This document shows positions 1 to 64,000 of a stretch of DNA of 64,000 nucleotides, in pieces. The position numbers and the translations under genes are program-made. The notes under the pieces are model-generated. The model searched no databases and was not told the DNA's origin. It saw nothing but the letters and a program-made list of their open reading frames with translations. The DNA is from Burkholderia sp. BCC0322. Lineage in GTDB: Bacteria; Pseudomonadota; Gammaproteobacteria; Burkholderiales; Burkholderiaceae. Location: contig NZ_CADFDU010000013.1 of NCBI RefSeq assembly GCF_902833045.1, positions 124,001 through 188,000 of the forward strand. Direction: 5' to 3'. Positions within the stretch are counted from its first letter, which is position 1, and each line of letters starts with the position of its first letter.

Positions 1-527
1 ACGCGCTGTTCATCGCGTACGCGCCGGTCGACCATCCGCAGATCGCCGTCGCGCTGGTCGTCGAGAACGGCGGCTGGGGGGCGCAGGCCGCCGGCCCGAT
101 CGCGCGCCGCGTGCTCGACTTCTACCTCGTCGACCGCCAGAACCCGAAGAACGAAGCCGCGGCCGTGGCTGCCGCGGCGTCGGCGACCGAACCCGTCAAC
201 GCGCCGGTGATCGGTGACGCGAACAAGCCCGCCGCCGTCGCGGCCGGCTTCACCGCGCTGCCGCAGCCGGTCGTGCCGACCGCGGCCAGCGCGGCGGAAG
301 CGGCATCGGCGGCAGCTGCCTCCGAAGCGTCGGCTGCCGCCGGCGCCAGCGCCGCCCCGCCGGCCAGCGCCGCTGCGCCGATGGCCGCGAGCCTGCCGCC
401 GATCCGGCGCCCGCACCGGCCACGCCGGCCCGCCAGCGACGCGCAGCCGCTCGTCGCCACGCCGCGCGACGACAATCACCGTGCAACGGCCCCCGCGAAG
501 GCGGCGGACGCCGGCACCGCTCATTAA
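1..527 (+). CDS. mrdA: Penicillin-binding protein 2, C-terminal part (partial)
   Basis: The reading frame is open from position 3 and enters from the left edge, so only the last ~174 residues are present. The first ~50 residues (ALFIAYAPVDHPQIAVALVV, then ENGGWG) are the end of a transpeptidase domain, and the short segment ending in RVLDFYL is the usual PBP2 C-terminus. PBP2 is the peptidoglycan transpeptidase that works with RodA in lateral wall growth. rodA follows after 11 bases, so the two are co-transcribed. Beyond the domain the protein carries an unusually long Ala/Pro-rich, low-complexity tail of about 125 residues that is not needed for catalysis in the family. The start and active site lie outside the window. 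Confidence 0.88.
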   Translation, partial: ALFIAYAPVDHPQIAVALVVENGGWGAQAAGPIARRVLDFYLVDRQNPKNEAAAVAAAASATEPVNAPVIGDANKPAAVAAGFTALPQPVVPTAASAAEAASAAAASEASAAAGASAAPPASAAAPMAASLPPIRRPHRPRRPASDAQPLVATPRDDNHRATAPAKAADAGTAH

Positions 528-538
528 CGGAGAAAGGC

Positions 539-1687
539 ATGCAATTCGACAAGCGCGCCTGGCTCGACAAGATCAAGCAGATGTTCGCGGGCTTCGACCG
601 CCCGCTCGCCCTCATCGTGTTCCTGCTGCTGTGCGTCGGCATCGTCACGCTGTACAGCGCGGCGATCGACATGCCGGGCCGTGTCGAGGACCAGTTGCGC
701 AACATCCTGCTGACGTTCGTGCTGATGTGGGTGATCGCCAACATCCCGCCAACGACGCTGATGCGCTTCGCGGTTCCGCTCTACACGTTCGGGGTCGCGC
801 TATTGGTTGCGGTCGCGCTGTTCGGGATGACCAAGAAGGGCGCGAAGCGCTGGCTGAACGTCGGCGTCGTGATCCAGCCGTCGGAAATCCTCAAGATCGC
901 GACACCGCTGATGCTCGCGTGGTACTACCAGCGCCGTGAAGGCGGGCTGCGCTGGTACGACTTCGTCGCCGCGTTCGGGATCCTGCTGGTGCCGGTCGGG
1001 CTGATCGCGAAGCAGCCCGACCTCGGCACGGGCCTGCTCGTGTTCGCGGCCGGCTTCTTCGTGATCTACCTCGCCGGCCTGTCGTTCAAGCTGATCGTGC
1101 CGGTGCTCGTCGCGGGCGTGATCGCGGTCGGCTCGATCGCCGTGTTCGAAGAGCGCATCTGCCAGCCCGAAGTGCAGTGGCCGCTGATGCACGATTACCA
1201 GAAGCACCGCGTGTGTACGCTGCTCGACCCGACTTCCGACCCGCTCGGCAAGGGCTTCCACACGATCCAGGCCGTGATCGCGATCGGCTCGGGCGGCGTG
1301 CTCGGCAAGGGTTACCTGAAAGGCACGCAGGCGCACCTCGAATTCATTCCCGAAAAGCACACCGACTTCATCTTCGCGGTGTTCTCGGAGGAGTGGGGGC
1401 TCGTCGGCGGGCTCGTGCTGCTGACGCTGTACATGGCGCTGATCGCGCGCGGGCTCTATATCGCCGCGCAGGGCGCGACGCTGTTCGGTCGCCTGCTCGC
1501 GGGCTCGCTCACGCTCGCGTTCTTCGTCTATGCGTTCGTCAACATCGGGATGGTGAGCGGCGTGCTGCCGGTCGTCGGCGTGCCGCTGCCGTTCATGAGT
1601 TACGGCGGCACCGCGCTCACGACGCTCGGCATCGCGATCGGGATGATCATGAGCGTCGGGCGGCAGCGGCGGTTGATGAAGAGTTGA
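539..1687 (+). CDS. rodA: Rod shape-determining protein RodA (SEDS glycosyltransferase)
   Basis: 382 residues, normal length for RodA. The protein is a string of about ten hydrophobic segments and carries the SEDS-family signatures: an internal KQPDLGTGLL stretch with the conserved Asp, the EKHTDFIFAV loop, and the C-terminal PLPFMSYGGTALT motif. RodA polymerises lipid II into glycan strands in the inner membrane and partners with PBP2, whose gene lies immediately upstream. The start ATG follows an AACGGAGAAAGGC ribosome site. A strong rho-independent terminator follows 25 bases after the stop, closing the operon. Confidence 0.96.
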   Translation: MQFDKRAWLDKIKQMFAGFDRPLALIVFLLLCVGIVTLYSAAIDMPGRVEDQLRNILLTFVLMWVIANIPPTTLMRFAVPLYTFGVALLVAVALFGMTKKGAKRWLNVGVVIQPSEILKIATPLMLAWYYQRREGGLRWYDFVAAFGILLVPVGLIAKQPDLGTGLLVFAAGFFVIYLAGLSFKLIVPVLVAGVIAVGSIAVFEERICQPEVQWPLMHDYQKHRVCTLLDPTSDPLGKGFHTIQAVIAIGSGGVLGKGYLKGTQAHLEFIPEKHTDFIFAVFSEEWGLVGGLVLLTLYMALIARGLYIAAQGATLFGRLLAGSLTLAFFVYAFVNIGMVSGVLPVVGVPLPFMSYGGTALTTLGIAIGMIMSVGRQRRLMKS

Positions 1688-1712
1688 CCGCGCGACACGC
1701 ACCGCACGAAGC

Positions 1713-1742
1713 AAAACGGCGCCTCGGCGCCGTTTTTTTTCG
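1713..1742 (+). terminator. Rho-independent terminator after rodA
   Basis: Perfect GC-rich stem ACGGCGCC / GGCGCCGT with a two-base loop, followed by eight to nine T residues. It ends the mrdA-rodA transcript and separates it from the convergent leftward genes. Confidence 0.9.
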
Positions 1743-1787
1743 ACCGTGCCTAGCGAACGCGGCCGCACTTCGCAGCGCCGCCCCCGC

Positions 1788-2564
1788 TCACGGCGGCGGT
1801 ACGTGCGCCCCGCCCGGCCCCGCGCCGGCGCCCGATGCCGGCCCCTGCGCCTTCAGCCGCGCACTCAGCTCCTTGAATTTCAGCCCGGCCGTCTCGTCGC
1901 CCTGCGCGGCCGCCGCCGCGTAATAGGCCCGCGCGATGTTGAGGTTCTGCGCGACGCCGTCGCCGCCGCGCTCGTAGAACGACGCGGTCACGTACTGCGC
2001 GGTCGGCTCGCCGGCGTCGGCGGCCTGCTTGTACCACGTGAACGCCTGCCGGTTGTCGCGGGGCGTGCCGCGCCCGTCGAGGAACTGGTTCGCGAGCGAC
2101 AGCTCGGCCTGCACATGCCCCTGCTTCGCCGCCCGCAGGAACCAGCGGTGCGCTTCGGCCGGATCGCGCGTGACGAACTCGCCGTCGTCGAACATCCGGC
2201 CATACACGTACTGCGCATGCGACATGTTCGCGTCGGCCGCGCGCTTCAGCCAGCGCAGCCCTTCGTCGACGTTCGCGGTCACGCCTTCGCCCGTCAGCAG
2301 CATCATCGCGTAGTTGAATTGTGCGAGACGGTCGCCGCGCTCGGCCGCGTCGTGGAACTGCACCAGCGCCGCACGATAGTCGCCGGCGTTGTAGTCGGCG
2401 ACCGCCGATTGCGTCTCGCGCGACGGATCAGGCTTCGCTTGCGGCGCGCCCTGTGCGGCCGCCGCGATACACACGGCCCACAGGCCGAGCAGCGCGCCGA
2501 CCTGCCCGCGCCTCCCGATCACACCCTGCGCGCGCCCACGGCACACGCCCTCGCCACCGTTCAT
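1788..2564 (-). CDS. Sel1-repeat (SLR/TPR-like) exported protein
   Basis: 258 residues from the ATG at 2564. That start overlaps the stop of the upstream aldolase gene by four bases (ATGA), which suggests translational coupling. The N-terminus has a hydrophobic stretch (GALLGLWAVCIAAAAQG), probably a signal peptide or anchor. It is followed by four to five ~36-residue helical repeats of the Sel1 type (for example LRWLKRAADANMSHAQYVYG and ALVQFHDAAERGDRLAQFNY). Such solenoids mediate protein-protein contacts. No enzyme domain is visible. The tail is Gly/Pro/Ala-rich. The specific partner cannot be told from the sequence. Confidence 0.82.
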   Translation of the reverse strand: MNGGEGVCRGRAQGVIGRRGQVGALLGLWAVCIAAAAQGAPQAKPDPSRETQSAVADYNAGDYRAALVQFHDAAERGDRLAQFNYAMMLLTGEGVTANVDEGLRWLKRAADANMSHAQYVYGRMFDDGEFVTRDPAEAHRWFLRAAKQGHVQAELSLANQFLDGRGTPRDNRQAFTWYKQAADAGEPTAQYVTASFYERGGDGVAQNLNIARAYYAAAAAQGDETAGLKFKELSARLKAQGPASGAGAGPGGAHVPPP

Positions 2565-3346
2565 GACCGTACCTCCTGCAGCGCCTGCCGCGTTGCGCGC
2601 AACAGCCAGCTTACGTCGGCCGACAGCGTGATCATCCGGTAGCCGGCCTCGCGATACTGGCGCGCGACCGCCGTATCGCCCGCGAAGATGCCGACCGCGA
2701 CGCCAGCCTGCCGGCCGGCCGCGAGCACGCGCGCCATCGCGGTTTCGACGTCCGGGTGACGGATGTCGCCAAGGTGCCCGAGGCTCGCCGCGAGGTCCGC
2801 CGGACCGACGAACAGGCAATCGACGCCGGGCAGCGCCGCAATCCGCTCGACTTCATCGACGCCGCGCGCCGATTCGATCTGCACGATCACCGCGACCTGC
2901 GCGTTCGCCGTCTGCACGTAATCGCGGCGCATGCCGAACGCCGCCGCGCGCACCATGCCCGCGACGCCGCGCAGCCCGTCCGGCGAATCGGGCGACGGAT
3001 AGCGCGTCAGCCGCACCGCATGCGCGGCCTCGTCCGGTGTCTCGATACCTGGAAACATCAGCGTGCGTGCGCCCGCATCGAGCGCGCGCTTCACGAGCCA
3101 CGGCTCGCGCGCCGGCACACGCACGACGGGCTCGCTCGGCAGATGGGCGGCGGCGATCGCGCGCAGTTGCGATGCAACATCGCGGCTGTCGTTCGGCGCG
3201 TGCTCCATGTCGATGCAGAGCCAGTCGTAGCCGGCATGCGCGAGCGCTTCCGCGGCCGAGTCGCTGCCGAGCGACAGCCACAGGCCGTACAGCGGCTCGT
3301 CGCCGTCGTGCAGGCGTTGTTTGAGGGAATTGGTGAGCGTGCTCAT
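2561..3346 (-). CDS. HpcH/HpaI-type class II aldolase
   Basis: 261 residues from the ATG at 3346 (MSTLTNSLKQ); the frame stays open further upstream but without family similarity. The TIM-barrel aldolase pattern is clear: GLWLSLGS near the start, DMEHAPND (~residues 45-52), VRVPAREPWLVKRALDAGA, the metal-binding IVQIESARGVDEVERI segment, and FVGPADLAASLG. The family makes metal-dependent retro-aldol cleavages of 2-keto-3-deoxy acids (for example 2-dehydro-3-deoxyglucarate or 4-hydroxy-2-oxoheptanedioate), releasing pyruvate. The substrate is not deducible. It is the first gene of a two-gene unit with the Sel1-repeat protein. Confidence 0.88.
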   Translation of the reverse strand: MSTLTNSLKQRLHDGDEPLYGLWLSLGSDSAAEALAHAGYDWLCIDMEHAPNDSRDVASQLRAIAAAHLPSEPVVRVPAREPWLVKRALDAGARTLMFPGIETPDEAAHAVRLTRYPSPDSPDGLRGVAGMVRAAAFGMRRDYVQTANAQVAVIVQIESARGVDEVERIAALPGVDCLFVGPADLAASLGHLGDIRHPDVETAMARVLAAGRQAGVAVGIFAGDTAVARQYREAGYRMITLSADVSWLLRATRQALQEVRS

Positions 3347-3652
3347 CGATACGGCCTCCAGGACGGAACGGCAATCGAACGGGACAAGCAACGGGCAACG
3401 CGGAGCGCGACACGCCGGGCAGCGATGCACGGCGGCGCCGGGACCGGGCCCTGGAACGTTGGTCGGCCGTAGGCGGCCGATCTGACAGCGCCGGCCGCAC
3501 GATCGCGCACGGCAGCGTTTTCGGCGCCACGCAACGATCATAGCGCGGCGTTACGCGGAATGTGGGAACGGTCGGGGAGCGAGGCGGGACAAGGCCGCGG
3601 GTGCGGCGTCAGGCAGCCCGCGCCGGCTGGCGGGGCTGCCGGGAAGGCAGGA
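3347..3652. other. Intergenic leader between queD and the aldolase gene
   Basis: 306 bases without a convincing gene. They form the upstream region of the leftward aldolase and the downstream region of queD. The composition is GC-rich with open frames by chance. No clear terminator, promoter consensus or inverted repeat was recognised. Confidence 0.5.
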
Positions 3653-4105
3653 TCAGCGGTCGGACTGGCGCTCGACGTCGGCCCAGCAGTTCGGCGTTTC
3701 GTACAGGCGCACGCGCTCGAGCCGCAGGTTCACGCCGTAGTGCGCGTCGTAGACGTTCGCGAGGATGTCGAACGCGAGCGCCGCGAGATTCTCGACGGTC
3801 GGGATCCGGTCGATCACGACGGTCTTGTGGTCAGCCATCTGCTCGAGGAACGAGCGCACGACCTCATCGCGCGCGTAGACCAGGAACGCGTGGTCCCACT
3901 TGCCGACCAGGTGCTCCATCGCGAGCGCCTTCACGTCGGCGAAATCCATCACCATGCCGCGGTCGGGCGCCCCCTCGGTATCGACGAGATCGCCGCGCAG
4001 CGTGACTTCGAGCACGTAGCGATGACCATGCAGGTTCCGGCACTGGCTGCGGTGGTCGGGAATGCGGTGGCCCGCGTCGAATTCGAGTTTTCGGGTAATC
4101 AGCAC
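3653..4105 (-). CDS. queD: 6-carboxy-5,6,7,8-tetrahydropterin synthase
   Basis: 150 residues, of the PTPS/QueD family. QueD converts dihydroneopterin triphosphate to 6-carboxytetrahydropterin, the second step of preQ0/queuosine synthesis. The zinc-binding histidines are in FDAGHRI and NLHGHRY, with the catalytic Cys just before the latter (SQCRNLHGH). The mid-region DFADVK and the ETPNCWADV tail are typical. It is the last gene of the leftward queC-queE-queD cluster; queE ends 18 bases upstream of its start. The cluster arrangement supports the biosynthetic assignment over a eukaryotic-type pterin synthase. Confidence 0.95.
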   Translation of the reverse strand: MLITRKLEFDAGHRIPDHRSQCRNLHGHRYVLEVTLRGDLVDTEGAPDRGMVMDFADVKALAMEHLVGKWDHAFLVYARDEVVRSFLEQMADHKTVVIDRIPTVENLAALAFDILANVYDAHYGVNLRLERVRLYETPNCWADVERQSDR

Positions 4106-4123
4106 GATGTCAAAAGCCGGAGC

Positions 4124-4756
4124 TCAGGGAATGTTCAGATATTTGTGGGTCTGCATCGACAACCGCCACTGCGGATGACGCTTGCACCAGTCGATCGCGA
4201 GCTTCGTATTGAGGTCGCGCGACGGGCCGTCCATCGGCTGGACGAGGAAATACGCGAAGTCGAGCTTCGCGTAGTCGGCCAGCCGCTGGTTGTCCTGCGG
4301 GATCACGACCTTCAGCTCGTCGCCCTTCGTGACGACGAGCGGCGCATCGGCCTTCGGGCTCACGCAGATCCAGTCGATCGATTCGAGCACCGGCAGCGAG
4401 CCGTTGGTCTCGATCGCGATCTCGAAGCCGGCCGCGTGCAGCGCATCGACGAGCGCCTGGTCGAGCTGCAGCATCGGTTCACCGCCCGTGCAGACGACGA
4501 AGCGGTGCGCCTCGCCCTCCGGCCACAGGCCGGCGATCGTCGCGACGAGCGCTTCGGCGTCCTTGAACTTGCCGCCGTTCTCGCCGTCGGTGCCGACGAA
4601 GTCGGTATCGCAGAAGCGGCACACGGCCTCCGCACGATCCTCTTCGCGGCCCGACCACAGGTTGCAGCCGGCGAACCGGCAGAACACGGCCGGCCGGCCG
4701 GCGTTCGCGCCCTCGCCCTGCAACGTGTAGAAAATTTCCTTGACCGCGTAAGTCAT
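4124..4756 (-). CDS. queE: 7-carboxy-7-deazaguanine synthase (radical SAM)
   Basis: 210 residues. QueE uses S-adenosylmethionine and a [4Fe-4S] cluster to rearrange 6-carboxytetrahydropterin into 7-carboxy-7-deazaguanine. The cluster cysteines are visible as C31-X14-C46-X2-C49, the atypical CX14CX2C spacing described for the crystallised Burkholderia multivorans enzyme, instead of the usual CX3CX2C. Further landmarks are FYTLQGEGANAGRPAVF at the N-terminus and the TGGEPMLQLD SAM-binding motif. It lies between queC and queD on the same strand. Confidence 0.96.
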   Translation of the reverse strand: MTYAVKEIFYTLQGEGANAGRPAVFCRFAGCNLWSGREEDRAEAVCRFCDTDFVGTDGENGGKFKDAEALVATIAGLWPEGEAHRFVVCTGGEPMLQLDQALVDALHAAGFEIAIETNGSLPVLESIDWICVSPKADAPLVVTKGDELKVVIPQDNQRLADYAKLDFAYFLVQPMDGPSRDLNTKLAIDWCKRHPQWRLSMQTHKYLNIP

Positions 4757-4831
4757 CGTCCTTGGTCCGGCTCGCGCCGCTCGTTGTCGATCAGAATCCG
4801 TTATCCATCCAGCGCTACCGGCGCACCCGCG

Positions 4832-5566
4832 TCACAGCGGCGCTTCGGTCACCCGCTCGCCCTTCAGGTAGGCCTCGTAGCCGCGCTTGCGCAGCTTGCA
4901 GGCCGGGCATTCGCCGCAGCCGAAGCCCCAGTCGTGCAGTTCCGCATGCTCGCCCACGTAGCACGTGTGTGTCTCGACGCGGATCAGTTCGACGAGCGCT
5001 TCACCGCCGAGCTGTTCGGCGAGCTGCCACGTTTGCGCCTTGTCGAGCCACATCAGCGGCGTCTCGAGCACGACGCGCGTGTCCATCCCGAGGTTCAGCG
5101 CGACCTGCAGCGCCTTCATCGTGTCGTCGCGGCAGTCGGGATAGCCCGAGAAATCCGTCTCGCACATCCCGCCGACCAGCACCCGCAGCCCGCGGCGATA
5201 GGCGATCGCCGCGGCGATCGTCATGAACATCAGGTTGCGGCCCGGCACGAACGTGTTCGGCAGGCCGTTCGCCGCCGTCTCGATCTCGATCGTGCGCGTC
5301 ATCGCGGTATCGCTGATCGCGCCGAGCACCGACAGGTCGATCATGTGATCGTCGCCGAGCCGGTCCGACCATGCGGGAAACCTGCGCTTGAGCGCTTCGC
5401 GCACGCCTTCGCGACATTCGAGCTCGACGCGGTGGCGCTGGCCGTAATCGAAGCCGAGCGTCTCGACCGTCTGGTAGCGTTCGAGAGCCCATGCCACGCA
5501 CGTGGCCGAGTCCTGGCCGCCGGAAAACAACACGAGCGCGCCGTCTTTAGCGTCTGTCCGAATCAC
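4832..5566 (-). CDS. queC: 7-cyano-7-deazaguanine synthase
   Basis: 244 residues, starting at a GTG at 5566 ([20 protein letters not shown]). This start is chosen because a GGAG ribosome site sits seven bases upstream and the PP-loop comes where the family has it. The frame is open for 38 further codons upstream, but that extension is Arg/Gly-rich and unlike the family. QueC is an ATP-dependent enzyme turning 7-carboxy-7-deazaguanine into preQ0. The PP-loop SGGQDSAT and the C-terminal zinc site [16 protein letters not shown] (Cys residues spaced C-X2-C-X2-C) are intact. It is first in the leftward queC-queE-queD operon. Confidence 0.95.
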
Positions 5567-5885
5567 CGTGAAACTCCGTGAATGTGTAGGCTCGCGTCGC
5601 GCTGCGCCCCGGGGCCGGCTGCCGCCGGGCGGCCCGACGCGTGCCGGCCTGAGCCGGCTCGACCAGTATAGGCAGCGCAATCGGCCGCGAACGCGGCGGA
5701 GCGCTTATACCGCCCATCGCGCGGCATCGTTGCCGCGCGCCACGGCGGCGCCACGCTGACAGCCTGCCGTGCGCATGAAGCGATGCGCTAAGTTATTGAG
5801 CGGACACGGATTTTATCATGCCCTCACGAATACTGCCGGGCACGCCACCTCACGCCTCTCGTCACGCAAACCCCACCACAAACGA

Positions 5886-5919
5886 AAAACCCCAAGAACC
5901 TTCCGATTCTTGGGGTTTT
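5886..5919 (-). terminator. Terminator downstream of tRNA-Phe
   Basis: A 13-bp inverted repeat, AAAACCCCAAGAA / TTCTTGGGGTTTT, lies six bases beyond the CCA end of the leftward tRNA-Phe gene. T-runs on both strands make it able to work in both directions. The rest of the 358-base gap between queC and the tRNA (5567-5924) shows no gene. Confidence 0.88.
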
Positions 5920-5924
5920 AATTC

Positions 5925-6000
5925 TGGTGGCCTGGGACGGAATCGAACCATCGACACGCGGATTTTCAATCCGCTGCTCTACCAACTGAGCTACCGGGCC
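5925..6000 (-). tRNA. tRNA-Phe (GAA)
   Basis: 76 bases including an encoded CCA end. The cloverleaf is readable: D stem GCTC/GAGC, anticodon stem GCGGA/TCCGC with loop TTGAAAA (anticodon GAA), and T stem GATGG/CCGTC with the TTCGATT loop. The acceptor stem GGCCCGG/CCAGGCC pairs except for one C-A opposition at position 5-68. A terminator follows. Confidence 0.97.
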
Positions 6001-6061
6001 AACGAAGAAGAGAAAGTATATCGGCCCTTCTTCACTTGCGCAAGTACTTTCGCAAAATATT

Positions 6062-6763
6062 TTAAACAGCGCCTTCGGACGGCTTCTTGCCGAGCTCGAC
6101 GCCAAGCTGCTTGAGCTTGCGATACAGGTGCGTACGCTCGAGGCCCGTCTTCTCCGCGACGCGCGTCATGCTGCCGTTTTCGCGGGCGAGGTGATATTCG
6201 AAGTACGCGCGCTCGAACGCATCGCGCGCTTCGCGCAGCGGGATGTCGAACGGAATCGCAGCCGTCTGGCCTGCGAGGCCGAGTGCCGAAGCCATGTCGT
6301 CGCCGAGCGTCGGCAGCGCAGCCGCGGACGCAACCGCCGCGGGCCCCGCTGCCTGCCCCGCACCGGCCCTCGCTGCCGCGTTCGCGGACACCGGCGCCGC
6401 ACCGCGCGCGAGTCCGTGCTCGACGGACTTCAGCAGCTTCTGAAGCGCGATGGGCTTCTCGAGGAAATCGAGCGCGCCGATCTTCGTCGCCTCGACGGCC
6501 GTATCGATCGTCGCGTGCCCGGACATCATGATCACGGGCATCGTCAGCAGCCCCTGCGCTGCCCACTCCTTGAGCAACGTCACACCGTCGGTATCGGGCA
6601 TCCAGATATCGAGCAGCACGAGATCGGGCGCCTGATTCAACCGGTATTCCCGCGCGGCCTGCGCGTTCTCCGCCGCCTCGACGACATGTCCTTCGTCGCT
6701 GAGGATCTCCGAGAGCAATTCCCGGATGCCCATTTCATCATCTACCACCAGGATGGTTGCCAT
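6062..6763 (-). CDS. NtrX-like response regulator lacking the AAA+ domain
   Basis: 233 residues. The first ~120 form a receiver domain (ILVVDDEMGIRELL, phospho-acceptor in LVLLDIWMPDTDG, KPIALQKLL at the end). The last ~50 form a Fis-type helix-turn-helix (MTRVAEKTGLERTHLYRKLK). Between them is only a low-complexity Ala-rich linker of about 60 residues. Classical NtrX has a ~230-residue sigma-54-activating AAA+ module there, which is absent, so this protein cannot activate sigma-54 polymerase by the usual mechanism. Its start codon directly abuts the stop of the kinase gene ntrY upstream, its likely partner. The frame is intact, so the shortness is not a recent frameshift. Confidence 0.9.
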   Translation of the reverse strand: MATILVVDDEMGIRELLSEILSDEGHVVEAAENAQAAREYRLNQAPDLVLLDIWMPDTDGVTLLKEWAAQGLLTMPVIMMSGHATIDTAVEATKIGALDFLEKPIALQKLLKSVEHGLARGAAPVSANAAARAGAGQAAGPAAVASAAALPTLGDDMASALGLAGQTAAIPFDIPLREARDAFERAYFEYHLARENGSMTRVAEKTGLERTHLYRKLKQLGVELGKKPSEGAV

Positions 6764-9178
6764 TTACGCTGCCTTTGTCTGCTCACTTGCTTTTGTCTTG
6801 GCGGGTGTCGTCCCGTCCTGCACGCCTGATTCGGCGCCTGGCGCATCGCTCGCCATCTGCAGGAACAGGATCGACACCTGCGCACCCTCGACGGTCTCGC
6901 CGTGCATGCGATTGCGCAGATCGATCCGCGCACCGTGCTCATCGACGATTTTCTTGACCGTGGCCAACCCCAGACCCGTGCCCTTCGCCTTCGTCGTCAC
7001 ATAAGGCTCGAACGCGCGGGTCAGGATGCGCGCCGGAAAACCGGGCCCGTTGTCGGACACGGTGAGACGTACCGCGACGCGCGTTTTGCCCTCGGCGTCG
7101 GGATCGCCATATTCTACTGTCTTGGTTTCAATCAACACACGCGGATGCGCCGACTCCGCGACCGAATCCTGCGCATTCTGCAGCAGGTTGTGAATCACCT
7201 GGCGCAGTTGCGTCGCGTCACCGCGTATCACCGGCAGCGACGGCGCGAGCTCGGCGACGATCGCGCTCTTGCCTTCGCCCACGCCGTACAGCCCGAGCAC
7301 CTCGCTCGCCAGTTCGTTCAACTGCAGATTCGCGAGCACCGCCGGCGGCGTCCGCGCGTATTCGCGGAAATCGTCGACCATCCGCTTCATCGCGGCCACC
7401 TGGTTGACGATCATCGTCGCGCCGCGCTTGAGCACATCGGCGTCGGACGGTGCGAGCTTGTCCGACAGCTTCATCTGCAGCCGCTCCGCCGACAGCTGAA
7501 TCGGCGTCAGCGGATTCTTGATCTCGTGCGCGAGCCGGCGCGCGACCTCGCCCCATGCAACCGAACGCTGCGCGGAAATCACGTCGGAGATGTCGTCGAA
7601 CACGACGACGTAACCGGACGTCTGCGGATCGTCGGCCTGCCCCTCGACCGTCGACACGAGGCGCGTACCGCGCACGAGCAGCGTCAGCGGATCGGCTTCG
7701 CCGGGCAGCTCGATCGCGAACTGCTGCTGCCAGTGGCCGCCGTCGCCGCTCGCGCCGTCGGACGCCGCCTCGCGATCGGCGAAGGCCTTGCGCACCATCG
7801 CGCCGAACCCGGCGGCCACGCCGATCCGGTCGAGCGTCGTGCCGATCAGCGCGTTGAACGGCTGCCGGAAGATCCGCTCGGCGCCGCGATTGGCCGTCGT
7901 CAGCCGGAACTGGCGGTCGAGCACGAACACGCCGGCCGTCAGGTTCGCGAGGATGCTCTCGAGATACGTCTTCGAATGCTCGAGCGCGACTCGGTTCTTC
8001 TCGACCGCGAGCCGCGCCTCGGACAACTGGCGCGTCATCGCGTTGAACGACTGCGTGAGGAAGCCGAGCTCGTCGCGCGTCTTGATCTCGCGCTTCGGCG
8101 TGTAGTCGCCTTCCGTGATCTCCTTGGTGCCCTGCGCGAGCAGGAACAGCGGCCGCGCGAGCTGCTGGCCGAGCGCGAGCGCGAGCATCATCGCAATGAA
8201 GGTCGCGAGGAACAGTGCGAGCGTCAGCGTGCCGATGTACATCTTGCGCAGCCCCGTGCGGCCAAGCGACTTTTCCTGGTACTCGCGATACGCGCGCTGC
8301 ACGGCATCCGCGTTGTGGGCAAGCGTGGGCGGCACCGGCTGCGTGAGCTGCAGGAAGCGCTCGGCCGGCTGCAGCAGCGACGTCGATGCATCGGGAATCG
8401 GCCGCACGACGCGCAACCGCAGCGCACCCTTCGCGCCGTGTGCGCGCGGGTCGCCGTCGACTTCACCCTCGATCGCCGCGTACGCGCCGTGTTCGCGCGC
8501 CTGGTTCAGCATCAGCGGTGTCGGCAGGTCGTCCGGAATCAGCGCGGCGAAATTGCCCGACGCCTGCGCAACGATGTGCAGGTCGGGGGACGCCCCCGAG
8601 CCGCCGCGGCTCGGCTCGACGATCGTCGCGTCCTGAACGCCGAACTGGTCGCGCATCCGCAGCAGCGTGAGCGTCGTGCCGTTCGTGTTCGCATCGACGC
8701 TCGCGAGCTGGTCGGACATCAGCCGCGCCTTCGTCTGCAGATCGGACAACGACGCGTCGAGCATCCCGCGGCCGAGATTCAGGCCGGCTGTCAGCGCCGT
8801 CTCGACGTTCACGTCGAACCACGACTCGATACTGCGCGACACGAACTGGTACGACACGATGTAGATGATCCCGCCAGGCACCACGCCGACGAGCGCGAAG
8901 AACACCGCGAGCTTCGCGAGCAGCCGCGTGCCGAACTTGCCCTTCCTCAGGCGCACGACGATCATCCCGATCAGCCCGAGCACCACGAGCAGGAACACGA
9001 GCGCGACGACGATGTTCGTCGCGTACAGCCACGAGTAGTAGCGGTCGAAGAATTCGGTATTCGCGCTCGCGGCCGCGAGCAGCACGAGCAGCAACAGCGC
9101 GGTGAGCGCGACGGTCGAGACGATCACGCGAACGAGGAAGCTCTTCCCGCTGGCCGAGCGGCGCACTTTATTTAGCAC
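6764..9178 (-). CDS. ntrY: NtrY-type sensor histidine kinase
   Basis: 804 residues. The order is: N-terminal transmembrane segments (SFLVRVIVSTVALTALLLLV and VVALVFLLVVLGLIGMIVVRL), a periplasmic sensor portion, a further membrane segment (~residues 320-340), a HAMP linker (RPLFLLAQGTKEITEGDY), a PAS domain (ANLTAGVFVLDRQFRLTTAN), the phospho-acceptor H-box ARRLAHEIKNPLTPIQLSAE, and an ATPase domain with N- and G-boxes (LLQNAQDSV, DNGPGFP, GTGLGLATVKKI). It reads leftward directly into the NtrX-like regulator and overlaps the DUF4390 gene upstream by 11 bases. The family responds to nitrogen or redox status; the exact signal here is unknown. Confidence 0.93.
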   Translation of the reverse strand: MLNKVRRSASGKSFLVRVIVSTVALTALLLLVLLAAASANTEFFDRYYSWLYATNIVVALVFLLVVLGLIGMIVVRLRKGKFGTRLLAKLAVFFALVGVVPGGIIYIVSYQFVSRSIESWFDVNVETALTAGLNLGRGMLDASLSDLQTKARLMSDQLASVDANTNGTTLTLLRMRDQFGVQDATIVEPSRGGSGASPDLHIVAQASGNFAALIPDDLPTPLMLNQAREHGAYAAIEGEVDGDPRAHGAKGALRLRVVRPIPDASTSLLQPAERFLQLTQPVPPTLAHNADAVQRAYREYQEKSLGRTGLRKMYIGTLTLALFLATFIAMMLALALGQQLARPLFLLAQGTKEITEGDYTPKREIKTRDELGFLTQSFNAMTRQLSEARLAVEKNRVALEHSKTYLESILANLTAGVFVLDRQFRLTTANRGAERIFRQPFNALIGTTLDRIGVAAGFGAMVRKAFADREAASDGASGDGGHWQQQFAIELPGEADPLTLLVRGTRLVSTVEGQADDPQTSGYVVVFDDISDVISAQRSVAWGEVARRLAHEIKNPLTPIQLSAERLQMKLSDKLAPSDADVLKRGATMIVNQVAAMKRMVDDFREYARTPPAVLANLQLNELASEVLGLYGVGEGKSAIVAELAPSLPVIRGDATQLRQVIHNLLQNAQDSVAESAHPRVLIETKTVEYGDPDAEGKTRVAVRLTVSDNGPGFPARILTRAFEPYVTTKAKGTGLGLATVKKIVDEHGARIDLRNRMHGETVEGAQVSILFLQMASDAPGAESGVQDGTTPAKTKASEQTKAA

Positions 9179-9758
9179 GTTCGGTCACCGTGAAGTTGAA
9201 GCGCTTCCAGTCCGACCCGAGCGTCCAGTCGCGGTTGTTCACGGCATCGACCTGGAACGGCTTCGGCATCAGCGCCGTATCGAGCTGCATCCGCACCGAT
9301 GCCGTGTAGGTTTCACCGGCGCGCACCTGGTTGCGGTCGATCACGTGCCAGGACGTGATGTGCCTGACGACCGCGAGCGCATCCTTCAGCGACGGGAAAC
9401 CGAGCTGCAGGCCGCCCGTCGACACGCGATACTCGCGCGTGAGCGGCTGGAACGACAGGCGGATCGTCTGCGTCACCGCCACCGGCTGCTCGTCGAACCA
9501 GTACCAGCGCGCACGGCTCAACTCGAAGTCGGTCGTGAAATAAAGCGGAATGCCTTTGTTGACGGCATCCTCGAGGCTCGGGTTCAGTTCGAAATCAAAG
9601 CGGGCGTCGAGGGCCCAGCCGCTTCCGTCGGACTGTAGCGACGCGCGCTGCACGGCGATCGACTCGGCCTGCGCCGGCCGGACGACGGCCAGGCACAGCG
9701 TCAACGCGACCATCAGGGCGGCCGCGAGCCGAAGTGGAAAAAGGTGTTTGATCGTCAC
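9168..9758 (-). CDS. DUF4390 exported protein
   Basis: 196 residues with a clear signal peptide (LAAALMVALTLCLAVVRPAQA, cleavage around residue 31). The mature part is beta-rich and matches what is known of DUF4390, a family commonly placed between rsmB and ntrYX in beta-proteobacteria. No catalytic motif is visible. It overlaps rsmB by four bases and ntrY by 11, so it is translated as part of the operon. A periplasmic accessory role for the NtrY sensor is suggested only by position. Confidence 0.85.
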   Translation of the reverse strand: MTIKHLFPLRLAAALMVALTLCLAVVRPAQAESIAVQRASLQSDGSGWALDARFDFELNPSLEDAVNKGIPLYFTTDFELSRARWYWFDEQPVAVTQTIRLSFQPLTREYRVSTGGLQLGFPSLKDALAVVRHITSWHVIDRNQVRAGETYTASVRMQLDTALMPKPFQVDAVNNRDWTLGSDWKRFNFTVTERAK

Positions 9759-11146
9759 CGTTTCTGAAACCGCGCGTAGAAAAATCCGTCGTGATCGGTG
9801 TTCTGGTCGAGCGCGCCGGCGGCCGCCCCTCCCTGCACTCCGCCCGGCAGCAGCTGGCCGGGGGCGTCCAATCGTACCGCATCTTCACAGGCTGCTTCAA
9901 ACCAGCGGGCCTGCAATTCGCCTTCTTCGGGGAAGACCGAACAGGTCACGTAAAGCAGTTCGCCGCCCGGCTTCACGAGCGGCCACAACGCCGACAGGAT
10001 GCGGCGCTGTTCCGCGACGAGCGCCGGGATGTCAGCCTCGCGGCGCAGCCAGCGAATGTCGGGGTGCCGACGCACGATGCCGGACGCCGAGCATGGCACA
10101 TCGGCGAGGATGCGGTCGAACGGGCGCCCGTCGTACCACGCGTCGGGTGCGCCCGCATCGCCGACACGCACGTCCGCTTCGAGCGACAGCCGCACGAGGT
10201 TCTCGCCGATCCGTGCCGCGCGCGTGGCATCGCTTTCCAGCGCGACGACTTCCGCATCGGCCAGTTCGAGAATATGGCCGGTCTTGCCGCCGGGCGCCGC
10301 GCATGCGTCGAGCACGCGCATGCCGTCGCGCGCACCGAGCCATTCGGCTGCGAGCTGCGCGCCGGCGTCCTGCACGGACACGACGCCGTCGGCAAACCCC
10401 GGAATGCGATCGACCGGTCGCGCCGACGCGAGCCGCACCGCATGCCGGCCGATCGCGGTCGCTTCGATCCCGTTGGCGCGCAGCGTATCGAGATACGCGT
10501 CGACGCCCGCGCGGCGCGCGTTCACGCGCAGCGTCAACGGCCCCTGCTGCTCGCCGGCCGCGAGGATCGCCTGCCATGCATCGGGCCATGCGCACTTCAC
10601 CGAATCGACCCACCACGCGCGGTAGTTCCAGCGCGCGACGACATCGTCCTGCAGCGCTGCGACGAGCGCGTCGCGCTCGCGCAGGAAACGGCGCAGCACC
10701 GCGTTGACCATCCCCTTCGCGAACGCGCATTCGCGGCGCGCACCGATCACGGTCACGGCCTGGTCGACCACCGTGAACGCCGGATACGCGGCCTCCTCCG
10801 CCGGGTCGAGCAGCAGCGCCAACGCACCGGCGAGCACCGCCTGTACGTGTGCGGGCGGCGCCTTGCCGATGAGCCGGCCGATCAACCAGTCCGCACTGCC
10901 GAGGCGGCGCATCGTCCGGTATGCGACGTCCTGCGTCGCCCCGCGCGCGAATGCCTGCGCATCGGACGGCATCTGCGCAAATACCGCCGAGAGCGCCGCC
11001 GGCAGCGCGGTGCCGCGCCGCACCGCATCGACCGCCTGCGCGGCCGCATCGAGGGCGAAGCCGAGCGAATCAGGCGCGAGATGCAGCGCGGACAGGCGCG
11101 CCGGGCGGCCGGAAGAAGACGGAGCGGTAGAACGGGTTCGTGTCAT
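9755..11146 (-). CDS. rsmB: 16S rRNA m5C967 methyltransferase RsmB
   Basis: 463 residues from the ATG at 11146. The open frame continues 23 codons upstream but the family N-terminus fits here. An N-terminal NusB-like helical RNA-binding domain (~residues 20-160) precedes the Rossmann methyltransferase domain. The latter has the SAM loop LDACAAPGGKTGHILEL, the catalytic Cys in DVPCSASGIVRRHPDI, and the second Cys in LLYVTCSVFPEEGE, the two-cysteine signature of m5C RNA methyltransferases. It methylates C967 of 16S rRNA. The neighbours def and fmt further upstream are classical companions of this gene. Confidence 0.95.
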   Translation of the reverse strand: MTRTRSTAPSSSGRPARLSALHLAPDSLGFALDAAAQAVDAVRRGTALPAALSAVFAQMPSDAQAFARGATQDVAYRTMRRLGSADWLIGRLIGKAPPAHVQAVLAGALALLLDPAEEAAYPAFTVVDQAVTVIGARRECAFAKGMVNAVLRRFLRERDALVAALQDDVVARWNYRAWWVDSVKCAWPDAWQAILAAGEQQGPLTLRVNARRAGVDAYLDTLRANGIEATAIGRHAVRLASARPVDRIPGFADGVVSVQDAGAQLAAEWLGARDGMRVLDACAAPGGKTGHILELADAEVVALESDATRAARIGENLVRLSLEADVRVGDAGAPDAWYDGRPFDRILADVPCSASGIVRRHPDIRWLRREADIPALVAEQRRILSALWPLVKPGGELLYVTCSVFPEEGELQARWFEAACEDAVRLDAPGQLLPGGVQGGAAAGALDQNTDHDGFFYARFQKR

Positions 11147-11266
11147 CGGAGCAAATTCGGCAAACAAGCGCGGCAAACGGCGGGCTCGCGAGCCCCGCGA
11201 TCCCAAACCGGGCATTGTAGCGTGCGACGCTGCAGGCCCTTTGGCCCCTTTACCGCACGCGCAAAT

Positions 11267-11300
11267 GAAACACCCCGCAGCGCGAGGCGTGCGGGGTGGT
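11267..11300 (-). terminator. Hairpin downstream of htpX
   Basis: Inverted repeat ACCCCGCA / TGCGGGGT with a 10-base loop, followed on the minus strand by GTTTCATTT. It lies between htpX and rsmB, so it may terminate or attenuate the leftward transcript. The T-tract is weak. Confidence 0.5.
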
Positions 11301-11343
11301 GTGGCGGCCCCTGCGCGGCAACTGCCGCACGGTGCGCCGTGGC

Positions 11344-12201
11344 TTAGTCGAAGCGGCCGGTACGCGCCATCTCCATCAGGCGCGCGATGCGCTCCTCGGT
11401 GGCCGGGTGCGTCGAGAACAGATTCTGCAGGCCGCCGCCGTGCAGCGGGTTCATGATCATCATCTGCGCGGTGGCCGGATGCTGCTCGGCTGCCTGGAAC
11501 GGGATACCCGCCGCATAGCGATGGATCTTGTCGAGCGCAGTCGCGAGCGACTGCGGATCACCGGAAATCTGCGCGCCGCCGCGATCGGCCTCGAACTCGC
11601 GTGCCCGCGAAATCGCCATCTGGATCAGCGCGCCGGCGATCGGCGCGAGCAATGCGACCGCGATACCCGCGATCGGGTTGGCCGGCCGGCCGTTCTCGTC
11701 GCGCCCGCCGAAAAACATCGCGAAGTTCGCGATTGCCGAGATCGCGCCCGCCATCGTCGCGGTAATCGTCGAGATCAGGATGTCGCGGTGCTTCACGTGG
11801 GCGAGCTCGTGCGCCATCACCCCGCGCATCTCGCGCTCCGACAGGACGCGCAGGATGCCCGTCGTCGCGGCGACTGCCGCGTGCTCGGGGTTGCGGCCCG
11901 TTGCGAACGCGTTCGGCGCATCCTCGTTGATCAGGTAGACGCGCGGCATCGGCAGGTTCGCGCGCGTGGCCAGCTCGCGCACCATCCGGTAGAACTGCGG
12001 CGCCGTGTTCTCGTCGACTTCCTGCGCGTTGTACATGCGCAGCACCATCTTGTCCGAGAACCAGTATGAGAAGAAATTCATGCCGAGCGCGAACAGCAGC
12101 GCGATCGTCATGCCCCGCGAGCCGCCGATCATCCCGCCGATCACGATGAACAGGGCCGTGATCGCGGCCATCAGCATCGCCGTTTTGACCCAATTGAACA
12201 T
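11344..12201 (-). CDS. htpX: Protease HtpX
   Basis: 285 residues from the ATG at 12201. A GTG two codons upstream is rejected because the AAGGAG ribosome site ends exactly five bases before the ATG. HtpX is an inner-membrane zinc metalloprotease (M48) that degrades misfolded membrane proteins together with FtsH. The zinc motif [10 protein letters not shown] is intact, with the third ligand Glu in EFEADRGGA. Transmembrane helices lie at the N-terminus (two) and around residues 145-200. It sits in the leftward array between the LysE exporter and rsmB. Confidence 0.95.
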
Positions 12202-12301
12202 ACCCACTCCTTATCCGTCAGGGGACCCGCCGCGCATCAAAGGGCGCGGCGGAAAATTGTAAGCGATTTGTTAGATAAGGTCTTGCCGGAAAAATTCAAT
12301 C

Positions 12302-12937
12302 TCAGCGTTGCGATGTTGCAAGACGAAGGCCGAGGCCGACGAAAGCGCTGCCGACCGTGCGGTCGAGCCACTTCTTGACGCCCGGCTTGCCGGAGAAGCG
12401 CTCCGTGACACTGCCCGCGACCCACGCGACGAGACTGGTCCACACCGTGCTCATCGCGACGAACACGCCGCCGAGGGTCAGGAACGCCCATGCCTTGTGC
12501 GGGCTGTCGGCCGACACGAACTGCGGAAAGAACGACACGAAGAACAACACGACCTTCGGGTTCAGCACGTTGGTCCAGAAACCCTGCATGAACAGCTGGC
12601 GCAGCGGCTTCGCGGCCTGTGGGGCCACGTTGCCCGACGGCGCGGCCGCCTGCTTCGCGACGAACATTCTCACGCCGAGGTAGATCAGGTAGGCGGCGCC
12701 GACCAGCTTGATTACCGTGAATGCAGCAGCCGACGCCGCGAGCAGCGCGGTCAGGCCGAATGCGCAGGCGAGCGCGTGAACGCAGCAGCCGGCCGAAATG
12801 CCGAACGCCGACATCAGCCCCGCGCCGCGACCCTGCGCGACGCTGCGGCCGACGATATAGGCCGTATCGGGACCGGGCGTGACGTTCAGCAGGAAGACTG
12901 CCAGCACGAAGAAGCCGAAATGGGTGATGCCGAACAT
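12302..12937 (-). CDS. LysE/RhtB-family amino-acid exporter
   Basis: 211 residues with five to six hydrophobic segments. The family signature is in the N-terminal region: LNVTPGPDTAYIVGRSVAQGRGAGLMSA, with the conserved NxTPGPD motif and the Gly-rich loop. Proteins of this family export amino acids or homoserine lactones by proton antiport. The exported compound is not deducible. It lies in the same orientation as fmt upstream and htpX downstream, with gaps of about 100-120 bases. Confidence 0.9.
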   Translation of the reverse strand: MFGITHFGFFVLAVFLLNVTPGPDTAYIVGRSVAQGRGAGLMSAFGISAGCCVHALACAFGLTALLAASAAAFTVIKLVGAAYLIYLGVRMFVAKQAAAPSGNVAPQAAKPLRQLFMQGFWTNVLNPKVVLFFVSFFPQFVSADSPHKAWAFLTLGGVFVAMSTVWTSLVAWVAGSVTERFSGKPGVKKWLDRTVGSAFVGLGLRLATSQR

Positions 12938-13057
12938 GAAAACCTCGAAACCGGAGAGCGCAGGGAAATTCTACGCGCGCCTGCCGCGCCGCGCGACTCG
13001 GCCATCCGGCCGATTGCGCACGCGCGGCAGACCGTGTCGAATGTCGGTCAGGCCGCT

Positions 13058-14041
13058 TCAGGCAACGTCGGTCAGCGCGAAACGCTGGCCTGCGGCGAGC
13101 GGCGAGCCGGCCAGGAATTCGCGCGCGGGCAGCCGCTTGCCGCCCGGCTTCTGCAACTGCGTGACGCGCAGCGCCCCGCTGCCGCACGCGATGAGCACGC
13201 CTTCCGGTGCGACTTCGACAATCGTGCCGGGCGCCGCGTCGCCGCGCGCCGCCACTGGCTCGGCCGCCCACAGCTTGATCGCCGCGCCGTCGAGCGTCGC
13301 GACGCCGCCCGGGAACGGATCGAACGCACGCACCTGGCGCGCGAGCACGTCGGCCGGTTTGCGCCAATCGAGCGCCGCTTCGTGCTTGCCGATCTTCTCC
13401 GCATAGGTCACGCCGTCGGCCGGTTGCGGCGTCGCCGGCAGCACGCCGTCGCGCTCGAGCTGCACGAGCGCGTCGACGATCAGTCGCGCGCCTTCGGCGG
13501 CGAGCCGGTCGTGCAACGTCGCGGTCGTCTCGTCGGGGGCGATCGCGATGCGCGCTTCCTCGATCATCGCGCCGGTGTCGAGGCCGATGTCCATCTGCAT
13601 CAGCGTGACGCCCGTCTGCGCGTCACCGGCCTCGATCGCACGGTGGATCGGCGCGGCACCGCGCCAGCGCGGCAGCAGCGACGCATGAATGTTGATGCAG
13701 CCGTGGCGCGGAATGTCTAGCACTTCCTGCGGCAGCAGCAGGCCGTATGCGGCGACCACCATCACGTCGTGCGGGGTCGAGCGCAGCAGCTCGATCGCGT
13801 CGGCCGCCTCGGCCGGGTACTTGCCAGCGCGGCGCAGCGACGGCGGTTGCGCGACGGGCATCCCGTGCTCGACGGCGTAGCGCTTCACCGCGCTCGCCTG
13901 CAGTTTCATCCCGCGCCCGGCAGGGCGATCGGGCTGGGTGAGCACGAGCGGCACCGGAAAACCGGCCTCGTGGATCGCGGCGAGGGCCGCCGCGGCGAAT
14001 TCCGGCGTGCCGGCAAAAACTACGCGCAACGTATGGGTCAT
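13058..14041 (-). CDS. fmt: Methionyl-tRNA formyltransferase
   Basis: 327 residues. Fmt formylates initiator Met-tRNA using 10-formyltetrahydrofolate. The N-terminal domain shows [17 protein letters not shown], the folate-binding [23 protein letters not shown] motif (catalytic Asn, His) and [12 protein letters not shown]. The C-terminal OB-fold domain starts near residue 210. It lies 34 bases downstream of def, the deformylase that later removes the formyl group, in the usual def-fmt pair. Confidence 0.97.
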
Positions 14042-14075
14042 GACAGCGTTCGGGTTCGAGCTGGGCGAACGCGCG

Positions 14076-14579
14076 TTACATCGCGCGTTCGAGTTTCTTC
14101 ATCTTCGTCTTGATGCGCGTCTGCTTGAGCGGCGACAGGTACTCGACGAACACGCGCCCCATCAGGTGATCCATCTCGTGCTGGACGCACACGGCCAGCA
14201 GGCCCTCGCAGTCGAGTTCGAAGGTCTCGCCCTGCTCGTTGAGCGCACGCACGCGCACGTGATCGGGACGCTCGACTTCGTCGTAGATGCCGGGCACCGA
14301 CAGGCAGCCCTCTTCATAGATCTGCTTTGCGTCGCTCGACCACACGATCTCGGGATTGATGAACGCGCGCAGCTCGTTCTTCTCCTCGGAGACGTCGATC
14401 ACGATCACGCGCTCGTGCACGTCGACCTGCGTGGCCGCAAGGCCGATGCCCGGCGCCGCATACATGGTCTCGGCCATGTCGGCGACGAGCTTGCGGATCC
14501 GGTCGTCGACCTTGTCGACGGGCTTCGCGACCTTGTGCAGCCGCTTGTCGGGGTAATGAAGAATATTGAGTAAAGCCAT
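14076..14579 (-). CDS. def: Peptide deformylase
   Basis: 167 residues from the ATG at 14579 ([15 protein letters not shown]). All three deformylase motifs are present: [10 protein letters not shown] (motif 1), EEGCLSVPG with the metal-binding Cys (motif 2), and QHEMDHLMG with the HEXXH-type His pair and catalytic Glu (motif 3). It is a metal-dependent hydrolase removing N-formyl from nascent proteins. It is the first gene of the leftward array def-fmt-lysE-htpX-rsmB and diverges from dprA. Confidence 0.97.
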
Positions 14580-14747
14580 GGCGTTCGGTAATCGGTGGGG
14601 CGGCGTGCCGCATCGGCCATCCGGCCGGCTGGCGCTGCCGCCGGGATGCAATGAAGATGAGGCGGACGCACGGCGAATCAATGCCGCGGATCATGCCTCC
14701 TGCAATTGGCCGGGCGCCTGCGCGCGCGGCCCTGTCGAGTATTTCGG

Positions 14748-14766
14748 ATGATGAAAATTTTATCAT
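14748..14766. promoter_or_regulatory. 19-bp near-palindrome between def and dprA
   Basis: The sequence ATGATGAAAATTTTATCAT is symmetric apart from one pair. It lies in the AT-rich core of the 230-base divergent gap. The minus-strand reading contains GATAAAATTTT, plausible as a -10 for def. It may be part of back-to-back promoters or an operator. Confidence 0.4.
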
Positions 14767-14809
14767 GGCGCCACGCGGTTCGCTGGCCACCGCATTCGAG
14801 GGGCGCCTC

Positions 14810-16111
14810 ATGTCGCCGCAAGCGCTGACCACCTCCGCCGTGCGCGCGTGGCTGCAGCTCGCGCATGCGCCCGGCCTCGCCCCCGCCGTGCTGCAGGCAC
14901 TGCTCGATGCGTTCGGCGCGCCGGACGCGCTGCTGCGTGCGTCCGACCATGCCATCGCCGCCGTAACCAGCGCCGCCGCCGCCCTGGCCGTGCGCGCGAG
15001 CGAGCGCGACGATCTCGACGCGCGCACCGACGCCGCGCTCGCATGGCTCGATGCGCCGGGCAATGCGCTCGTCACGCTGAACGATCCGGCCTACCCGCCG
15101 CGGCTGCGCGACCTGCACGATCCGCCGCTGCTGCTATATGTAAAGGGCCGGCTCGACCTGCTGCACGCGCGCAGTCTCGCCGTGGTCGGCAGCCGTCACG
15201 CAACGCCGCAAGGTCTCGCCGACGCGACGCGCTTCGCACGCGAACTGTCAGACGCGGGCCTTCCGATCGTGTCGGGCCTCGCGCTCGGGATCGACGGCGC
15301 CGCGCATCGTGGCGGGCTCGACGGCCGGTCGGGCACGGTCGCGGTGATCGCGACCGGCGCCGATCTCGTCTATCCGGCGCGGCACCGCGCACTCGCCCAC
15401 GAGATCGCCGCACACGGCGCGATCGTGTCGGAATGGCCGCTCGGCACGCCTGCCCGCGCCGCGCATTTCCCGCAGCGCAACCGGCTGATCGCCGCGCTCG
15501 CGATCGGCGCACTCGTCGTCGAGGCCGCGCCGCGCTCGGGCTCGCTGATCACCGCACGGCTCGCGAATGAACTGGGGCGCGACGTGTTCGCGATGCCGGG
15601 CTCGATCCATGCGCCGCTCGCGCAAGGCTGTCACGCACTGATCCGCGACGGCGCGAAGCTGACGGCTGCGCCGCTCGACGTCCTCGAGGAATACGGGCTG
15701 GGCGAATCGAAAGCCGGCGCGGCGGGCGGTGCGGCGTGTTCCGGGCATCCGTGCGCGGACACCGGGGGCCTCCGCGAAACCGAAGCCGCCCCTCGGCGTG
15801 CCGCTACCGGGCTTATGCAAATTGGCGACCCCGTTCCGGCCGCCACGCCCGCCCGGGACGAGGCACCGCCGCCGGCGCCACCGCTGCCCGGCACCCCATC
15901 CGAACAGGCCGTGCTTGCCGCATTGGGATACGGCCCCGTTACCTACGAATGGCTCGCCGAGCACAGCGGCCTGTCCGACGACGTGCTGCACCGCGCGCTG
16001 CTTGCGCTGGAACTGGCCGGTCGCGTCGCCAGCCTGCCCGGCGGACGCTTCGCACGGCTTGACGCGGCGCGCACTTCGCCCGTGCATGGCGTGCTACATT
16101 CCCCCGCATAG
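14810..16111 (+). CDS. dprA: DNA-processing protein DprA
   Basis: 433 residues from the ATG at 14810, which has a GAGG ribosome site eight bases upstream. An alternative ATG at 14765 lacks one and lies inside the palindromic promoter region. DprA loads RecA on incoming single-stranded DNA during transformation. The Rossmann-like core is clear: LAVVGSRHATPQGLADATRFARELSDAGL, SGLALGIDGAAHRGGLDGRSGTVAVIATG, FPQRNRLIAALA and SGSLITARLANELGRDVFAMPG. After a Pro/Ala-rich linker (~residues 310-360) comes the C-terminal winged-helix domain (YEWLAEHSGLSDDVLHRALL). A thioredoxin-like gene follows after 36 bases. Confidence 0.94.
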   Translation: MSPQALTTSAVRAWLQLAHAPGLAPAVLQALLDAFGAPDALLRASDHAIAAVTSAAAALAVRASERDDLDARTDAALAWLDAPGNALVTLNDPAYPPRLRDLHDPPLLLYVKGRLDLLHARSLAVVGSRHATPQGLADATRFARELSDAGLPIVSGLALGIDGAAHRGGLDGRSGTVAVIATGADLVYPARHRALAHEIAAHGAIVSEWPLGTPARAAHFPQRNRLIAALAIGALVVEAAPRSGSLITARLANELGRDVFAMPGSIHAPLAQGCHALIRDGAKLTAAPLDVLEEYGLGESKAGAAGGAACSGHPCADTGGLRETEAAPRRAATGLMQIGDPVPAATPARDEAPPPAPPLPGTPSEQAVLAALGYGPVTYEWLAEHSGLSDDVLHRALLALELAGRVASLPGGRFARLDAARTSPVHGVLHSPA

Positions 16112-16147
16112 GGGCGGCCAGGCCGCCAACGATCTCCAAGGAAACCC

Positions 16148-16528
16148 ATGCCCGCGCTGAATCTCGACACCGATGCGGATCGGATCGCCGAGCGCCTCGC
16201 CGATCCCGGCACATTGCTCGTCGCCTGCCTGTGCGCCGAGTGGTGCGGCACGTGCCGCGACTACCGGACGGCCTTCGACCAGCTCGCCGACGCGCATCCG
16301 GACGCCTGCTTCGCCTGGATCGACATCGAAACGCATGCCGACCAGCTCGACGATCTCGACGTCGAGAACTTCCCGACGATCCTGATCGAAGACACCCACA
16401 CCGCCCGCTTCTTCGGCACGGTGCTGCCGCATGCGGCGATCGTCGAGCGGATGCTGTCCGACCTGAGCGCGGTACCCGGCGCGCCGCACGCACCGAAATT
16501 GCGCAACGTCCTGACCGTCGAAGCCTGA
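16148..16528 (+). CDS. Thioredoxin-family protein
   Basis: 126 residues, no signal peptide, so cytoplasmic. It carries a thioredoxin fold with the redox motif ECGTC-like CAEWCGTCRDYR (CGTC, ~residues 32-35 in place of the classical CGPC) and the cis-Pro loop NFPTILI. The CGTC dipeptide differs from bulk thioredoxin, which suggests a specialised reductase or chaperone partner. It follows dprA closely in the same direction, so it may share the transcript. The partner is unknown. Confidence 0.85.
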   Translation: MPALNLDTDADRIAERLADPGTLLVACLCAEWCGTCRDYRTAFDQLADAHPDACFAWIDIETHADQLDDLDVENFPTILIEDTHTARFFGTVLPHAAIVERMLSDLSAVPGAPHAPKLRNVLTVEA

Positions 16529-16722
16529 ATTCGTGAGCCGGTCCGGCGGTTTTACGCGCATTTGCGCGCCCCGCCGCGCCGGGCGCTTGCCGCCGCTGCG
16601 CCCCCCCCTCTATGATGGGCCGCTTTTTGCACGCCGAGCCGCCATCGCTGCGGCGTGTGCTATAAAGCGGTCGTAAAAGGCACCCACAACCGGCGAACCC
16701 GGTCTACCAACACACACCTGTC

Positions 16723-19320
16723 ATGTCCAAAGCACTGATCATTGCGGAAAAGCCTTCTGTCGCGAACGACATCGCACGCGCTTTGGGCGGCTTTACCAAG
16801 CATGACGAGTATTACGAGAGCGACGATTTCGTCCTTTCGTCCGCTGTCGGCCACCTGCTGGAAATCGCCGCCCCGGAAGAGTACGAGGTCAAGCGCGGGA
16901 AATGGAGCTTCGCGCATCTGCCCGTCATCCCCCCGCATTTCGACCTGAACCCGATCGCAAAAAGCGAGTCGCGCCTCAAGGTGCTCACCAAGCTGTTGAA
17001 GCGCAAGGATGTCGACCGCCTGATCAACGCATGCGACGCGGGGCGCGAGGGCGAGCTGATTTTCCGCCTGATCGCGCAGCACGCGAAGGCGAAGCAGCCG
17101 GTCCAGCGCCTGTGGCTGCAGTCGATGACCCCGCAAGCGATCCGCGACGGCTTCGCGAACCTGCGCAGCGACGCGGACATGCTGCCGCTCGCCGACGCCG
17201 CGCGCTGCCGCTCGGAAGCCGACTGGCTCGTCGGGATCAACGGCACCCGCGCGATGACCGCGTTCAACAGCAAGGGCGGCGGCTTCTTCCTGACGACAGT
17301 TGGCCGCGTTCAGACGCCAACGTTGTCGATCGTCGTCGAACGCGAAGAGAAAATTCGCCGCTTCATCCCGCGCGACTACTGGGAAGTGAAGGCCGAATTC
17401 GCATGCGCGGGCGGCTTCTACGAGGGCAAGTGGTTCGACCCGAAATTCAAGCGAGACGAATTCGATCCGGAAAAGCGCGACTCCCGCCTGTGGAGCCTGC
17501 CGGCTGCCGAAACGATCGTCGCCGCGTGTCGCGACCAGGTCGGCACGGTCTCCGAGGAATCGAAGCCGTCGACGCAACTGTCGCCGCTGCTGTTCGACCT
17601 GACGAGCCTGCAGCGCGAAGCGAACAGCCGGTTCGGCTTCTCCGCGAAGAACACGCTCGGTCTCGCGCAGGCACTGTATGAAAAGCACAAGGTGCTGACC
17701 TACCCGCGTACCGACGCGCGCGCGCTGCCGGAAGACTATCTTTCGACGGTCCAGTCCACGCTCGAGATGCTCAAGGAGAGCAACAACTACCTGCCGCATG
17801 CGAAGCAGGTGCTCGACAAGGGCTGGGTGAAGCCGAACAAGCGGATCTTCGACAACTCGAAGATCAGCGACCACTTTGCAATCATCCCGACGCTGCAAGC
17901 GCCGAAGTCGCTGTCCGAGCCGGAGCAGAAGCTGTACGACATGGTCGTGAAGCGCTTCCTCGCCGTGTTCTTCCCGGCCGCCGAATTCCGTGTCACGACG
18001 CGGATCACCGAAGTCGCGGGCCATCACTTCAAGACCGAAGGCAAGGTGCTCGTCGAGCCGGGCTGGCTGCAGGTATACGGCCGCGATGCCGAAGGCGCGG
18101 ATGCGAACCTGGTGCCGGTGCAGAAGGACGAGAAGGTGAAGACGGACGAAATCGCCGCCGTCGCGCTCGTCACGAAGCCGCCCGCACGCTACTCGGAAGC
18201 GACGCTGCTGTCCGCAATGGAAGGTGCGGGCAAGCTCGTCGAGGATGACGAACTGCGCGAGGCGATGGCCGCGAAGGGGCTCGGCACGCCGGCCACGCGC
18301 GCGGCGATCATCGAAGGCCTGCTCGGCGAGAAGTACCTCGTGCGCGAGGGACGCGAACTGATCCCGACCGCGAAGGCATTCCAGTTGATGACGCTGCTGC
18401 GCGGGCTCGGCGTGAAGGAACTCACCGCGCCCGAACTCACCGGCGAATGGGAATACAAGCTGTCGCAGATGGAGCGCGGCAACCTCGGACGCGAAGCGTT
18501 CATGCAGGAAATCGCCCGCATGACGCAGCAGATCGTCAAGCGCGCGAAGGAATACGATTCCGACACGATCCCCGGCGATTACGCGACGCTCGAGACGCCG
18601 TGCCCGAACTGCGGCGGCCAGGTAAAGGAAAACTACCGCCGTTTCGCGTGCACGAAGTGCGAGTTCTCGATCTCGAAGATCCCGGGCAGCCGGCAGTTCG
18701 AGATCGCGGAAGTCGAGGAACTGCTGCGCGAGAAGACGATCGGCCCGCTGTCCGGTTTCCGCAGCAAGATGGGCCGCCCGTTCTCGGCGATCCTCAAGCT
18801 GTCCTTCGACGACGAGACGAAGAACTACAAGCTCGAGTTCGACTTCGGCCAGGACACGGGCGGTGAGGAAGGCGAGGCGCCCGACTTCTCCGCGCAGGAG
18901 CCGGTCGGCGCATGCCCGAAATGCAAGGGCCGCGTGTTCGAGCACGGGATGAGCTACGTATGCGAGCACTCGGTGGCCAACCCGAAGACCTGCGACTTCC
19001 GCTCGGGCAAGGTGATCCTGCAGCAGGAAATCGCGCGCGAGCAGATGGGCAAGCTGCTTGCCGACGGCCGCACGGATCTGCTGCCGAACTTCAAGTCGTC
19101 ACGCACGGGCCGCAACTTCAAGGCATTCCTCGTGAAGCAGCCCGACGGCAAGATCGGTTTCGAGTTCGAGAAGAAGGAGCCGAAAGCCGCTGCCGCGAAG
19201 AAGACGGCAAAATCGGCGACGAAAGATGCCGAAACCGTGACGGAAGGCGCCGAGGAGAAACCGGCACCGGCTCGCAAGACCGCCGCCCGCAAGACGACGG
19301 CGCGCAAGACGGGCTCGTAA
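16723..19320 (+). CDS. topB: DNA topoisomerase III (type IA)
   Basis: 865 residues. The Toprim domain (~residues 1-140) begins LIIAEKPSVANDIARALGG and contains the acidic NACDAGREGELIFRLI motif. The type IA core follows, with catalytic Tyr327 in TYPRTDARALPEDY. After residue ~625 come Topo C-terminal zinc-like repeats (CPNCGGQVKENYRRFACTKC and CPKCKGRVFEHGMSYVC), and the protein ends in a Lys/Ala-rich basic tail (AAAKKTAKSAT). It relaxes and decatenates negatively supercoiled DNA by single-strand passage. The assignment to topoisomerase III rather than TopA rests on the GSR-less N-terminus and the domain order. A strong terminator follows. Confidence 0.93.
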   Translation: MSKALIIAEKPSVANDIARALGGFTKHDEYYESDDFVLSSAVGHLLEIAAPEEYEVKRGKWSFAHLPVIPPHFDLNPIAKSESRLKVLTKLLKRKDVDRLINACDAGREGELIFRLIAQHAKAKQPVQRLWLQSMTPQAIRDGFANLRSDADMLPLADAARCRSEADWLVGINGTRAMTAFNSKGGGFFLTTVGRVQTPTLSIVVEREEKIRRFIPRDYWEVKAEFACAGGFYEGKWFDPKFKRDEFDPEKRDSRLWSLPAAETIVAACRDQVGTVSEESKPSTQLSPLLFDLTSLQREANSRFGFSAKNTLGLAQALYEKHKVLTYPRTDARALPEDYLSTVQSTLEMLKESNNYLPHAKQVLDKGWVKPNKRIFDNSKISDHFAIIPTLQAPKSLSEPEQKLYDMVVKRFLAVFFPAAEFRVTTRITEVAGHHFKTEGKVLVEPGWLQVYGRDAEGADANLVPVQKDEKVKTDEIAAVALVTKPPARYSEATLLSAMEGAGKLVEDDELREAMAAKGLGTPATRAAIIEGLLGEKYLVREGRELIPTAKAFQLMTLLRGLGVKELTAPELTGEWEYKLSQMERGNLGREAFMQEIARMTQQIVKRAKEYDSDTIPGDYATLETPCPNCGGQVKENYRRFACTKCEFSISKIPGSRQFEIAEVEELLREKTIGPLSGFRSKMGRPFSAILKLSFDDETKNYKLEFDFGQDTGGEEGEAPDFSAQEPVGACPKCKGRVFEHGMSYVCEHSVANPKTCDFRSGKVILQQEIAREQMGKLLADGRTDLLPNFKSSRTGRNFKAFLVKQPDGKIGFEFEKKEPKAAAAKKTAKSATKDAETVTEGAEEKPAPARKTAARKTTARKTGS

Positions 19321-19378
19321 CGGCCTGACGGCCGGGGGTTCTCCCGGCCGCCAGGCCGAACGCCGGCAGGCAGCCATA

Positions 19379-19419
19379 AAAAACGCGGATCGATCGCTCG
19401 ATCCGCGTTTTTCTTTTTG
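19379..19419. terminator. Bidirectional terminator between topB and LysR gene
   Basis: A 13-bp perfect stem AAACGCGGATCGA / TCGATCCGCGTTT with a four-base loop is followed by TTCTTTTT. It is preceded at 19322-19357 by a second long GC-rich stem-loop (GGCCTG..GGCCGGG / CCCGGCC..CAGGCC). The convergent topB and LysR genes share this region. Confidence 0.88.
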
Positions 19420-19454
19420 CCGGCGGCAACCGCCGCCCGGCCGTCGCGCCGTTA

Positions 19455-20504
19455 TTACAGCGGCGACGGCGCCGCGACGCGCGTACGCGGCGAACGCGGC
19501 AGGCGCGGCGACAGGTTCGGGTCGGCCGATTCCGGCTGCTCCGCACGCGTCTCGACACCGATCGGCGCGAGCACCGAACCCTGCGCGGCCCATTGCTCGC
19601 CCATCGTTGCGTCGGTCGAGTGGCTGAAATGCTCGACGAGGTGGTCGATGAACGTGCGCACCTTCGCCGGCAGATGGCGCCGGCTCGGGTAAGCGATGTT
19701 GATCTCGACCTGCGGCAGCCGGAAATCCGGCAGCAGCCGCACGAGCGCGCCACGCGCGATGTCGCCGCCGATCAGGTAGCTCGGCAGGATCGCGACACCC
19801 ATCCCGAGCAGCGCGAACTGGCGCAGCATCGCGGTGTTGTTCGCGACGATCACGTTGGTCGGGCGCACGCGCACTTCGCCGTCCGGCCCCGTGAACACAC
19901 GCTCGTCGCCCCAGTATTCGGTCGGCAGGCTCAGGCTCGGATGCTCGGCGAGATGTTCCGGGTGGGTCGGCACGCCGTGCTTCTCCAGGTAGCTCGGCGT
20001 CGCGCACACGGTCATGCAACCCGTGGTCAGGCGCCGCGTGACGATGCTCGCGCTGCGCATCTGGCGCGTGACGACGATGCCGACGTCGAAGCCTTCCTCG
20101 ACGAGATCGACCTGCCGGTCGACCAGCGTGAGATCCGGCACCACTTTCGGGAAATTCTCCGTGTACGACTGCAACACGGGCGCGAGGTTGTGCAGGCCGA
20201 ACACGACCGGCGCGACGATGCGCAGCGTGCCGACCGGCTCGTGATTGCGCGCGACGACCATCTGCTCGACGTCCTCGAGCTCATCGAGGATCTGGCGGGC
20301 ACGCTCCAGATAGACCTGGCCTGACTCCGTCAGGGAGAGACTGCGCGTGGTGCGGTTCAGCAAGCGCGTGCCGAGCCGACCTTCGAGGTCGGCGACGTGA
20401 CGCGTCGCGACCGCGTTGGAGATATCCATTGCGCTCGCGGCCCGCGCGAAACTGCCGAGATCTGCAACCTTGACGAACACGCGCATCGACTGCAAGTGAT
20501 CCAT
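19455..20504 (-). CDS. LysR-family transcriptional regulator
   Basis: 349 residues. The N-terminal winged helix (LQSMRVFVKVADLGSFARAA, SNAVATRHVADLEGRLGTRL) is followed by a type 2 periplasmic-binding-like effector domain (~residues 90-295). The C-terminus carries an extra ~45 residues, Pro/Arg/Ser-rich, beyond the usual ~300-residue length. It diverges from the D-2-hydroxyacid dehydrogenase gene across a 426-base AT-richer gap holding inverted repeats typical of LysR sites, so it probably regulates that gene or itself. The effector is unknown. Confidence 0.9.
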   Translation of the reverse strand: MDHLQSMRVFVKVADLGSFARAASAMDISNAVATRHVADLEGRLGTRLLNRTTRSLSLTESGQVYLERARQILDELEDVEQMVVARNHEPVGTLRIVAPVVFGLHNLAPVLQSYTENFPKVVPDLTLVDRQVDLVEEGFDVGIVVTRQMRSASIVTRRLTTGCMTVCATPSYLEKHGVPTHPEHLAEHPSLSLPTEYWGDERVFTGPDGEVRVRPTNVIVANNTAMLRQFALLGMGVAILPSYLIGGDIARGALVRLLPDFRLPQVEINIAYPSRRHLPAKVRTFIDHLVEHFSHSTDATMGEQWAAQGSVLAPIGVETRAEQPESADPNLSPRLPRSPRTRVAAPSPL

Positions 20505-20604
20505 AAACGACTCCTGCCGCTAGTACAACTTCAAAAAGATGAAGCAAATGCGTAATTCTCCTACGACAGCGGAAATGATGCAGAGTTGCTCAACAAGGCC
20601 CCTG

Positions 20605-20681
20605 TTGACGATAAAAATAGTCAAAAATCCTCGCCCTATGCGGATAGTTGATCCAATTATTCTGATTGGAGCAACAATTGG
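20605..20681. promoter_or_regulatory. Inverted repeats in the LysR / dehydrogenase gap
   Basis: The 20505-20930 gap contains TTGAC-N10-GTCAA (20605-20624), and TCCAAT-N7-ATTGGA (20652-20670) overlapped by CCAATT-N17-AATTGG (20653-20681). Such dyads with AT-rich centres fit LysR-type operator sites. The remainder of the gap (20682-20930) has no visible gene; it is the leader of the dehydrogenase. Confidence 0.45.
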
Positions 20682-20930
20682 GTGAACCTCGTCGAGTAAG
20701 CGTCCGAATCAGGAAGGACGTGTTTGATGCGACACAACAGCGCACCCTTGCGCCCGTCACGCGAGCGGCTCCGGGTCAGGCTGACGCCGATTGCGGCGGA
20801 GCGTAACAACCTGTTAAAAAGACACCATGAAGGCGGCCGACGTAGCATCATGTCGGCCCCGGCCGGGCGGGACGGGTGCGCGACGTGCGCCGCCGCCACT
20901 GCCGCTTTCAACGCGCGACACCCGCTCACC

Positions 20931-21944
20931 ATGAAAATTGCCATCCTCGACGACTACCAGGACGCCGTCCGCAAGCTGAACTGCTTCGAGCTGCTTGCCG
21001 ACCACGACGTGAAGGTCTTCAACAATACGGTGCGCGGATTGGGACAACTCGCGAGCCGTCTGGCGGAAGTCGAGGCGCTCGTGCTGATTCGCGAACGGAC
21101 CCCGATTTCATCGCAACTGCTCGCCAAGCTGCCGAACCTGCGAATGATCAGCCAGACCGGCCGCATTTCGAGCCACATCGATCTCGAAGCCTGTACCGAC
21201 CGCGGCATCGCGGTACTCGAAGGCACGGGTTCGCCGATCGCACCCGCCGAGCTCACCTGGGCGCTCGTGATGGCCGCCCAGCGCCGCATTCCGCAGTACG
21301 TCGCGAACCTGAAGCAGGGCGCCTGGCAGCAGTCGGGCCTGAAGACGTCGGCCATGCCGCCGAACTTCGGCCTCGGTCAGGTGCTGCGCGGCCAGACGCT
21401 CGGCATCTGGGGCTACGGCAAGATTGGCCGGCTCGTCGCCGGCTACGGCAAGGCATTCGGGATGAACGTGCTGATCTGGGGCCGCGAGCATTCGCTCGAG
21501 GCCGCGCGGGCCGACGGCTACACGGCTGCCGAAAGCCGTGAAGCGCTGTTCGAGCAGAGCGACGTGCTGTCGCTGCACCTGCGCATGCATGACGACACGC
21601 GCGGGATCGTGAAGCAGGAAGACCTGATGCGGATGAAGCCGACGTCGCTGCTCGTCAACACGAGCCGCGCCGAGCTGCTCGAGGAAAATGCACTGGTCAA
21701 CGCGCTGTCGCACAACCGTCCGGGGATGGTCGCGATCGACGTGTTCGAAAGCGAGCCGATCCTGCAGGGCTACAGCCTGCTGCGGATGGAAAACGTGATC
21801 TGCACGCCGCACATCGGCTATGTCGAGCGCGAAAGCTACGAGCTCTACTTCAGCGCGGCGTTCAGGAACATCCTGGCGTTCGACCAGGGCGACATGTCGA
21901 GCGTCGTCAACCCGGAAGCACTGACGCCGCGCCGCGTGCGCTGA
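20931..21944 (+). CDS. D-isomer-specific 2-hydroxyacid dehydrogenase family protein
   Basis: 337 residues from the ATG at 20931 (MKIAILDDYQDAV). The frame is open 69 codons upstream but without family similarity. The NAD-binding motif GIWGYGKIGRLVAGYGKAFGM (~residues 155-175) and the catalytic residues Arg (NTSRAELL), Glu (FESEPIL) and His (CTPHIGY) are all in family positions. These enzymes reduce 2-keto acids to D-2-hydroxy acids, phosphoglycerate dehydrogenase being the best-known relative. The substrate is not deducible. It is divergent from a LysR regulator. Confidence 0.9.
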   Translation: MKIAILDDYQDAVRKLNCFELLADHDVKVFNNTVRGLGQLASRLAEVEALVLIRERTPISSQLLAKLPNLRMISQTGRISSHIDLEACTDRGIAVLEGTGSPIAPAELTWALVMAAQRRIPQYVANLKQGAWQQSGLKTSAMPPNFGLGQVLRGQTLGIWGYGKIGRLVAGYGKAFGMNVLIWGREHSLEAARADGYTAAESREALFEQSDVLSLHLRMHDDTRGIVKQEDLMRMKPTSLLVNTSRAELLEENALVNALSHNRPGMVAIDVFESEPILQGYSLLRMENVICTPHIGYVERESYELYFSAAFRNILAFDQGDMSSVVNPEALTPRRVR

Positions 21945-21972
21945 GCGCGGCCCCGCTTCCTGCTTCCCGTCT

Positions 21973-22839
21973 TCAGGCGGCCGCGCGGCCGCCCGTCATC
22001 GCGCCGACGCGCGTGAGGAAATGCTCGCCGTCGCGCCGCCCGAGGTCGTACGCATGCCGCATCTGCGACGGGCTCGTGTAATCCCAACTCGAAATCGGCA
22101 CCTTGCTCGACGGCTGGACGTACTGCCGCCGCTGCTCGCCGTGCGCGACCGTGAACATCTGCGGGCGCGGGTACAGCCGCGTGACGAGCACCAGCACATC
22201 GCCCGGCGTCGGGTCGAGCGCGTCGACCGGCACGTTGTCGACCATCCCGCCGTCGAGCACGGGCCGGCCATCGCGGCGCAGCACCGGCGTGAACGGCGGC
22301 GTACAGGATGACTGCAGGATCAGGTCGGCGAGTTCGTCGACTCGCGTGCAGGCCTGCGCGCGCACGAATTCGGGCCGAAAACCGAGCGTGCGCCCGAGCG
22401 TCGGGTGCAGCGTCTTGCGCACATACTTCTCGATGTTGTACGCGACGAGGCCGGCGGCCACTGCGCTGCGCGCGCCGAGCCAGCGCGGCACGTGCGACAC
22501 CCCGATGCGGATCTCCGGTGCCGCGGCCAGCTTCGCGAACGGCTCGCCGTAGATGTCGAGCAGCGCCTGACGGTAAATCCGGTAATGCGGAAACACGGGC
22601 TCGCGCCCGAACAGGTTGCCCCAGTACGCGTTCTTCCGGTTGTGGCGCAGCGCCTCTTCGTAATAGCGCATCACCCATGCGGCGTCGCGCGTATACAGCA
22701 TGCACGCGGTCGCCGCGCCGGCCGAGATGCCGGTGATCACGCGCGGGCGCAGGTCGAGCGCCGGCTGGGCGACGTCCCAGAAGCCGGCCTGCCACCAGCA
22801 GCGATTGCCGCCGCCCGCAAAGACGATCTGGTCGAACAT
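21973..22839 (-). CDS. Patatin-like phospholipase
   Basis: 288 residues from the ATG at 22839. The frame is open 189 codons further upstream, but that overlaps the thioesterase gene in another frame and is rejected. Patatin signatures: the oxyanion loop AGGGNRCWW (~residues 8-16), the nucleophile elbow GISAG (Ser39), and the catalytic Asp in DGGMVDN (~residue 200), giving a Ser-Asp dyad. It is probably a lipid acyl hydrolase. No signal peptide is seen, so it is cytoplasmic unless secreted by another route. It lies eight bases downstream of the thioesterase, suggesting a two-gene lipid-related unit. Confidence 0.88.
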   Translation of the reverse strand: MFDQIVFAGGGNRCWWQAGFWDVAQPALDLRPRVITGISAGAATACMLYTRDAAWVMRYYEEALRHNRKNAYWGNLFGREPVFPHYRIYRQALLDIYGEPFAKLAAAPEIRIGVSHVPRWLGARSAVAAGLVAYNIEKYVRKTLHPTLGRTLGFRPEFVRAQACTRVDELADLILQSSCTPPFTPVLRRDGRPVLDGGMVDNVPVDALDPTPGDVLVLVTRLYPRPQMFTVAHGEQRRQYVQPSSKVPISSWDYTSPSQMRHAYDLGRRDGEHFLTRVGAMTGGRAAA

Positions 22840-22847
22840 CGCGCCGC

Positions 22848-23252
22848 TCAGCTGACGAGCGCGTAGGTCGACGTCGCGTGGACGGCCATCTTGCCGTCTT
22901 CGTCGAACAGCTCGACTTCGCCGAATACGAGGTTGCGGCCCATCCGCAGCACGCGCGCGGTGACGAGCACGTCGCCCTTGCGCACGGGCCGCATGAAGTT
23001 CGTGTTCAACGACACGGTCGTCATCGGCCGGAACTCGCCGAGCGCGGCCGAGATCGCGACCACCATCGCGGTGTCGGCGGCCGCCGTGAACACCTGGCCG
23101 CAGATCACGCCGCCTGAATGACGGAATTCGCCGGAAAACGGCAGGCGCAGCGTGACGCTGTCGTCGCCGATCGACACGGGGACCAGACCGAGCGAGCGGA
23201 CCCAGGGGGCCAGCAGGCGATCCAGCAATTCGCGGACTGCGTTTTCGTCCAT
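22848..23252 (-). CDS. PaaI-type hotdog-fold thioesterase
   Basis: 134 residues from the ATG at 23252 (MDENAVRELLDRLL). The single hotdog domain contains the PaaI pattern FRHSGGVICGQVFTAAADTAMVVAI (helix with the catalytic acidic residue) followed by TTVSLNTNFMRPVRKGDVLVTA. Members hydrolyse acyl- or aryl-CoA esters. It is leftward, directly followed by the patatin-like gene. Confidence 0.88.
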   Translation of the reverse strand: MDENAVRELLDRLLAPWVRSLGLVPVSIGDDSVTLRLPFSGEFRHSGGVICGQVFTAAADTAMVVAISAALGEFRPMTTVSLNTNFMRPVRKGDVLVTARVLRMGRNLVFGEVELFDEDGKMAVHATSTYALVS

Positions 23253-23400
23253 CTTCGAAAGCCCAGAAAGCGTTGCGCGACCGCCGCGCAACACGTGTGG
23301 CGTCATCATACCGGGAGCGCGGAATCTCCGATCGCTCGTTATCGGACCGACAGCCGCCGTTGTCGTGACGAAATATTTTCAGGAAATCCGCAGAAAGGGC

Positions 23401-23429
23401 TTGCAAGGTCCGAAATACCCAGGCATAAT
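23401..23429 (+). promoter_or_regulatory. Promoter of tRNA-Lys
   Basis: TTGCAA and CATAAT separated by exactly 17 bases form a good sigma-70 promoter, with the start expected near 23436, just before the tRNA 5' end at 23443. Confidence 0.7.
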
Positions 23430-23442
23430 CTTTCTTCTGTTG

Positions 23443-23518
23443 GGGGCGTTAGCTCAGTTGGTAGAGCAGCGGACTCTTAATCCGTAGGTCGAGTGTTCGA
23501 GTCACTCACGCCCCACCA
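23443..23518 (+). tRNA. tRNA-Lys (CTT)
   Basis: 76 bases with encoded CCA. Acceptor GGGGCGT/ACGCCCC is perfectly paired. D arm GCTC/GAGC, anticodon stem GCGGA/TCCGT with loop CTCTTAA (anticodon CTT), T stem GAGTG/CACTC with loop TTCGAGT. A strong terminator follows. Confidence 0.97.
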
Positions 23519-23528
23519 GGAATTCCGA

Positions 23529-23562
23529 AGCCCGGTTAGCGAAAGCTAACCGGGCTTTTTCC
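23529..23562 (+). terminator. Terminator after tRNA-Lys
   Basis: A 12-bp perfect stem AGCCCGGTTAGC / GCTAACCGGGCT with a GAAA tetraloop, followed by TTTTCC. The remaining gap to the next gene (23563-23849) holds no recognised gene. Confidence 0.93.
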
Positions 23563-23849
23563 TTTTCCGCCGCCGCACTCGCCGCGCGCGACCTGTCGCA
23601 GTACGCCACCGCCCGCCCGTTCCGCATCGTTTCCGCTAGAATCGTCCGACAAATATCACACGACCGGCGCAGGCATTGCCGTTTGCCCGCCGGCACTGAG
23701 AGAACATGGGACGTCAGACATGGAAGCATGTAACCGAGACGCGACCATTCAGAGAGCCTGGTTGCGCCGATATCGGCGAGTCCGTCGGGACACGCCACTC
23801 CCACGATCACGCCGGCATCCGCAGTGCGACGCACGAACCGGATCCGGTC

Positions 23850-24755
23850 ATGGCGGGTAAGGACGCGCTCGTCGCCATGGCGCTCGGCGTCGTGCTGCTC
23901 GTGCTGGCCGGCATGCTTGCCGTCACGGCGGGCCAAGCGACCGGCCAGCTGGTCCGTGCGCCGGGCACGGTCGTGCGCATCGTCCAGGACAGCGACGCGA
24001 TGCGCGCGTACCGGCCGATCGTCGCGTACCTCGCGAACGACGGCCAGCGTCGCGAAATCGCCGGCAATACCGCATCGACCGTCCCCGCCTACGACATCGG
24101 CGAGAACGTCGAGGTATGGCTCGACCCCAGCCACCCCGAACGCCCCGCACTGATCGACGATTTCGCGCAACGCTGGTTTCCGGCCGCCGTGGCGGCGCTG
24201 CTCGCCGTCGCATCGTTCGCGATCGGCGGCCTCCTGATCGTCGGCGGGCGCCGCCGCCGGTCATCCGAACCACCACCGGCCCGCCCCGCCCGCAAGCACG
24301 CGCGAAGACGCTGGGATATCGCAATCGCGCTGATTCCGATCGCGATCGGCACGGGCTTCGTCGCCGGCGCCGGTGCGGCCGGCCTGCGTCAGTGGCAGAT
24401 CGCCCATCACTACGCGCGTTCGACCGGCCATGTCGTCGAGATCGCGGAAAACGCGCGCGCGTCCCGATCGCGCACGTCGCTGTATTCGGCGATCGTCGCG
24501 TTCACGACCGACAGTGGACGCCAGATCACGTTCGCCCAGGGCTCGGCGTCATCCCATCCGGGCCTGCGCGAAGGCGAAGCGGTCAACGTGCTGTACGACC
24601 CCGTCACACCGGAGCGCGCGGTCGTCGACCGCTTCTGGGATCGCTGGGGCCTCGCAGCCATCCTGTTCGCGATCGGCGCACCATTCCTCGCGGCCGGGCT
24701 GTTCATCGCCGTGACGCTGTGGCCGGAACACCCCGCGCACGAAGCCGCCCCATGA
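23850..24755 (+). CDS. DUF3592 membrane protein (two repeats)
   Basis: 301 residues from the ATG at 23850 (MAGKDALVAM); 48 further upstream codons are open but lack a membrane-protein start. Four hydrophobic segments frame two copies of a ~75-residue soluble beta domain. Each copy has the same pattern: TV.R....S.AYRPIVAY at first, TSLYSAIVAFTTDSGRQI later, ending in NVEVWLDPSHPERPALI and VNVLYDPVTPERAVV respectively. This doubled DUF3592 layout is visible directly. Function is unknown. Confidence 0.82.
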   Translation: MAGKDALVAMALGVVLLVLAGMLAVTAGQATGQLVRAPGTVVRIVQDSDAMRAYRPIVAYLANDGQRREIAGNTASTVPAYDIGENVEVWLDPSHPERPALIDDFAQRWFPAAVAALLAVASFAIGGLLIVGGRRRRSSEPPPARPARKHARRRWDIAIALIPIAIGTGFVAGAGAAGLRQWQIAHHYARSTGHVVEIAENARASRSRTSLYSAIVAFTTDSGRQITFAQGSASSHPGLREGEAVNVLYDPVTPERAVVDRFWDRWGLAAILFAIGAPFLAAGLFIAVTLWPEHPAHEAAP

Positions 24756-24809
24756 CGCTCGCGCGCCGGCCGCGCATCGTGTGGCGCGACCACCGTCACG
24801 ACGCGCGCG

Positions 24810-25424
24810 TCACCGCTCCCTGAACGCCTCCACCTTCGCGCGGTTCCCGCACGTGCGCATGTCGCACCAGCGGCGCCCGACGCCGCGGCCGCGATCGACG
24901 AAGAACCACGTGCACCGGCCGCACTGACGCACGCGCGCGAAGTCGTCGCTGCGCAGCAGCTGCTCGAAGCCGAGTGCGGCCGCATCGACCCAGCGCGACG
25001 TCGCGCGCGCGTCGGGCCGCCACGCGAACCGGCCGTCGACCGCCTCGAACGCGCTGCGCCCGATCGCGTCGCGAATCGCGACAGCGAGCCGGTCCACCGC
25101 GCGCGCGCCGGCCATGCCGCCGCCTCCGGCCGTCAGGTGTGCGATCGCGCTGTAAGCATCCTCCCGAAAGCGATGCAGCGCCGCCAGCGCATCGGCGTCG
25201 TCCCGCCTCGCATGACGCAGAAGCCGCGACAGATCGGCTGGCGCCACCAGCCCCGATCGTTGCGCCCACGCATGCACGGCCGGCCAGTCGACGAGCTTGT
25301 CCGCGTCGCGGGTCTTGCCCGTGTCGGCCACCGTGTTGAGGAAGTCGAGCGCCGGATGGCCGCCGACGAAATCGGCTGCGCCCCATTCGTGCGCGGGTCG
25401 CGCGGGTTCGTTTCGAGTAACCAT
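24810..25424 (-). CDS. CGNR zinc-finger (ABATE-domain) protein
   Basis: 204 residues. The N-terminal ~130 residues form the helical ABATE domain (GGHPALDFLNTV). The C-terminal zinc finger is CGRCTWFFVD followed by RRWCDMRTCGNRAKV, with four Cys and the CGNR signature. Such proteins are putative DNA-binding stress regulators. It is divergent from an alpha/beta hydrolase, and the gap between them holds an inverted repeat that could be its operator. Confidence 0.88.
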   Translation of the reverse strand: MVTRNEPARPAHEWGAADFVGGHPALDFLNTVADTGKTRDADKLVDWPAVHAWAQRSGLVAPADLSRLLRHARRDDADALAALHRFREDAYSAIAHLTAGGGGMAGARAVDRLAVAIRDAIGRSAFEAVDGRFAWRPDARATSRWVDAAALGFEQLLRSDDFARVRQCGRCTWFFVDRGRGVGRRWCDMRTCGNRAKVEAFRER

Positions 25425-25464
25425 TTATTTGCACCTGTCGGTTTCACGTCCGGGCAATCCGGAG

Positions 25465-25491
25465 TAACCTATTAACAACCAAAACAGGTTA
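25465..25491. promoter_or_regulatory. Inverted repeat in the CGNR / hydrolase divergent gap
   Basis: TAACCT and AGGTTA form a perfect 6-bp dyad separated by 15 bases, with an additional AACC...GGTT inside. It lies 15 bases before the hydrolase start and within the 81-base divergent gap, the expected place for an operator of the CGNR protein. Confidence 0.45.
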
Positions 25492-25505
25492 GCACGGAGA
25501 GGCCG

Positions 25506-26321
25506 ATGCTCGAACTCGCCAATCGCTTCATTTTCGAAGGCCACCGGATTGCCTGGGGAACGCTCGGCGAAGGCCCGCCGCTCGTGCTCGTGCACGGCAC
25601 GCCGTTTTCGTCGCAGGTGTGGCGCCGGATCGCACCGTGGCTCGCGCGACGTCATCGCGTGTTCTTCTACGACCTGCTCGGCTACGGTCAATCCGACATG
25701 CCGGACGCGGACGTGTCGCTCGGCCGCCAGAACGGGCTGTTCGCCTCGATGCTCGACGCGTGGAAAATCTCACGCCCGCGCGTGCTCGCGCACGACTACG
25801 GCGGCGCAACCGTGCTGCGTGCGCACTTCCTCGACGGGGTCGCATATGCGGACCTCACGCTCGTGAATCCGGTCGCGATCGCGCCGCAGGGTTCGCCGTT
25901 CGTGCGCCACGTCGCGCAGCACGAAGCCGCATTCACCGGATTGCCTGCGTATGCGCATCACGCGCTCGTGTCGGCCTATCTCGGCCATGCGGTCGCCCGG
26001 CCGCTGAGCGACGAGGCGCTGTCGATCTACCGTGCGCCGTGGCTCACGCCTGCCGGTCAGGCCGCGTTCTATCGCCAGATCGCGCAGATGCGCCAGCGCT
26101 ACATCGAGGAAGCCGAGGCTCGTTACGCGCCGCCGGACTTTCCGGTGCGCATCGTATGGGGCGAGGACGACGCGTGGATTCCGCTTGAACAGGGGCAGGC
26201 GCTGGCTGATCGCATCGCAAGCGGCACGCTGATCAGGGTGCCCGGTGCAGGCCACCTGGTGCAGGAAGATGCGCCGGAGGCGATCGTCGCGGCGGTGCTC
26301 GACAGGCCAGGGCAAGGTTGA
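25506..26321 (+). CDS. Alpha/beta-fold hydrolase
   Basis: 271 residues. The fold markers are LVLVHGTPFSSQVWRRIAPWL (oxyanion HG), DLLGYGQSD, and AHDYGGATVLRAHFL, in which the nucleophile elbow is H-D-Y-G-G: Asp replaces the usual Ser, as in haloalkane dehalogenases and fluoroacetate dehalogenases. A late acidic residue lies in VWGEDDAWIP and the catalytic His in GAGHLVQEDAP. A dehalogenase- or epoxide-hydrolase-like activity is thus more likely than a serine esterase, but the substrate is unknown. The ATG follows a CGGAGAGG ribosome site. Confidence 0.88.
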   Translation: MLELANRFIFEGHRIAWGTLGEGPPLVLVHGTPFSSQVWRRIAPWLARRHRVFFYDLLGYGQSDMPDADVSLGRQNGLFASMLDAWKISRPRVLAHDYGGATVLRAHFLDGVAYADLTLVNPVAIAPQGSPFVRHVAQHEAAFTGLPAYAHHALVSAYLGHAVARPLSDEALSIYRAPWLTPAGQAAFYRQIAQMRQRYIEEAEARYAPPDFPVRIVWGEDDAWIPLEQGQALADRIASGTLIRVPGAGHLVQEDAPEAIVAAVLDRPGQG

Positions 26322-26358
26322 CGCCCGCCGTACCGCATGCCGCTTTTCGCCTGTCGCG

Positions 26359-27117
26359 TCAGAACACCGGCACGCCCTGCGCAAGCGTCGAGATGAACTT
26401 CGCGGTGCGCGGATCGCGCGGGTCGCCGAACAGGTCGCGCGATGCACCGGCTTCGACGACGCGCCCCTCCGCGAGAAACACCGCGTCGTGCGCGATCGAC
26501 GCGGCCAGGCGCAGGTCGTGGGTGGCCATCAGCATCGTCGTGCCTTCGCGTGCAAGCTGGCGCAGCACCTCGACCACTTCGACGGACAACTCCGGATCGA
26601 GTGCCGACGTCGGCTCGTCGCACAACAGCACCTGCGGCGACGGCGCGAGCGCACGTGCGATCGCAACGCGCTGCTGCTGGCCGCCCGACAGCGTGCCGGG
26701 CCAGGCGTCGGCCTTGTCCGCGATGCCGACCTTCTCGAGCAGCGCGAGCGCGCGTTCGCGGGCTCGCTCTCGCGGCCAGCGCTGCACGGTGACGAGCCCT
26801 TCCATCACGTTCTGCACGACACTCAGGTGCGGAAACAGCTGGAAGTTCTGAAACACCATGCCGGTCTGGCGGCGCACGGCGAACACGGCGTCACGCGCCA
26901 GGCGGTACGCCGGCGAGAAGTCGATGCGTGCATCGCCGACCGTCAGCGTGCCAGCCTCGGGCACTTCGAGCAGGTTCACGCAACGCAGCAGCGTGCTCTT
27001 GCCGCTACCGGATGGCCCGATCAGCGCCGTCACGCTGCCGGGCTGCAACGCGAGGTCGATCCCGTGCAACACACGATGCGCGCCAAACGACTTGTCGATG
27101 CGTTCGAGCCGGATCAT
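26359..27117 (-). CDS. Amino-acid ABC transporter ATP-binding protein
   Basis: 252 residues from the ATG at 27117 (MIRLERIDKSFGAHRVLHG), overlapping the permease stop by four bases. It has a complete ABC ATPase: Walker A GPSGSGKSTLLRC, Q-loop MVFQNFQLFPHLSVVQNV, signature LSGGQQQRVAIARAL, Walker B VLLCDEPTSALDPEL and the H-loop MATHDLRLA. The type is that of polar amino-acid uptake systems (GlnQ/TcyC-like). It forms a leftward three-gene unit with a permease and binding protein. Confidence 0.94.
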   Translation of the reverse strand: MIRLERIDKSFGAHRVLHGIDLALQPGSVTALIGPSGSGKSTLLRCVNLLEVPEAGTLTVGDARIDFSPAYRLARDAVFAVRRQTGMVFQNFQLFPHLSVVQNVMEGLVTVQRWPRERARERALALLEKVGIADKADAWPGTLSGGQQQRVAIARALAPSPQVLLCDEPTSALDPELSVEVVEVLRQLAREGTTMLMATHDLRLAASIAHDAVFLAEGRVVEAGASRDLFGDPRDPRTAKFISTLAQGVPVF

Positions 27118-27794
27118 CGCCACTCCGCCTGGAACAGCGCGTGACGACCGAAGCGAATTTCGAGGCGACGCTGCAGCGTCGACAGCACCGAACTGAGCAG
27201 CAGATAGATCAGCGCGGCTTCCGTATAGAGAATCATCGGCTCGTAGGTCACGGCTGCGATCCGCTGCGCGGCCTGGAAGATCTCCGGCACGGTCAGCACG
27301 GCCGCGAGCGATGTGTCCTTCACGAGCGAAATGAACGAATTCGACAGCGCCGGCAGCGCGACGCGCGCGGCCTGCGGCAGGATCGCGCGGCGCAGCGCCT
27401 GCGGCCGCGTCATCGCCATCGAGTACGCGGCTTCCCACTGCCCCTTCGGAATCGATTCGATCACGCCGCGGATCACCTCGGCGTTGTACGCGCCGACGTT
27501 CAGCGAGAAGCCGATCACCGCGGCCGTCAGCGGATCGAGCACGATGCCGACGCTCGGCAGGCCGTAGAAGATCACGAACAGCTGCACGAGCAGCGGCGAA
27601 CCGCGAAACAGCCAGATGTAGAAGCGCACGGCGGCTTGCGCCCAGCGCGGCCCGAACAGCCGCGTGAGCGCCGCGCCGAATGCGAGCAGCAGGCCGATCG
27701 CGAACGACGCGAGCGTGAGCGGCACCGTGAACACGAGCCCCGCGACGAGCAGGGGCCGCAGCGATTCCGCCATCAGGTGAAGCCAGGCCGGCAT
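27114..27794 (-). CDS. Amino-acid ABC transporter permease
   Basis: 226 residues, four to five transmembrane segments, His/Glu/Gln/Arg-opine family. The permease signature is EVIRGVIESIPKGQWEAAYSMAMTRPQALRRAILPQAARVALP, the cytoplasmic EAA loop that contacts the ATPase. It lies between the binding protein gene (14-base gap) and the ATPase gene (4-base overlap). Confidence 0.93.
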   Translation of the reverse strand: MPAWLHLMAESLRPLLVAGLVFTVPLTLASFAIGLLLAFGAALTRLFGPRWAQAAVRFYIWLFRGSPLLVQLFVIFYGLPSVGIVLDPLTAAVIGFSLNVGAYNAEVIRGVIESIPKGQWEAAYSMAMTRPQALRRAILPQAARVALPALSNSFISLVKDTSLAAVLTVPEIFQAAQRIAAVTYEPMILYTEAALIYLLLSSVLSTLQRRLEIRFGRHALFQAEWR

Positions 27795-27808
27795 CGTTCA
27801 GCCTCGCG

Positions 27809-28591
27809 TCACGGCTGCGACACGTCGCGGCCGAAATACTTCTGCGAGATCTTCGCGTAGGTGCCGTCGGCCTTGATGTCCGCGAGCGCCTTGTCGATCG
27901 CGGCCACCAGCGCCGGGCTGCCCTTGCGCAGCAGCACGCCCGATGCGTCGCTCGCGCCCCCCGTGTCGGTCGCCGCGATCTTCAGTTTCGCGTCGGGCTT
28001 GTGCTTGCGGAAATCGAGGTACGACAGCGAATCGTTGATCGTCGCGTCGACGCGCCCCGAGCTGAGCAGGTCGATCGATTCGTTGAAGCCCTGCACGGGC
28101 ACGACGTCCGCGCCGTGCGCGGCCGCGAGCTTGCCGAAATTGCTGGTCAGCGTGTTCGCGGATTTCTTGCCCTTGAGATCGTCGAACGAGCGGATCGTCG
28201 TGTTGTCCGCGCGCACGATCAGCACCGCGCGCGACGTGATGTACGGCGTCGAGAAATCGTATTTCGCCTTGCGTGCATCGGTGATCGACACTTCATTGAC
28301 GACCGCGTCGTAGCGGTTCACGTCGAGGCCCGCGATCAGCCCGTCCCACTTTCCTTCGACGAACTGCGGCTTCACGCCGAGGCGCTGCGCGATCGCGGTC
28401 GCGATGTCGACATCGAAGCCCGTCAGCTTGCCGGTTTCGTCGTGGTACGTGAACGGCGCGTACGTGCCTTCGGTACCGACCCGGAACACGCCGGAAGACT
28501 TGATCTGCGACAGGTCGTCGGCAGCCAGTGCGCCCGTGACCGAAACGGCCTGCAGCATGGCAACGACCAGGATGGAGCGAAGGAATTTCAT
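27809..28591 (-). CDS. Periplasmic amino-acid-binding protein (cystine-type ABC transporter)
   Basis: 260 residues from the ATG at 28591. The signal peptide is ILVVAMLQAVSVTGALAADD (cleavage after ~residue 23). The mature protein is a type 2 solute-binding fold with GTEGTYAPFTYHDETGKLTGFDVDIA and GKWDGLIAGLDVNRYDAVVNEV, closest in pattern to the cystine-binding FliY/TcyA group. It is the first gene of the leftward importer unit, so it is expected to be the most abundant product. The ligand is inferred from similarity only; phosphonate uptake is not supported despite the neighbouring phn genes. Confidence 0.9.
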   Translation of the reverse strand: MKFLRSILVVAMLQAVSVTGALAADDLSQIKSSGVFRVGTEGTYAPFTYHDETGKLTGFDVDIATAIAQRLGVKPQFVEGKWDGLIAGLDVNRYDAVVNEVSITDARKAKYDFSTPYITSRAVLIVRADNTTIRSFDDLKGKKSANTLTSNFGKLAAAHGADVVPVQGFNESIDLLSSGRVDATINDSLSYLDFRKHKPDAKLKIAATDTGGASDASGVLLRKGSPALVAAIDKALADIKADGTYAKISQKYFGRDVSQP

Positions 28592-28726
28592 GGTGCGGAC
28601 CCCGAATGATTGGACGGAATTTTCCCGCGGCACATGGATGCCGTTCGAGAGGTCCGCGAATTCTACCGACGCGCCGGGGCCCGGCAAAAACGCAAATCGG
28701 CTATCGATATGAGCCGATCGAATAAC

Positions 28727-28756
28727 GCGCGCACCGGCTGCGAAACCGGTGCGCGC
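28727..28756 (-). terminator. GC-rich hairpin after phnY
   Basis: An 11-bp perfect stem GCGCGCACCGG / CCGGTGCGCGC with an eight-base loop lies 15 bases beyond the phnY stop on the minus strand, followed by GTTATT. It separates the phosphonate genes from the ABC operon. A second 7-bp hairpin (ATCGGCT/AGCCGAT, 28696-28719) lies in the ABC operon leader. Confidence 0.65.
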
Positions 28757-28770
28757 GGCTGACACGCCAC

Positions 28771-30225
28771 TTACCACGGCAGCGAATACGTCTTCGTATT
28801 CGTGAAGCTCTTCATCGCTTCCTGCACGCCCTCCTTGTAGCCGAGCCCCGAATCCTTCACGCCGCCGAACGGCGTCAGTTCGAGCCGGTAACCCGGCACT
28901 TCGCGCACGTTCACGCTGCCGACTTCCAGCTCGGTGATGAAGCGCGTGATGGTGTCGAAGCGGTTCGTGCAGACCGACGACGACAGCGCATAGTCGGTGC
29001 TGTTCGACATCCGGATCGCTTCGTCGATGTTGCTGAAGCGCATGATCGGCGACACCGGGCCGAAGGTTTCGTATTTCACGAGCGGCATGTCGGGCGTCAC
29101 GCGGTCGATCACCGTCGGCGAATACAGCGCGCCGTCGCGCACGTTGCCGACCAGGAGCCGTGCACCGCGCGCGATCGCATCGTTCACCTGCTGCTCGCAG
29201 AACTTCGCGGCCGCCTCGTCGATCACCGTGCCCATGTCGACCGACGGATCGGCGGGATTGCCGTACGACCACGCCTTGGTTTTCTCGACCACGAGCGCCG
29301 TGAAGCGATCGGCCACCGACTCGTGCACGAGCATCCGCTTGATCGCCGTGCAGCGCTGGCCCGAGTTTTTATACGAACCCGACACCGCGAGCGTGCTCGC
29401 TTCGTCGAGATCGGCGTCCTCCATCACGATGATCGGATCGTTGCCGCCGAGTTCGAGCACCGCCCGCCGGTAGCCCATCCGCGATGCAATCGACTTGCCG
29501 ATCGATACGCCGCCCGTGAACGTGATCAGGTCGATCGCCGGGTTCGTGATCAGCTCGTCGGCAATCTCCTGCGGGTCGCCGGTGACGACCTGCAGCATCT
29601 GCGGCGGCAGGCCGGCTTCGTACAGGATGTCCGCGAACAGGTAGCACGACAGCGGCACCTTTTCCGACGGCTTCACGACGATCCGGTTGTTGGTCGCGAC
29701 CGACGGCACGATCTTGTGCGCGACCTGGTTCATCGGGTGGTTGAACGGCGTGATCGCCGAAATCACGCCGAGCAGCGGGTCGCGCTGCGTGTATACGCGG
29801 CGCTTCTTGCCGTGCGGGGTCAGGTCGCACGAGAAGATCTGACCGTCGTCCTTCAGCACTTCACCGGCGCCGAACGTCAGCACGTCGGCCACGCGGCCGG
29901 CTTCGTATGTCGTGTCCTTGACGCACAGCCCGGACTCGGCCGTGATCAACGCTGCAATCTCGGCGGTGCGCGAACGCACGATGTCGGCCGCGCGACGCAG
30001 GATCGCGGCCCGATCGTGACGCGTGAGCGTCGGCCGGTATGCACGCGCGGCCGCGAAGGCACGCCGCACGTCGTCCAGTGTCGCCTTCGGCACGGTGCCG
30101 ACCAGCGAGCCGTCGTACGGGTTGCGCACTTCGATTACCGCATCCCGATGAATCCGTTCGCCGTCGATTCGCAGTGCTTCGCGACGAATCTCGCGGACGT
30201 CCGTCGATGCCGCAATGGCGTTCAT
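28771..30225 (-). CDS. phnY: Phosphonoacetaldehyde dehydrogenase (PhnY-type aldehyde dehydrogenase)
   Basis: 484 residues from the ATG at 30225. NAD-dependent aldehyde dehydrogenase fold: SAITPFNHPMNQVAHK, the IVVKPSEKVPLSCY cofactor loop, FTGGVSIGKSIA, the general base in ELGGNDPIIVMEDADLDEA, and the catalytic Cys in NSGQRCTAIKRML. The family oxidises phosphonoacetaldehyde to phosphonoacetate. The specific call depends on the gene lying 29 bases downstream of phosphonoacetate hydrolase (phnA) on the same strand, as in characterised 2-aminoethylphosphonate pathways. A generic succinate-semialdehyde-type dehydrogenase is the alternative. Confidence 0.88.
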   Translation of the reverse strand: MNAIAASTDVREIRREALRIDGERIHRDAVIEVRNPYDGSLVGTVPKATLDDVRRAFAAARAYRPTLTRHDRAAILRRAADIVRSRTAEIAALITAESGLCVKDTTYEAGRVADVLTFGAGEVLKDDGQIFSCDLTPHGKKRRVYTQRDPLLGVISAITPFNHPMNQVAHKIVPSVATNNRIVVKPSEKVPLSCYLFADILYEAGLPPQMLQVVTGDPQEIADELITNPAIDLITFTGGVSIGKSIASRMGYRRAVLELGGNDPIIVMEDADLDEASTLAVSGSYKNSGQRCTAIKRMLVHESVADRFTALVVEKTKAWSYGNPADPSVDMGTVIDEAAAKFCEQQVNDAIARGARLLVGNVRDGALYSPTVIDRVTPDMPLVKYETFGPVSPIMRFSNIDEAIRMSNSTDYALSSSVCTNRFDTITRFITELEVGSVNVREVPGYRLELTPFGGVKDSGLGYKEGVQEAMKSFTNTKTYSLPW

Positions 30226-30254
30226 GAGTGTGTCCCCTTGCGGATGCGTGTGCA

Positions 30255-31679
<1,425 letters not shown>

Positions 31680-31705
31680 TCACGGACAAGGGCGAAGATG
31701 ATTCG

Positions 31706-31927
31706 AACGACGATTTCAAGCGGTTTTATCGGGAGGTCGGAAAGCGCGGCGACGTTCCGTATCCAGGCAAGCTCACCGAAACCGGGACGTTGCGCGCCGG
31801 GTGCATCGGCCATGTCGGCGACGCCGGCATCCCGGGCGCCGTCGCGGCAATCGCCGACACGTTGCGGGCGATGGGCGTACGTCGCGTGGTGTTGGCCGAA
31901 GCGCCGGCCCGACGTGACGTGACATGA
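31706..31927 (+). pseudogene. phnW: 3' remnant of 2-aminoethylphosphonate:pyruvate transaminase
   Basis: The frame translates to a C-terminal PhnW-like segment of about 73 residues: [20 protein letters not shown], then [21 protein letters not shown] and [19 protein letters not shown], ending in a TGA. In intact PhnW (~360-370 residues) this is the last fifth, with the YPGKL and the R-x-GCIGH motif near the phosphonate-binding Arg. No N-terminal part, PLP-lysine region or start with a ribosome site is present; upstream sequence is the divergent phnA promoter region. It is therefore a truncated relic in the same orientation as the following FAD oxidoreductase. Confidence 0.8.
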
Positions 31928-32042
31928 AGCAATGCACCCGGCCGCGCGGCCATGCGCGGCCGACACCTCCGTATGTCGCCACGCGGCGGCCCGCTTTTCC
32001 CGCCGTGTGCGCACGGCTCGCCCCTTATTGAAGAAACACCCG

Positions 32043-33431
32043 ATGCGACCCTTCTGGATCGAACAAGCGCTGTTCAACGACGGCGATCTCGCCCCCGCAC
32101 TGCAAGGCGCGACGCAGGCCGACGTGTGCATCGTCGGCGGCGGCTTCACCGGGCTCTGGACCGCGATCCAGGCGAAGCAGCAGCATCCCGCGCTCGACAT
32201 CGCGATCGTCGAGGCCGACCTGTGCGGCGCCGGCGCGAGCGGTCGCAACGGCGGCTGCCTGCTCACGTGGTCCGCAAAATTCCTGACGCTGCGGCGGCTG
32301 TTCGGCGAAGCCGAGGCGATCCGGCTCGTCAAGGCATCCGAAGCGGCCGTGCAGCACATCGCCGATTTCTGCCGCACGCACGACATCGATGCCGAGCTGC
32401 GGCTCGACGGTACGCTGTACACCGCGACGTCGCGCGCGCAGGTCGGCACGCTCACGCCGGTACTCGACGCGCTCGCCGCATGCGGCATCCACAGCTACGA
32501 GCCGCTGCCGCCCGCCGAAGTCGCGCGCCGCTCGGGTTCCGCGCGCAATCTCGACGGCGTCTACTCGCCGATCGCCGCGACCGTGCATCCCGGCAAGCTC
32601 GTGCGCGGGCTGCGCCGCGTCGCGCTCGCGATGGGTATCCGGATCTACGAACGCACGCCGATGCTCGACTTCACGCCCGGGCAGCCGGCCGTCGTGCGCA
32701 CGCCGTCCGGCAGCGTGCGCGCGGGCAAGCTCGTGTTCGCGATCAACGCGTGGATGGCGAGCCGCTTCCCGCAGTTCGAGCGCACGATCGCGGTCGTGTC
32801 GAGCGACATGGTCATCACCGAGAAATGCCCGGAACTGCTCGCGAAGACCGGGCTCGTGGACGGCGTGTCGGTGCTCGATTCACGGATCTTCGTCTACTAC
32901 TACCGCACCACCGCCGACGGGCGGCTGATGCTCGGCAAGGGCGGCAACACGTTCTCGTGGCGCAACCGCATCGCGCCTGTGTTCGACCAGCGCTCGCCGT
33001 ACGAGGCGCAGCTCACGCAAAGCCTGCGCGCGTTCTTTCCGTCGCTCGCGGGCGTACCGGTCACGGCGAGCTGGAACGGGCCGTCGGATCGCTCGGTCAC
33101 CGGCTTCCCGTTCTTCGGCCGCCTCGACGACGCGCCGAACGTGTTCTACGGCTTCGGCTACTCGGGTAACGGCGTGGGGCCGACCTACATGGGCGGGCAA
33201 ATCCTGTCGTCGCTTGTCCTCGGCCTCGACAACGCGTGGACGCGCAGCCCGCTCGTGCGCGGCCCGCTTGGAGCGTTCCCGCCGGAGCCGATCCGCTATG
33301 TCGGCGCGCACGTCGTGCGCAATGCGATCCGCCGCAAGGAACGTGCGGAGGACGAGAGCCGGCGGCCGTCGGCGGTCGACACATGGCTCGCAAAACTCGC
33401 GAGCGCGGCCGGGAAGGCCGACAAGGCGTGA
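32043..33431 (+). CDS. FAD-dependent oxidoreductase, phosphonate-locus type
   Basis: 462 residues from the ATG at 32043. The DAO-superfamily fold has the FAD dinucleotide motif VCIVGGGFTGLWTAIQAKQQ at ~residues 27-46, then ASGRNGGCLLTW and a C-terminal GFGYSGNGVGPTYMGGQ flavin-contact motif. Relatives include glycine oxidases and N-methylated aminoethylphosphonate oxidases (PbfC/PbfD type) that release phosphonoacetaldehyde. Its place beside phnA, phnY and a phnW relic suggests it feeds phosphonoacetaldehyde into the pathway, but this is inference. It has no signal peptide. Confidence 0.82.
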   Translation: MRPFWIEQALFNDGDLAPALQGATQADVCIVGGGFTGLWTAIQAKQQHPALDIAIVEADLCGAGASGRNGGCLLTWSAKFLTLRRLFGEAEAIRLVKASEAAVQHIADFCRTHDIDAELRLDGTLYTATSRAQVGTLTPVLDALAACGIHSYEPLPPAEVARRSGSARNLDGVYSPIAATVHPGKLVRGLRRVALAMGIRIYERTPMLDFTPGQPAVVRTPSGSVRAGKLVFAINAWMASRFPQFERTIAVVSSDMVITEKCPELLAKTGLVDGVSVLDSRIFVYYYRTTADGRLMLGKGGNTFSWRNRIAPVFDQRSPYEAQLTQSLRAFFPSLAGVPVTASWNGPSDRSVTGFPFFGRLDDAPNVFYGFGYSGNGVGPTYMGGQILSSLVLGLDNAWTRSPLVRGPLGAFPPEPIRYVGAHVVRNAIRRKERAEDESRRPSAVDTWLAKLASAAGKADKA

Positions 33432-33468
33432 CGACGCGTTGACCTGCAGGACCTGACGATGCAATGAC

Positions 33469-33495
33469 AAAGGGACGCTGAAAAGCGTCCCTTTG
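33469..33495. terminator. Terminator between FAD oxidoreductase and GntR gene
   Basis: An 11-bp perfect stem AAAGGGACGCT / AGCGTCCCTTT with a GAAA loop serves two convergent genes. T-runs flank both sides. Confidence 0.85.
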
Positions 33496-33538
33496 CTTTG
33501 TGCGGTGCGCGGCGACCCGCGCGGGCATTGCCGGCCGC

Positions 33539-34267
33539 TTACGCGCGCACGGTTTTCTCCCGCGCCGCCTTGCCTGCTGCCGGCAGCCCCTGTTCATGCG
33601 TGCGGCGCATCCGCGCGAGTCCGTGCGCGACGTGCTCGCGCACCAGCGCGACGGCCTGCTCCTCGTCACCACCCGCGAGCGCCTGCACGATCCTGTCGTG
33701 CTCGGCCGCGGACACGGCGATCGCATCCTCCTCGGCCTCGATCGCCGCCTGGCGCAGCAGGCCGAGCTGGCGCACGAGCCGGCGGTAGGTATCGGTGAGG
33801 TGCGTATTGCCGACGCCAACCACCATCGCGTCGTGGAACTGCACGTTCAGCTCGGTGTAGCGCGTGACGTTGTGCGTCTTCGCGGCGTCCTTCATCGACT
33901 GGACGATGCCCTTCAGCACCTTCAGCGTGTCGGGCGAGATGCGCTTTGCGAGTGCACGCGCGACCGACTCGTCGAGCATCGCGCGCACTTCGTAGATCTC
34001 CTCGGCCTCGCGCAGCGGCACGATGCGCACGGTCACGCCGCGGTTCTTCTCGTTGTGCAGCAGGCCGGCCTGTTCGAGCGCGCGGAATGCTTCGCGCACG
34101 GGGCCGCGCGACACGTTCAGCTTGGTCGCGATCTCGACTTCGTTGAGCTTCTCGCCGGGAGCGTATTCGCCGGAGACGATCGCGCGCTCGAGCATGTCCT
34201 GGACGATCATCGCGAGCGACTGGCTTTGCAGGAGTTCGATGGCGCTGAGCGCGTTCGGGGCTGTCAT
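33539..34267 (-). CDS. GntR-family regulator, FCD domain, phosphonate locus
   Basis: 242 residues from the ATG at 34267. The winged helix (SQSLAMIVQDMLERAIVSGEYAPGEKLNEVEIATKLNVSRG in overview, ~residues 15-80) is followed by an all-helical FCD ligand domain (YEVRAMLDESVARALA, FHDAMVVG). The pattern matches GntR regulators described as phosphonate-utilisation associated in Burkholderia. It probably represses phnA-phnY and/or the FAD oxidoreductase; the ligand could be a phosphonate or its aldehyde. A strong own promoter is visible upstream. Confidence 0.85.
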   Translation of the reverse strand: MTAPNALSAIELLQSQSLAMIVQDMLERAIVSGEYAPGEKLNEVEIATKLNVSRGPVREAFRALEQAGLLHNEKNRGVTVRIVPLREAEEIYEVRAMLDESVARALAKRISPDTLKVLKGIVQSMKDAAKTHNVTRYTELNVQFHDAMVVGVGNTHLTDTYRRLVRQLGLLRQAAIEAEEDAIAVSAAEHDRIVQALAGGDEEQAVALVREHVAHGLARMRRTHEQGLPAAGKAAREKTVRA

Positions 34268-34327
34268 GGTCGGGCAGGCAGCAAGGCTGCGGTAGAGAAC
34301 GAGGGCGCCATGTCGGCGAATGATCCT

Positions 34328-34356
34328 TCTATACCGTCGGCCCGACACATTGTCAA
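34328..34356 (-). promoter_or_regulatory. Promoter of the GntR gene
   Basis: TTGACA and TATAGA on the minus strand are separated by 17 bases, about 60 bases before the start codon. The 10 bases around the -35 (ATTGTCAACA on the plus strand, 34349-34358) are identical to those of the phnA promoter (31594-31603). Confidence 0.7.
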
Positions 34357-34471
34357 CAGTTTTCAGTTTCCAAAGACCCATTCCGCCTGCCGGAATGCAA
34401 CCTGGACGCAGCCGGCGCGCGGCGGGCCAACCTCGCCCGCCTCGCCCGCCTCGTGCGACGCGTGCCGGCCG

Positions 34472-36646
34472 TCAGGCCGTCACGTGCTTCACCGGCCCCG
34501 GATCGCTGTGGCTCGGCCGGCCCGTCTCGACGTGGCCCGCGAAGCGGCGCACGACCTTGTCGTCACCCCCGCGCAGTGACGTCGCGGTGATCGTCAGATC
34601 GTACCAGCCGTGGCTCGACGACAGCTCGAAATGATCCTCGATGCGCTCGCCCGGCTCCAGCGTGTAGGTCCGCGCATGCTTGTGGCTGTACGCGTTGTCG
34701 ACCGTCACGCGGCACGTCGCGCGCCCGCTGTTGCGCAGTTGCAGGTACACGTGGCGGTTGCGCACGTCGTAGCCGATCCGCGCTTCGGGATTCGCGTGAC
34801 GGCCGTCCGCCGCGAGCCGCGTGTTGCCCTGGAACTCGCACAGATAGCCGTTCGGGCCATATGCCGCGAGATGGTAGTCGCCGCGCGCGGCCGACGTGTT
34901 CCACGTGTCGACGAAGCGGTCGTGCGCGGACACCGCATAGCGGCGCGGCGGCGTCGTCGGGTTGCGGCGGTCGTACACGTAGAACGCGGCGCCTGCGTCA
35001 CCAGTGTTCGCAAAGTCGAGCGACACGGAGTCGTCGTGCCCGCTCACGCGGCTGTGCACGAACAGCTCGTACGGCAGCGCACGTGCCGGACGCGTGCCGG
35101 GCTCCTGCACCGGCATCGACTGCTGCGCGGGCACCTGGTACGCCTGGCCGGCCGTCGCGATGTGCTGCGGCACCGTGAAGCTCACCGTGCGCGTGTCGGG
35201 GCGTGCGGAGAAGTCGAACGCCGACGTGAGGTCGCCACAGATCGAGCGGCGCCATGCGCTGATGTTCGGCTCCTTCACGCCGAAACGCGCTTCGAGGAAA
35301 CGCAGCACCGACGTATGGTCGAACGTCTCCGAGCACACCCAGCCACCCTTCGTCCACGGCGAGATGATGATCAGCGGCACGCGCGGCCCGAGGCCGATCG
35401 GCTGGATGCCGCCCGGGTCCGCGCCCGGCACGAGCGGGCTCATTTCACCCGGGTACTTGTTCAGGTCGAGCAGTTCGTCACCGAGGTTCGACAGCAGGTT
35501 CGACGACACGATGCCCTGGCCGCCCACGCCGCTGGTGACCGGCGGCACCGGCGGCACGACGTGGTCGAACAGCCCGTCGTTCTCGTCGTAGTTGAGGATG
35601 AACACCGTCTTCGCCCACACCTCGGGGTTCGACGTCAGCGCCTCGAGCACCATGTTGATGTAGAACGCGCCGTCGGTCGGCGATGCCTGCGGGTGCTCGC
35701 TGTACTTGTACGGCGCGACGATCCACGACACCTGCGGCAACCGGTTCGCCTGCACGTCGGCCTTCAGCTCGGCGAGCGTGTGGTCCGATGCGCCCTTGTC
35801 GACCAGCGGGCCGCTCGCGCCTTCCTTCACCTGGAAGCGCTTGAAGAACATCAGCGAGTTGTCGGTGTAGTTGTCGGTCGGGTCGCCCGGGATGCCGGTG
35901 CCGCCCTGGTACACCTTCCAGCTGATCTTCGCGTTCTCGAGGCGCTCCGCGTAGGTCGTCCACGTGTAGCCGTTCACGTCGTCGCGCTCGCCGATGCCCG
36001 GGCCGTTCGGCGGGTTACCGTAGATGTTGCGCGAGTCGACCGTGCCGGTCCACAGGTAGATGCGGTTCGGCGCGGTGTCGGCGTGCGCGGAGCAGAAGTA
36101 CGAATCGCAGATCGTGAACGCGTCGGCCAATGCGTAGTGATACGTCAGATCCTGGCGCTTCAGGTAGCCCATCGTCAGCACGTCCTGCTTCTGGTTCACC
36201 CACTGGTCCCACTGACCGTTGTTCCAGGACAGGTGGCCGCTGCTCCAGCCGTGGTTGGTGCCCGGCTGGAATTCGGTCGTCTGCTTCGGATCGAGGTAGA
36301 ACGGCAGCACGTACGGCGCCGACGGATCGAGGCCGCGCGAATGGTAGTTCTTCGTGAACACCGACGCCGGCGGCTGCTGCCACACCGGTGCGCCGCTCGG
36401 CAGCAGGTGCGGGCGCGGGTCGTTGAAGCCGCGCACGCCGCGCAGCCCGCCGAAGTAATGGTCGAACGAACGGTTTTCCTGCATGAAGATCACGACGTGT
36501 TCGACGTCGCGGATCGTGCCCGTGCGATAGGCGGCCGGCATCGCCAGCGCATTGCGGATCGCGGGCGGGAAGCCCGCGTAGGCGGCCATCGCGCCGGCCG
36601 ACTGCGCGGCGAGGCGCAGGAAATCGCGTCGATTGTTCGAGGACAT
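34472..36646 (-). CDS. Phospholipase C, phosphocholine-specific, Tat-exported
   Basis: 724 residues from the ATG at 36646. It begins with a twin-arginine signal (NNRRDFLRLAAQSAGAMAAYAG region), so it is folded before export. The catalytic domain follows: VVIFMQENRSFDHYFGGLRG (metal-binding Asn/Glu), CDSYFCSAHADTAPNR, FILNYDENDGLFDHVVPPVP and GLGPRVPLIIISPW. Two ~90-residue C-terminal domains end the protein. It hydrolyses phosphatidylcholine or sphingomyelin. The plcN- or plcH-type distinction cannot be made by eye. It is adjacent to the phosphonate genes, so both may serve phosphorus acquisition. Confidence 0.93.
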   Translation of the reverse strand: MSSNNRRDFLRLAAQSAGAMAAYAGFPPAIRNALAMPAAYRTGTIRDVEHVVIFMQENRSFDHYFGGLRGVRGFNDPRPHLLPSGAPVWQQPPASVFTKNYHSRGLDPSAPYVLPFYLDPKQTTEFQPGTNHGWSSGHLSWNNGQWDQWVNQKQDVLTMGYLKRQDLTYHYALADAFTICDSYFCSAHADTAPNRIYLWTGTVDSRNIYGNPPNGPGIGERDDVNGYTWTTYAERLENAKISWKVYQGGTGIPGDPTDNYTDNSLMFFKRFQVKEGASGPLVDKGASDHTLAELKADVQANRLPQVSWIVAPYKYSEHPQASPTDGAFYINMVLEALTSNPEVWAKTVFILNYDENDGLFDHVVPPVPPVTSGVGGQGIVSSNLLSNLGDELLDLNKYPGEMSPLVPGADPGGIQPIGLGPRVPLIIISPWTKGGWVCSETFDHTSVLRFLEARFGVKEPNISAWRRSICGDLTSAFDFSARPDTRTVSFTVPQHIATAGQAYQVPAQQSMPVQEPGTRPARALPYELFVHSRVSGHDDSVSLDFANTGDAGAAFYVYDRRNPTTPPRRYAVSAHDRFVDTWNTSAARGDYHLAAYGPNGYLCEFQGNTRLAADGRHANPEARIGYDVRNRHVYLQLRNSGRATCRVTVDNAYSHKHARTYTLEPGERIEDHFELSSSHGWYDLTITATSLRGGDDKVVRRFAGHVETGRPSHSDPGPVKHVTA

Positions 36647-36873
36647 GAAGAGAACCCTGTGGTCGGTAGGAGTGGGGCGCCGGTCGAGCGGGGCCGGCGC
36701 TGGTGCGATGCCGTTATTACCCCGCACCGGCGTGTCCCGGACGTGACCGGTTACCGCAGGTTTCTTTGGGTTATCCACAAGATTTTTTTGAAGCGGCGCA
36801 CGACACGCCTTTCATCCGGCCGACATACGCATGCGCTACGCTGACGCCCGATACCGAGGGGAGAAGCCGAGTC

Positions 36874-37791
36874 GTGTTCGATCAGCTGAAGGCGTTCCAC
36901 GCGACCGTCCGGCAGGGCAGCATCACGCGCGCCGCACGCCACCTGGGCGTGAGCCAGCCGACGATTGCCGCGCAGATTCGGCAGGTCGAGCAGGTATACG
37001 GCGTCGAGCTGTTCTACCGCAGCGGGCGCAAGCTCGAGGTCACCGAGACGGGCATCGAGCTGCTGCCGCTCGTCGAGCAGATGATCGCGCTCGAGGCGCA
37101 GGCCGACATCATGCTGCGCAACGTCGGCGGCCTGTTCGAAGGCCATTTGCGGATCGGTGCGACGGGGCCGTACTACATCATGGACGCGGTCGGCCGCTTC
37201 TCGAACGCGCATCCGTCGATCGCGCTCACGTGCCGGATCGGCAACTCCGAGGAAATCCTGCAGGCGCTGCAGGAATTCCGCATCGACCTCGCCGTCTCGT
37301 CGCAGCGCAACGATGCCGACGGCCTCGAACGCCAGGTGATCTCGACCGACCCGCTCGTGCTCGTCGTGCATCGCACGCATCCGCTCGCGCGTTTCGACGC
37401 GATCGATCCGGCGCAGCTTGCCGATGTGCGGCTGCTGATTCGCGAAGCAGGATCCGTCACGCGCCGCTGCGCGGAGACGATCCTCGAAACGGCAGGTGTC
37501 GCGGCCGTCTCGGTTGCCGAGATCGGCAGCCGCGAAGCGATTCGCGAGGCGATCCTGCATGGCGTGGGCGGCAGCCTGTTTCCGCTCGGCGAGGCCGAAC
37601 GTCATCCCGATTTGCGCGTGATCGCGCTGCGCGGCGTCGACACGACGATCGACGAATACGTGTACTACCTGAAGGCGCGCCGCCAGAGCCCGGCGATCGA
37701 CGCATTCCTCGCGTGCATCCTGCCGGCCGGCAGCAACGCGGCCGGGACGGATGAAGCAGGACACACGGCGCGGCGGGCGAACGCGCGCTGA
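36874..37791 (+). CDS. LysR-family regulator, aminoethylphosphonate-locus type
   Basis: 305 residues from a GTG at 36874 (VFDQLKAFHATVRQGS), supported by a GAGGGGAG ribosome site. The frame is open 57 codons upstream without family similarity. Winged helix (ITRAARHLGVSQPTIAAQIRQVEQ) and a LysR effector domain are present, standard length. The sequence resembles LysR regulators associated with aminoethylphosphonate catabolism. It is divergent from the phospholipase C, with a 227-base gap that includes one TTATCCACA. Possible targets are the phn genes and/or the phospholipase. Confidence 0.87.
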   Translation: MFDQLKAFHATVRQGSITRAARHLGVSQPTIAAQIRQVEQVYGVELFYRSGRKLEVTETGIELLPLVEQMIALEAQADIMLRNVGGLFEGHLRIGATGPYYIMDAVGRFSNAHPSIALTCRIGNSEEILQALQEFRIDLAVSSQRNDADGLERQVISTDPLVLVVHRTHPLARFDAIDPAQLADVRLLIREAGSVTRRCAETILETAGVAAVSVAEIGSREAIREAILHGVGGSLFPLGEAERHPDLRVIALRGVDTTIDEYVYYLKARRQSPAIDAFLACILPAGSNAAGTDEAGHTARRANAR

Positions 37792-37886
37792 ACTGCCGCG
37801 CGTTCGCCGGTTCCGCACTTTAGCGGCGCTTTTCCCGCGCCTTCCCTCGTTTTTCCTCGTGCCTTCCTTCTGTCGTTGCGCTCACA

Positions 37887-39527
37887 TCATTTCGGCAGTA
37901 CCGGAATCATCCATGTCAGCACGTGCTGCTGCAGGAACACCAGCACACCGAGCAGCAGCGTGAGGATCACGCTGTGCCAAAACGTGCGCGCGAACACGAC
38001 ACCTTCCTGCCCTTTCAGATCCGTCGTCGACACGCCCGTCGCGATGTTCTGCGGCGAGATCATCTTGCCCATCACGCCGCCCGACGAATTGGTCGCGGCC
38101 ATCAGCACCGGATCGAGGCCGAGCTGCCGCGCGGCGACCACCTGCAGGTTGCCGAACAGCGCGTTGCCCGACGTGTCGCTGCCGGACAGGAACACGGCGA
38201 TCCAGCCGAGCGACGCGGACACCAGCGGGAACAACGCACCCGTCGACGCGACGCCGGTGCCGAGCGTGTAGCTGATTCCCGAGTAATTCAGCAGGTACGC
38301 GAGCCCGACGATCATCATCACCGTGACGATCGCGATCCACGTCTGCCGCCAGGTCTTGACCACGCATTCGAGGAATGCGCCGGCGCCGGTGCGCGTCAAC
38401 GCGGCCGTGATGATCGCCGAGACCAGGATCGCGGTGCCCGTGCCGAGCGGCTGGAAATCCCAGATCGCCGCATAGGGCTTGTGGTACAGCGACACGAACA
38501 CCGCGTTGTGCAGGCCCGGCCACTTGATCTTCACGTCGCCGATCGCCGCGATGTTCGCGTGCACCCACACGATCACGACCACCGACACGACGAGCCACGG
38601 CAGCCAGCCGCCGAAGCCCGCACGCGCGGCGCCGGCCGTTGCCGGCACGCTGCGCGCGAGCGCGTATTGCGGATCGGGCTGCGGCTTCCACACCTGCAGG
38701 AAGCCGATCGTGACGATCAGCGACGTGAGCGACGACAGCACGTCGGTGAGCTGGTAGCCGAGGAAGTTCGACGTGACGAACTGCGCGATCGCGAAGCTGC
38801 CGCCCGACACGAGCAGCGCGGGCCACAGCTTCGAGATCGAGCGCAGCCCGCCATACGCGCCGACCACATAGAACGGCAGCAGCAGCGCGAAGAACGGCAA
38901 CTGGCGGCCGACCATCTGCGCGAGGGTCGCGGGCGGCAGCGACGTCACCGCGCCGAGCACGGTGATCGGCACGCCGAGCGCGCCGAACGCGACCGGCGCC
39001 GTGTTGAACAGCAGCGTGTAGGTGAGCGCTTCGAGCGCGGGGAAGCCGAGCGCGATCAGCAGCGCGCTCGTGATCGCGACCGGCGTGCCGAATCCCGAGA
39101 TCCCTTCGAGCAGGCAGCCGAACGAGAACGCGACGACGAGCAGCACGAGGCGGCGATCGTCGGGCAGGTTGTCGAGCATCCATTGCCGGAACTGGTCGAA
39201 GCGGCCCGACTTCACCGCGATGTTGTACAGCAGCAGCGCGTTGAAGACGATCCACATCACCGGCACGACCGCGAGCGCCATGCCCGCGCCGACCGCATTG
39301 AACGCGAGCCCGGCCGGCATGCCCCACGCGCCGATCGCGACCGCGAGGCCGGCGACGAGCCCGGCGAGCGAGGCCTGCCATGCGGGGCGGCGCAACACGC
39401 CGAGTGCGATCAGCGCGACCGCGATCGGGATCGCGGCGACAAGGAAGGACAGCAGCAGCGAGTGGGCGACTGGCGTCAACGGCTGTGCGAAGACGATGCC
39501 GCGCGGTAGGGCGTCGGTCGGATTCAT
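37887..39527 (-). CDS. lctP: L-lactate permease
   Basis: 546 residues from the ATG at 39527, with about 13 transmembrane segments. It belongs to the LctP/LldP family of lactate (and glycolate) proton symporters. Signatures: CLLEGISGFGTPVAIT, VAFGALGVPITVLGAVTSLP, and the C-terminal SGSDTSGNALFGNLQVVAA and TNSSGGVMGKMISPQNIATG. No lactate dehydrogenase gene lies nearby in the window. Confidence 0.93.
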   Translation of the reverse strand: MNPTDALPRGIVFAQPLTPVAHSLLLSFLVAAIPIAVALIALGVLRRPAWQASLAGLVAGLAVAIGAWGMPAGLAFNAVGAGMALAVVPVMWIVFNALLLYNIAVKSGRFDQFRQWMLDNLPDDRRLVLLVVAFSFGCLLEGISGFGTPVAITSALLIALGFPALEALTYTLLFNTAPVAFGALGVPITVLGAVTSLPPATLAQMVGRQLPFFALLLPFYVVGAYGGLRSISKLWPALLVSGGSFAIAQFVTSNFLGYQLTDVLSSLTSLIVTIGFLQVWKPQPDPQYALARSVPATAGAARAGFGGWLPWLVVSVVVIVWVHANIAAIGDVKIKWPGLHNAVFVSLYHKPYAAIWDFQPLGTGTAILVSAIITAALTRTGAGAFLECVVKTWRQTWIAIVTVMMIVGLAYLLNYSGISYTLGTGVASTGALFPLVSASLGWIAVFLSGSDTSGNALFGNLQVVAARQLGLDPVLMAATNSSGGVMGKMISPQNIATGVSTTDLKGQEGVVFARTFWHSVILTLLLGVLVFLQQHVLTWMIPVLPK

Positions 39528-39965
39528 CGTGTCTCCAGAGTCGACCCGAGCTGGCATCGGGATGCCCCGGGTTCGGTACAAGGCGATGTCCTGCGGTCAT
39601 GACCGCGATCAGGCGCTTGCGCACGCAACGACGTCTCACGCCCAACCGATCGGTTGCTTGAAAGAGGTTAGGAGGCGCACGGCGCTTGTACAAGGGGGAC
39701 AAGCCCGATGCGTGCCGACCCGATTCGAACCAGCCGCCGCACGCTGACCGGCAGCGGGCGGCCCGCTGTCGCGTTCGACAGCAAGCCCGCCACGCGCGGC
39801 TCGCCGGCGCAGCGCGGCACCGCCACCCGCGCAATGTTGCACATGCGGCAAAGGTGCCTGACGGCAGGCGGGATGTTTCGTTTGGCGTCCGAAGCCTAGA
39901 CTGGCCGCATCGATTCCGCCCGCGCCGGTCACGGCACGGCGCCGGAACCCCTCGGAGTGGGCACG
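39528..39965. other. Intergenic region upstream of lctP
   Basis: 438 bases between divergent lctP (minus) and the DUF4148 gene (plus). The only structure recognised is the perfect palindrome CTTGTACAAG (39685-39694) followed by GGGGGACAAG, which could be a GntR/LldR-type operator for lctP. No open frame with coding character was seen. Confidence 0.5.
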
Positions 39966-40277
39966 ATGAAGACGATGAAACAGGCGGCATGCGCATGCGT
40001 GCTGATCGGCGCGGCCTTCGCCGCTCACGCGCAGGCCGCGTCGACGCTGACGCGCGCCGAGGTCCGTCAGGAACTCGCGGAGCTGCAGGCCGCCGGCTAC
40101 CGGACGAGCCTCGCCAGCAGTCCCGACTTTCCGGGCAACATGCAGGCGATCATGCACCGTGCCGCACAGGCACGCGGCGGCAACGCCGGCTACGGCAGCG
40201 AGGGCGGGGCAAACGTGGAATCGGGCAAGCCGGCGCTGCCGCACGCAATCGATCGCGGCACATACGCACACCATTGA
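39966..40277 (+). CDS. DUF4148 small exported protein
   Basis: 103 residues from the ATG at 39966; GGAG lies eight bases before it, and the GTG three codons upstream is disfavoured. A signal peptide covers residues 1-24 (CACVLIGAAFAAHAQAAS). The mature part shows the family core LTRAEVRQELAELQAAGY followed by a short Gly-rich tail. The DUF4148 family is very abundant in Burkholderia, with no assigned function. Confidence 0.87.
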   Translation: MKTMKQAACACVLIGAAFAAHAQAASTLTRAEVRQELAELQAAGYRTSLASSPDFPGNMQAIMHRAAQARGGNAGYGSEGGANVESGKPALPHAIDRGTYAHH

Positions 40278-40379
40278 CGGCTGATCGAACCGGATCGAGC
40301 GCACCACGGTGCGCCCCGACCGGCGACGGAGATACGCATCGCGCACCGCGCCGGCCGACGCGGCGCACGTGCGCCGGCA

Positions 40380-41993
40380 TCACACGCTGAAGCGGTTCAG
40401 CGTATAGGCACGATAGGCCGCGACGAACGCGTCGAACGATCCGGCCTCCTTCGCTTCGAGCTCGGCCTGCTCGGCCAGCGATTTCGCAGCAAGGGCCTGC
40501 TCGGCGCGCAGCGTATCCGCCGACGGCGGACGCGCGCGGAAATGCGCGGCATGCGCTTCGCTCTGCGCCAGCGCGAACCCGAGGAACGACTGACCGCGTT
40601 CGCGCATCGTGCGCAGCACGCGCGCGGACGGCGTGCGCTCCGGATCGGCGAGCTTCTCGCGTTGCGCGGCGATCGCGCGCACGTGCTCGTCGCCGCCGCG
40701 GATCTCGTCGAGCCGGCGGCCGACGGTTTCGATATCGGCCATCAGCGCGTCCGCCCAAGCCTGCAGCGTGACCGGCTGGCCGTCGCGTTGCAGGGTGAGC
40801 CCCGGCTTGCGCCCTTCCATCGTCACGCTGCCGAAGTTCGCGTTCGCTTCCTGGTACGCGGGGCAGTCGAGCGCCGGACTCTCGTCGAGCGCGCACGCGA
40901 GCAGGAAGGCGTCGATGAAGCGCGCGGTTTCCAGTGCGATGCCGGTCGGCTCGAACGGATCGATGTCGAGACAGCGCACTTCGATGTACTGCACGCCGCG
41001 CGACGCGAGCGCATGCAGCGGCCGCTCGCCCGAATACGTGACGCGCTTCGGCCGGATCGTCGAGTAGAACTCGTTCTCGATCTGCAGCACGTTCGTGTTG
41101 ATCTGGATCCACTCGCCGTCGCGATGCGTGCCGATCGCCTCGTAGGCCGGATACGGCTCGCTCACGGCCTTCGACAGCGCGTCGAGATAGCCGGGCAGCG
41201 TGTTGTAGTCGACGTGCAGCGCAGCCTGCGCGGTCGTGTTCGAGTAGCCGAGATCGCTCATCCGCAGGCTCGTCGCATGCGGCAGGTACAGCGTATCGGC
41301 GTCGAACGTGTCGAGCTTGTGCGGCTTGCCGCGCAGGAACTTCGTATCGAGCGCGGGCGACGCGCCGAACAGGTACATCAGCAGCCAGCTGCGGCGGCGG
41401 AAGTTGCGGATCTGCGCAAGATAGCGCTCCGACTGGTAATCGACGAGCGTGGCCGTCGAGCCTTCTTCCGCGTGCAGGCGCCGCCACACTTCCTCGTGCA
41501 GCGAGTAGTTGTAGTGGATGCCGGCGATGCACTGCATCGTGCGGCCGTAGCGATACGCGAGGCCGCGCCGGTACACAGTCTTCAGGCGGCCGATGTTCGA
41601 CGTGCCGTAGTTGGCGATCGGAATCTGGTCGTCGGCCGGCAGCAGGCCGGGCATCGAGTCGTTCCACAGCATCTCGTCGCCGAGCGATGCATACACGTAG
41701 CGATGCAGATCGTCGAGACGTTCGAGCGTGATCGCAGCGTCGCTTTCGGCCGGCGTGATCAGTTCGATCAGCGCTTCGGAATAGTCGGTCGTCAGAGACG
41801 GATGCGTGAGCGCCGAACCGAGCGCGCGCGGATGCGGCGTGAACGCGATCATCCCGTCGCGCGTCACGCGCAGGCTTTCCTTTTCGATGCCGCGCAGGCC
41901 GTCGGGCAGATGCTGCCGCGTCGGGCCCGAGCTCAGCGCTTCGAGGCGATTCAGCAGCAGTTCGGACTGGCGGTGAGTCATGGTGTTCGACAT
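40380..41993 (-). CDS. gshA: Glutamate-cysteine ligase
   Basis: 537 residues, of the gamma-proteobacterial type 1 family. GshA ligates glutamate and cysteine using ATP, the first step of glutathione synthesis. Motifs: LRGIEKESLRVTRDG, TDYSEALIELITPA, MQCIAGIHYNYSLHEEVW and EVRCLDIDPFEPTGI. The next enzyme gshB is not in the window. Confidence 0.94.
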   Translation of the reverse strand: MSNTMTHRQSELLLNRLEALSSGPTRQHLPDGLRGIEKESLRVTRDGMIAFTPHPRALGSALTHPSLTTDYSEALIELITPAESDAAITLERLDDLHRYVYASLGDEMLWNDSMPGLLPADDQIPIANYGTSNIGRLKTVYRRGLAYRYGRTMQCIAGIHYNYSLHEEVWRRLHAEEGSTATLVDYQSERYLAQIRNFRRRSWLLMYLFGASPALDTKFLRGKPHKLDTFDADTLYLPHATSLRMSDLGYSNTTAQAALHVDYNTLPGYLDALSKAVSEPYPAYEAIGTHRDGEWIQINTNVLQIENEFYSTIRPKRVTYSGERPLHALASRGVQYIEVRCLDIDPFEPTGIALETARFIDAFLLACALDESPALDCPAYQEANANFGSVTMEGRKPGLTLQRDGQPVTLQAWADALMADIETVGRRLDEIRGGDEHVRAIAAQREKLADPERTPSARVLRTMRERGQSFLGFALAQSEAHAAHFRARPPSADTLRAEQALAAKSLAEQAELEAKEAGSFDAFVAAYRAYTLNRFSV

Positions 41994-42450
41994 GGAGACG
42001 CAAGTGCGTGACGGCCGCGCGCAGAACGCCGCGCGCGGCCGGCTGGATTGTTGGTCGCTTCGTTGGTAGCGGGCACTTTAACATCTCGCCGAAACACGCG
42101 CTTGAGGTGGCTCCGGGCGCGGTGCGCGGGCCGGAGCGGGCCGCCGGGCGGGCCGGCCGCGGCAGTCGCCGCCTCTGCGACCGGTTCCAGGCGGCGGCAA
42201 CGGGCGCGCCGGTTACGCGAATTCGTCCGACGGAACGTGACACGCGGACGGGTGGCGGCAAGTGCAACCCTGCCGCCGAACCGACTGCGAAAAGCGGGAC
42301 ACGTGCGCGCCACGCATCCGGCGGGCGACGGATTGACGGAATGGCCGTGATGGCCGCGCTCCGGCAGGTAACCGATGAGCGTCGGCACGATCGGCGCAAC
42401 GGGTTGCATTGCGGCCTCGTCAAATCGCACGCGGCTGCGGGCCGCCGCCC
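41994..42450. other. Intergenic region between gshA and alkA
   Basis: 457 bases: the upstream region of leftward gshA and the downstream region of alkA. A GC-rich hairpin (GCCGCGCGC-N5-GCCGCGCGCGGC, about 42012-42040) lies near the gshA leader. Open frames here are chance products of very high GC. No gene is supported. Confidence 0.5.
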
Positions 42451-43410
42451 TCACCCGCCGCGCGCGCCGCCCGCCCGGTCGGCCACTTCGTTCCACAAAT
42501 GCAGCGCCGCGTACGCGCGCCATGGCCGCCAGCCCTCGGTGCGGTGCTTCTGGGTCGCGAGCCGGTCGAGCGCCGGATCGCGTGCGGCGATCGACTGCAT
42601 CAGCACGAGATCGGAGGCCGGCCATGCGTCCGGATCGCGCCACGCGCGCATCGCGATGTATTCGACGGTCCACGGGCCGATACCGGGCAGATCGAGCCAC
42701 GCACTGCGCAGCGTCGCGAGATCGGCGTGCTCGCGATCGACCGGCACGTCGCCGGCCGCCACCGCGCGTGCCACGCCCGTAAGCGCCGCCACCCGCTTGC
42801 CGGGCATCCCGATCTTGTCGAGATCGCAGGCGGCCAGCGCATCGGGCGTCGGGAAACGCCATGCGGGCGCGCCATCGTCTTCATGAATCACGCGCTCTCC
42901 GGCCCGCTCGACGAGCCGGCCGACGATCGTCGTCGCAGCCTTCACGCTCACCTGCTGGCCGACGATCGCGCGCACGGCCAGCTCGAACCCCGACCAGGCG
43001 CCCGGCACGCGCAGCCCCGGCGCGGCCTCGACGAGCGGCGCGAACCACGGATCGCGCGCCAGCCCGCTGCCGATTGCATCCGGATCCGCGCCGAGGTCGA
43101 ACATCGTCGCGACGCGCGTGGCGAACGCGTCATCGACATGACGCACGACCGCGCCTTCGACCGTCGCGACCAGGCAATGCTTGCGCGGATGTTTCGCGAC
43201 CGTGAGCCGGCCGGCGTCGCCGTGCAGGTCGACGATGCGGCGATACACGCCGTCCGCCACCTGCTCGACGCCCGGAATCGCGCGTCCGCTGAAGAAGCGC
43301 AGCACGCGCGCCCAGTCGTAAGGCGCATTGAAGCGCAGTTCCATTTGCGCGGACGGCGGCACATGGCCGCCGTTCACGATGGATGTGATCGTTGTTTTTG
43401 CGATGCTCAA
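42451..43410 (-). CDS. alkA: DNA-3-methyladenine glycosylase II (AlkA-like)
   Basis: 319 residues. The N-terminal AlkA_N-like domain (~residues 20-105) is followed by a HhH-GPD glycosylase with ELAVRAIVGQQVSVKAATTIVGRL, the hairpin LDLPGIGPWTVEYIAMRAW, and the catalytic Asp shortly after (WPASDLVLMQS). It excises alkylated bases. The ATG overlaps the stop of ada by four bases, so the two adaptive-response genes are translationally coupled. Confidence 0.92.
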   Translation of the reverse strand: MSIAKTTITSIVNGGHVPPSAQMELRFNAPYDWARVLRFFSGRAIPGVEQVADGVYRRIVDLHGDAGRLTVAKHPRKHCLVATVEGAVVRHVDDAFATRVATMFDLGADPDAIGSGLARDPWFAPLVEAAPGLRVPGAWSGFELAVRAIVGQQVSVKAATTIVGRLVERAGERVIHEDDGAPAWRFPTPDALAACDLDKIGMPGKRVAALTGVARAVAAGDVPVDREHADLATLRSAWLDLPGIGPWTVEYIAMRAWRDPDAWPASDLVLMQSIAARDPALDRLATQKHRTEGWRPWRAYAALHLWNEVADRAGGARGG

Positions 43411-44498
43411 ACTGCGCTGCCCTCCGCAACGGATTCGGTTTGATCGTCGTGCACATGACGCGCTTCAGACGCGAGCAGCGTCGCCTTGCGGCGCACACCC
43501 CAACGATACCCGGAAAGCGCGCCGCCCTTTTGCACGACACGGTGGCACGGGATCGCGAGCGCGACCGGGTTCGATGCGCACGCGGATGCGACAGCGCGCA
43601 CCGCGCGCGGCGAACCCAGCGCCTCGGCGATCTCCGAATAGCTGCGCGTTTCGCCGTACGGAATATGCGTCAGCGCCTCCCACACGCGCTGCTGGAATGC
43701 GGTCGGCGCGATGTCCAGCGGCAGGTCGAACGCGTGCCGTGTGCCGTCCAGGTACGCGCGAATCTGCGCGACGAACGGCGCGAGTCGTCCCGGCGCTTCG
43801 GCCAGCTCGGCGCGCGCGAACGCGTCCTTCAGCTCGCCGACGAGCGCTGCCGGTTCGTCACCGAACGCGATCCGGCAGATGCCCTGCTCGGTTGCCGCGA
43901 CGAGCACCGTGCCGAGCGACGTCGATGCGGTCGCATAGTCGATCCGCAAACCAGCACCCTGGCGGCGGAACGCCGACGGCGCCATCCCGAGCTCGCGCGG
44001 CACCGACGCATAGAGCCGCGACGGCGAGTTGAAGCCCGCGTCGACGGCCGCCTGCGTGACCGGCTGCCCGCTTTGCAGCGCCTGCCGCAGCGCGGCGCCG
44101 CGCTGCGCGGCCTGGTACTGCCGCGGCGACACGCCGACCACGCGCTTGAAAAGCCGCTGAAGATGAAACGGGCTGACGTGCACGGCATCGCTCAGTTGCC
44201 GCAGCGTGAGCCGCTCGGCATGCGCATCGAGCACCGCACACGCGCGATTGACGATCTCGAGTTCGCGCGGCAGCCCCTCCGGCTGGCAGCGCTTGCAGGG
44301 CCGGAAGCCGGCCGCACGCGCGGCGGCCGGATCGGCGAAGAAGGACACATTTTCGCGACGCGGCAGCCGCGACGCGCAGGTCGGGCGGCAGAACACGCCG
44401 GTCGTGCTCACGGCGTAGAAGAACGCGCCGTCCGCATGCGGATCGCGCTCGGTGACGGCGCCCCAGCGGGCATCATCGGTCGGATAGGCGGTTTTCAT
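43407..44498 (-). CDS. ada: Bifunctional Ada: methyltransferase and transcriptional activator
   Basis: 363 residues from the ATG at 44498 (MKTAYPTDDARWG), with GAGG five bases upstream. The N-terminal domain has zinc-binding cysteines (C37, C41, C68, C71) that repair methylphosphotriesters. An AraC-type HTH follows (LRQLSDAVHVSPFHLQRLFKRVVGVSPRQYQ). The C-terminal O6-methylguanine domain has the acceptor Cys318 in IPCHRVVQKGG. Methylated Ada activates its own operon, here ada-alkA. The adaptive response to alkylating agents is thus encoded as one unit. An inverted repeat upstream is the possible binding site. Confidence 0.95.
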   Translation of the reverse strand: MKTAYPTDDARWGAVTERDPHADGAFFYAVSTTGVFCRPTCASRLPRRENVSFFADPAAARAAGFRPCKRCQPEGLPRELEIVNRACAVLDAHAERLTLRQLSDAVHVSPFHLQRLFKRVVGVSPRQYQAAQRGAALRQALQSGQPVTQAAVDAGFNSPSRLYASVPRELGMAPSAFRRQGAGLRIDYATASTSLGTVLVAATEQGICRIAFGDEPAALVGELKDAFARAELAEAPGRLAPFVAQIRAYLDGTRHAFDLPLDIAPTAFQQRVWEALTHIPYGETRSYSEIAEALGSPRAVRAVASACASNPVALAIPCHRVVQKGGALSGYRWGVRRKATLLASEARHVHDDQTESVAEGSAV

Positions 44499-44513
44499 CT
44501 GAACCTCGCACTC

Positions 44514-44540
44514 TCTAGTGTAGATGGTGCCTACTCTAGA
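44514..44540 (-). promoter_or_regulatory. Inverted repeat upstream of ada
   Basis: TCTAGTGTAG and CTACTCTAGA form 10-bp arms (9 of 10 pairs) around a 7-base spacer, 15-42 bases before the ada start. It is a candidate Ada-controlled operator or dyad. Confidence 0.5.
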
Positions 44541-44626
44541 CATCGGCACGTGCCGTCGCGCCCTGAATCTTGCTCTGTGATTCGCCCCGGATAATCGGGG
44601 ACGCATCGACTAAAAATAGATTCGGC

Positions 44627-44660
44627 AAACCGCGCGCCGGCTGTTCCAGCGCGGTTTTCG
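44627..44660 (+). other. Stem-loop in the ada / VOC gap
   Basis: AAACCGCGC / GCGCGGTTT, nine perfect pairs around a 13-base loop, followed by TCG on the plus strand. It is preceded at 44585-44600 by CCCCG-ATAAT-CGGGG. It could be the terminator of a short transcript; no promoter is clear. Confidence 0.35.
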
Positions 44661-44736
44661 TCATCGTCCTGTCACCATTTTGCTGCACTGCGGATGCGAC
44701 AAATCGCCGTCCTGACGTTTTTTTGCATTCGGAATA

Positions 44737-44765
44737 TTGCGTCGCACCATCGCCGTGTGTATAGT
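44737..44765 (+). promoter_or_regulatory. Promoter of candidate small RNA
   Basis: TTGCGT and TATAGT with a 17-base spacer. The expected start is near 44772. Confidence 0.6.
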
Positions 44766-44771
44766 TGGAAC

Positions 44772-44838
44772 TGTCTCCTCCATGTCTCCTCCTGATATGG
44801 ATTAAGCCCGTTCCGCTCTGCGTGAACGGGCTTTTTTT
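44772..44838 (+). ncRNA. Candidate small RNA with two anti-Shine-Dalgarno motifs
   Basis: A ~67-nt transcript is predicted between a sigma-70 promoter (44737-44765) and a rho-independent terminator (44805-44838). The 5' part carries TCTCCTCC (44774-44781) and again TCTCCTCC (44785-44792), both complementary to ribosome-binding sites (GGAGGAGA). They are in a stretch expected to be single-stranded. No open reading frame of meaningful size is in it. This layout (5' C-rich seed loop plus terminator) is typical of Hfq-associated regulatory RNAs. Alternatively it could be the leader of the downstream VOC gene, but the strong terminator argues against that. Confidence 0.6.
44805..44838 (+). terminator. 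Terminator of the candidate small RNA
   Basis: AGCCCGTTC / GAACGGGCT, nine pairs around CGCTCTGCGT, followed by six to seven T residues. Confidence 0.9.
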
Positions 44839-44927
44839 CGTCCGTCGATTGTGCCGCGTTCCAGCCGGCGGCGCAGGCGCGATGCGTCTACACTCGATGC
44901 TCGTGGACCGCGAAGGAGTGCCTGCCC

Positions 44928-45341
44928 ATGAAACCGATCATCCGCGCGATCGATCACGTGGTACTGCGCGTGACGGACATGGCCGCGATGACGCGCTTTT
45001 ACTGCGATGTCGTCGGCTGCCATGTGGAAAAGGAGCAGCCCGATCTGGGCCTCGTGCAGCTGCGCGCCGGCGACGCGCTGATCGACCTGCTGTCGGTCGG
45101 CGGCCCGATCGACCGTCCCGACAGCGGCCCGCCCGGCACCGGACGCAATCTCGATCACCTGTGCCTGCGCGTCGAGCCGTTCGACCCCGACGCTTTGACC
45201 GCCCATTTCGCCGCACATGGCGCACGGCCGGGCGCGCCCGCGGAGCGCTACGGCGCCGGCGGCTACGGGCCGTCGATCTACCTGTTCGACCCGGAAGGCA
45301 ACATGCTCGAATTCAAGGGGCCGCCGGCCGCGATCGGCTGA
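44928..45341 (+). CDS. VOC-family (glyoxalase/dioxygenase superfamily) protein
   Basis: 137 residues. Vicinal-oxygen-chelate fold: IDHVVLRVTDMAAMTRFYCDVVG at the start supplies the first metal His, LDHLCLRVEPFD the second, and YLFDPEGNMLEFKG the terminal Glu. The metal-binding residues therefore appear complete. A single-domain protein of this size dimerises. The reaction is not predictable. A GAAGGAG ribosome site precedes the ATG. Confidence 0.88.
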   Translation: MKPIIRAIDHVVLRVTDMAAMTRFYCDVVGCHVEKEQPDLGLVQLRAGDALIDLLSVGGPIDRPDSGPPGTGRNLDHLCLRVEPFDPDALTAHFAAHGARPGAPAERYGAGGYGPSIYLFDPEGNMLEFKGPPAAIG

Positions 45342-45362
45342 ACGCAGCCGGCGCGCAGGCCG

Positions 45363-45917
45363 TCACGCGTCCGCGCGCGCCTTCAGCACCGTCCATTCGA
45401 CCGCCACCGGATCGTGGTCGGCGCTCGAGATCCACGCGGCGCCGTCCTGCACCGTGCATTGCAGGCGCATCGTGCGCTCCGCGAGTTTCCCGAGCGCGGC
45501 CGCGACACCGTCGTTCAGCGACAGCACCTGCACGTTGCGCAGCCGTTCGACCTTGCTGCGCACACCCTGCCACCAGATATCCGACGTCTTGCCGCCGTAT
45601 GCGATCACCGTGACCTGCCCGGCGCGGCCGGCCGCCTTCGAGATGCGCCGCTCGTCGGGCTGGCCGGCTTCGATCCAGACGTCGATCGCACCGGTCAGGT
45701 CCTTCTGCCACAGATCGGGTTCGTCGACGTCCGACAATCCCTTGCAGAATTCGAGCCGCTCGTGCGCGAACAGCGCGAACGCGACGATGCGCACCATCAT
45801 CCGGTCGTCGGTTTCCGACGGATGGCGCGCCACCGTCAGCGCGTGATCGGCGTAGTAATGCCGATCCATGTCGGCGATTTGAAGTTCGGCTTTGTAGATC
45901 GTGGATTTCAGCGCCAT
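45363..45917 (-). CDS. YaeQ-family protein
   Basis: 184 residues from the ATG at 45917 (MALKSTIYKAELQIADMDR). The conserved YaeQ blocks are YYADHALTVARHPSETDDRMMVRIVAFAL, DLWQKDLTGAIDVWIEAGQPDERRISKAAGRA in pattern, and VIAYGG. YaeQ has a PD-(D/E)XK-nuclease-like fold. Its role is unclear; it was once proposed as an RfaH-compensating factor. It converges with the VOC gene 21 bases away. Confidence 0.9.
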   Translation of the reverse strand: MALKSTIYKAELQIADMDRHYYADHALTVARHPSETDDRMMVRIVAFALFAHERLEFCKGLSDVDEPDLWQKDLTGAIDVWIEAGQPDERRISKAAGRAGQVTVIAYGGKTSDIWWQGVRSKVERLRNVQVLSLNDGVAAALGKLAERTMRLQCTVQDGAAWISSADHDPVAVEWTVLKARADA

Positions 45918-46106
45918 GCGGATACGGCCCGGGCGGGCATTCGGTTCGGTCGGGCCGTGATGATACCGAATGCGCGCCGTCCGGCGTGCGTCATGCGCCA
46001 CCCACAGCGCAACGGCCCGGCATGTGCCGGGCCGTGTTCGGTTCCCGCCGCCGGCTTATCGGGCCGGCGCGCTCGCGCGTCGTGTGACAGCGCGGTGAAT
46101 GGACGG

Positions 46107-46454
46107 TTACTGCTTGACGAAGCGCGAATCGGTCCAGAGGCCCTGCTGGTCGCTGTTGTCGGCACTGACGAACTGCACGTCGCCCTGGTCGACCGACACC
46201 ACGCGGAAGCGCTGGCCTTCCGGCACCGACAGGCAACGATAGTCGTCGAAGTATTGCTGTTTCGCCTGCGACTTGCCGTCACGCTCGTGACTCAGTACGG
46301 AGTCCAGATTGTCTTTCGACAGGCAGCCCCATGCGTTCTTCGTCAACTGGATTTCCTGCTTCGGCTTGACGGCCGAATCGCCACCGGCTTGGGCAATCGA
46401 CACCGCGCAACATGCGCCGACGAGGGCAAAGAGGATACCGGTACGCTTCATCAT
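46107..46454 (-). CDS. Small exported protein of unknown function
   Basis: 115 residues with a signal peptide (GILFALVGACCAVSIAQAGG, cleavage ~residue 24). The mature ~90 residues contain two Cys (WGCLSKDN and YRCLSVPE), possibly forming a disulfide, and no recognised domain. The start ATG has GGAG seven bases upstream. The family is not recognised by eye. Confidence 0.75.
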   Translation of the reverse strand: MMKRTGILFALVGACCAVSIAQAGGDSAVKPKQEIQLTKNAWGCLSKDNLDSVLSHERDGKSQAKQQYFDDYRCLSVPEGQRFRVVSVDQGDVQFVSADNSDQQGLWTDSRFVKQ

Positions 46455-46942
46455 GTTCTGTCTCCAGGCTTGCGGGCACCAGGCTTGGGTTAGCTATGTG
46501 TTTAAAGGTGATCGTGAACCCGCGTTTTTCACTTTAGAAGACCGGCAAGCGATATCAAGCACATTTGTTGTGCGACCGCAATAGCGGCGGATTGTCGCAC
46601 CCCGTGCGCAGCCCGTTTTTCGCACCCTGCGCAGGCACGACGACGCGCACCGCCCTGCGAACCGGCCCGCGCCGCCAGGCGGAAAGCGTTACGCAGCAAG
46701 ACTTTCATCAAAGTTACAATGCGGCGATTGAACGGTTTGGATAATCCATTTCGCTATCCGGATCATTTTGATGCGCTGCACATAAAGTCATCCGAAACGA
46801 TTCGACTTTACCGCAACGCGGAATCGCATTTACCTGACACAAGAAAAATGCCAGGTATAAGCAAATCCGTATTTATCCGTACTTCTCCGCATGTATTCAG
46901 CGCCCGCGGAAGCCCCGCCGCAAGCGCCTTTCGCCAGCGCGT
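46455..46942. other. AT-richer intergenic region upstream of the small exported protein
   Basis: 488 bases; the part 46700-46900 is distinctly less GC-rich than its surroundings. It holds an imperfect hairpin TACCTG..CA / TG..CAGGTA (46831-46857). No gene or terminator was recognised. The low GC suggests a remnant of acquired DNA or a promoter-rich leader. Confidence 0.45.
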
Positions 46943-47500
46943 TTACCCTGCCTTATTCGGGGTGGATTGCTGGCGCTCGAAATAATCGCGCTGAAAAATG
47001 CACATGCGATAAGCGTTGTGATACGCGCCGTTTCCGAAAAATTCTTCCTTCAATTCAGCCTCGTGCTGGAATCCGCATTTTTCGTATACATGAATCGCCG
47101 CCGCATTCGACGTATCGACGATCAGGTACAGCTTGCGCATGTTCAGCACCTTGAACGCATACTCGATCGCGAGGCGCGTCGCCTGCCCCGCATAGCCGCG
47201 CCCCTGGCATTGCGGCGCGATGATGATCTGGAACTCGCCGCGGCGATGGATGTAGTCGAGCTCGATCAGCTCGACGAGGCCGACCAGTTCGCCTTGCGCA
47301 TCGACCGCGACGAAACGGCGCTCGCGCTGGTCGTGCACGTGGCGGTCGTACAGTTGTGACAGCTCCGAGAAGGTTTCGTACGGCTCCTCGAACCAGTAGC
47401 GCATGATCTTTGCGTCGTTGTTCAGTTCGTGGACGAAGCGCAGGTCCTGGCGCTCCAGCGGCCGCAGTGCGAGCGTGTTGGTATCGTTCTGGAGTTGCAT
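46943..47500 (-). CDS. speG: Spermidine N1-acetyltransferase
   Basis: 185 residues from the ATG at 47500, the codon seven bases after AAGGA. The ATG two codons upstream (47506) is only one base from it. GNAT fold with SpeG signatures: [31 protein letters not shown] in pattern, [23 protein letters not shown] (acetyl-CoA motif), [22 protein letters not shown] and AYRMCIFQ. It acetylates spermidine or spermine at high polyamine levels. Confidence 0.92.
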
Positions 47501-47638
47501 GTTCATGTCCTTTTTGATGCCGGCGCACGTGCGGCAAGGCCGCATCCGGGCCTGTCCTGCACTGTAAGAAATTGAACGCGGGCGAAGTTCAGAGCCTAGA
47601 ATGTGAGCAAGGGTTCCTGCCACCGCAAGGAGGCTATC

Positions 47639-47809
47639 GTGTTCGAGCAAGTTATCCTCGGAATTTTCCTCGTGCTGCCGCTCGTCATCGTGGCGGCGCT
47701 GTTTTCCGACGAACTTTGGCAGGAACATCGGCGCCAGCATCCGCGCGACGAAAACGCACCGCACATCGACTGGAAGCATCCGTGGCGCCGCGTGCGACGC
47801 GAGCATTGA
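47639..47809 (+). CDS. Small membrane protein, unknown function
   Basis: 56 residues from a GTG at 47639 with an ideal AAGGAGG site five bases upstream. The N-terminal half is one hydrophobic helix ([18 protein letters not shown]). The C-terminal half is charged and basic with Trp residues ([27 protein letters not shown]). It is probably a single-pass membrane microprotein. No family is recognised. Confidence 0.65.
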
Positions 47810-47970
47810 GTCGATCGCCGTTCATCCGCGGGGCGGGGCGCGCCGGCCTGGCCGCCCCGGCATGCGAGCGCGTCACGCGCCCCGCGACGTGCCCCGTCAA
47901 GCACCCGAATTCCGCCTCGATCCGAATACCGCTCAAGCCGCCCAACCCGCTCACTCCGCGAGATGCCGCC

Positions 47971-48219
47971 GTGAACGACCAGCCCGCCCCGCCTCCGCAC
48001 GACATTCCCAACGAAACGATCGACCTGCAGATCGCCGACGTGCTGGCAGCCGTCCGCTACCCGGCCAACAAGGACGCGATCGTCGATGCCGCGCGCGACG
48101 CCGGCGCCAGCAACGAAGTGCTGTCGATGCTCGACGGCCTTCCCGAACAGGACTACGCGGACGTCAACGCCGTCACGCAGTGGGTCGCCGGCAACTTCGG
48201 TCCGGGCCTCGGGGTTTGA
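47971..48219 (+). CDS. DUF2795 protein
   Basis: 82 residues from a GTG at 47971. The core LQIADVLAAVRYPANKDAIVDAARDAGASNEVLSMLDGLP matches DUF2795, a short helical domain in small proteins of unknown function. The start is the only plausible one after the proline-rich leader. It has no signal peptide. It lies near the GGDEF gene but with its own leader. Confidence 0.8.
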   Translation: MNDQPAPPPHDIPNETIDLQIADVLAAVRYPANKDAIVDAARDAGASNEVLSMLDGLPEQDYADVNAVTQWVAGNFGPGLGV

Positions 48220-48328
48220 GCGCGTATCCATAACGCGATAGCATCAGGCCGCACCGGTCGCGTAGCGGCTGGCTGCCTGTCGTCCGGCGCGAGACCGGGC
48301 GTTTTCGCCTACGTGCCCGGGGAACTCC

Positions 48329-49687
48329 ATGGAAGGCATCCTGATCCAGCACACGACGCGCCGTCAGCTCTGGTTCGGCGCACTGACGGCACTCGTCATC
48401 GTGCTCGCGCTCGGGATCGCCGCGCCGCACGCGAACGTCGCGCTGCCGGCCGTCGAGCCGTTCATGCCGATGTGCGCGCTCACCGTGTTCACCACCGCGA
48501 GCATCGCGGCGTTCTTTCTCGGCGCGCAGTTCACCGTGACGCGCCAGCCGGTGCTCGGCGCGCTCGGCGGCGCCTACGCGTTCACCGCGCTCGCCGTCGC
48601 ATTGCAACTGCTCACCTTTCCCGGCGTGTTCGCGCCGCACGGGCTGTTCGGTGCGCAACCGCAAAGCGCCGCGTGGATGTGGATCTTCTGGCATGCCGGC
48701 TTCCCGGCTTTCGTGATGGTTGCGCTGCTCGCGCGCGAGCGGCTGGCGCGCGCACCGATCGGCGCGCAGCAGACACGCTGGTGGACGCTCGCGCTGATCG
48801 GCGGGCCGGCTGTCGTCGCCGGGCTGCTCTGCCTGTTCGCGCTGAACGTGTCGCTGCCGCCCGCGTTTCATCCGCCGGGCGACGCGGCCGTGCTGCCCGT
48901 CAACGCGGTCGCGCTGGTCGTGTGGCTGCTCAACGCGCTGGCGCTCGTTGCCGTGCTGGCCACCGGCCGGCTGCGCACGACGCTCGACCTGTGGCTCGCG
49001 ATCGCGGTGCTCGCGTGCCTCACCGATACGACGCTGAACCTGATGAGCACCAACCGCTTCACGGTCGGCTGGTATCTCGCGCGCGTGTTCAGCATGTTCA
49101 CGCCGGGCGTGCTCGTGTGCGTGCTCGCGTGGGAAGTGACGAAGCTGTACCAGCAGCTGTTCGAGGCGCACGCGACGCTGATTCGTTCGTCCGCGCGTGA
49201 CGGCCTGACGGGCGCGTTCAACCGCAGCCACTTCAACGATCATTTCCACATGCTGTTCCTGCAGGCGCGGCGGCAAGGCGAACCGCTGTCGCTGCTGATG
49301 GTCGACGTCGACCACTTCAAGGCATACAACGATGCGTTCGGTCACGTGAAGGGTGACGCATGCCTGATCGCGGTCGCGAATGCGCTGGCCGGCGCGGTGC
49401 GGCGGCCGGCGGACATCGTCGCGCGCTATGGCGGCGAGGAGTTCGCGATCGTGCTGCCGAACACGGGCGCGCGCGGCGCGCGGGTGGTCGCCGAGGAAGC
49501 GCGCGAAGCGGTGCTGCGGCTCGATCTCGCGATGCCGGCGTCGCCTGCCGGGCGCGTGAGCGTGAGCGTCGGCTGCGCGACCGTGTCGGCCGACGATCTG
49601 TCGACACCCGATGCGTTGATCGAAGCCGCCGATGCCGCGCTGTATCGTGCGAAGGATACGGGGCGAAACAGGGTCGTCACCGCCTGA
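48329..49687 (+). CDS. Diguanylate cyclase with N-terminal membrane sensor
   Basis: 452 residues. The first ~280 form about eight transmembrane helices resembling the MASE4-type sensor domain. The C-terminal ~165 form a GGDEF domain with ARDGLTGAFNRSHFNDHF, VDVDHFKAYNDAFGHVKGDACL and the active-site RYGGEEFAIVLPNTG (GGEEF, catalytically competent). No RxxD inhibitory site was recognised near it. It makes cyclic di-GMP at the inner membrane. Confidence 0.92.
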   Translation: MEGILIQHTTRRQLWFGALTALVIVLALGIAAPHANVALPAVEPFMPMCALTVFTTASIAAFFLGAQFTVTRQPVLGALGGAYAFTALAVALQLLTFPGVFAPHGLFGAQPQSAAWMWIFWHAGFPAFVMVALLARERLARAPIGAQQTRWWTLALIGGPAVVAGLLCLFALNVSLPPAFHPPGDAAVLPVNAVALVVWLLNALALVAVLATGRLRTTLDLWLAIAVLACLTDTTLNLMSTNRFTVGWYLARVFSMFTPGVLVCVLAWEVTKLYQQLFEAHATLIRSSARDGLTGAFNRSHFNDHFHMLFLQARRQGEPLSLLMVDVDHFKAYNDAFGHVKGDACLIAVANALAGAVRRPADIVARYGGEEFAIVLPNTGARGARVVAEEAREAVLRLDLAMPASPAGRVSVSVGCATVSADDLSTPDALIEAADAALYRAKDTGRNRVVTA

Positions 49688-49837
49688 AAACGTCTGCTGT
49701 TTGGCTATTTGTTACGGTCATTGTGACCGGAATAATCCGCCGTTACGGATTGCGGAGCAGGGAAACGATCGCTTACAGCCGGTGTTGCGGGCGCTCGCTA
49801 TGCTGGGTTTCACATTGAACCCGAGCAGGTGGACGCG

Positions 49838-49957
49838 ATGAAGAAAACCCTTTTGCTGATTGCCAGCGTCGCCGTGCTATTGAGCGGCTGTATCGTGGTG
49901 CCGGACGGCGGGTACTACGGTGGTGGCGGGTATTACCATCACCATCATTGGGATTGA
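49838..49957 (+). CDS. 39-residue lipoprotein with Gly/Tyr/His tail
   Basis: A small gene that is easily missed. MKKTLLLIASVAVLLSGC is a textbook lipoprotein signal with the lipobox LSGC (Cys18). The mature 22 residues end in GGGGYYHHHHWD. GC-rich upstream AGGTGG serves as the ribosome site. The His-run tail might bind metal; this is inference. A dyad CGGTCA-TTG-TGACCG (49715-49729) is upstream. Confidence 0.65.
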   Translation: MKKTLLLIASVAVLLSGCIVVPDGGYYGGGGYYHHHHWD

Positions 49958-50001
49958 GGCGGATGGGGTCCGGACGAGTCGAGCCGGACCCGCTCACGCG
50001 A

Positions 50002-50697
50002 TCAGGCCGGCGTGGTCAGCTCGGCATGCAGCAGAAATATCTGTAGCGCTGCCCGCGTTTCGTAGTGGAGACGCTCGAGGCGCGCATCCTTTTCAGCGTC
50101 TTCGATCAGATTGCGCACGTCATCGAACTGGTAGGGCTCGCCCAGCAGTTCGGCCATGTCGATCTGGAAGTACGTGCACTCGCCGTACGGCCGCTTGCCG
50201 TCGATGTAGGACAGCGGCCAGAAGTCATCCATCTCCAGCACCGCGTCGATCGAGTAATCGTCGAGCGTTCTCCAGATGGTCCCCTGCAGGATAGCGAGAT
50301 GTTCGGCGCGAAATTCGAAACGCCCCGACGCGTCGACACCACTTTCCGGGTAATCGAACGCATCGCGCAATTCCGCCGGGATCATGTATTGTCCCGGCGC
50401 CAACTCGCCCGCGACCGTGACGAATTCGGATATGACGTGGCCGAGTTCTGCCAGCGTGCGAATGGCCATCGCGTCATCGTCGGTTTCGAGGATCGCCTTG
50501 GCCAGATCGACTGTGGCACCGTCTCCCGTCAGCGGCTGCTCGGGAACGATGGCCGGTGCGCCCGATTCGACTGGCAGCCACCCGACGCGCAGCTTTCTCA
50601 TCAATGCGACGTGACGGGGCGCCAGGTCGGGATACGGCGCGTCGTCGGCAAAGACGGCGCGAAGAATGGCGTTGCGATCAGTCGGATGGGTTGGCAT
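50002..50697 (-). CDS. Hypothetical cytoplasmic protein
   Basis: 231 residues from the ATG at 50697 (MPTHPTDRNAILRAVF); a further ATG at 50751 is less likely. No signal peptide or membrane segment. The sequence is acidic and mixed alpha/beta, with VGWLPVESGAPAIVPEQPL, YMIPAELRDAFDYPESGVDASG and GKRPYGECTYFQIDMAELL. The family is not recognised. It lies beyond the mnmE end, transcribed in the same direction. Confidence 0.65.
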   Translation of the reverse strand: MPTHPTDRNAILRAVFADDAPYPDLAPRHVALMRKLRVGWLPVESGAPAIVPEQPLTGDGATVDLAKAILETDDDAMAIRTLAELGHVISEFVTVAGELAPGQYMIPAELRDAFDYPESGVDASGRFEFRAEHLAILQGTIWRTLDDYSIDAVLEMDDFWPLSYIDGKRPYGECTYFQIDMAELLGEPYQFDDVRNLIEDAEKDARLERLHYETRAALQIFLLHAELTTPA

Positions 50698-50813
50698 TGG
50701 AGCCCTCGGCGTAATGCGCACGGCCAGCGTCGGCAGCGCGACGGGATTCAACTTCGGCAGACGTCAGCGATTGGCGCGCGACGAAGGACTGTCGAATTTC
50801 AAATGCGCGGGAC

Positions 50814-52208
50814 TTACTTCCCGATACAAAACCTGCTGAAAATCACCCCCAGCAGATCATCCGAAGTGAACTCCCCGGTAATCGCATTGAGCTGCTCCTG
50901 CGCAAGCCGAAGCTCCTCGGCAAACAGATCCAACGACTGCGCCCTTTGCTCCGCATGATCTGCGGCCTGCGCCAGATGCTCCTGCGCGGCCCGCAACGCG
51001 ATCAGATGCCGTTCGCGCGCGAGATACACGCCTTCGGCCCCCGCCTGCCACCCCGCGATCCGCAGCAACTCCGCACGCAGCATGTCGATCCCGTCGCCGC
51101 GCTTCGCCGACAGATGCACCTCCGTCAGATCGCCTTCCGCGGCCGGATGTTCGACGCAAGCCGGCACGCCGGTCAGATCCGTCTTGTTCAGCACGCGCAC
51201 CACCGGCACGCCGCCCGGAAACCGCGCCGCGATCGTCTCGTCGTCCGCCGTCATCCCCGTGCGTGAATCGAGCAAATGCAGCACGACGTCCGCGCGCTCG
51301 ATCTCGCTCCACGTGCGTGCGATACCGATCCGCTCGACTTCATCCTCCGTCTCGCGCAACCCGGCCGTATCGATGATGTGCAGCGGAATCCCTTCGACCT
51401 GGATCGTCTGCGCGACCTTGTCGCGCGTCGTGCCCGCGATCGGCGTGACGATCGCCAGTTCCGCGCCGGCCAGCGCATTCAGCAACGACGACTTGCCGAC
51501 GTTCGGCTGCCCCGCGAGCACGACCGACAGCCCTTCGCGCAGCAACGCCCCCTGGCGCGCGTCGCCCAGCACGTGCGCGAGCTGCGCGCGAATCTTCGCG
51601 AGCTTGCCACGCGCGTCGGCCGCTTCGAGAAAATCGATCTCTTCTTCCGGAAAATCGAGCGTCGCCTCGACCAGCATCCGCAGCGTGATCACGTCGTCGA
51701 CGAGCGCATGGATCTGCCGCGAGAACGCGCCATCGAGCGAACGCCCGGCCGAACGCGCGGCGGCTTCGGTGCTCGCCTCGATCAGGTCGGCAACGGCCTC
51801 GGCCTGCGCGAGATCGAGCTTGTCGTTCAGGAACGCGCGTCGCGTGAATTCACCGGGCTCCGCGAGCCGCAGCCCGAAACCGCGCCCTGCATCGAGGCAG
51901 CGCTGCAGCAGCAGCTGCATCACGATCGGCCCGCCGTGCCCCTGCAGCTCGAGCACGTGCTCGCCGGTGTACGAATGCGGCGCCGGGAAGTACAGCGCGA
52001 TTCCGCGGTCGAGCGGCGCGCCGTGCTCGTCGAGGAACGGCACGTAGCTCGCGTGGCGCGGTGCGAGCTTCTGCCCGCACAACGCGTCGATCAGCGGCAA
52101 CGCGGCCGCCTCGCCACCGCGCCCGAACGACACGCGGACGACCCCGATGCCCCCCCGGCCGGCAGCGGTGGCAATGGCGACGATCGGATCGGAATCGGTA
52201 GCGAGCAT
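50814..52208 (-). CDS. mnmE: tRNA modification GTPase MnmE
   Basis: 464 residues from the ATG at 52208 ([20 protein letters not shown]). The N-terminal formyl-THF-binding domain, the helical domain, the inserted G domain (P-loop [36 protein letters not shown]) and the C-terminal zinc-less CIGK motif are all visible. With MnmG it makes 5-carboxymethylaminomethyl-U34 in tRNAs. It is the classical neighbour of yidC-yidD-rnpA-rpmH upstream of the origin; here an XRE-type gene is inserted between. Confidence 0.97.
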
Positions 52209-52553
52209 GGGAATCGGATGAATGGGATGAATCGGGTGATCGGTGAATATGGTGCGCCCGCGCAACAGGTCGGGCATCGGAACGCCGGCATTGTAGCGTG
52301 CCGGCTCGCACGTCACCGGCCGCCGCGCAGGATTCGGACACGCTCGAATTTATCCCGCTGGGGATAAGCCGAGTATCATCCCGGCGCAATGTCACAGCCA
52401 CCGTTTCGGACGAGTATGCCTGCTGGAGCGGCCCAATGCTATGGCCCTCAATTCCGCCACGCACCTCGGTCAAGACCGGGATTCGTCCGAACGAGATACG
52501 TTTATCCCGAATGGTTGTCTGAAATGCGGCGGTGGAATTGCACAATCTCCCCC

Positions 52554-52985
52554 ATGCCGACATCCGAAGAAAAAGCCGCGTTCTCGGAACGCCTGAAATT
52601 CGCCCTGCGGCGCAGCCCGGAGAAGATCGCGGGTGCGACGGAGCTGGCGAACCGATTCAATCTGCGCCATCGCGGAGCGCAGCCCGTTTCGCCGCAAACC
52701 GCGCATAAATGGCTGACGGGCCGCACGATCCCGACGTCGGACAAACTCGCCACGCTCGCCGAATGGCTGCGCGTCGAGGTCCACTGGCTGCACTACGGCC
52801 CGTCGCCGAGCGTGATCGAACGCCCGACGCCGCAACCGCTGCCGCGCGACGAGCGCTATCCGCTGACGCCCGAGACGATCGAACTCGCGTCGAAGATCGA
52901 AGCGCTAGCGCCGCATCATCGCTACCTCGTGCAGGAACTGGTCGAGCAGTTCTACGGCGACGCGGGCGAATCGAAGAAGGGCTGA
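52554..52985 (+). CDS. XRE/Cro-type phage-repressor-like DNA-binding protein
   Basis: 143 residues from the ATG at 52554 (alternative ATG at 52524). The N-terminal ~80 residues form a helix-turn-helix of the cro/cI type (KIAGATELANRFNLRHRGAQ, then PVSPQTAHKWLTGRTIPTSD). The C-terminal half is Pro/Ala-rich then helical (YRYLVQELVEQF-like: HRYLVQELVEQFYGD). No peptidase domain is present. It reads opposite to its neighbours and interrupts the mnmE-yidC order; it is a candidate late-acquired regulator. Confidence 0.8.
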   Translation: MPTSEEKAAFSERLKFALRRSPEKIAGATELANRFNLRHRGAQPVSPQTAHKWLTGRTIPTSDKLATLAEWLRVEVHWLHYGPSPSVIERPTPQPLPRDERYPLTPETIELASKIEALAPHHRYLVQELVEQFYGDAGESKKG

Positions 52986-53012
52986 GCCCGCACCACCGGA
53001 TCCGCACAAAGC

Positions 53013-53048
53013 AAAAAGCCGCATGGGCGAACCATGCGGCTTTTTTTC
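53013..53048. terminator. Bidirectional terminator between XRE gene and yidC
   Basis: AAAAAGCCGCATG / CATGCGGCTTTTT, 13 perfect pairs with a seven-base loop, flanked by A and T runs. It closes the two convergent transcripts. Confidence 0.92.
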
Positions 53049-53092
53049 GTGCGTCGCGGGGCGAACGCGCCGCCCCGTGCGAGCAACGGGCG

Positions 53093-54757
53093 TCAGGCCG
53101 GTTTCTTCTTGGCCCCGCCGAGCTTGCGCGTGATGTAGTACTGCTGCGCGATCGACAGCACGTTGTTCACGACGTAGTACAGCACGAGGCCGGCCGGGAA
53201 GAAGAAGAACATCACCGAGAACGCGATCGGCATGAACTTCATCATCTTCGCCTGGACCGGGTCCGGCGGGGTCGGGTTCAGGCTCGTCTGCACGTACATC
53301 GAGACGGCCATCAGCACCGGCAGGATGAAGAACGGATCGCGCTGCGACAGGTCGTGAATCCACAGAACCCACGGCGCGCCGCGCATTTCGACCGACGCGA
53401 GCAGCACCCAGTACAGCGAGATGAACACCGGGATCTGGATCACGACCGGCAGGCAGCCGCCGAACGGATTGACCTTCTCGGTCTTGTACAGCTCCATCAG
53501 CGCGGCGTTCATCTTCTGCGGATCGCTCTTGAAGCGTTCGCGCAGCGCCTGCATGCGCGGCGTGATTTCCTTCATGCGCGCCATCGACTTGTAGCTCGCA
53601 GCCGACAGCGGGAAGAACACGGCCTTGATCAGGATCGTCAGCAGCACGATCGACCAGCCCCAGTTGCCGATGTAGCTGTGGATCTTCTCGAGCAGCCAGA
53701 ACAGCGGCTTCGCGATGATCGTCACCCAGCCGTAGTCCTTCACGAGCTCCAGGCCCGGCGCGATGCCTTCGAGCATGCGCTCTTCTTCCGGACCGGCGAA
53801 CAGGCGTGCCTGCACGTCGGCCGACTGGCCCGGCGCGATCGCGGCGACCGGCTGCTTCACGCCGACGCGGTACAGCGTCGGATCGATCTTCTCGGCGTAG
53901 ATGTCGCGCTTCACGCCCTGCTGCGGAATCCATGCCGACGCGAAGTAGTGCTGCACCATCGCGACCCAGCCGTTGTCGGCAGAGGTCACGTAGTCAGCCT
54001 TGTTCTTGTCGAGGTCGCTGAAGTTGATCTTCTGGAAGTGCTTCGCGTCCGTGTAGACCGCCGGCCCGAGGAACGTGTGCGAGAACATCGGCGTTTCGAC
54101 GGCCGTGTTGTCGCGCACCAATTCCATGTAGACCGTCGGCGTGACAGGCGCCGTGCCGACGTTGTCGATCTTGGTGTCGACGCCGATCACATAGCTGCCG
54201 CGCGTGAACGTGTAGGTCTTCACGACCTTCACGCCGCCCTTCACCGGCGATTCGAACGACAGCTTCAGCGAATTCTGGTCACCCGTCAGCGACGTCGAGC
54301 CGGGGTTCAGCTGCGTGTAGACGTCGTTGTGGTTCGGGAAATCGCCGCCGAGCAGGCCCGAGCGTGCGAGATACGTGTGGCCGGCCGTGTGGTCGAACAG
54401 CGTGATGTACAGGTCGGGCTGCTTGCCGTCGCCCTGCTTCTTCAGCGTCAGCTTCGCGAGCGTGCCGCCGCGCGTGTCGATTTCGCCGTCATACACGTCG
54501 GTCGAGAACTTCACGAGCTGCGCCTGGGCGGCCGGTGCCGTCGTCGACGGTGCGGCGCCGGCTGCGGCGGCAGGCACTTCACCTGCGGTCGTCGTCGCGC
54601 CCGTGCCCGATGCGCCGCCGGCAGCGGCCGCGGGGGCCGTCTGCGTGGCGCTCGGGAAGAACATCGACGGGCGTCCATGGGAACGCTGCCAGTTGTCGTA
54701 CAGCATGACAGCTGACATGAAGAAGATCACCCATAGGACGGTGCGTTTGATATCCAT
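53093..54757 (-). CDS. yidC: Membrane protein insertase YidC
   Basis: 554 residues from the ATG at 54757 ([20 protein letters not shown]). An N-terminal helix is followed by a large periplasmic beta domain (~residues 60-340) after an Ala-rich linker. The five-helix core is conserved: [60 protein letters not shown] and the tail [27 protein letters not shown]. It inserts proteins into the inner membrane with or without SecYEG. yidD is eight bases upstream in the same operon. Confidence 0.97.
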
Positions 54758-54765
54758 GCGTTGTC

Positions 54766-55032
54766 TCAGAGTCGATGGGACCGCGCGTCGGCTTCGCCGC
54801 GAGCGCGAGTGTCGGAGTTGGGCGGCGGGACGAGGTCGATGCCGCCCGCGGAAAACGGATGGCATCGGCACACGCGCCTGACGGCGAGATACGTGCCGCG
54901 CGCGGCGCCATGATACTGGATTGCCTCGCGCGCGTAATCCGAACAGGAAGGATAAAAACGGCAACGGTTGCCGAGCATCGGGCTCACGGCAACCTTGTAG
55001 AAGCGCAGCAACGCGATCAAGACCGTTTCCAT
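54766..55032 (-). CDS. yidD: Membrane protein insertion efficiency factor YidD
   Basis: 88 residues. The family core [38 protein letters not shown] contains the three conserved Cys region; the C-terminal tail is variable. It assists insertion by YidC. It is part of the leftward rpmH-rnpA-yidD-yidC block. Confidence 0.96.
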
Positions 55033-55107
55033 ACCTTGGGCGGCGCCGTTCAGCGCCGCGTCAAAACCGGCCGGGCAGGCGCGAACGCCGCACCGGGCAC
55101 GGATGCG

Positions 55108-55569
55108 TCACTCGGACGCGGGCTTCGACGCACGGCGGGCGATTTCCCGGACTGCCCTGTCGAGCAGCTCGCGGATCTCGGCCGCGCACATCGCCGCGAG
55201 CGGGGCGGAAGCCGCGCTCGGCAGCGCTTTCTTGTCGAAGCGCGTGTGCTGCCGCAGCAGCAGGTCGTAACCGGCGAATTCGGCCCGGCGCAAGCGAAAC
55301 GCGTCGCGCGCCAGCCGCTTCACGAGATTACGCGTGACTGCACGCGGCGCATACTTCTTGCCGACGACGAGCCCCAGACGCGCGGGCTGACCGGTCGGCT
55401 TGCCGTAAATCACGAAGTGCGCGGAGCGCCGCCAGGGACGCAAACGAAAAACGGATGAAAATTCATCCGTTTTCAGAAGTCGCGCAGATTTCGGGAAGGC
55501 GGCTTTCGTCTGCGACGGATTCGCACCCGGCTCGACGGCACCTTCCGCAGGACTGCGGACGGCGGACAC
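55108..55569 (-). CDS. rnpA: Ribonuclease P protein component
   Basis: 153 residues from a GTG at 55569. An earlier TTG at 55578 lies only six bases after the rpmH stop and directly against the AGG site. RNase P protein binds the catalytic RNA for tRNA 5' maturation. The RNR motif is [17 protein letters not shown], with [21 protein letters not shown] at the N-terminus. It is longer than E. coli RnpA owing to N- and C-terminal extensions. It follows rpmH with minimal spacing. Confidence 0.93.
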
Positions 55570-55584
55570 AGCGCGCAACCTGCC

Positions 55585-55719
55585 TTAGATGGCGAGGCGC
55601 TTGCGGCCCTTCGCGCGGCGAGCGTTGATGACCTTGCGGCCACCTGCCGTCTTCATGCGGACACGGAAGCCATGGGTGCGCTTGCGGCGCGTCACGGACG
55701 GTTGGTAAGTACGTTTCAT
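55585..55719 (-). CDS. rpmH: 50S ribosomal protein L34
   Basis: 44 residues, universally conserved: [20 protein letters not shown] and the rest with [16 protein letters not shown]. It is the first gene of the leftward rpmH-rnpA-yidD-yidC operon, with a good promoter upstream. Confidence 0.98.
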
Positions 55720-55834
55720 GATGTTCTCACTTGTTCGAGAATGTCGAAATTCAGGGGACCGCGTGCCCTTAACCGGAGGCATTCGGGCGAACGCAATCGC
55801 CGGGAATACAGGATTGGTTTTCGCGGAACCCGCT

Positions 55835-55863
55835 ATTTAAACCGTTTTTCTCTTGACGGTCAA
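55835..55863 (-). promoter_or_regulatory. rpmH promoter
   Basis: TTGACC and TTAAAT on the minus strand with a 17-base spacer; the start is near 55828, about 110 bases before rpmH. Confidence 0.65.
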
Positions 55864-55929
55864 TACTTTACGAGTCAAGCGCCTGTGCCGGCCCGCGCCG
55901 ATCCGGCCCCGCGACCCACCAACCCAGCC

Positions 55930-55969
55930 TGTGGATAAGTCCCGCTGTGGCTGCGTTTGGCGGTAGAAT
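55930..55969 (+). promoter_or_regulatory. Origin region: DnaA box and dnaA promoter
   Basis: The 421-base rpmH-dnaA gap contains one perfect DnaA box (TGTGGATAA, 55930-55938, minus orientation) and a -10-like TAGAAT (55964-55969) just after. The box at the -35 position suggests DnaA autoregulation. Further consensus boxes were not found in this gap, so either degenerate boxes or a second site complete oriC. Confidence 0.6.
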
Positions 55970-56140
55970 CTCGCCTTATCTCCAAGAATCCCGCACGCCG
56001 CTTCGGCTCCCGCCTGCCTCTGCACGACTGTGACGCAGGCGTCCGAGGCGCGCTCGCACGACCGCTTCGGGCCTTGTCGCGCCATCGCGACAAGGGCGCC
56101 GGCGAGCCGCGCTGTGCATGCAAAAAACGACAGCTACTTG

Positions 56141-57718
56141 ATGAACGATTTCTGGCAACACTGTTCCGCACTGCTGGAGCGCGAGCTGACGCCCCAGCAG
56201 TACGTGACGTGGATCAAACCCTTGGCCCCGGTGGCCTTCGATGCGTCGGCGAACACGCTGTCCATCGCCGCGCCGAACCGCTTCAAGCTGGACTGGGTCA
56301 AGAGCCAGTTTTCGGGCCGGATCTCCGATCTGGCCCGGGATTTCTGGAACGCGCCGATCGAAGTCCAGTTCGTCCTCGATCCGAAGGCCGGCATGCGCAG
56401 CGCCGCGACAGGCGCCACGTCGGCTGCCGCCCCGCGCGCGCCGCTGCAACCGGGCGGCCCGGCCGCCGCGGTGGCTGCGATCGCCGCGAACCTGAGCGCG
56501 AATGCCGCCGCTGCACCCGCCGCGCCGGCCGACGTGCCGATGACGCCGCCTGCCGCCGCCGCGCACCACCTGAACGCCGACGACGCCGACATCGACCTGC
56601 CGAGCCTGCCCGCGCACGAGGCGGCCGCCGGCCGCCGCACGTGGCGCCCGGGCCCCGGTGCGGCCCCCGCCAACGGCGAAGCCGATTCGATGTACGAGCG
56701 CTCGAAGCTGAACCCCGTGCTCACGTTCGACAACTTCGTGACCGGCAAGGCGAACCAGTTGGCGCGCGCCGCCGCGATCCAGGTCGCGGACAACCCCGGC
56801 ATCTCGTACAACCCGTTGTTCCTGTACGGCGGCGTCGGCCTCGGCAAGACCCACCTGATCCACGCGATCGGCAACCAGCTGCTGCTCGACAAGGCCGGCG
56901 CGCGGATCCGCTACATCCACGCCGAGCAATACGTGTCCGACGTGGTGAAGGCATACCAGCGCAAGGCGTTCGACGACTTCAAGCGCTACTACCACTCGCT
57001 CGACCTGCTGCTGATCGACGATATCCAGTTCTTCTCCGGCAAGTCGCGCACGCAAGAGGAATTCTTCTACGCGTTCGAGGCGCTGGTCGCGAACAAGGCG
57101 CAGGTGATCATCACCAGCGACACGTATCCGAAGGAAATCTCGGGCATCGACGATCGCCTGATCTCGCGCTTCGACTCGGGCCTCACCGTCGCGATCGAGC
57201 CGCCCGAGCTGGAAATGCGCGTCGCGATCCTGATGCGCAAGGCGCAGTCGGAAGGCGTGAACCTGTCGGAGGACGTCGCGTTCTTCGTCGCGAAGCACCT
57301 GCGCTCGAACGTGCGCGAGCTCGAGGGCGCGCTGCGCAAGATCCTCGCGTATTCGAAGTTCCACGGCCGCGAGATCTCGATCGAGCTGACCAAGGAAGCG
57401 CTGAAGGATCTGCTGACCGTGCAGAACCGGCAGATTTCGGTCGAGAACATCCAGAAGACCGTCGCCGACTTCTACAACATCAAGGTCGCCGACATGTATT
57501 CGAAGAAGCGTCCCGCGAACATCGCGCGGCCGCGGCAGATCGCGATGTACCTGGCGAAGGAACTCACGCAGAAGAGCCTGCCGGAAATCGGCGAGCTGTT
57601 CGGCGGGCGCGATCACACCACCGTGCTGCACGCCGTGCGCAAGATCGCCGACGAGCGCAGCAAGGACGCGCAGCTCAACCACGAGCTGCACGTGCTGGAA
57701 CAGACGCTGAAGGGCTGA
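56141..57718 (+). CDS. dnaA: Chromosomal replication initiator DnaA
   Basis: 525 residues from the ATG at 56141 ([20 protein letters not shown]). Domain I (~1-85), then an unusually long Ala/Pro-rich domain II linker (~85-190), then the AAA+ domain with Walker [17 protein letters not shown] (~residues 231-246) and Walker [21 protein letters not shown], and the C-terminal [38 protein letters not shown] in pattern, which reads DnaA boxes. The upstream ORF extension is not family-like. Located at the origin, followed by dnaN. Confidence 0.98.
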
Positions 57719-57747
57719 GCGCGCGGGCGCGCTTGATAATTCCGCCT

Positions 57748-57778
57748 CCGCCCCAATTTAAGGGGGGCGGTTCGGTTT
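57748..57778 (+). terminator. Weak terminator-like hairpin between dnaA and dnaN
   Basis: CCGCCCC / GGGGCGG with a nine-base loop, followed by TTCGGTTTTG. It may partly separate dnaN expression from dnaA. Confidence 0.5.
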
Positions 57779-57887
57779 TGAGGCACAATACTGGTTTGAC
57801 CGCTCCGGCGGTGGCGGGCCAAGAGCCCGGCCGGCGGGGCGCTGCGTGGCTGCTGCGCTGCAGGCCGTTACTCAACGAAGGAACTCT

Positions 57888-61660
<3,773 letters not shown>

Positions 61661-61671
61661 GGCTGTAGGTT

Positions 61672-61731
61672 GTCAGAGATAGTGAAAAACGTGTCACTGA
61701 GATGAAAAAAAATTCTCAGAGATCGTGAAAA
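61672..61731 (+). repeat. Three imperfect ~17-bp repeats, spaced ~21 bp
   Basis: Copies: GTCAGAGATAGTGAAAA (61672), GTCACTGAGATGAAAAA (61693), CTCAGAGATCGTGAAAA (61715). The first and third agree at 15 of 17 positions; the second matches with one shift. They resemble tandem transposase-binding sites. Confidence 0.7.
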
Positions 61732-61746
61732 TTTGGCCATTTTTGT

Positions 61747-61754
61747 AGCCCGGT
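61747..61754 (+). repeat. Target-site duplication, left copy (IS256 element)
   Basis: AGCCCGGT, identical to 63129-63136. An 8-bp duplication is standard for IS256-family insertion. Confidence 0.85.
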
Positions 61755-61779
61755 GAACCTGTCCGCATTTTTGTGGGCG
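61755..61779 (+). repeat. IS256 left terminal inverted repeat
   Basis: 25 bases ending in TTTTTGTGGGCG; pairs with the right repeat at 63104-63128 with six mismatches. Confidence 0.85.
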
Positions 61780-61797
61780 AAGCGGTTGAACAAGGTG

Positions 61798-63078
61798 TTA
61801 TCCGCGCGCCTGCATAAAACGCTCACCGAACAGGATAGCAAACTGGTTCATCGCTGATTTCCAGTCGAAGGTCGCGCGCACGTTCTTGGCCAGCACGTTG
61901 CGCAGCGCGAGCCAGAGCAGCTTGATGGCAGCCTCGTCATTCGGGAAGTGACCGCGGGTCTTGATGATCTTGCGCAACTGCATGTTTAGACTTTCTATGG
62001 CGTTCGTCGTGTACACAACCCGTCGAATCTCCGGCGGAAACACGAAGAACGGTATGACGTGCTCCCAGGCGCGCTGCCACGATTGCACGATGGTCGGGTA
62101 TTTCTCGCCCCAGGGGCCGTCAGCGAAGTCTTGCAGCGCCTGTCTTGCCGCGTCTTCGCTGACGGCCGCGTAGATCGGGCGCAGTGCCTGCGCAACGGCC
62201 TTGCGGTCCTTCCAGCCGGCATATTCGAGGCTGTTGCGGATCAGATGCACGATGCAGGTCTGGACGGTCGTCCTGGGATAGGCCGCGCCGATCGCCTCGG
62301 TCAGCCCCTTCAGGCCATCGACCACGGCGATCAGGATGTCCTGACAGCCGCGCGTCTTGAGCTCGTTGAACACCTTGAGCCAGAACTTGGCGCCCTCGGT
62401 CTGCTCGATCCATAGTCCCAGCACGTCGCGCTGGCCGTCAGCCTGGATACCCAGCGCGAGATACACCGCCTTGTTGCTGACCACGCCGTCGTCGCGGATC
62501 TTGACCCGCAACGCGTCGAAGAACACGACCGGATACATCGCCTCGAGCGGGCGGTTCTGCCAGGTCAGCGCGTCGGCCATCACCTCGTCGGTGACCGAGC
62601 TGATGAAATCGGGCGAGACCTCGGTGCCGTAGTGCTCGGCCAGAAACGCCTGAATCTCGCGCACGCTCATGCCGCGCGCGTACATCGCGATGATGCGCTC
62701 GTCAAAGCCGGTGAAGCGGCGTTCGTGCTTGGGGATCAGGATCGGCTCGAAGCTGCCGTCGCGGTCGCGGGGCACTTCGACCCGGACCGGGCCTCGATCG
62801 GTGATGACTGTCTTGCCGCTGGCGCCGTTACGCTCGTTGGCTTGCCCGGCCGGCTTGGGCTGGCCCGGCGAGTAGCCCAGATGCAGATTCATCTCGGCGC
62901 CCATCGCGCGTTCGATGAGCGCCTTGTTGAACGCCAGCATCAAGTCCTGCACCTCGGCGGGCGACATCGGCCCCTTGACCAACTGGTCCAGCAATTCCTT
63001 GGGCAGTTCAGGCAGCGGCCCGCGGGCCGCTGCCTGTGAGGCTACCGTTCGTCTTTTCTGCTTCATCGGCATATCCAT
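61798..63078 (-). CDS. IS256-family (mutator-type) transposase
   Basis: 426 residues from the ATG at 63078, supported by an AGAGG site eight bases upstream. It is a full-length DDE transposase: PVVFFDALRVKIRDDG (first D), DILIAVVDGLKGLTEAIGAAYP (second D), CIVHLIRNS, and the late Glu in VYTTNAIESLNMQLRK. The frame is uninterrupted. It catalyses transposition of the element it lies in. Codon usage is near that of the host, suggesting long residence in high-GC genomes. Confidence 0.96.
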   Translation of the reverse strand: MDMPMKQKRRTVASQAAARGPLPELPKELLDQLVKGPMSPAEVQDLMLAFNKALIERAMGAEMNLHLGYSPGQPKPAGQANERNGASGKTVITDRGPVRVEVPRDRDGSFEPILIPKHERRFTGFDERIIAMYARGMSVREIQAFLAEHYGTEVSPDFISSVTDEVMADALTWQNRPLEAMYPVVFFDALRVKIRDDGVVSNKAVYLALGIQADGQRDVLGLWIEQTEGAKFWLKVFNELKTRGCQDILIAVVDGLKGLTEAIGAAYPRTTVQTCIVHLIRNSLEYAGWKDRKAVAQALRPIYAAVSEDAARQALQDFADGPWGEKYPTIVQSWQRAWEHVIPFFVFPPEIRRVVYTTNAIESLNMQLRKIIKTRGHFPNDEAAIKLLWLALRNVLAKNVRATFDWKSAMNQFAILFGERFMQARG

Positions 63079-63103
63079 GATTTTTACCTCTTATGATATG
63101 CCC

Positions 63104-63128
63104 CGCCCACGAAATCACGGATAGGTCC
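63104..63128 (-). repeat. IS256 right terminal inverted repeat
   Basis: The partner of 61755-61779. The transposase promoter probably overlaps it. Confidence 0.85.
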
Positions 63129-63136
63129 AGCCCGGT
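63129..63136 (+). repeat. Target-site duplication, right copy
   Basis: AGCCCGGT, identical to 61747-61754. Confidence 0.85.
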
Positions 63137-63167
63137 CGACTACCCATGTCTTCCGGGCTATTTTATT
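63129..63167 (+). terminator. Hairpin reconstituted at the IS right junction
   Basis: AGCCCGG (63129-63135) pairs with CCGGGCT (63153-63159), followed by ATTTTATTC. The first arm is the duplicated target, so the hairpin existed before the IS insertion. Confidence 0.55.
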
Positions 63168-63195
63168 CTACGGCGCCCCCGAGCTGGCAACGTTA

Positions 63196-63213
63196 ATGCA
63201 ATAAATATTGCAT
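63196..63213. promoter_or_regulatory. Palindrome upstream of the TnsA-like gene
   Basis: ATGCAATA-AA-TATTGCAT: 8-bp perfect arms, then ATTGCAC. It is AT-rich and a likely operator of the transposition operon. The rest of the gap to 63613 is AT-rich without a gene; a small hairpin AGGGC-TTAATAC-GCCCT lies at 63573-63589, 25 bases before the start. Confidence 0.5.
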
Positions 63214-63613
63214 ATTGCACTAGTGAAAATAATCAGCGCACCAATAATCTCAAGGCATTGCATATATCACCCAGCAAGAGCAATTCTCGGCACAAAAATA
63301 CTGCAATAATCATTGACCGCGCGCCGACAATCAATAAAATAACGTCTTCGCTGGAAAAAGATGCTAATTTTAAGCAGGACTGTGCTTGCCGATTGATTTT
63401 GCAGTGATCCAAAAACTGGAGGACAGAATGTAAAAACGGAGCAAACCCCCTATTGGAAGCTTGCCCCGCTGGTGGGAGCTGGCGCTACCCGATCTGGACA
63501 ATCGAAGTATCGTCAATCCCCCGCCTGCGGTCAAGTTTTTGCGCCCAATTTTTTCTGATCTCGCAAGTCGAGAGGGCTTAATACGCCCTTTTAATTTGCG
63601 ATCGGAGCGAATC

Positions 63614-64000
63614 ATGCAAAACAAACCGCATGCCGCTATCAGTTCGATGGCTAGGCAGGGGATTCATCATACTCCTGCACGACACGTGGTACGGCCGACC
63701 GGTGGGAATTTCCGTGGCTGGTTCCCTTCCTTAAAGTCAGGCAGATCAGTGGCGTTCGAGTCATTGATTGAGCGTGACGCTTTGCTTCTCTTCGAGTTCT
63801 CTCGCGGCATCGTCAGCTATCGAGAGCAACCTTACTCGATCTATTACTCGTTCAACGGTCGGTCGCGGAGATACACCCCGGACTTTGAACTCACTCTCGC
63901 CAGCGGCGCAGTGCTACTCATTGAGGTCAAACCAGAAGAACGAGCGCGCGCACCAGACGAAGACAAACGGCTTCGCCGAATCACCGACCATTTCGCTGAG
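63614..64000 (+). CDS. TnsA-like heteromeric transposase endonuclease (partial)
   Basis: The frame runs from the ATG at 63614 (GGAG six bases upstream) to the window edge, 129 residues seen. The restriction-endonuclease fold of TnsA is recognisable: FESLIERDALLLFEFSRGIV (acidic residue E49 or E53), SYREQPYSIYYSFNGRSRRY, TPDF (D90), and LLIEVKPEE (E104-X-K106). This is the PD-(D/E)XK triad. TnsA cuts the 5' ends of the transposon together with TnsB, giving cut-and-paste movement. The C-terminal TnsC-binding part is beyond the window. Codon use is less GC-biased than the host. Confidence 0.85.
   Translation, partial: MQNKPHAAISSMARQGIHHTPARHVVRPTGGNFRGWFPSLKSGRSVAFESLIERDALLLFEFSRGIVSYREQPYSIYYSFNGRSRRYTPDFELTLASGAVLLIEVKPEERARAPDEDKRLRRITDHFAE

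Follow-up and report, generated by a model that had tools for sequence, protein, structure and literature searches.

A Tn7-like element very likely inserted directly downstream of gyrB in Burkholderia, and its relatives at the same site

Features of the gyrB locus

Examination of the window (the whole stretch of DNA analysed, 64 kb from Burkholderia sp. BCC0322) showed an intact gyrB gene, followed by a repeat-bearing transposon end, an insertion sequence (IS) and the start of a tnsA-like gene. The features are as follows.

59186..61660, + strand: intact gyrB, with the presumed attachment site at its 3' end
61659..61663, no strand: presumed copy of the 5-bp target duplication, GAGGC, its position fixed by relatives that show both copies
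61664..61746, no strand: Tn7-like right end, comprising the TGT tip and three repeats that resemble TnsB sites
61747..61754, no strand: left copy of the IS target duplication, AGCCCGGT, formerly in the 5' arm of the right-end terminator hairpin
61755..63128, − strand: IS256-family insertion sequence, 1374 bp, with imperfect inverted ends
61798..63078, − strand: IS transposase, 426 aa, Mutator family
63129..63159, + strand: terminator-like hairpin AGCCCGG...CCGGGCT with a T-rich run, the intact copy beyond the IS, beginning with the right copy of the IS duplication
63614..64000, + strand: start of a tnsA-like endonuclease gene (first 129 codons), cut by the window end

GyrB has a normal C-terminus, and its stop codon (TGA) lies at 61658-61660. 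The tip of the element, TGTAGG, begins at 61664, 3 nt past the stop, a position set from relatives in which both ends and the duplications were located; the far copy of GAGGC would lie beyond the window. Inside the tip are three TnsB-site-like boxes of the form TCA...TGAAAA, at 61673, 61694 and 61716. A search of both strands of the window with the pattern [CT]CA-n5..8-TGAAAA gave 5 occurrences in total, and the only cluster of three within 70 nt was the right end. The initial annotation had placed the TGT tip at 61671, 11 bp after the stop; the tip and repeats are real, but the TGT at 61671 belongs to the first inner repeat.

In Tn7 the right end faces the target gene, the ends are TGT/ACA, and a 5-bp duplication is formed. 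The window likewise contains a TGT right end with multiple repeats, and left ends of the same end family were found in another genome of the genus (G020) and in Caballeronia. In the window and its relatives the right end adjoins the 3' end of an intact gyrB and the tns genes read away from it, bearing out the Tn7/glmS-like geometry that had been proposed. The element is not Tn7 proper, which occupies attTn7 downstream of glmS, because the site here is gyrB.

The right-end repeats and the TnsA-like gene are separated by the IS, which the initial annotation had overlooked. Its transposase matches Pfam Transposase_mut (E 5e-126), its inverted ends are 26 nt long and imperfect (77% complementary), and it is flanked by an 8-bp duplication at 61747-61754 and 63129-63136. 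A Mutator-type transposase, terminal inverted repeats and a duplication within the 8-9-bp norm are those of the IS256 family. It is an ordinary member: genomes of the genus contain several copies at 88-91% identity. Neither tnsA nor any of the three repeats is interrupted by the IS, which is missing from the corresponding place in B. cepacia LK29. We infer that it entered the 5' arm of the right-end terminator later than the transposon end.

The TnsA-like gene, which had been described as reading away from gyrB, does so from 63614 and matches Pfam Tn7_TnsA-like_N (PF08722, E 1.2e-9). Its frame is open over all 129 visible codons, and the product is 84% identical to TnsA of LK29. Window positions 61480-61754 are 92% identical to LK29, and two blocks of the window query (1-275 and 1650-2521) match neighbouring stretches of G013, taken to be the LK29 genome. 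LK29 thus has the same right end and TnsA without the IS. Because the IS separates the two in the window, its right end and tnsA are joined only through LK29. Behind the right end LK29 carries an operon of TnsA, TnsB (rve and Mu-transpos_C), TnsC (TniB/AAA) and a 644-aa TniQ, followed by a small ORF, an Mrr-type protein, a MazG-like protein and the contig end. The tnsB, tnsC and tniQ/tnsD genes expected after TnsA are present in this nearest relative found; in the window, which ends within tnsA, neither they nor a left end are visible.

A 156-aa gene directly follows tniQ in LK29 (L061 7559-8029) and in Caballeronia (L117 7155-7625). It shows a weak likeness, below the cut-off, to a 3'-5' exoribonuclease (Rv2179c-like, E 0.007 and 0.006, respectively), and by its position is possibly a fifth gene of this lineage.

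Recurrence of the gyrB site in relatives

For 9 of the 21 relatives of the window TnsA in the genome_contigs set, the record also includes an upstream gyrB: B. cepacia, Caballeronia, Herminiimonas, an Aquabacterium MAG, Methylobacter, Bordetella, Pollutimonas, Methylomonas and Pandoraea (at 11 kb). The available stretches of the other 12, some of them short, showed no gyrB tail; Chitinimonas has its gyrB on a separate contig.

A TnsB profile search over 399 Burkholderiales genomes (E <= 1e-60) listed 65 matches in 51 genomes, with gyrB positions determined for 42 of the 51 and 60 of the 65 loci examined. Twelve of the 19 closest matches (E <= 1e-158) are encoded on the gyrB strand, 1-23 kb downstream of that gene, all 12 with a TGT tip just past the gyrB stop. 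Six are elsewhere (two at msrB, one of them by neighbourhood only, two after lysS, and two without a gene 3' end at the repeats), and one is on a contig too short to place. Among the 46 weaker matches, the only examined locus downstream of gyrB was G285 (33 kb, with a tip at gyrB); its TnsB and gyrB tip may belong to one element. In a class-wide search, none of three new genomes had its element on the gyrB contig.

Spacing was compared at 24 loci with gyrB upstream of the tns genes on the same strand, the window and G020 being included outside that definition. The first patterned TGT falls 2-11 nt past the gyrB stop in 24/24, and at 3 nt in 14; such a TGT is expected by chance in an estimated ~1 in 10 16-nt stretches. 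Two values are ambiguous: Methylomonas (5 by pattern, 11 by duplication) and G091 (7, or 12 for TGTAGG).

Within the genus, the gyrB tail was found in 65/65 genomes (85-97% identical to the window) and a TniQ match in 17, ten of which have it on the gyrB strand, no more than 30 kb downstream of that gene (G005, G009, G013, G031, G037, G066, G071, G080, G087 and G089). The first 80 nt past the gyrB stop, compared in 61 of the 65, form clusters of 19, 12, 4, 3, 2, 2 and 2 with 17 singletons, so the DNA directly after gyrB varies widely in the genus. These clusters may include transposon ends, though not necessarily every one. A second Burkholderia lineage at gyrB (L065, L066 and L068) has GTAGGGCGCC..GCGACTGGCGCC repeats and two TniQ genes; just inside its end a sequence resembling a tRNA 3' half was seen by eye.

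Left ends were sought in 7 assembled gyrB loci as an ACA accompanied by an exact repeat of the five bases that precede a candidate tip, and candidates were ranked by likeness to the mirrored right end. A left end with an exact 5-bp duplication was obtained for 6 of the 7:

Caballeronia fortuita: 17.3 kb, duplication GAGGG
Herminiimonas: 16.1 kb, duplication GGTAT
Pandoraea captiosa: 18.6 kb, duplication GAGTT
Methylobacter tundripaludum: 23.9 kb, duplication ATACC
Bordetella pseudohinzii: 24.3 kb, duplication GAGCG
Methylomonas fluvii: 39.9 kb, duplication GTCGG

The six accepted left ends score 26-48, and other places matching the pattern 6-10. No left end was found in the 11 kb read for Pollutimonas. 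In Methylomonas the fitting tip is the third candidate, 11 nt past the stop, and the TGTCGG at 5 nt is a remnant of an older element's tip; the younger element sits within the tip of the older one. In tandem or nested arrangements at gyrB (L123-L128, L132-L134 and L062) a further right-end-like sequence starts directly after a left end and its duplication.

In G020 a 13.2-kb element is bounded on either side by the window's end family, with the duplication GAGGT and no tns genes between the two ends, which brings to 7 the gyrB-site elements with both ends and exact 5-bp duplications. The mirrored end and duplication that the initial annotation had proposed looking for are thus found in seven relatives. 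It had also held that the same sequence after gyrB without TnsA would count against a transposon. That sequence does occur in G020, but there as part of an element bounded by two ends and an exact duplication.

Empty sites, a further suggestion of that annotation, were found in kin of Caballeronia and Bordetella, by searching 41 and 31 genomes, hosts included, with queries joining both flanks. The query was unbroken across the junction in Caballeronia kin G541 (1-300 of 300) and G523 (7-299) and in Bordetella kin G494 (1-209). Five further Caballeronia kin (G540, G525, G536, G534 and G542) match across it by at least 50 nt, and in many other genomes the match ends near the gyrB stop.

A hairpin-plus-T test was applied to the 260 nt after the gyrB stop, against shuffled sequences. 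It was positive for 17/23 right ends, compared with 19/920 shuffles (2%), and negative for six. Genus sequences, which include host DNA, gave 45/61, compared with 22/610 shuffles. The right ends of four lysS/msrB loci were also positive, one weakly. In Caballeronia, Herminiimonas and Bordetella (complete, with no second element end following), a hairpin is also present in the flank beyond the left end. The window has no such hairpin in the 260 nt after gyrB, the intact one starting at 63129, past the IS. Tn7 inserts in the glmS terminator region. The right-end hairpin here probably replaces the native gyrB terminator displaced by insertion.

Target selection, cargo and known systems

One long TniQ, in LK29, is the only selector seen in the window's lineage. 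The C-terminal half of the long, TnsD-type TniQ is predicted to be a row of winged-helix-like domains, in a structural model of middling confidence (pLDDT 68, pTM 0.44). On the TniQ tree the gyrB label needs 11 changes, compared with a shuffled mean of 18.1, and 0/500 shuffles were as low. The deep forks are weak (49/60), the gyrB-site proteins do not form a single clade, and the sole TniQ of G080, a gyrB-site locus, groups on the opposite side. A sliding identity comparison of TniQs mapped no target-reading domain. Close TniQ relatives are found after lysS (L147 and L148, tips ~24-28 nt past the stop) and at msrB (L149, and L145 by neighbourhood). Their positions make lysS and msrB apparent further homing sites and suggest target switching, so relatedness alone does not fix the target.

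The suggestion that the cargo could hold defence genes was borne out in three partly scanned elements. The Mrr-type protein of LK29 matches PADLOC PDC-S02 (E 1.5e-180), G020 carries type I restriction genes, and Caballeronia (L117 8366-11851) encodes a protein matching a type IIG restriction enzyme-methyltransferase. A PADLOC scan of 7 cargo proteins of LK29 and Caballeronia gave no cas8/5, cas7 or cas6.

The element resembles Tn7 and its glmS-directed TnsD pathway, in which TnsD recognises the 3'-end coding sequence of glmS (PMC11406308), in having TnsA/B/C with a TniQ-domain selector and inserting beside the 3' end of a conserved gene. It differs in its site, gyrB, and in its TnsB profile, which matches type I-F3 TnsB (E 1.9e-116) much better than Tn7 TnsB (E 1.9e-36). 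Tn7017, described as a CRISPR-associated transposon of type I-F3 whose parE site is targeted by TniQ (PMC11406308), belongs to the branch with the closest TnsB, and parE, a type II topoisomerase B-subunit gene, is a gyrB paralogue; it targets parE rather than gyrB and carries CRISPR-Cas, and the comparison is one of target and TnsB rather than of TniQ. Tn6022, a Tn7-like element with a dedicated chromosomal selector, is described as using TniQ and TnsF at comM (PMC10293859), whereas the window's lineage, judged from LK29, has a single long TniQ.

Several reports touch on the site itself. The Tn7-like transposon B479_00025-B479_00140 of Pseudomonas putida HB3267 is described with no attachment site named (PMC4731212), and from its locus tags could lie directly after gyrB. 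In Helicobacter, a restriction-modification gene pair is integrated within 10 bp after gyrB (PMC4615327), which likewise places foreign defence genes directly after this gene, although no transposon is described there. A Tn7-like island off attTn7 is reported for Cupriavidus metallidurans (PMC3384475). In PMC12452197, PMC9298801 and PMC7031236 gyrB figures as a phylogenetic marker, and it is not mentioned in the main text of PMC10293859, PMC8649781 or PMC11406308. Among the matches listed, no title or abstract opening names gyrB as a Tn7-family site, though a mention may exist elsewhere. The homing site thus appears to be new and previously undescribed, in an element that is very likely Tn7-like and of no new class.

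Interpretation and alternatives

The right end, the TnsA-like gene and the relatives support the proposal of a Tn7-like transposon directly downstream of gyrB. In the relatives we see an operon of TnsA/TnsB/TnsC/TniQ that points away from gyrB, repeat-bearing ends of the TGT...ACA form, 5-bp duplications and empty sites. With high confidence, we interpret the window as holding the right end, and the beginning of tnsA, of a Tn7-like transposon whose protein-guided homing takes it to a point just downstream of gyrB. The long TniQ would bind the conserved 3' coding sequence of gyrB and recruit TnsC, and TnsA/TnsB would paste the element between the gyrB stop codon and the native terminator. Termination of gyrB transcription would be preserved by a substitute terminator that the right end supplies.

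The window copy itself may have decayed, keeping its right end and tnsA start after loss of the other transposition genes. G020, which retains both ends and the duplication without tns genes, provides a precedent, and an IS already lies inside the window's right end. That IS spares tnsA and the three repeats, however, and the tnsA frame is open throughout its visible codons and close to LK29; we regard decay as rather unlikely. An origin of the repeats in the IS256 element or in the host gyrB terminator region would fit the IS directly adjoining them, but is contradicted by LK29, G020 and Caballeronia, where the repeats occur without that IS, and by other Burkholderia genomes, where the match to the window ends at or a few bases from the gyrB stop. 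We give this origin practically no weight.

The pattern at gyrB could also reflect survivorship rather than TniQ homing, if insertion were wide and only harmless copies after stop codons persisted. Related elements after lysS and msrB, and two loci (G248 and G175) without a gene 3' end beside the right-end repeats, are in keeping with this. Survivorship is nevertheless very improbable, given that elements of different genera lie at the same gene, in one orientation and at close spacing, that elements are stacked in tandem at one point, and that within a single genus the gyrB stop is directly followed by several distinct sequence families.

Homing to gyrB is thus the preferred reading. Because relatives occupy the same spot in many other bacteria, gyrB looks like a widely used landing site, and its use as a homing site by several lineages is well supported by position. 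A broader reading, whose chances we consider even, is that a whole Tn7-like branch near I-F3, spread over Burkholderiales and Methylococcales, has the gyrB 3' end as its main homing site, which is probably also its ancestral one. TniQ would read gyrB by a row of MerR/excisionase-like winged helices and would have switched target at least twice (lysS and msrB), the right-end terminator would take over the end of gyrB transcription, close to dnaA/dnaN, and several lineages would stack in tandem.

If homing to gyrB is right, the homing sites listed for the Tn7 family gain an essential, widely conserved gene, and nature provides related TniQs with different targets (gyrB, lysS and msrB), which makes DNA reading by TniQ/TnsD directly testable. 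A gyrB-directed integrase would serve as a safe-site tool. The right-end terminator suggests how elements insert harmlessly between a gene and its terminator. The finding would also offer a reason for the variable DNA after gyrB in Burkholderia, and mark a place to seek defence cargo.
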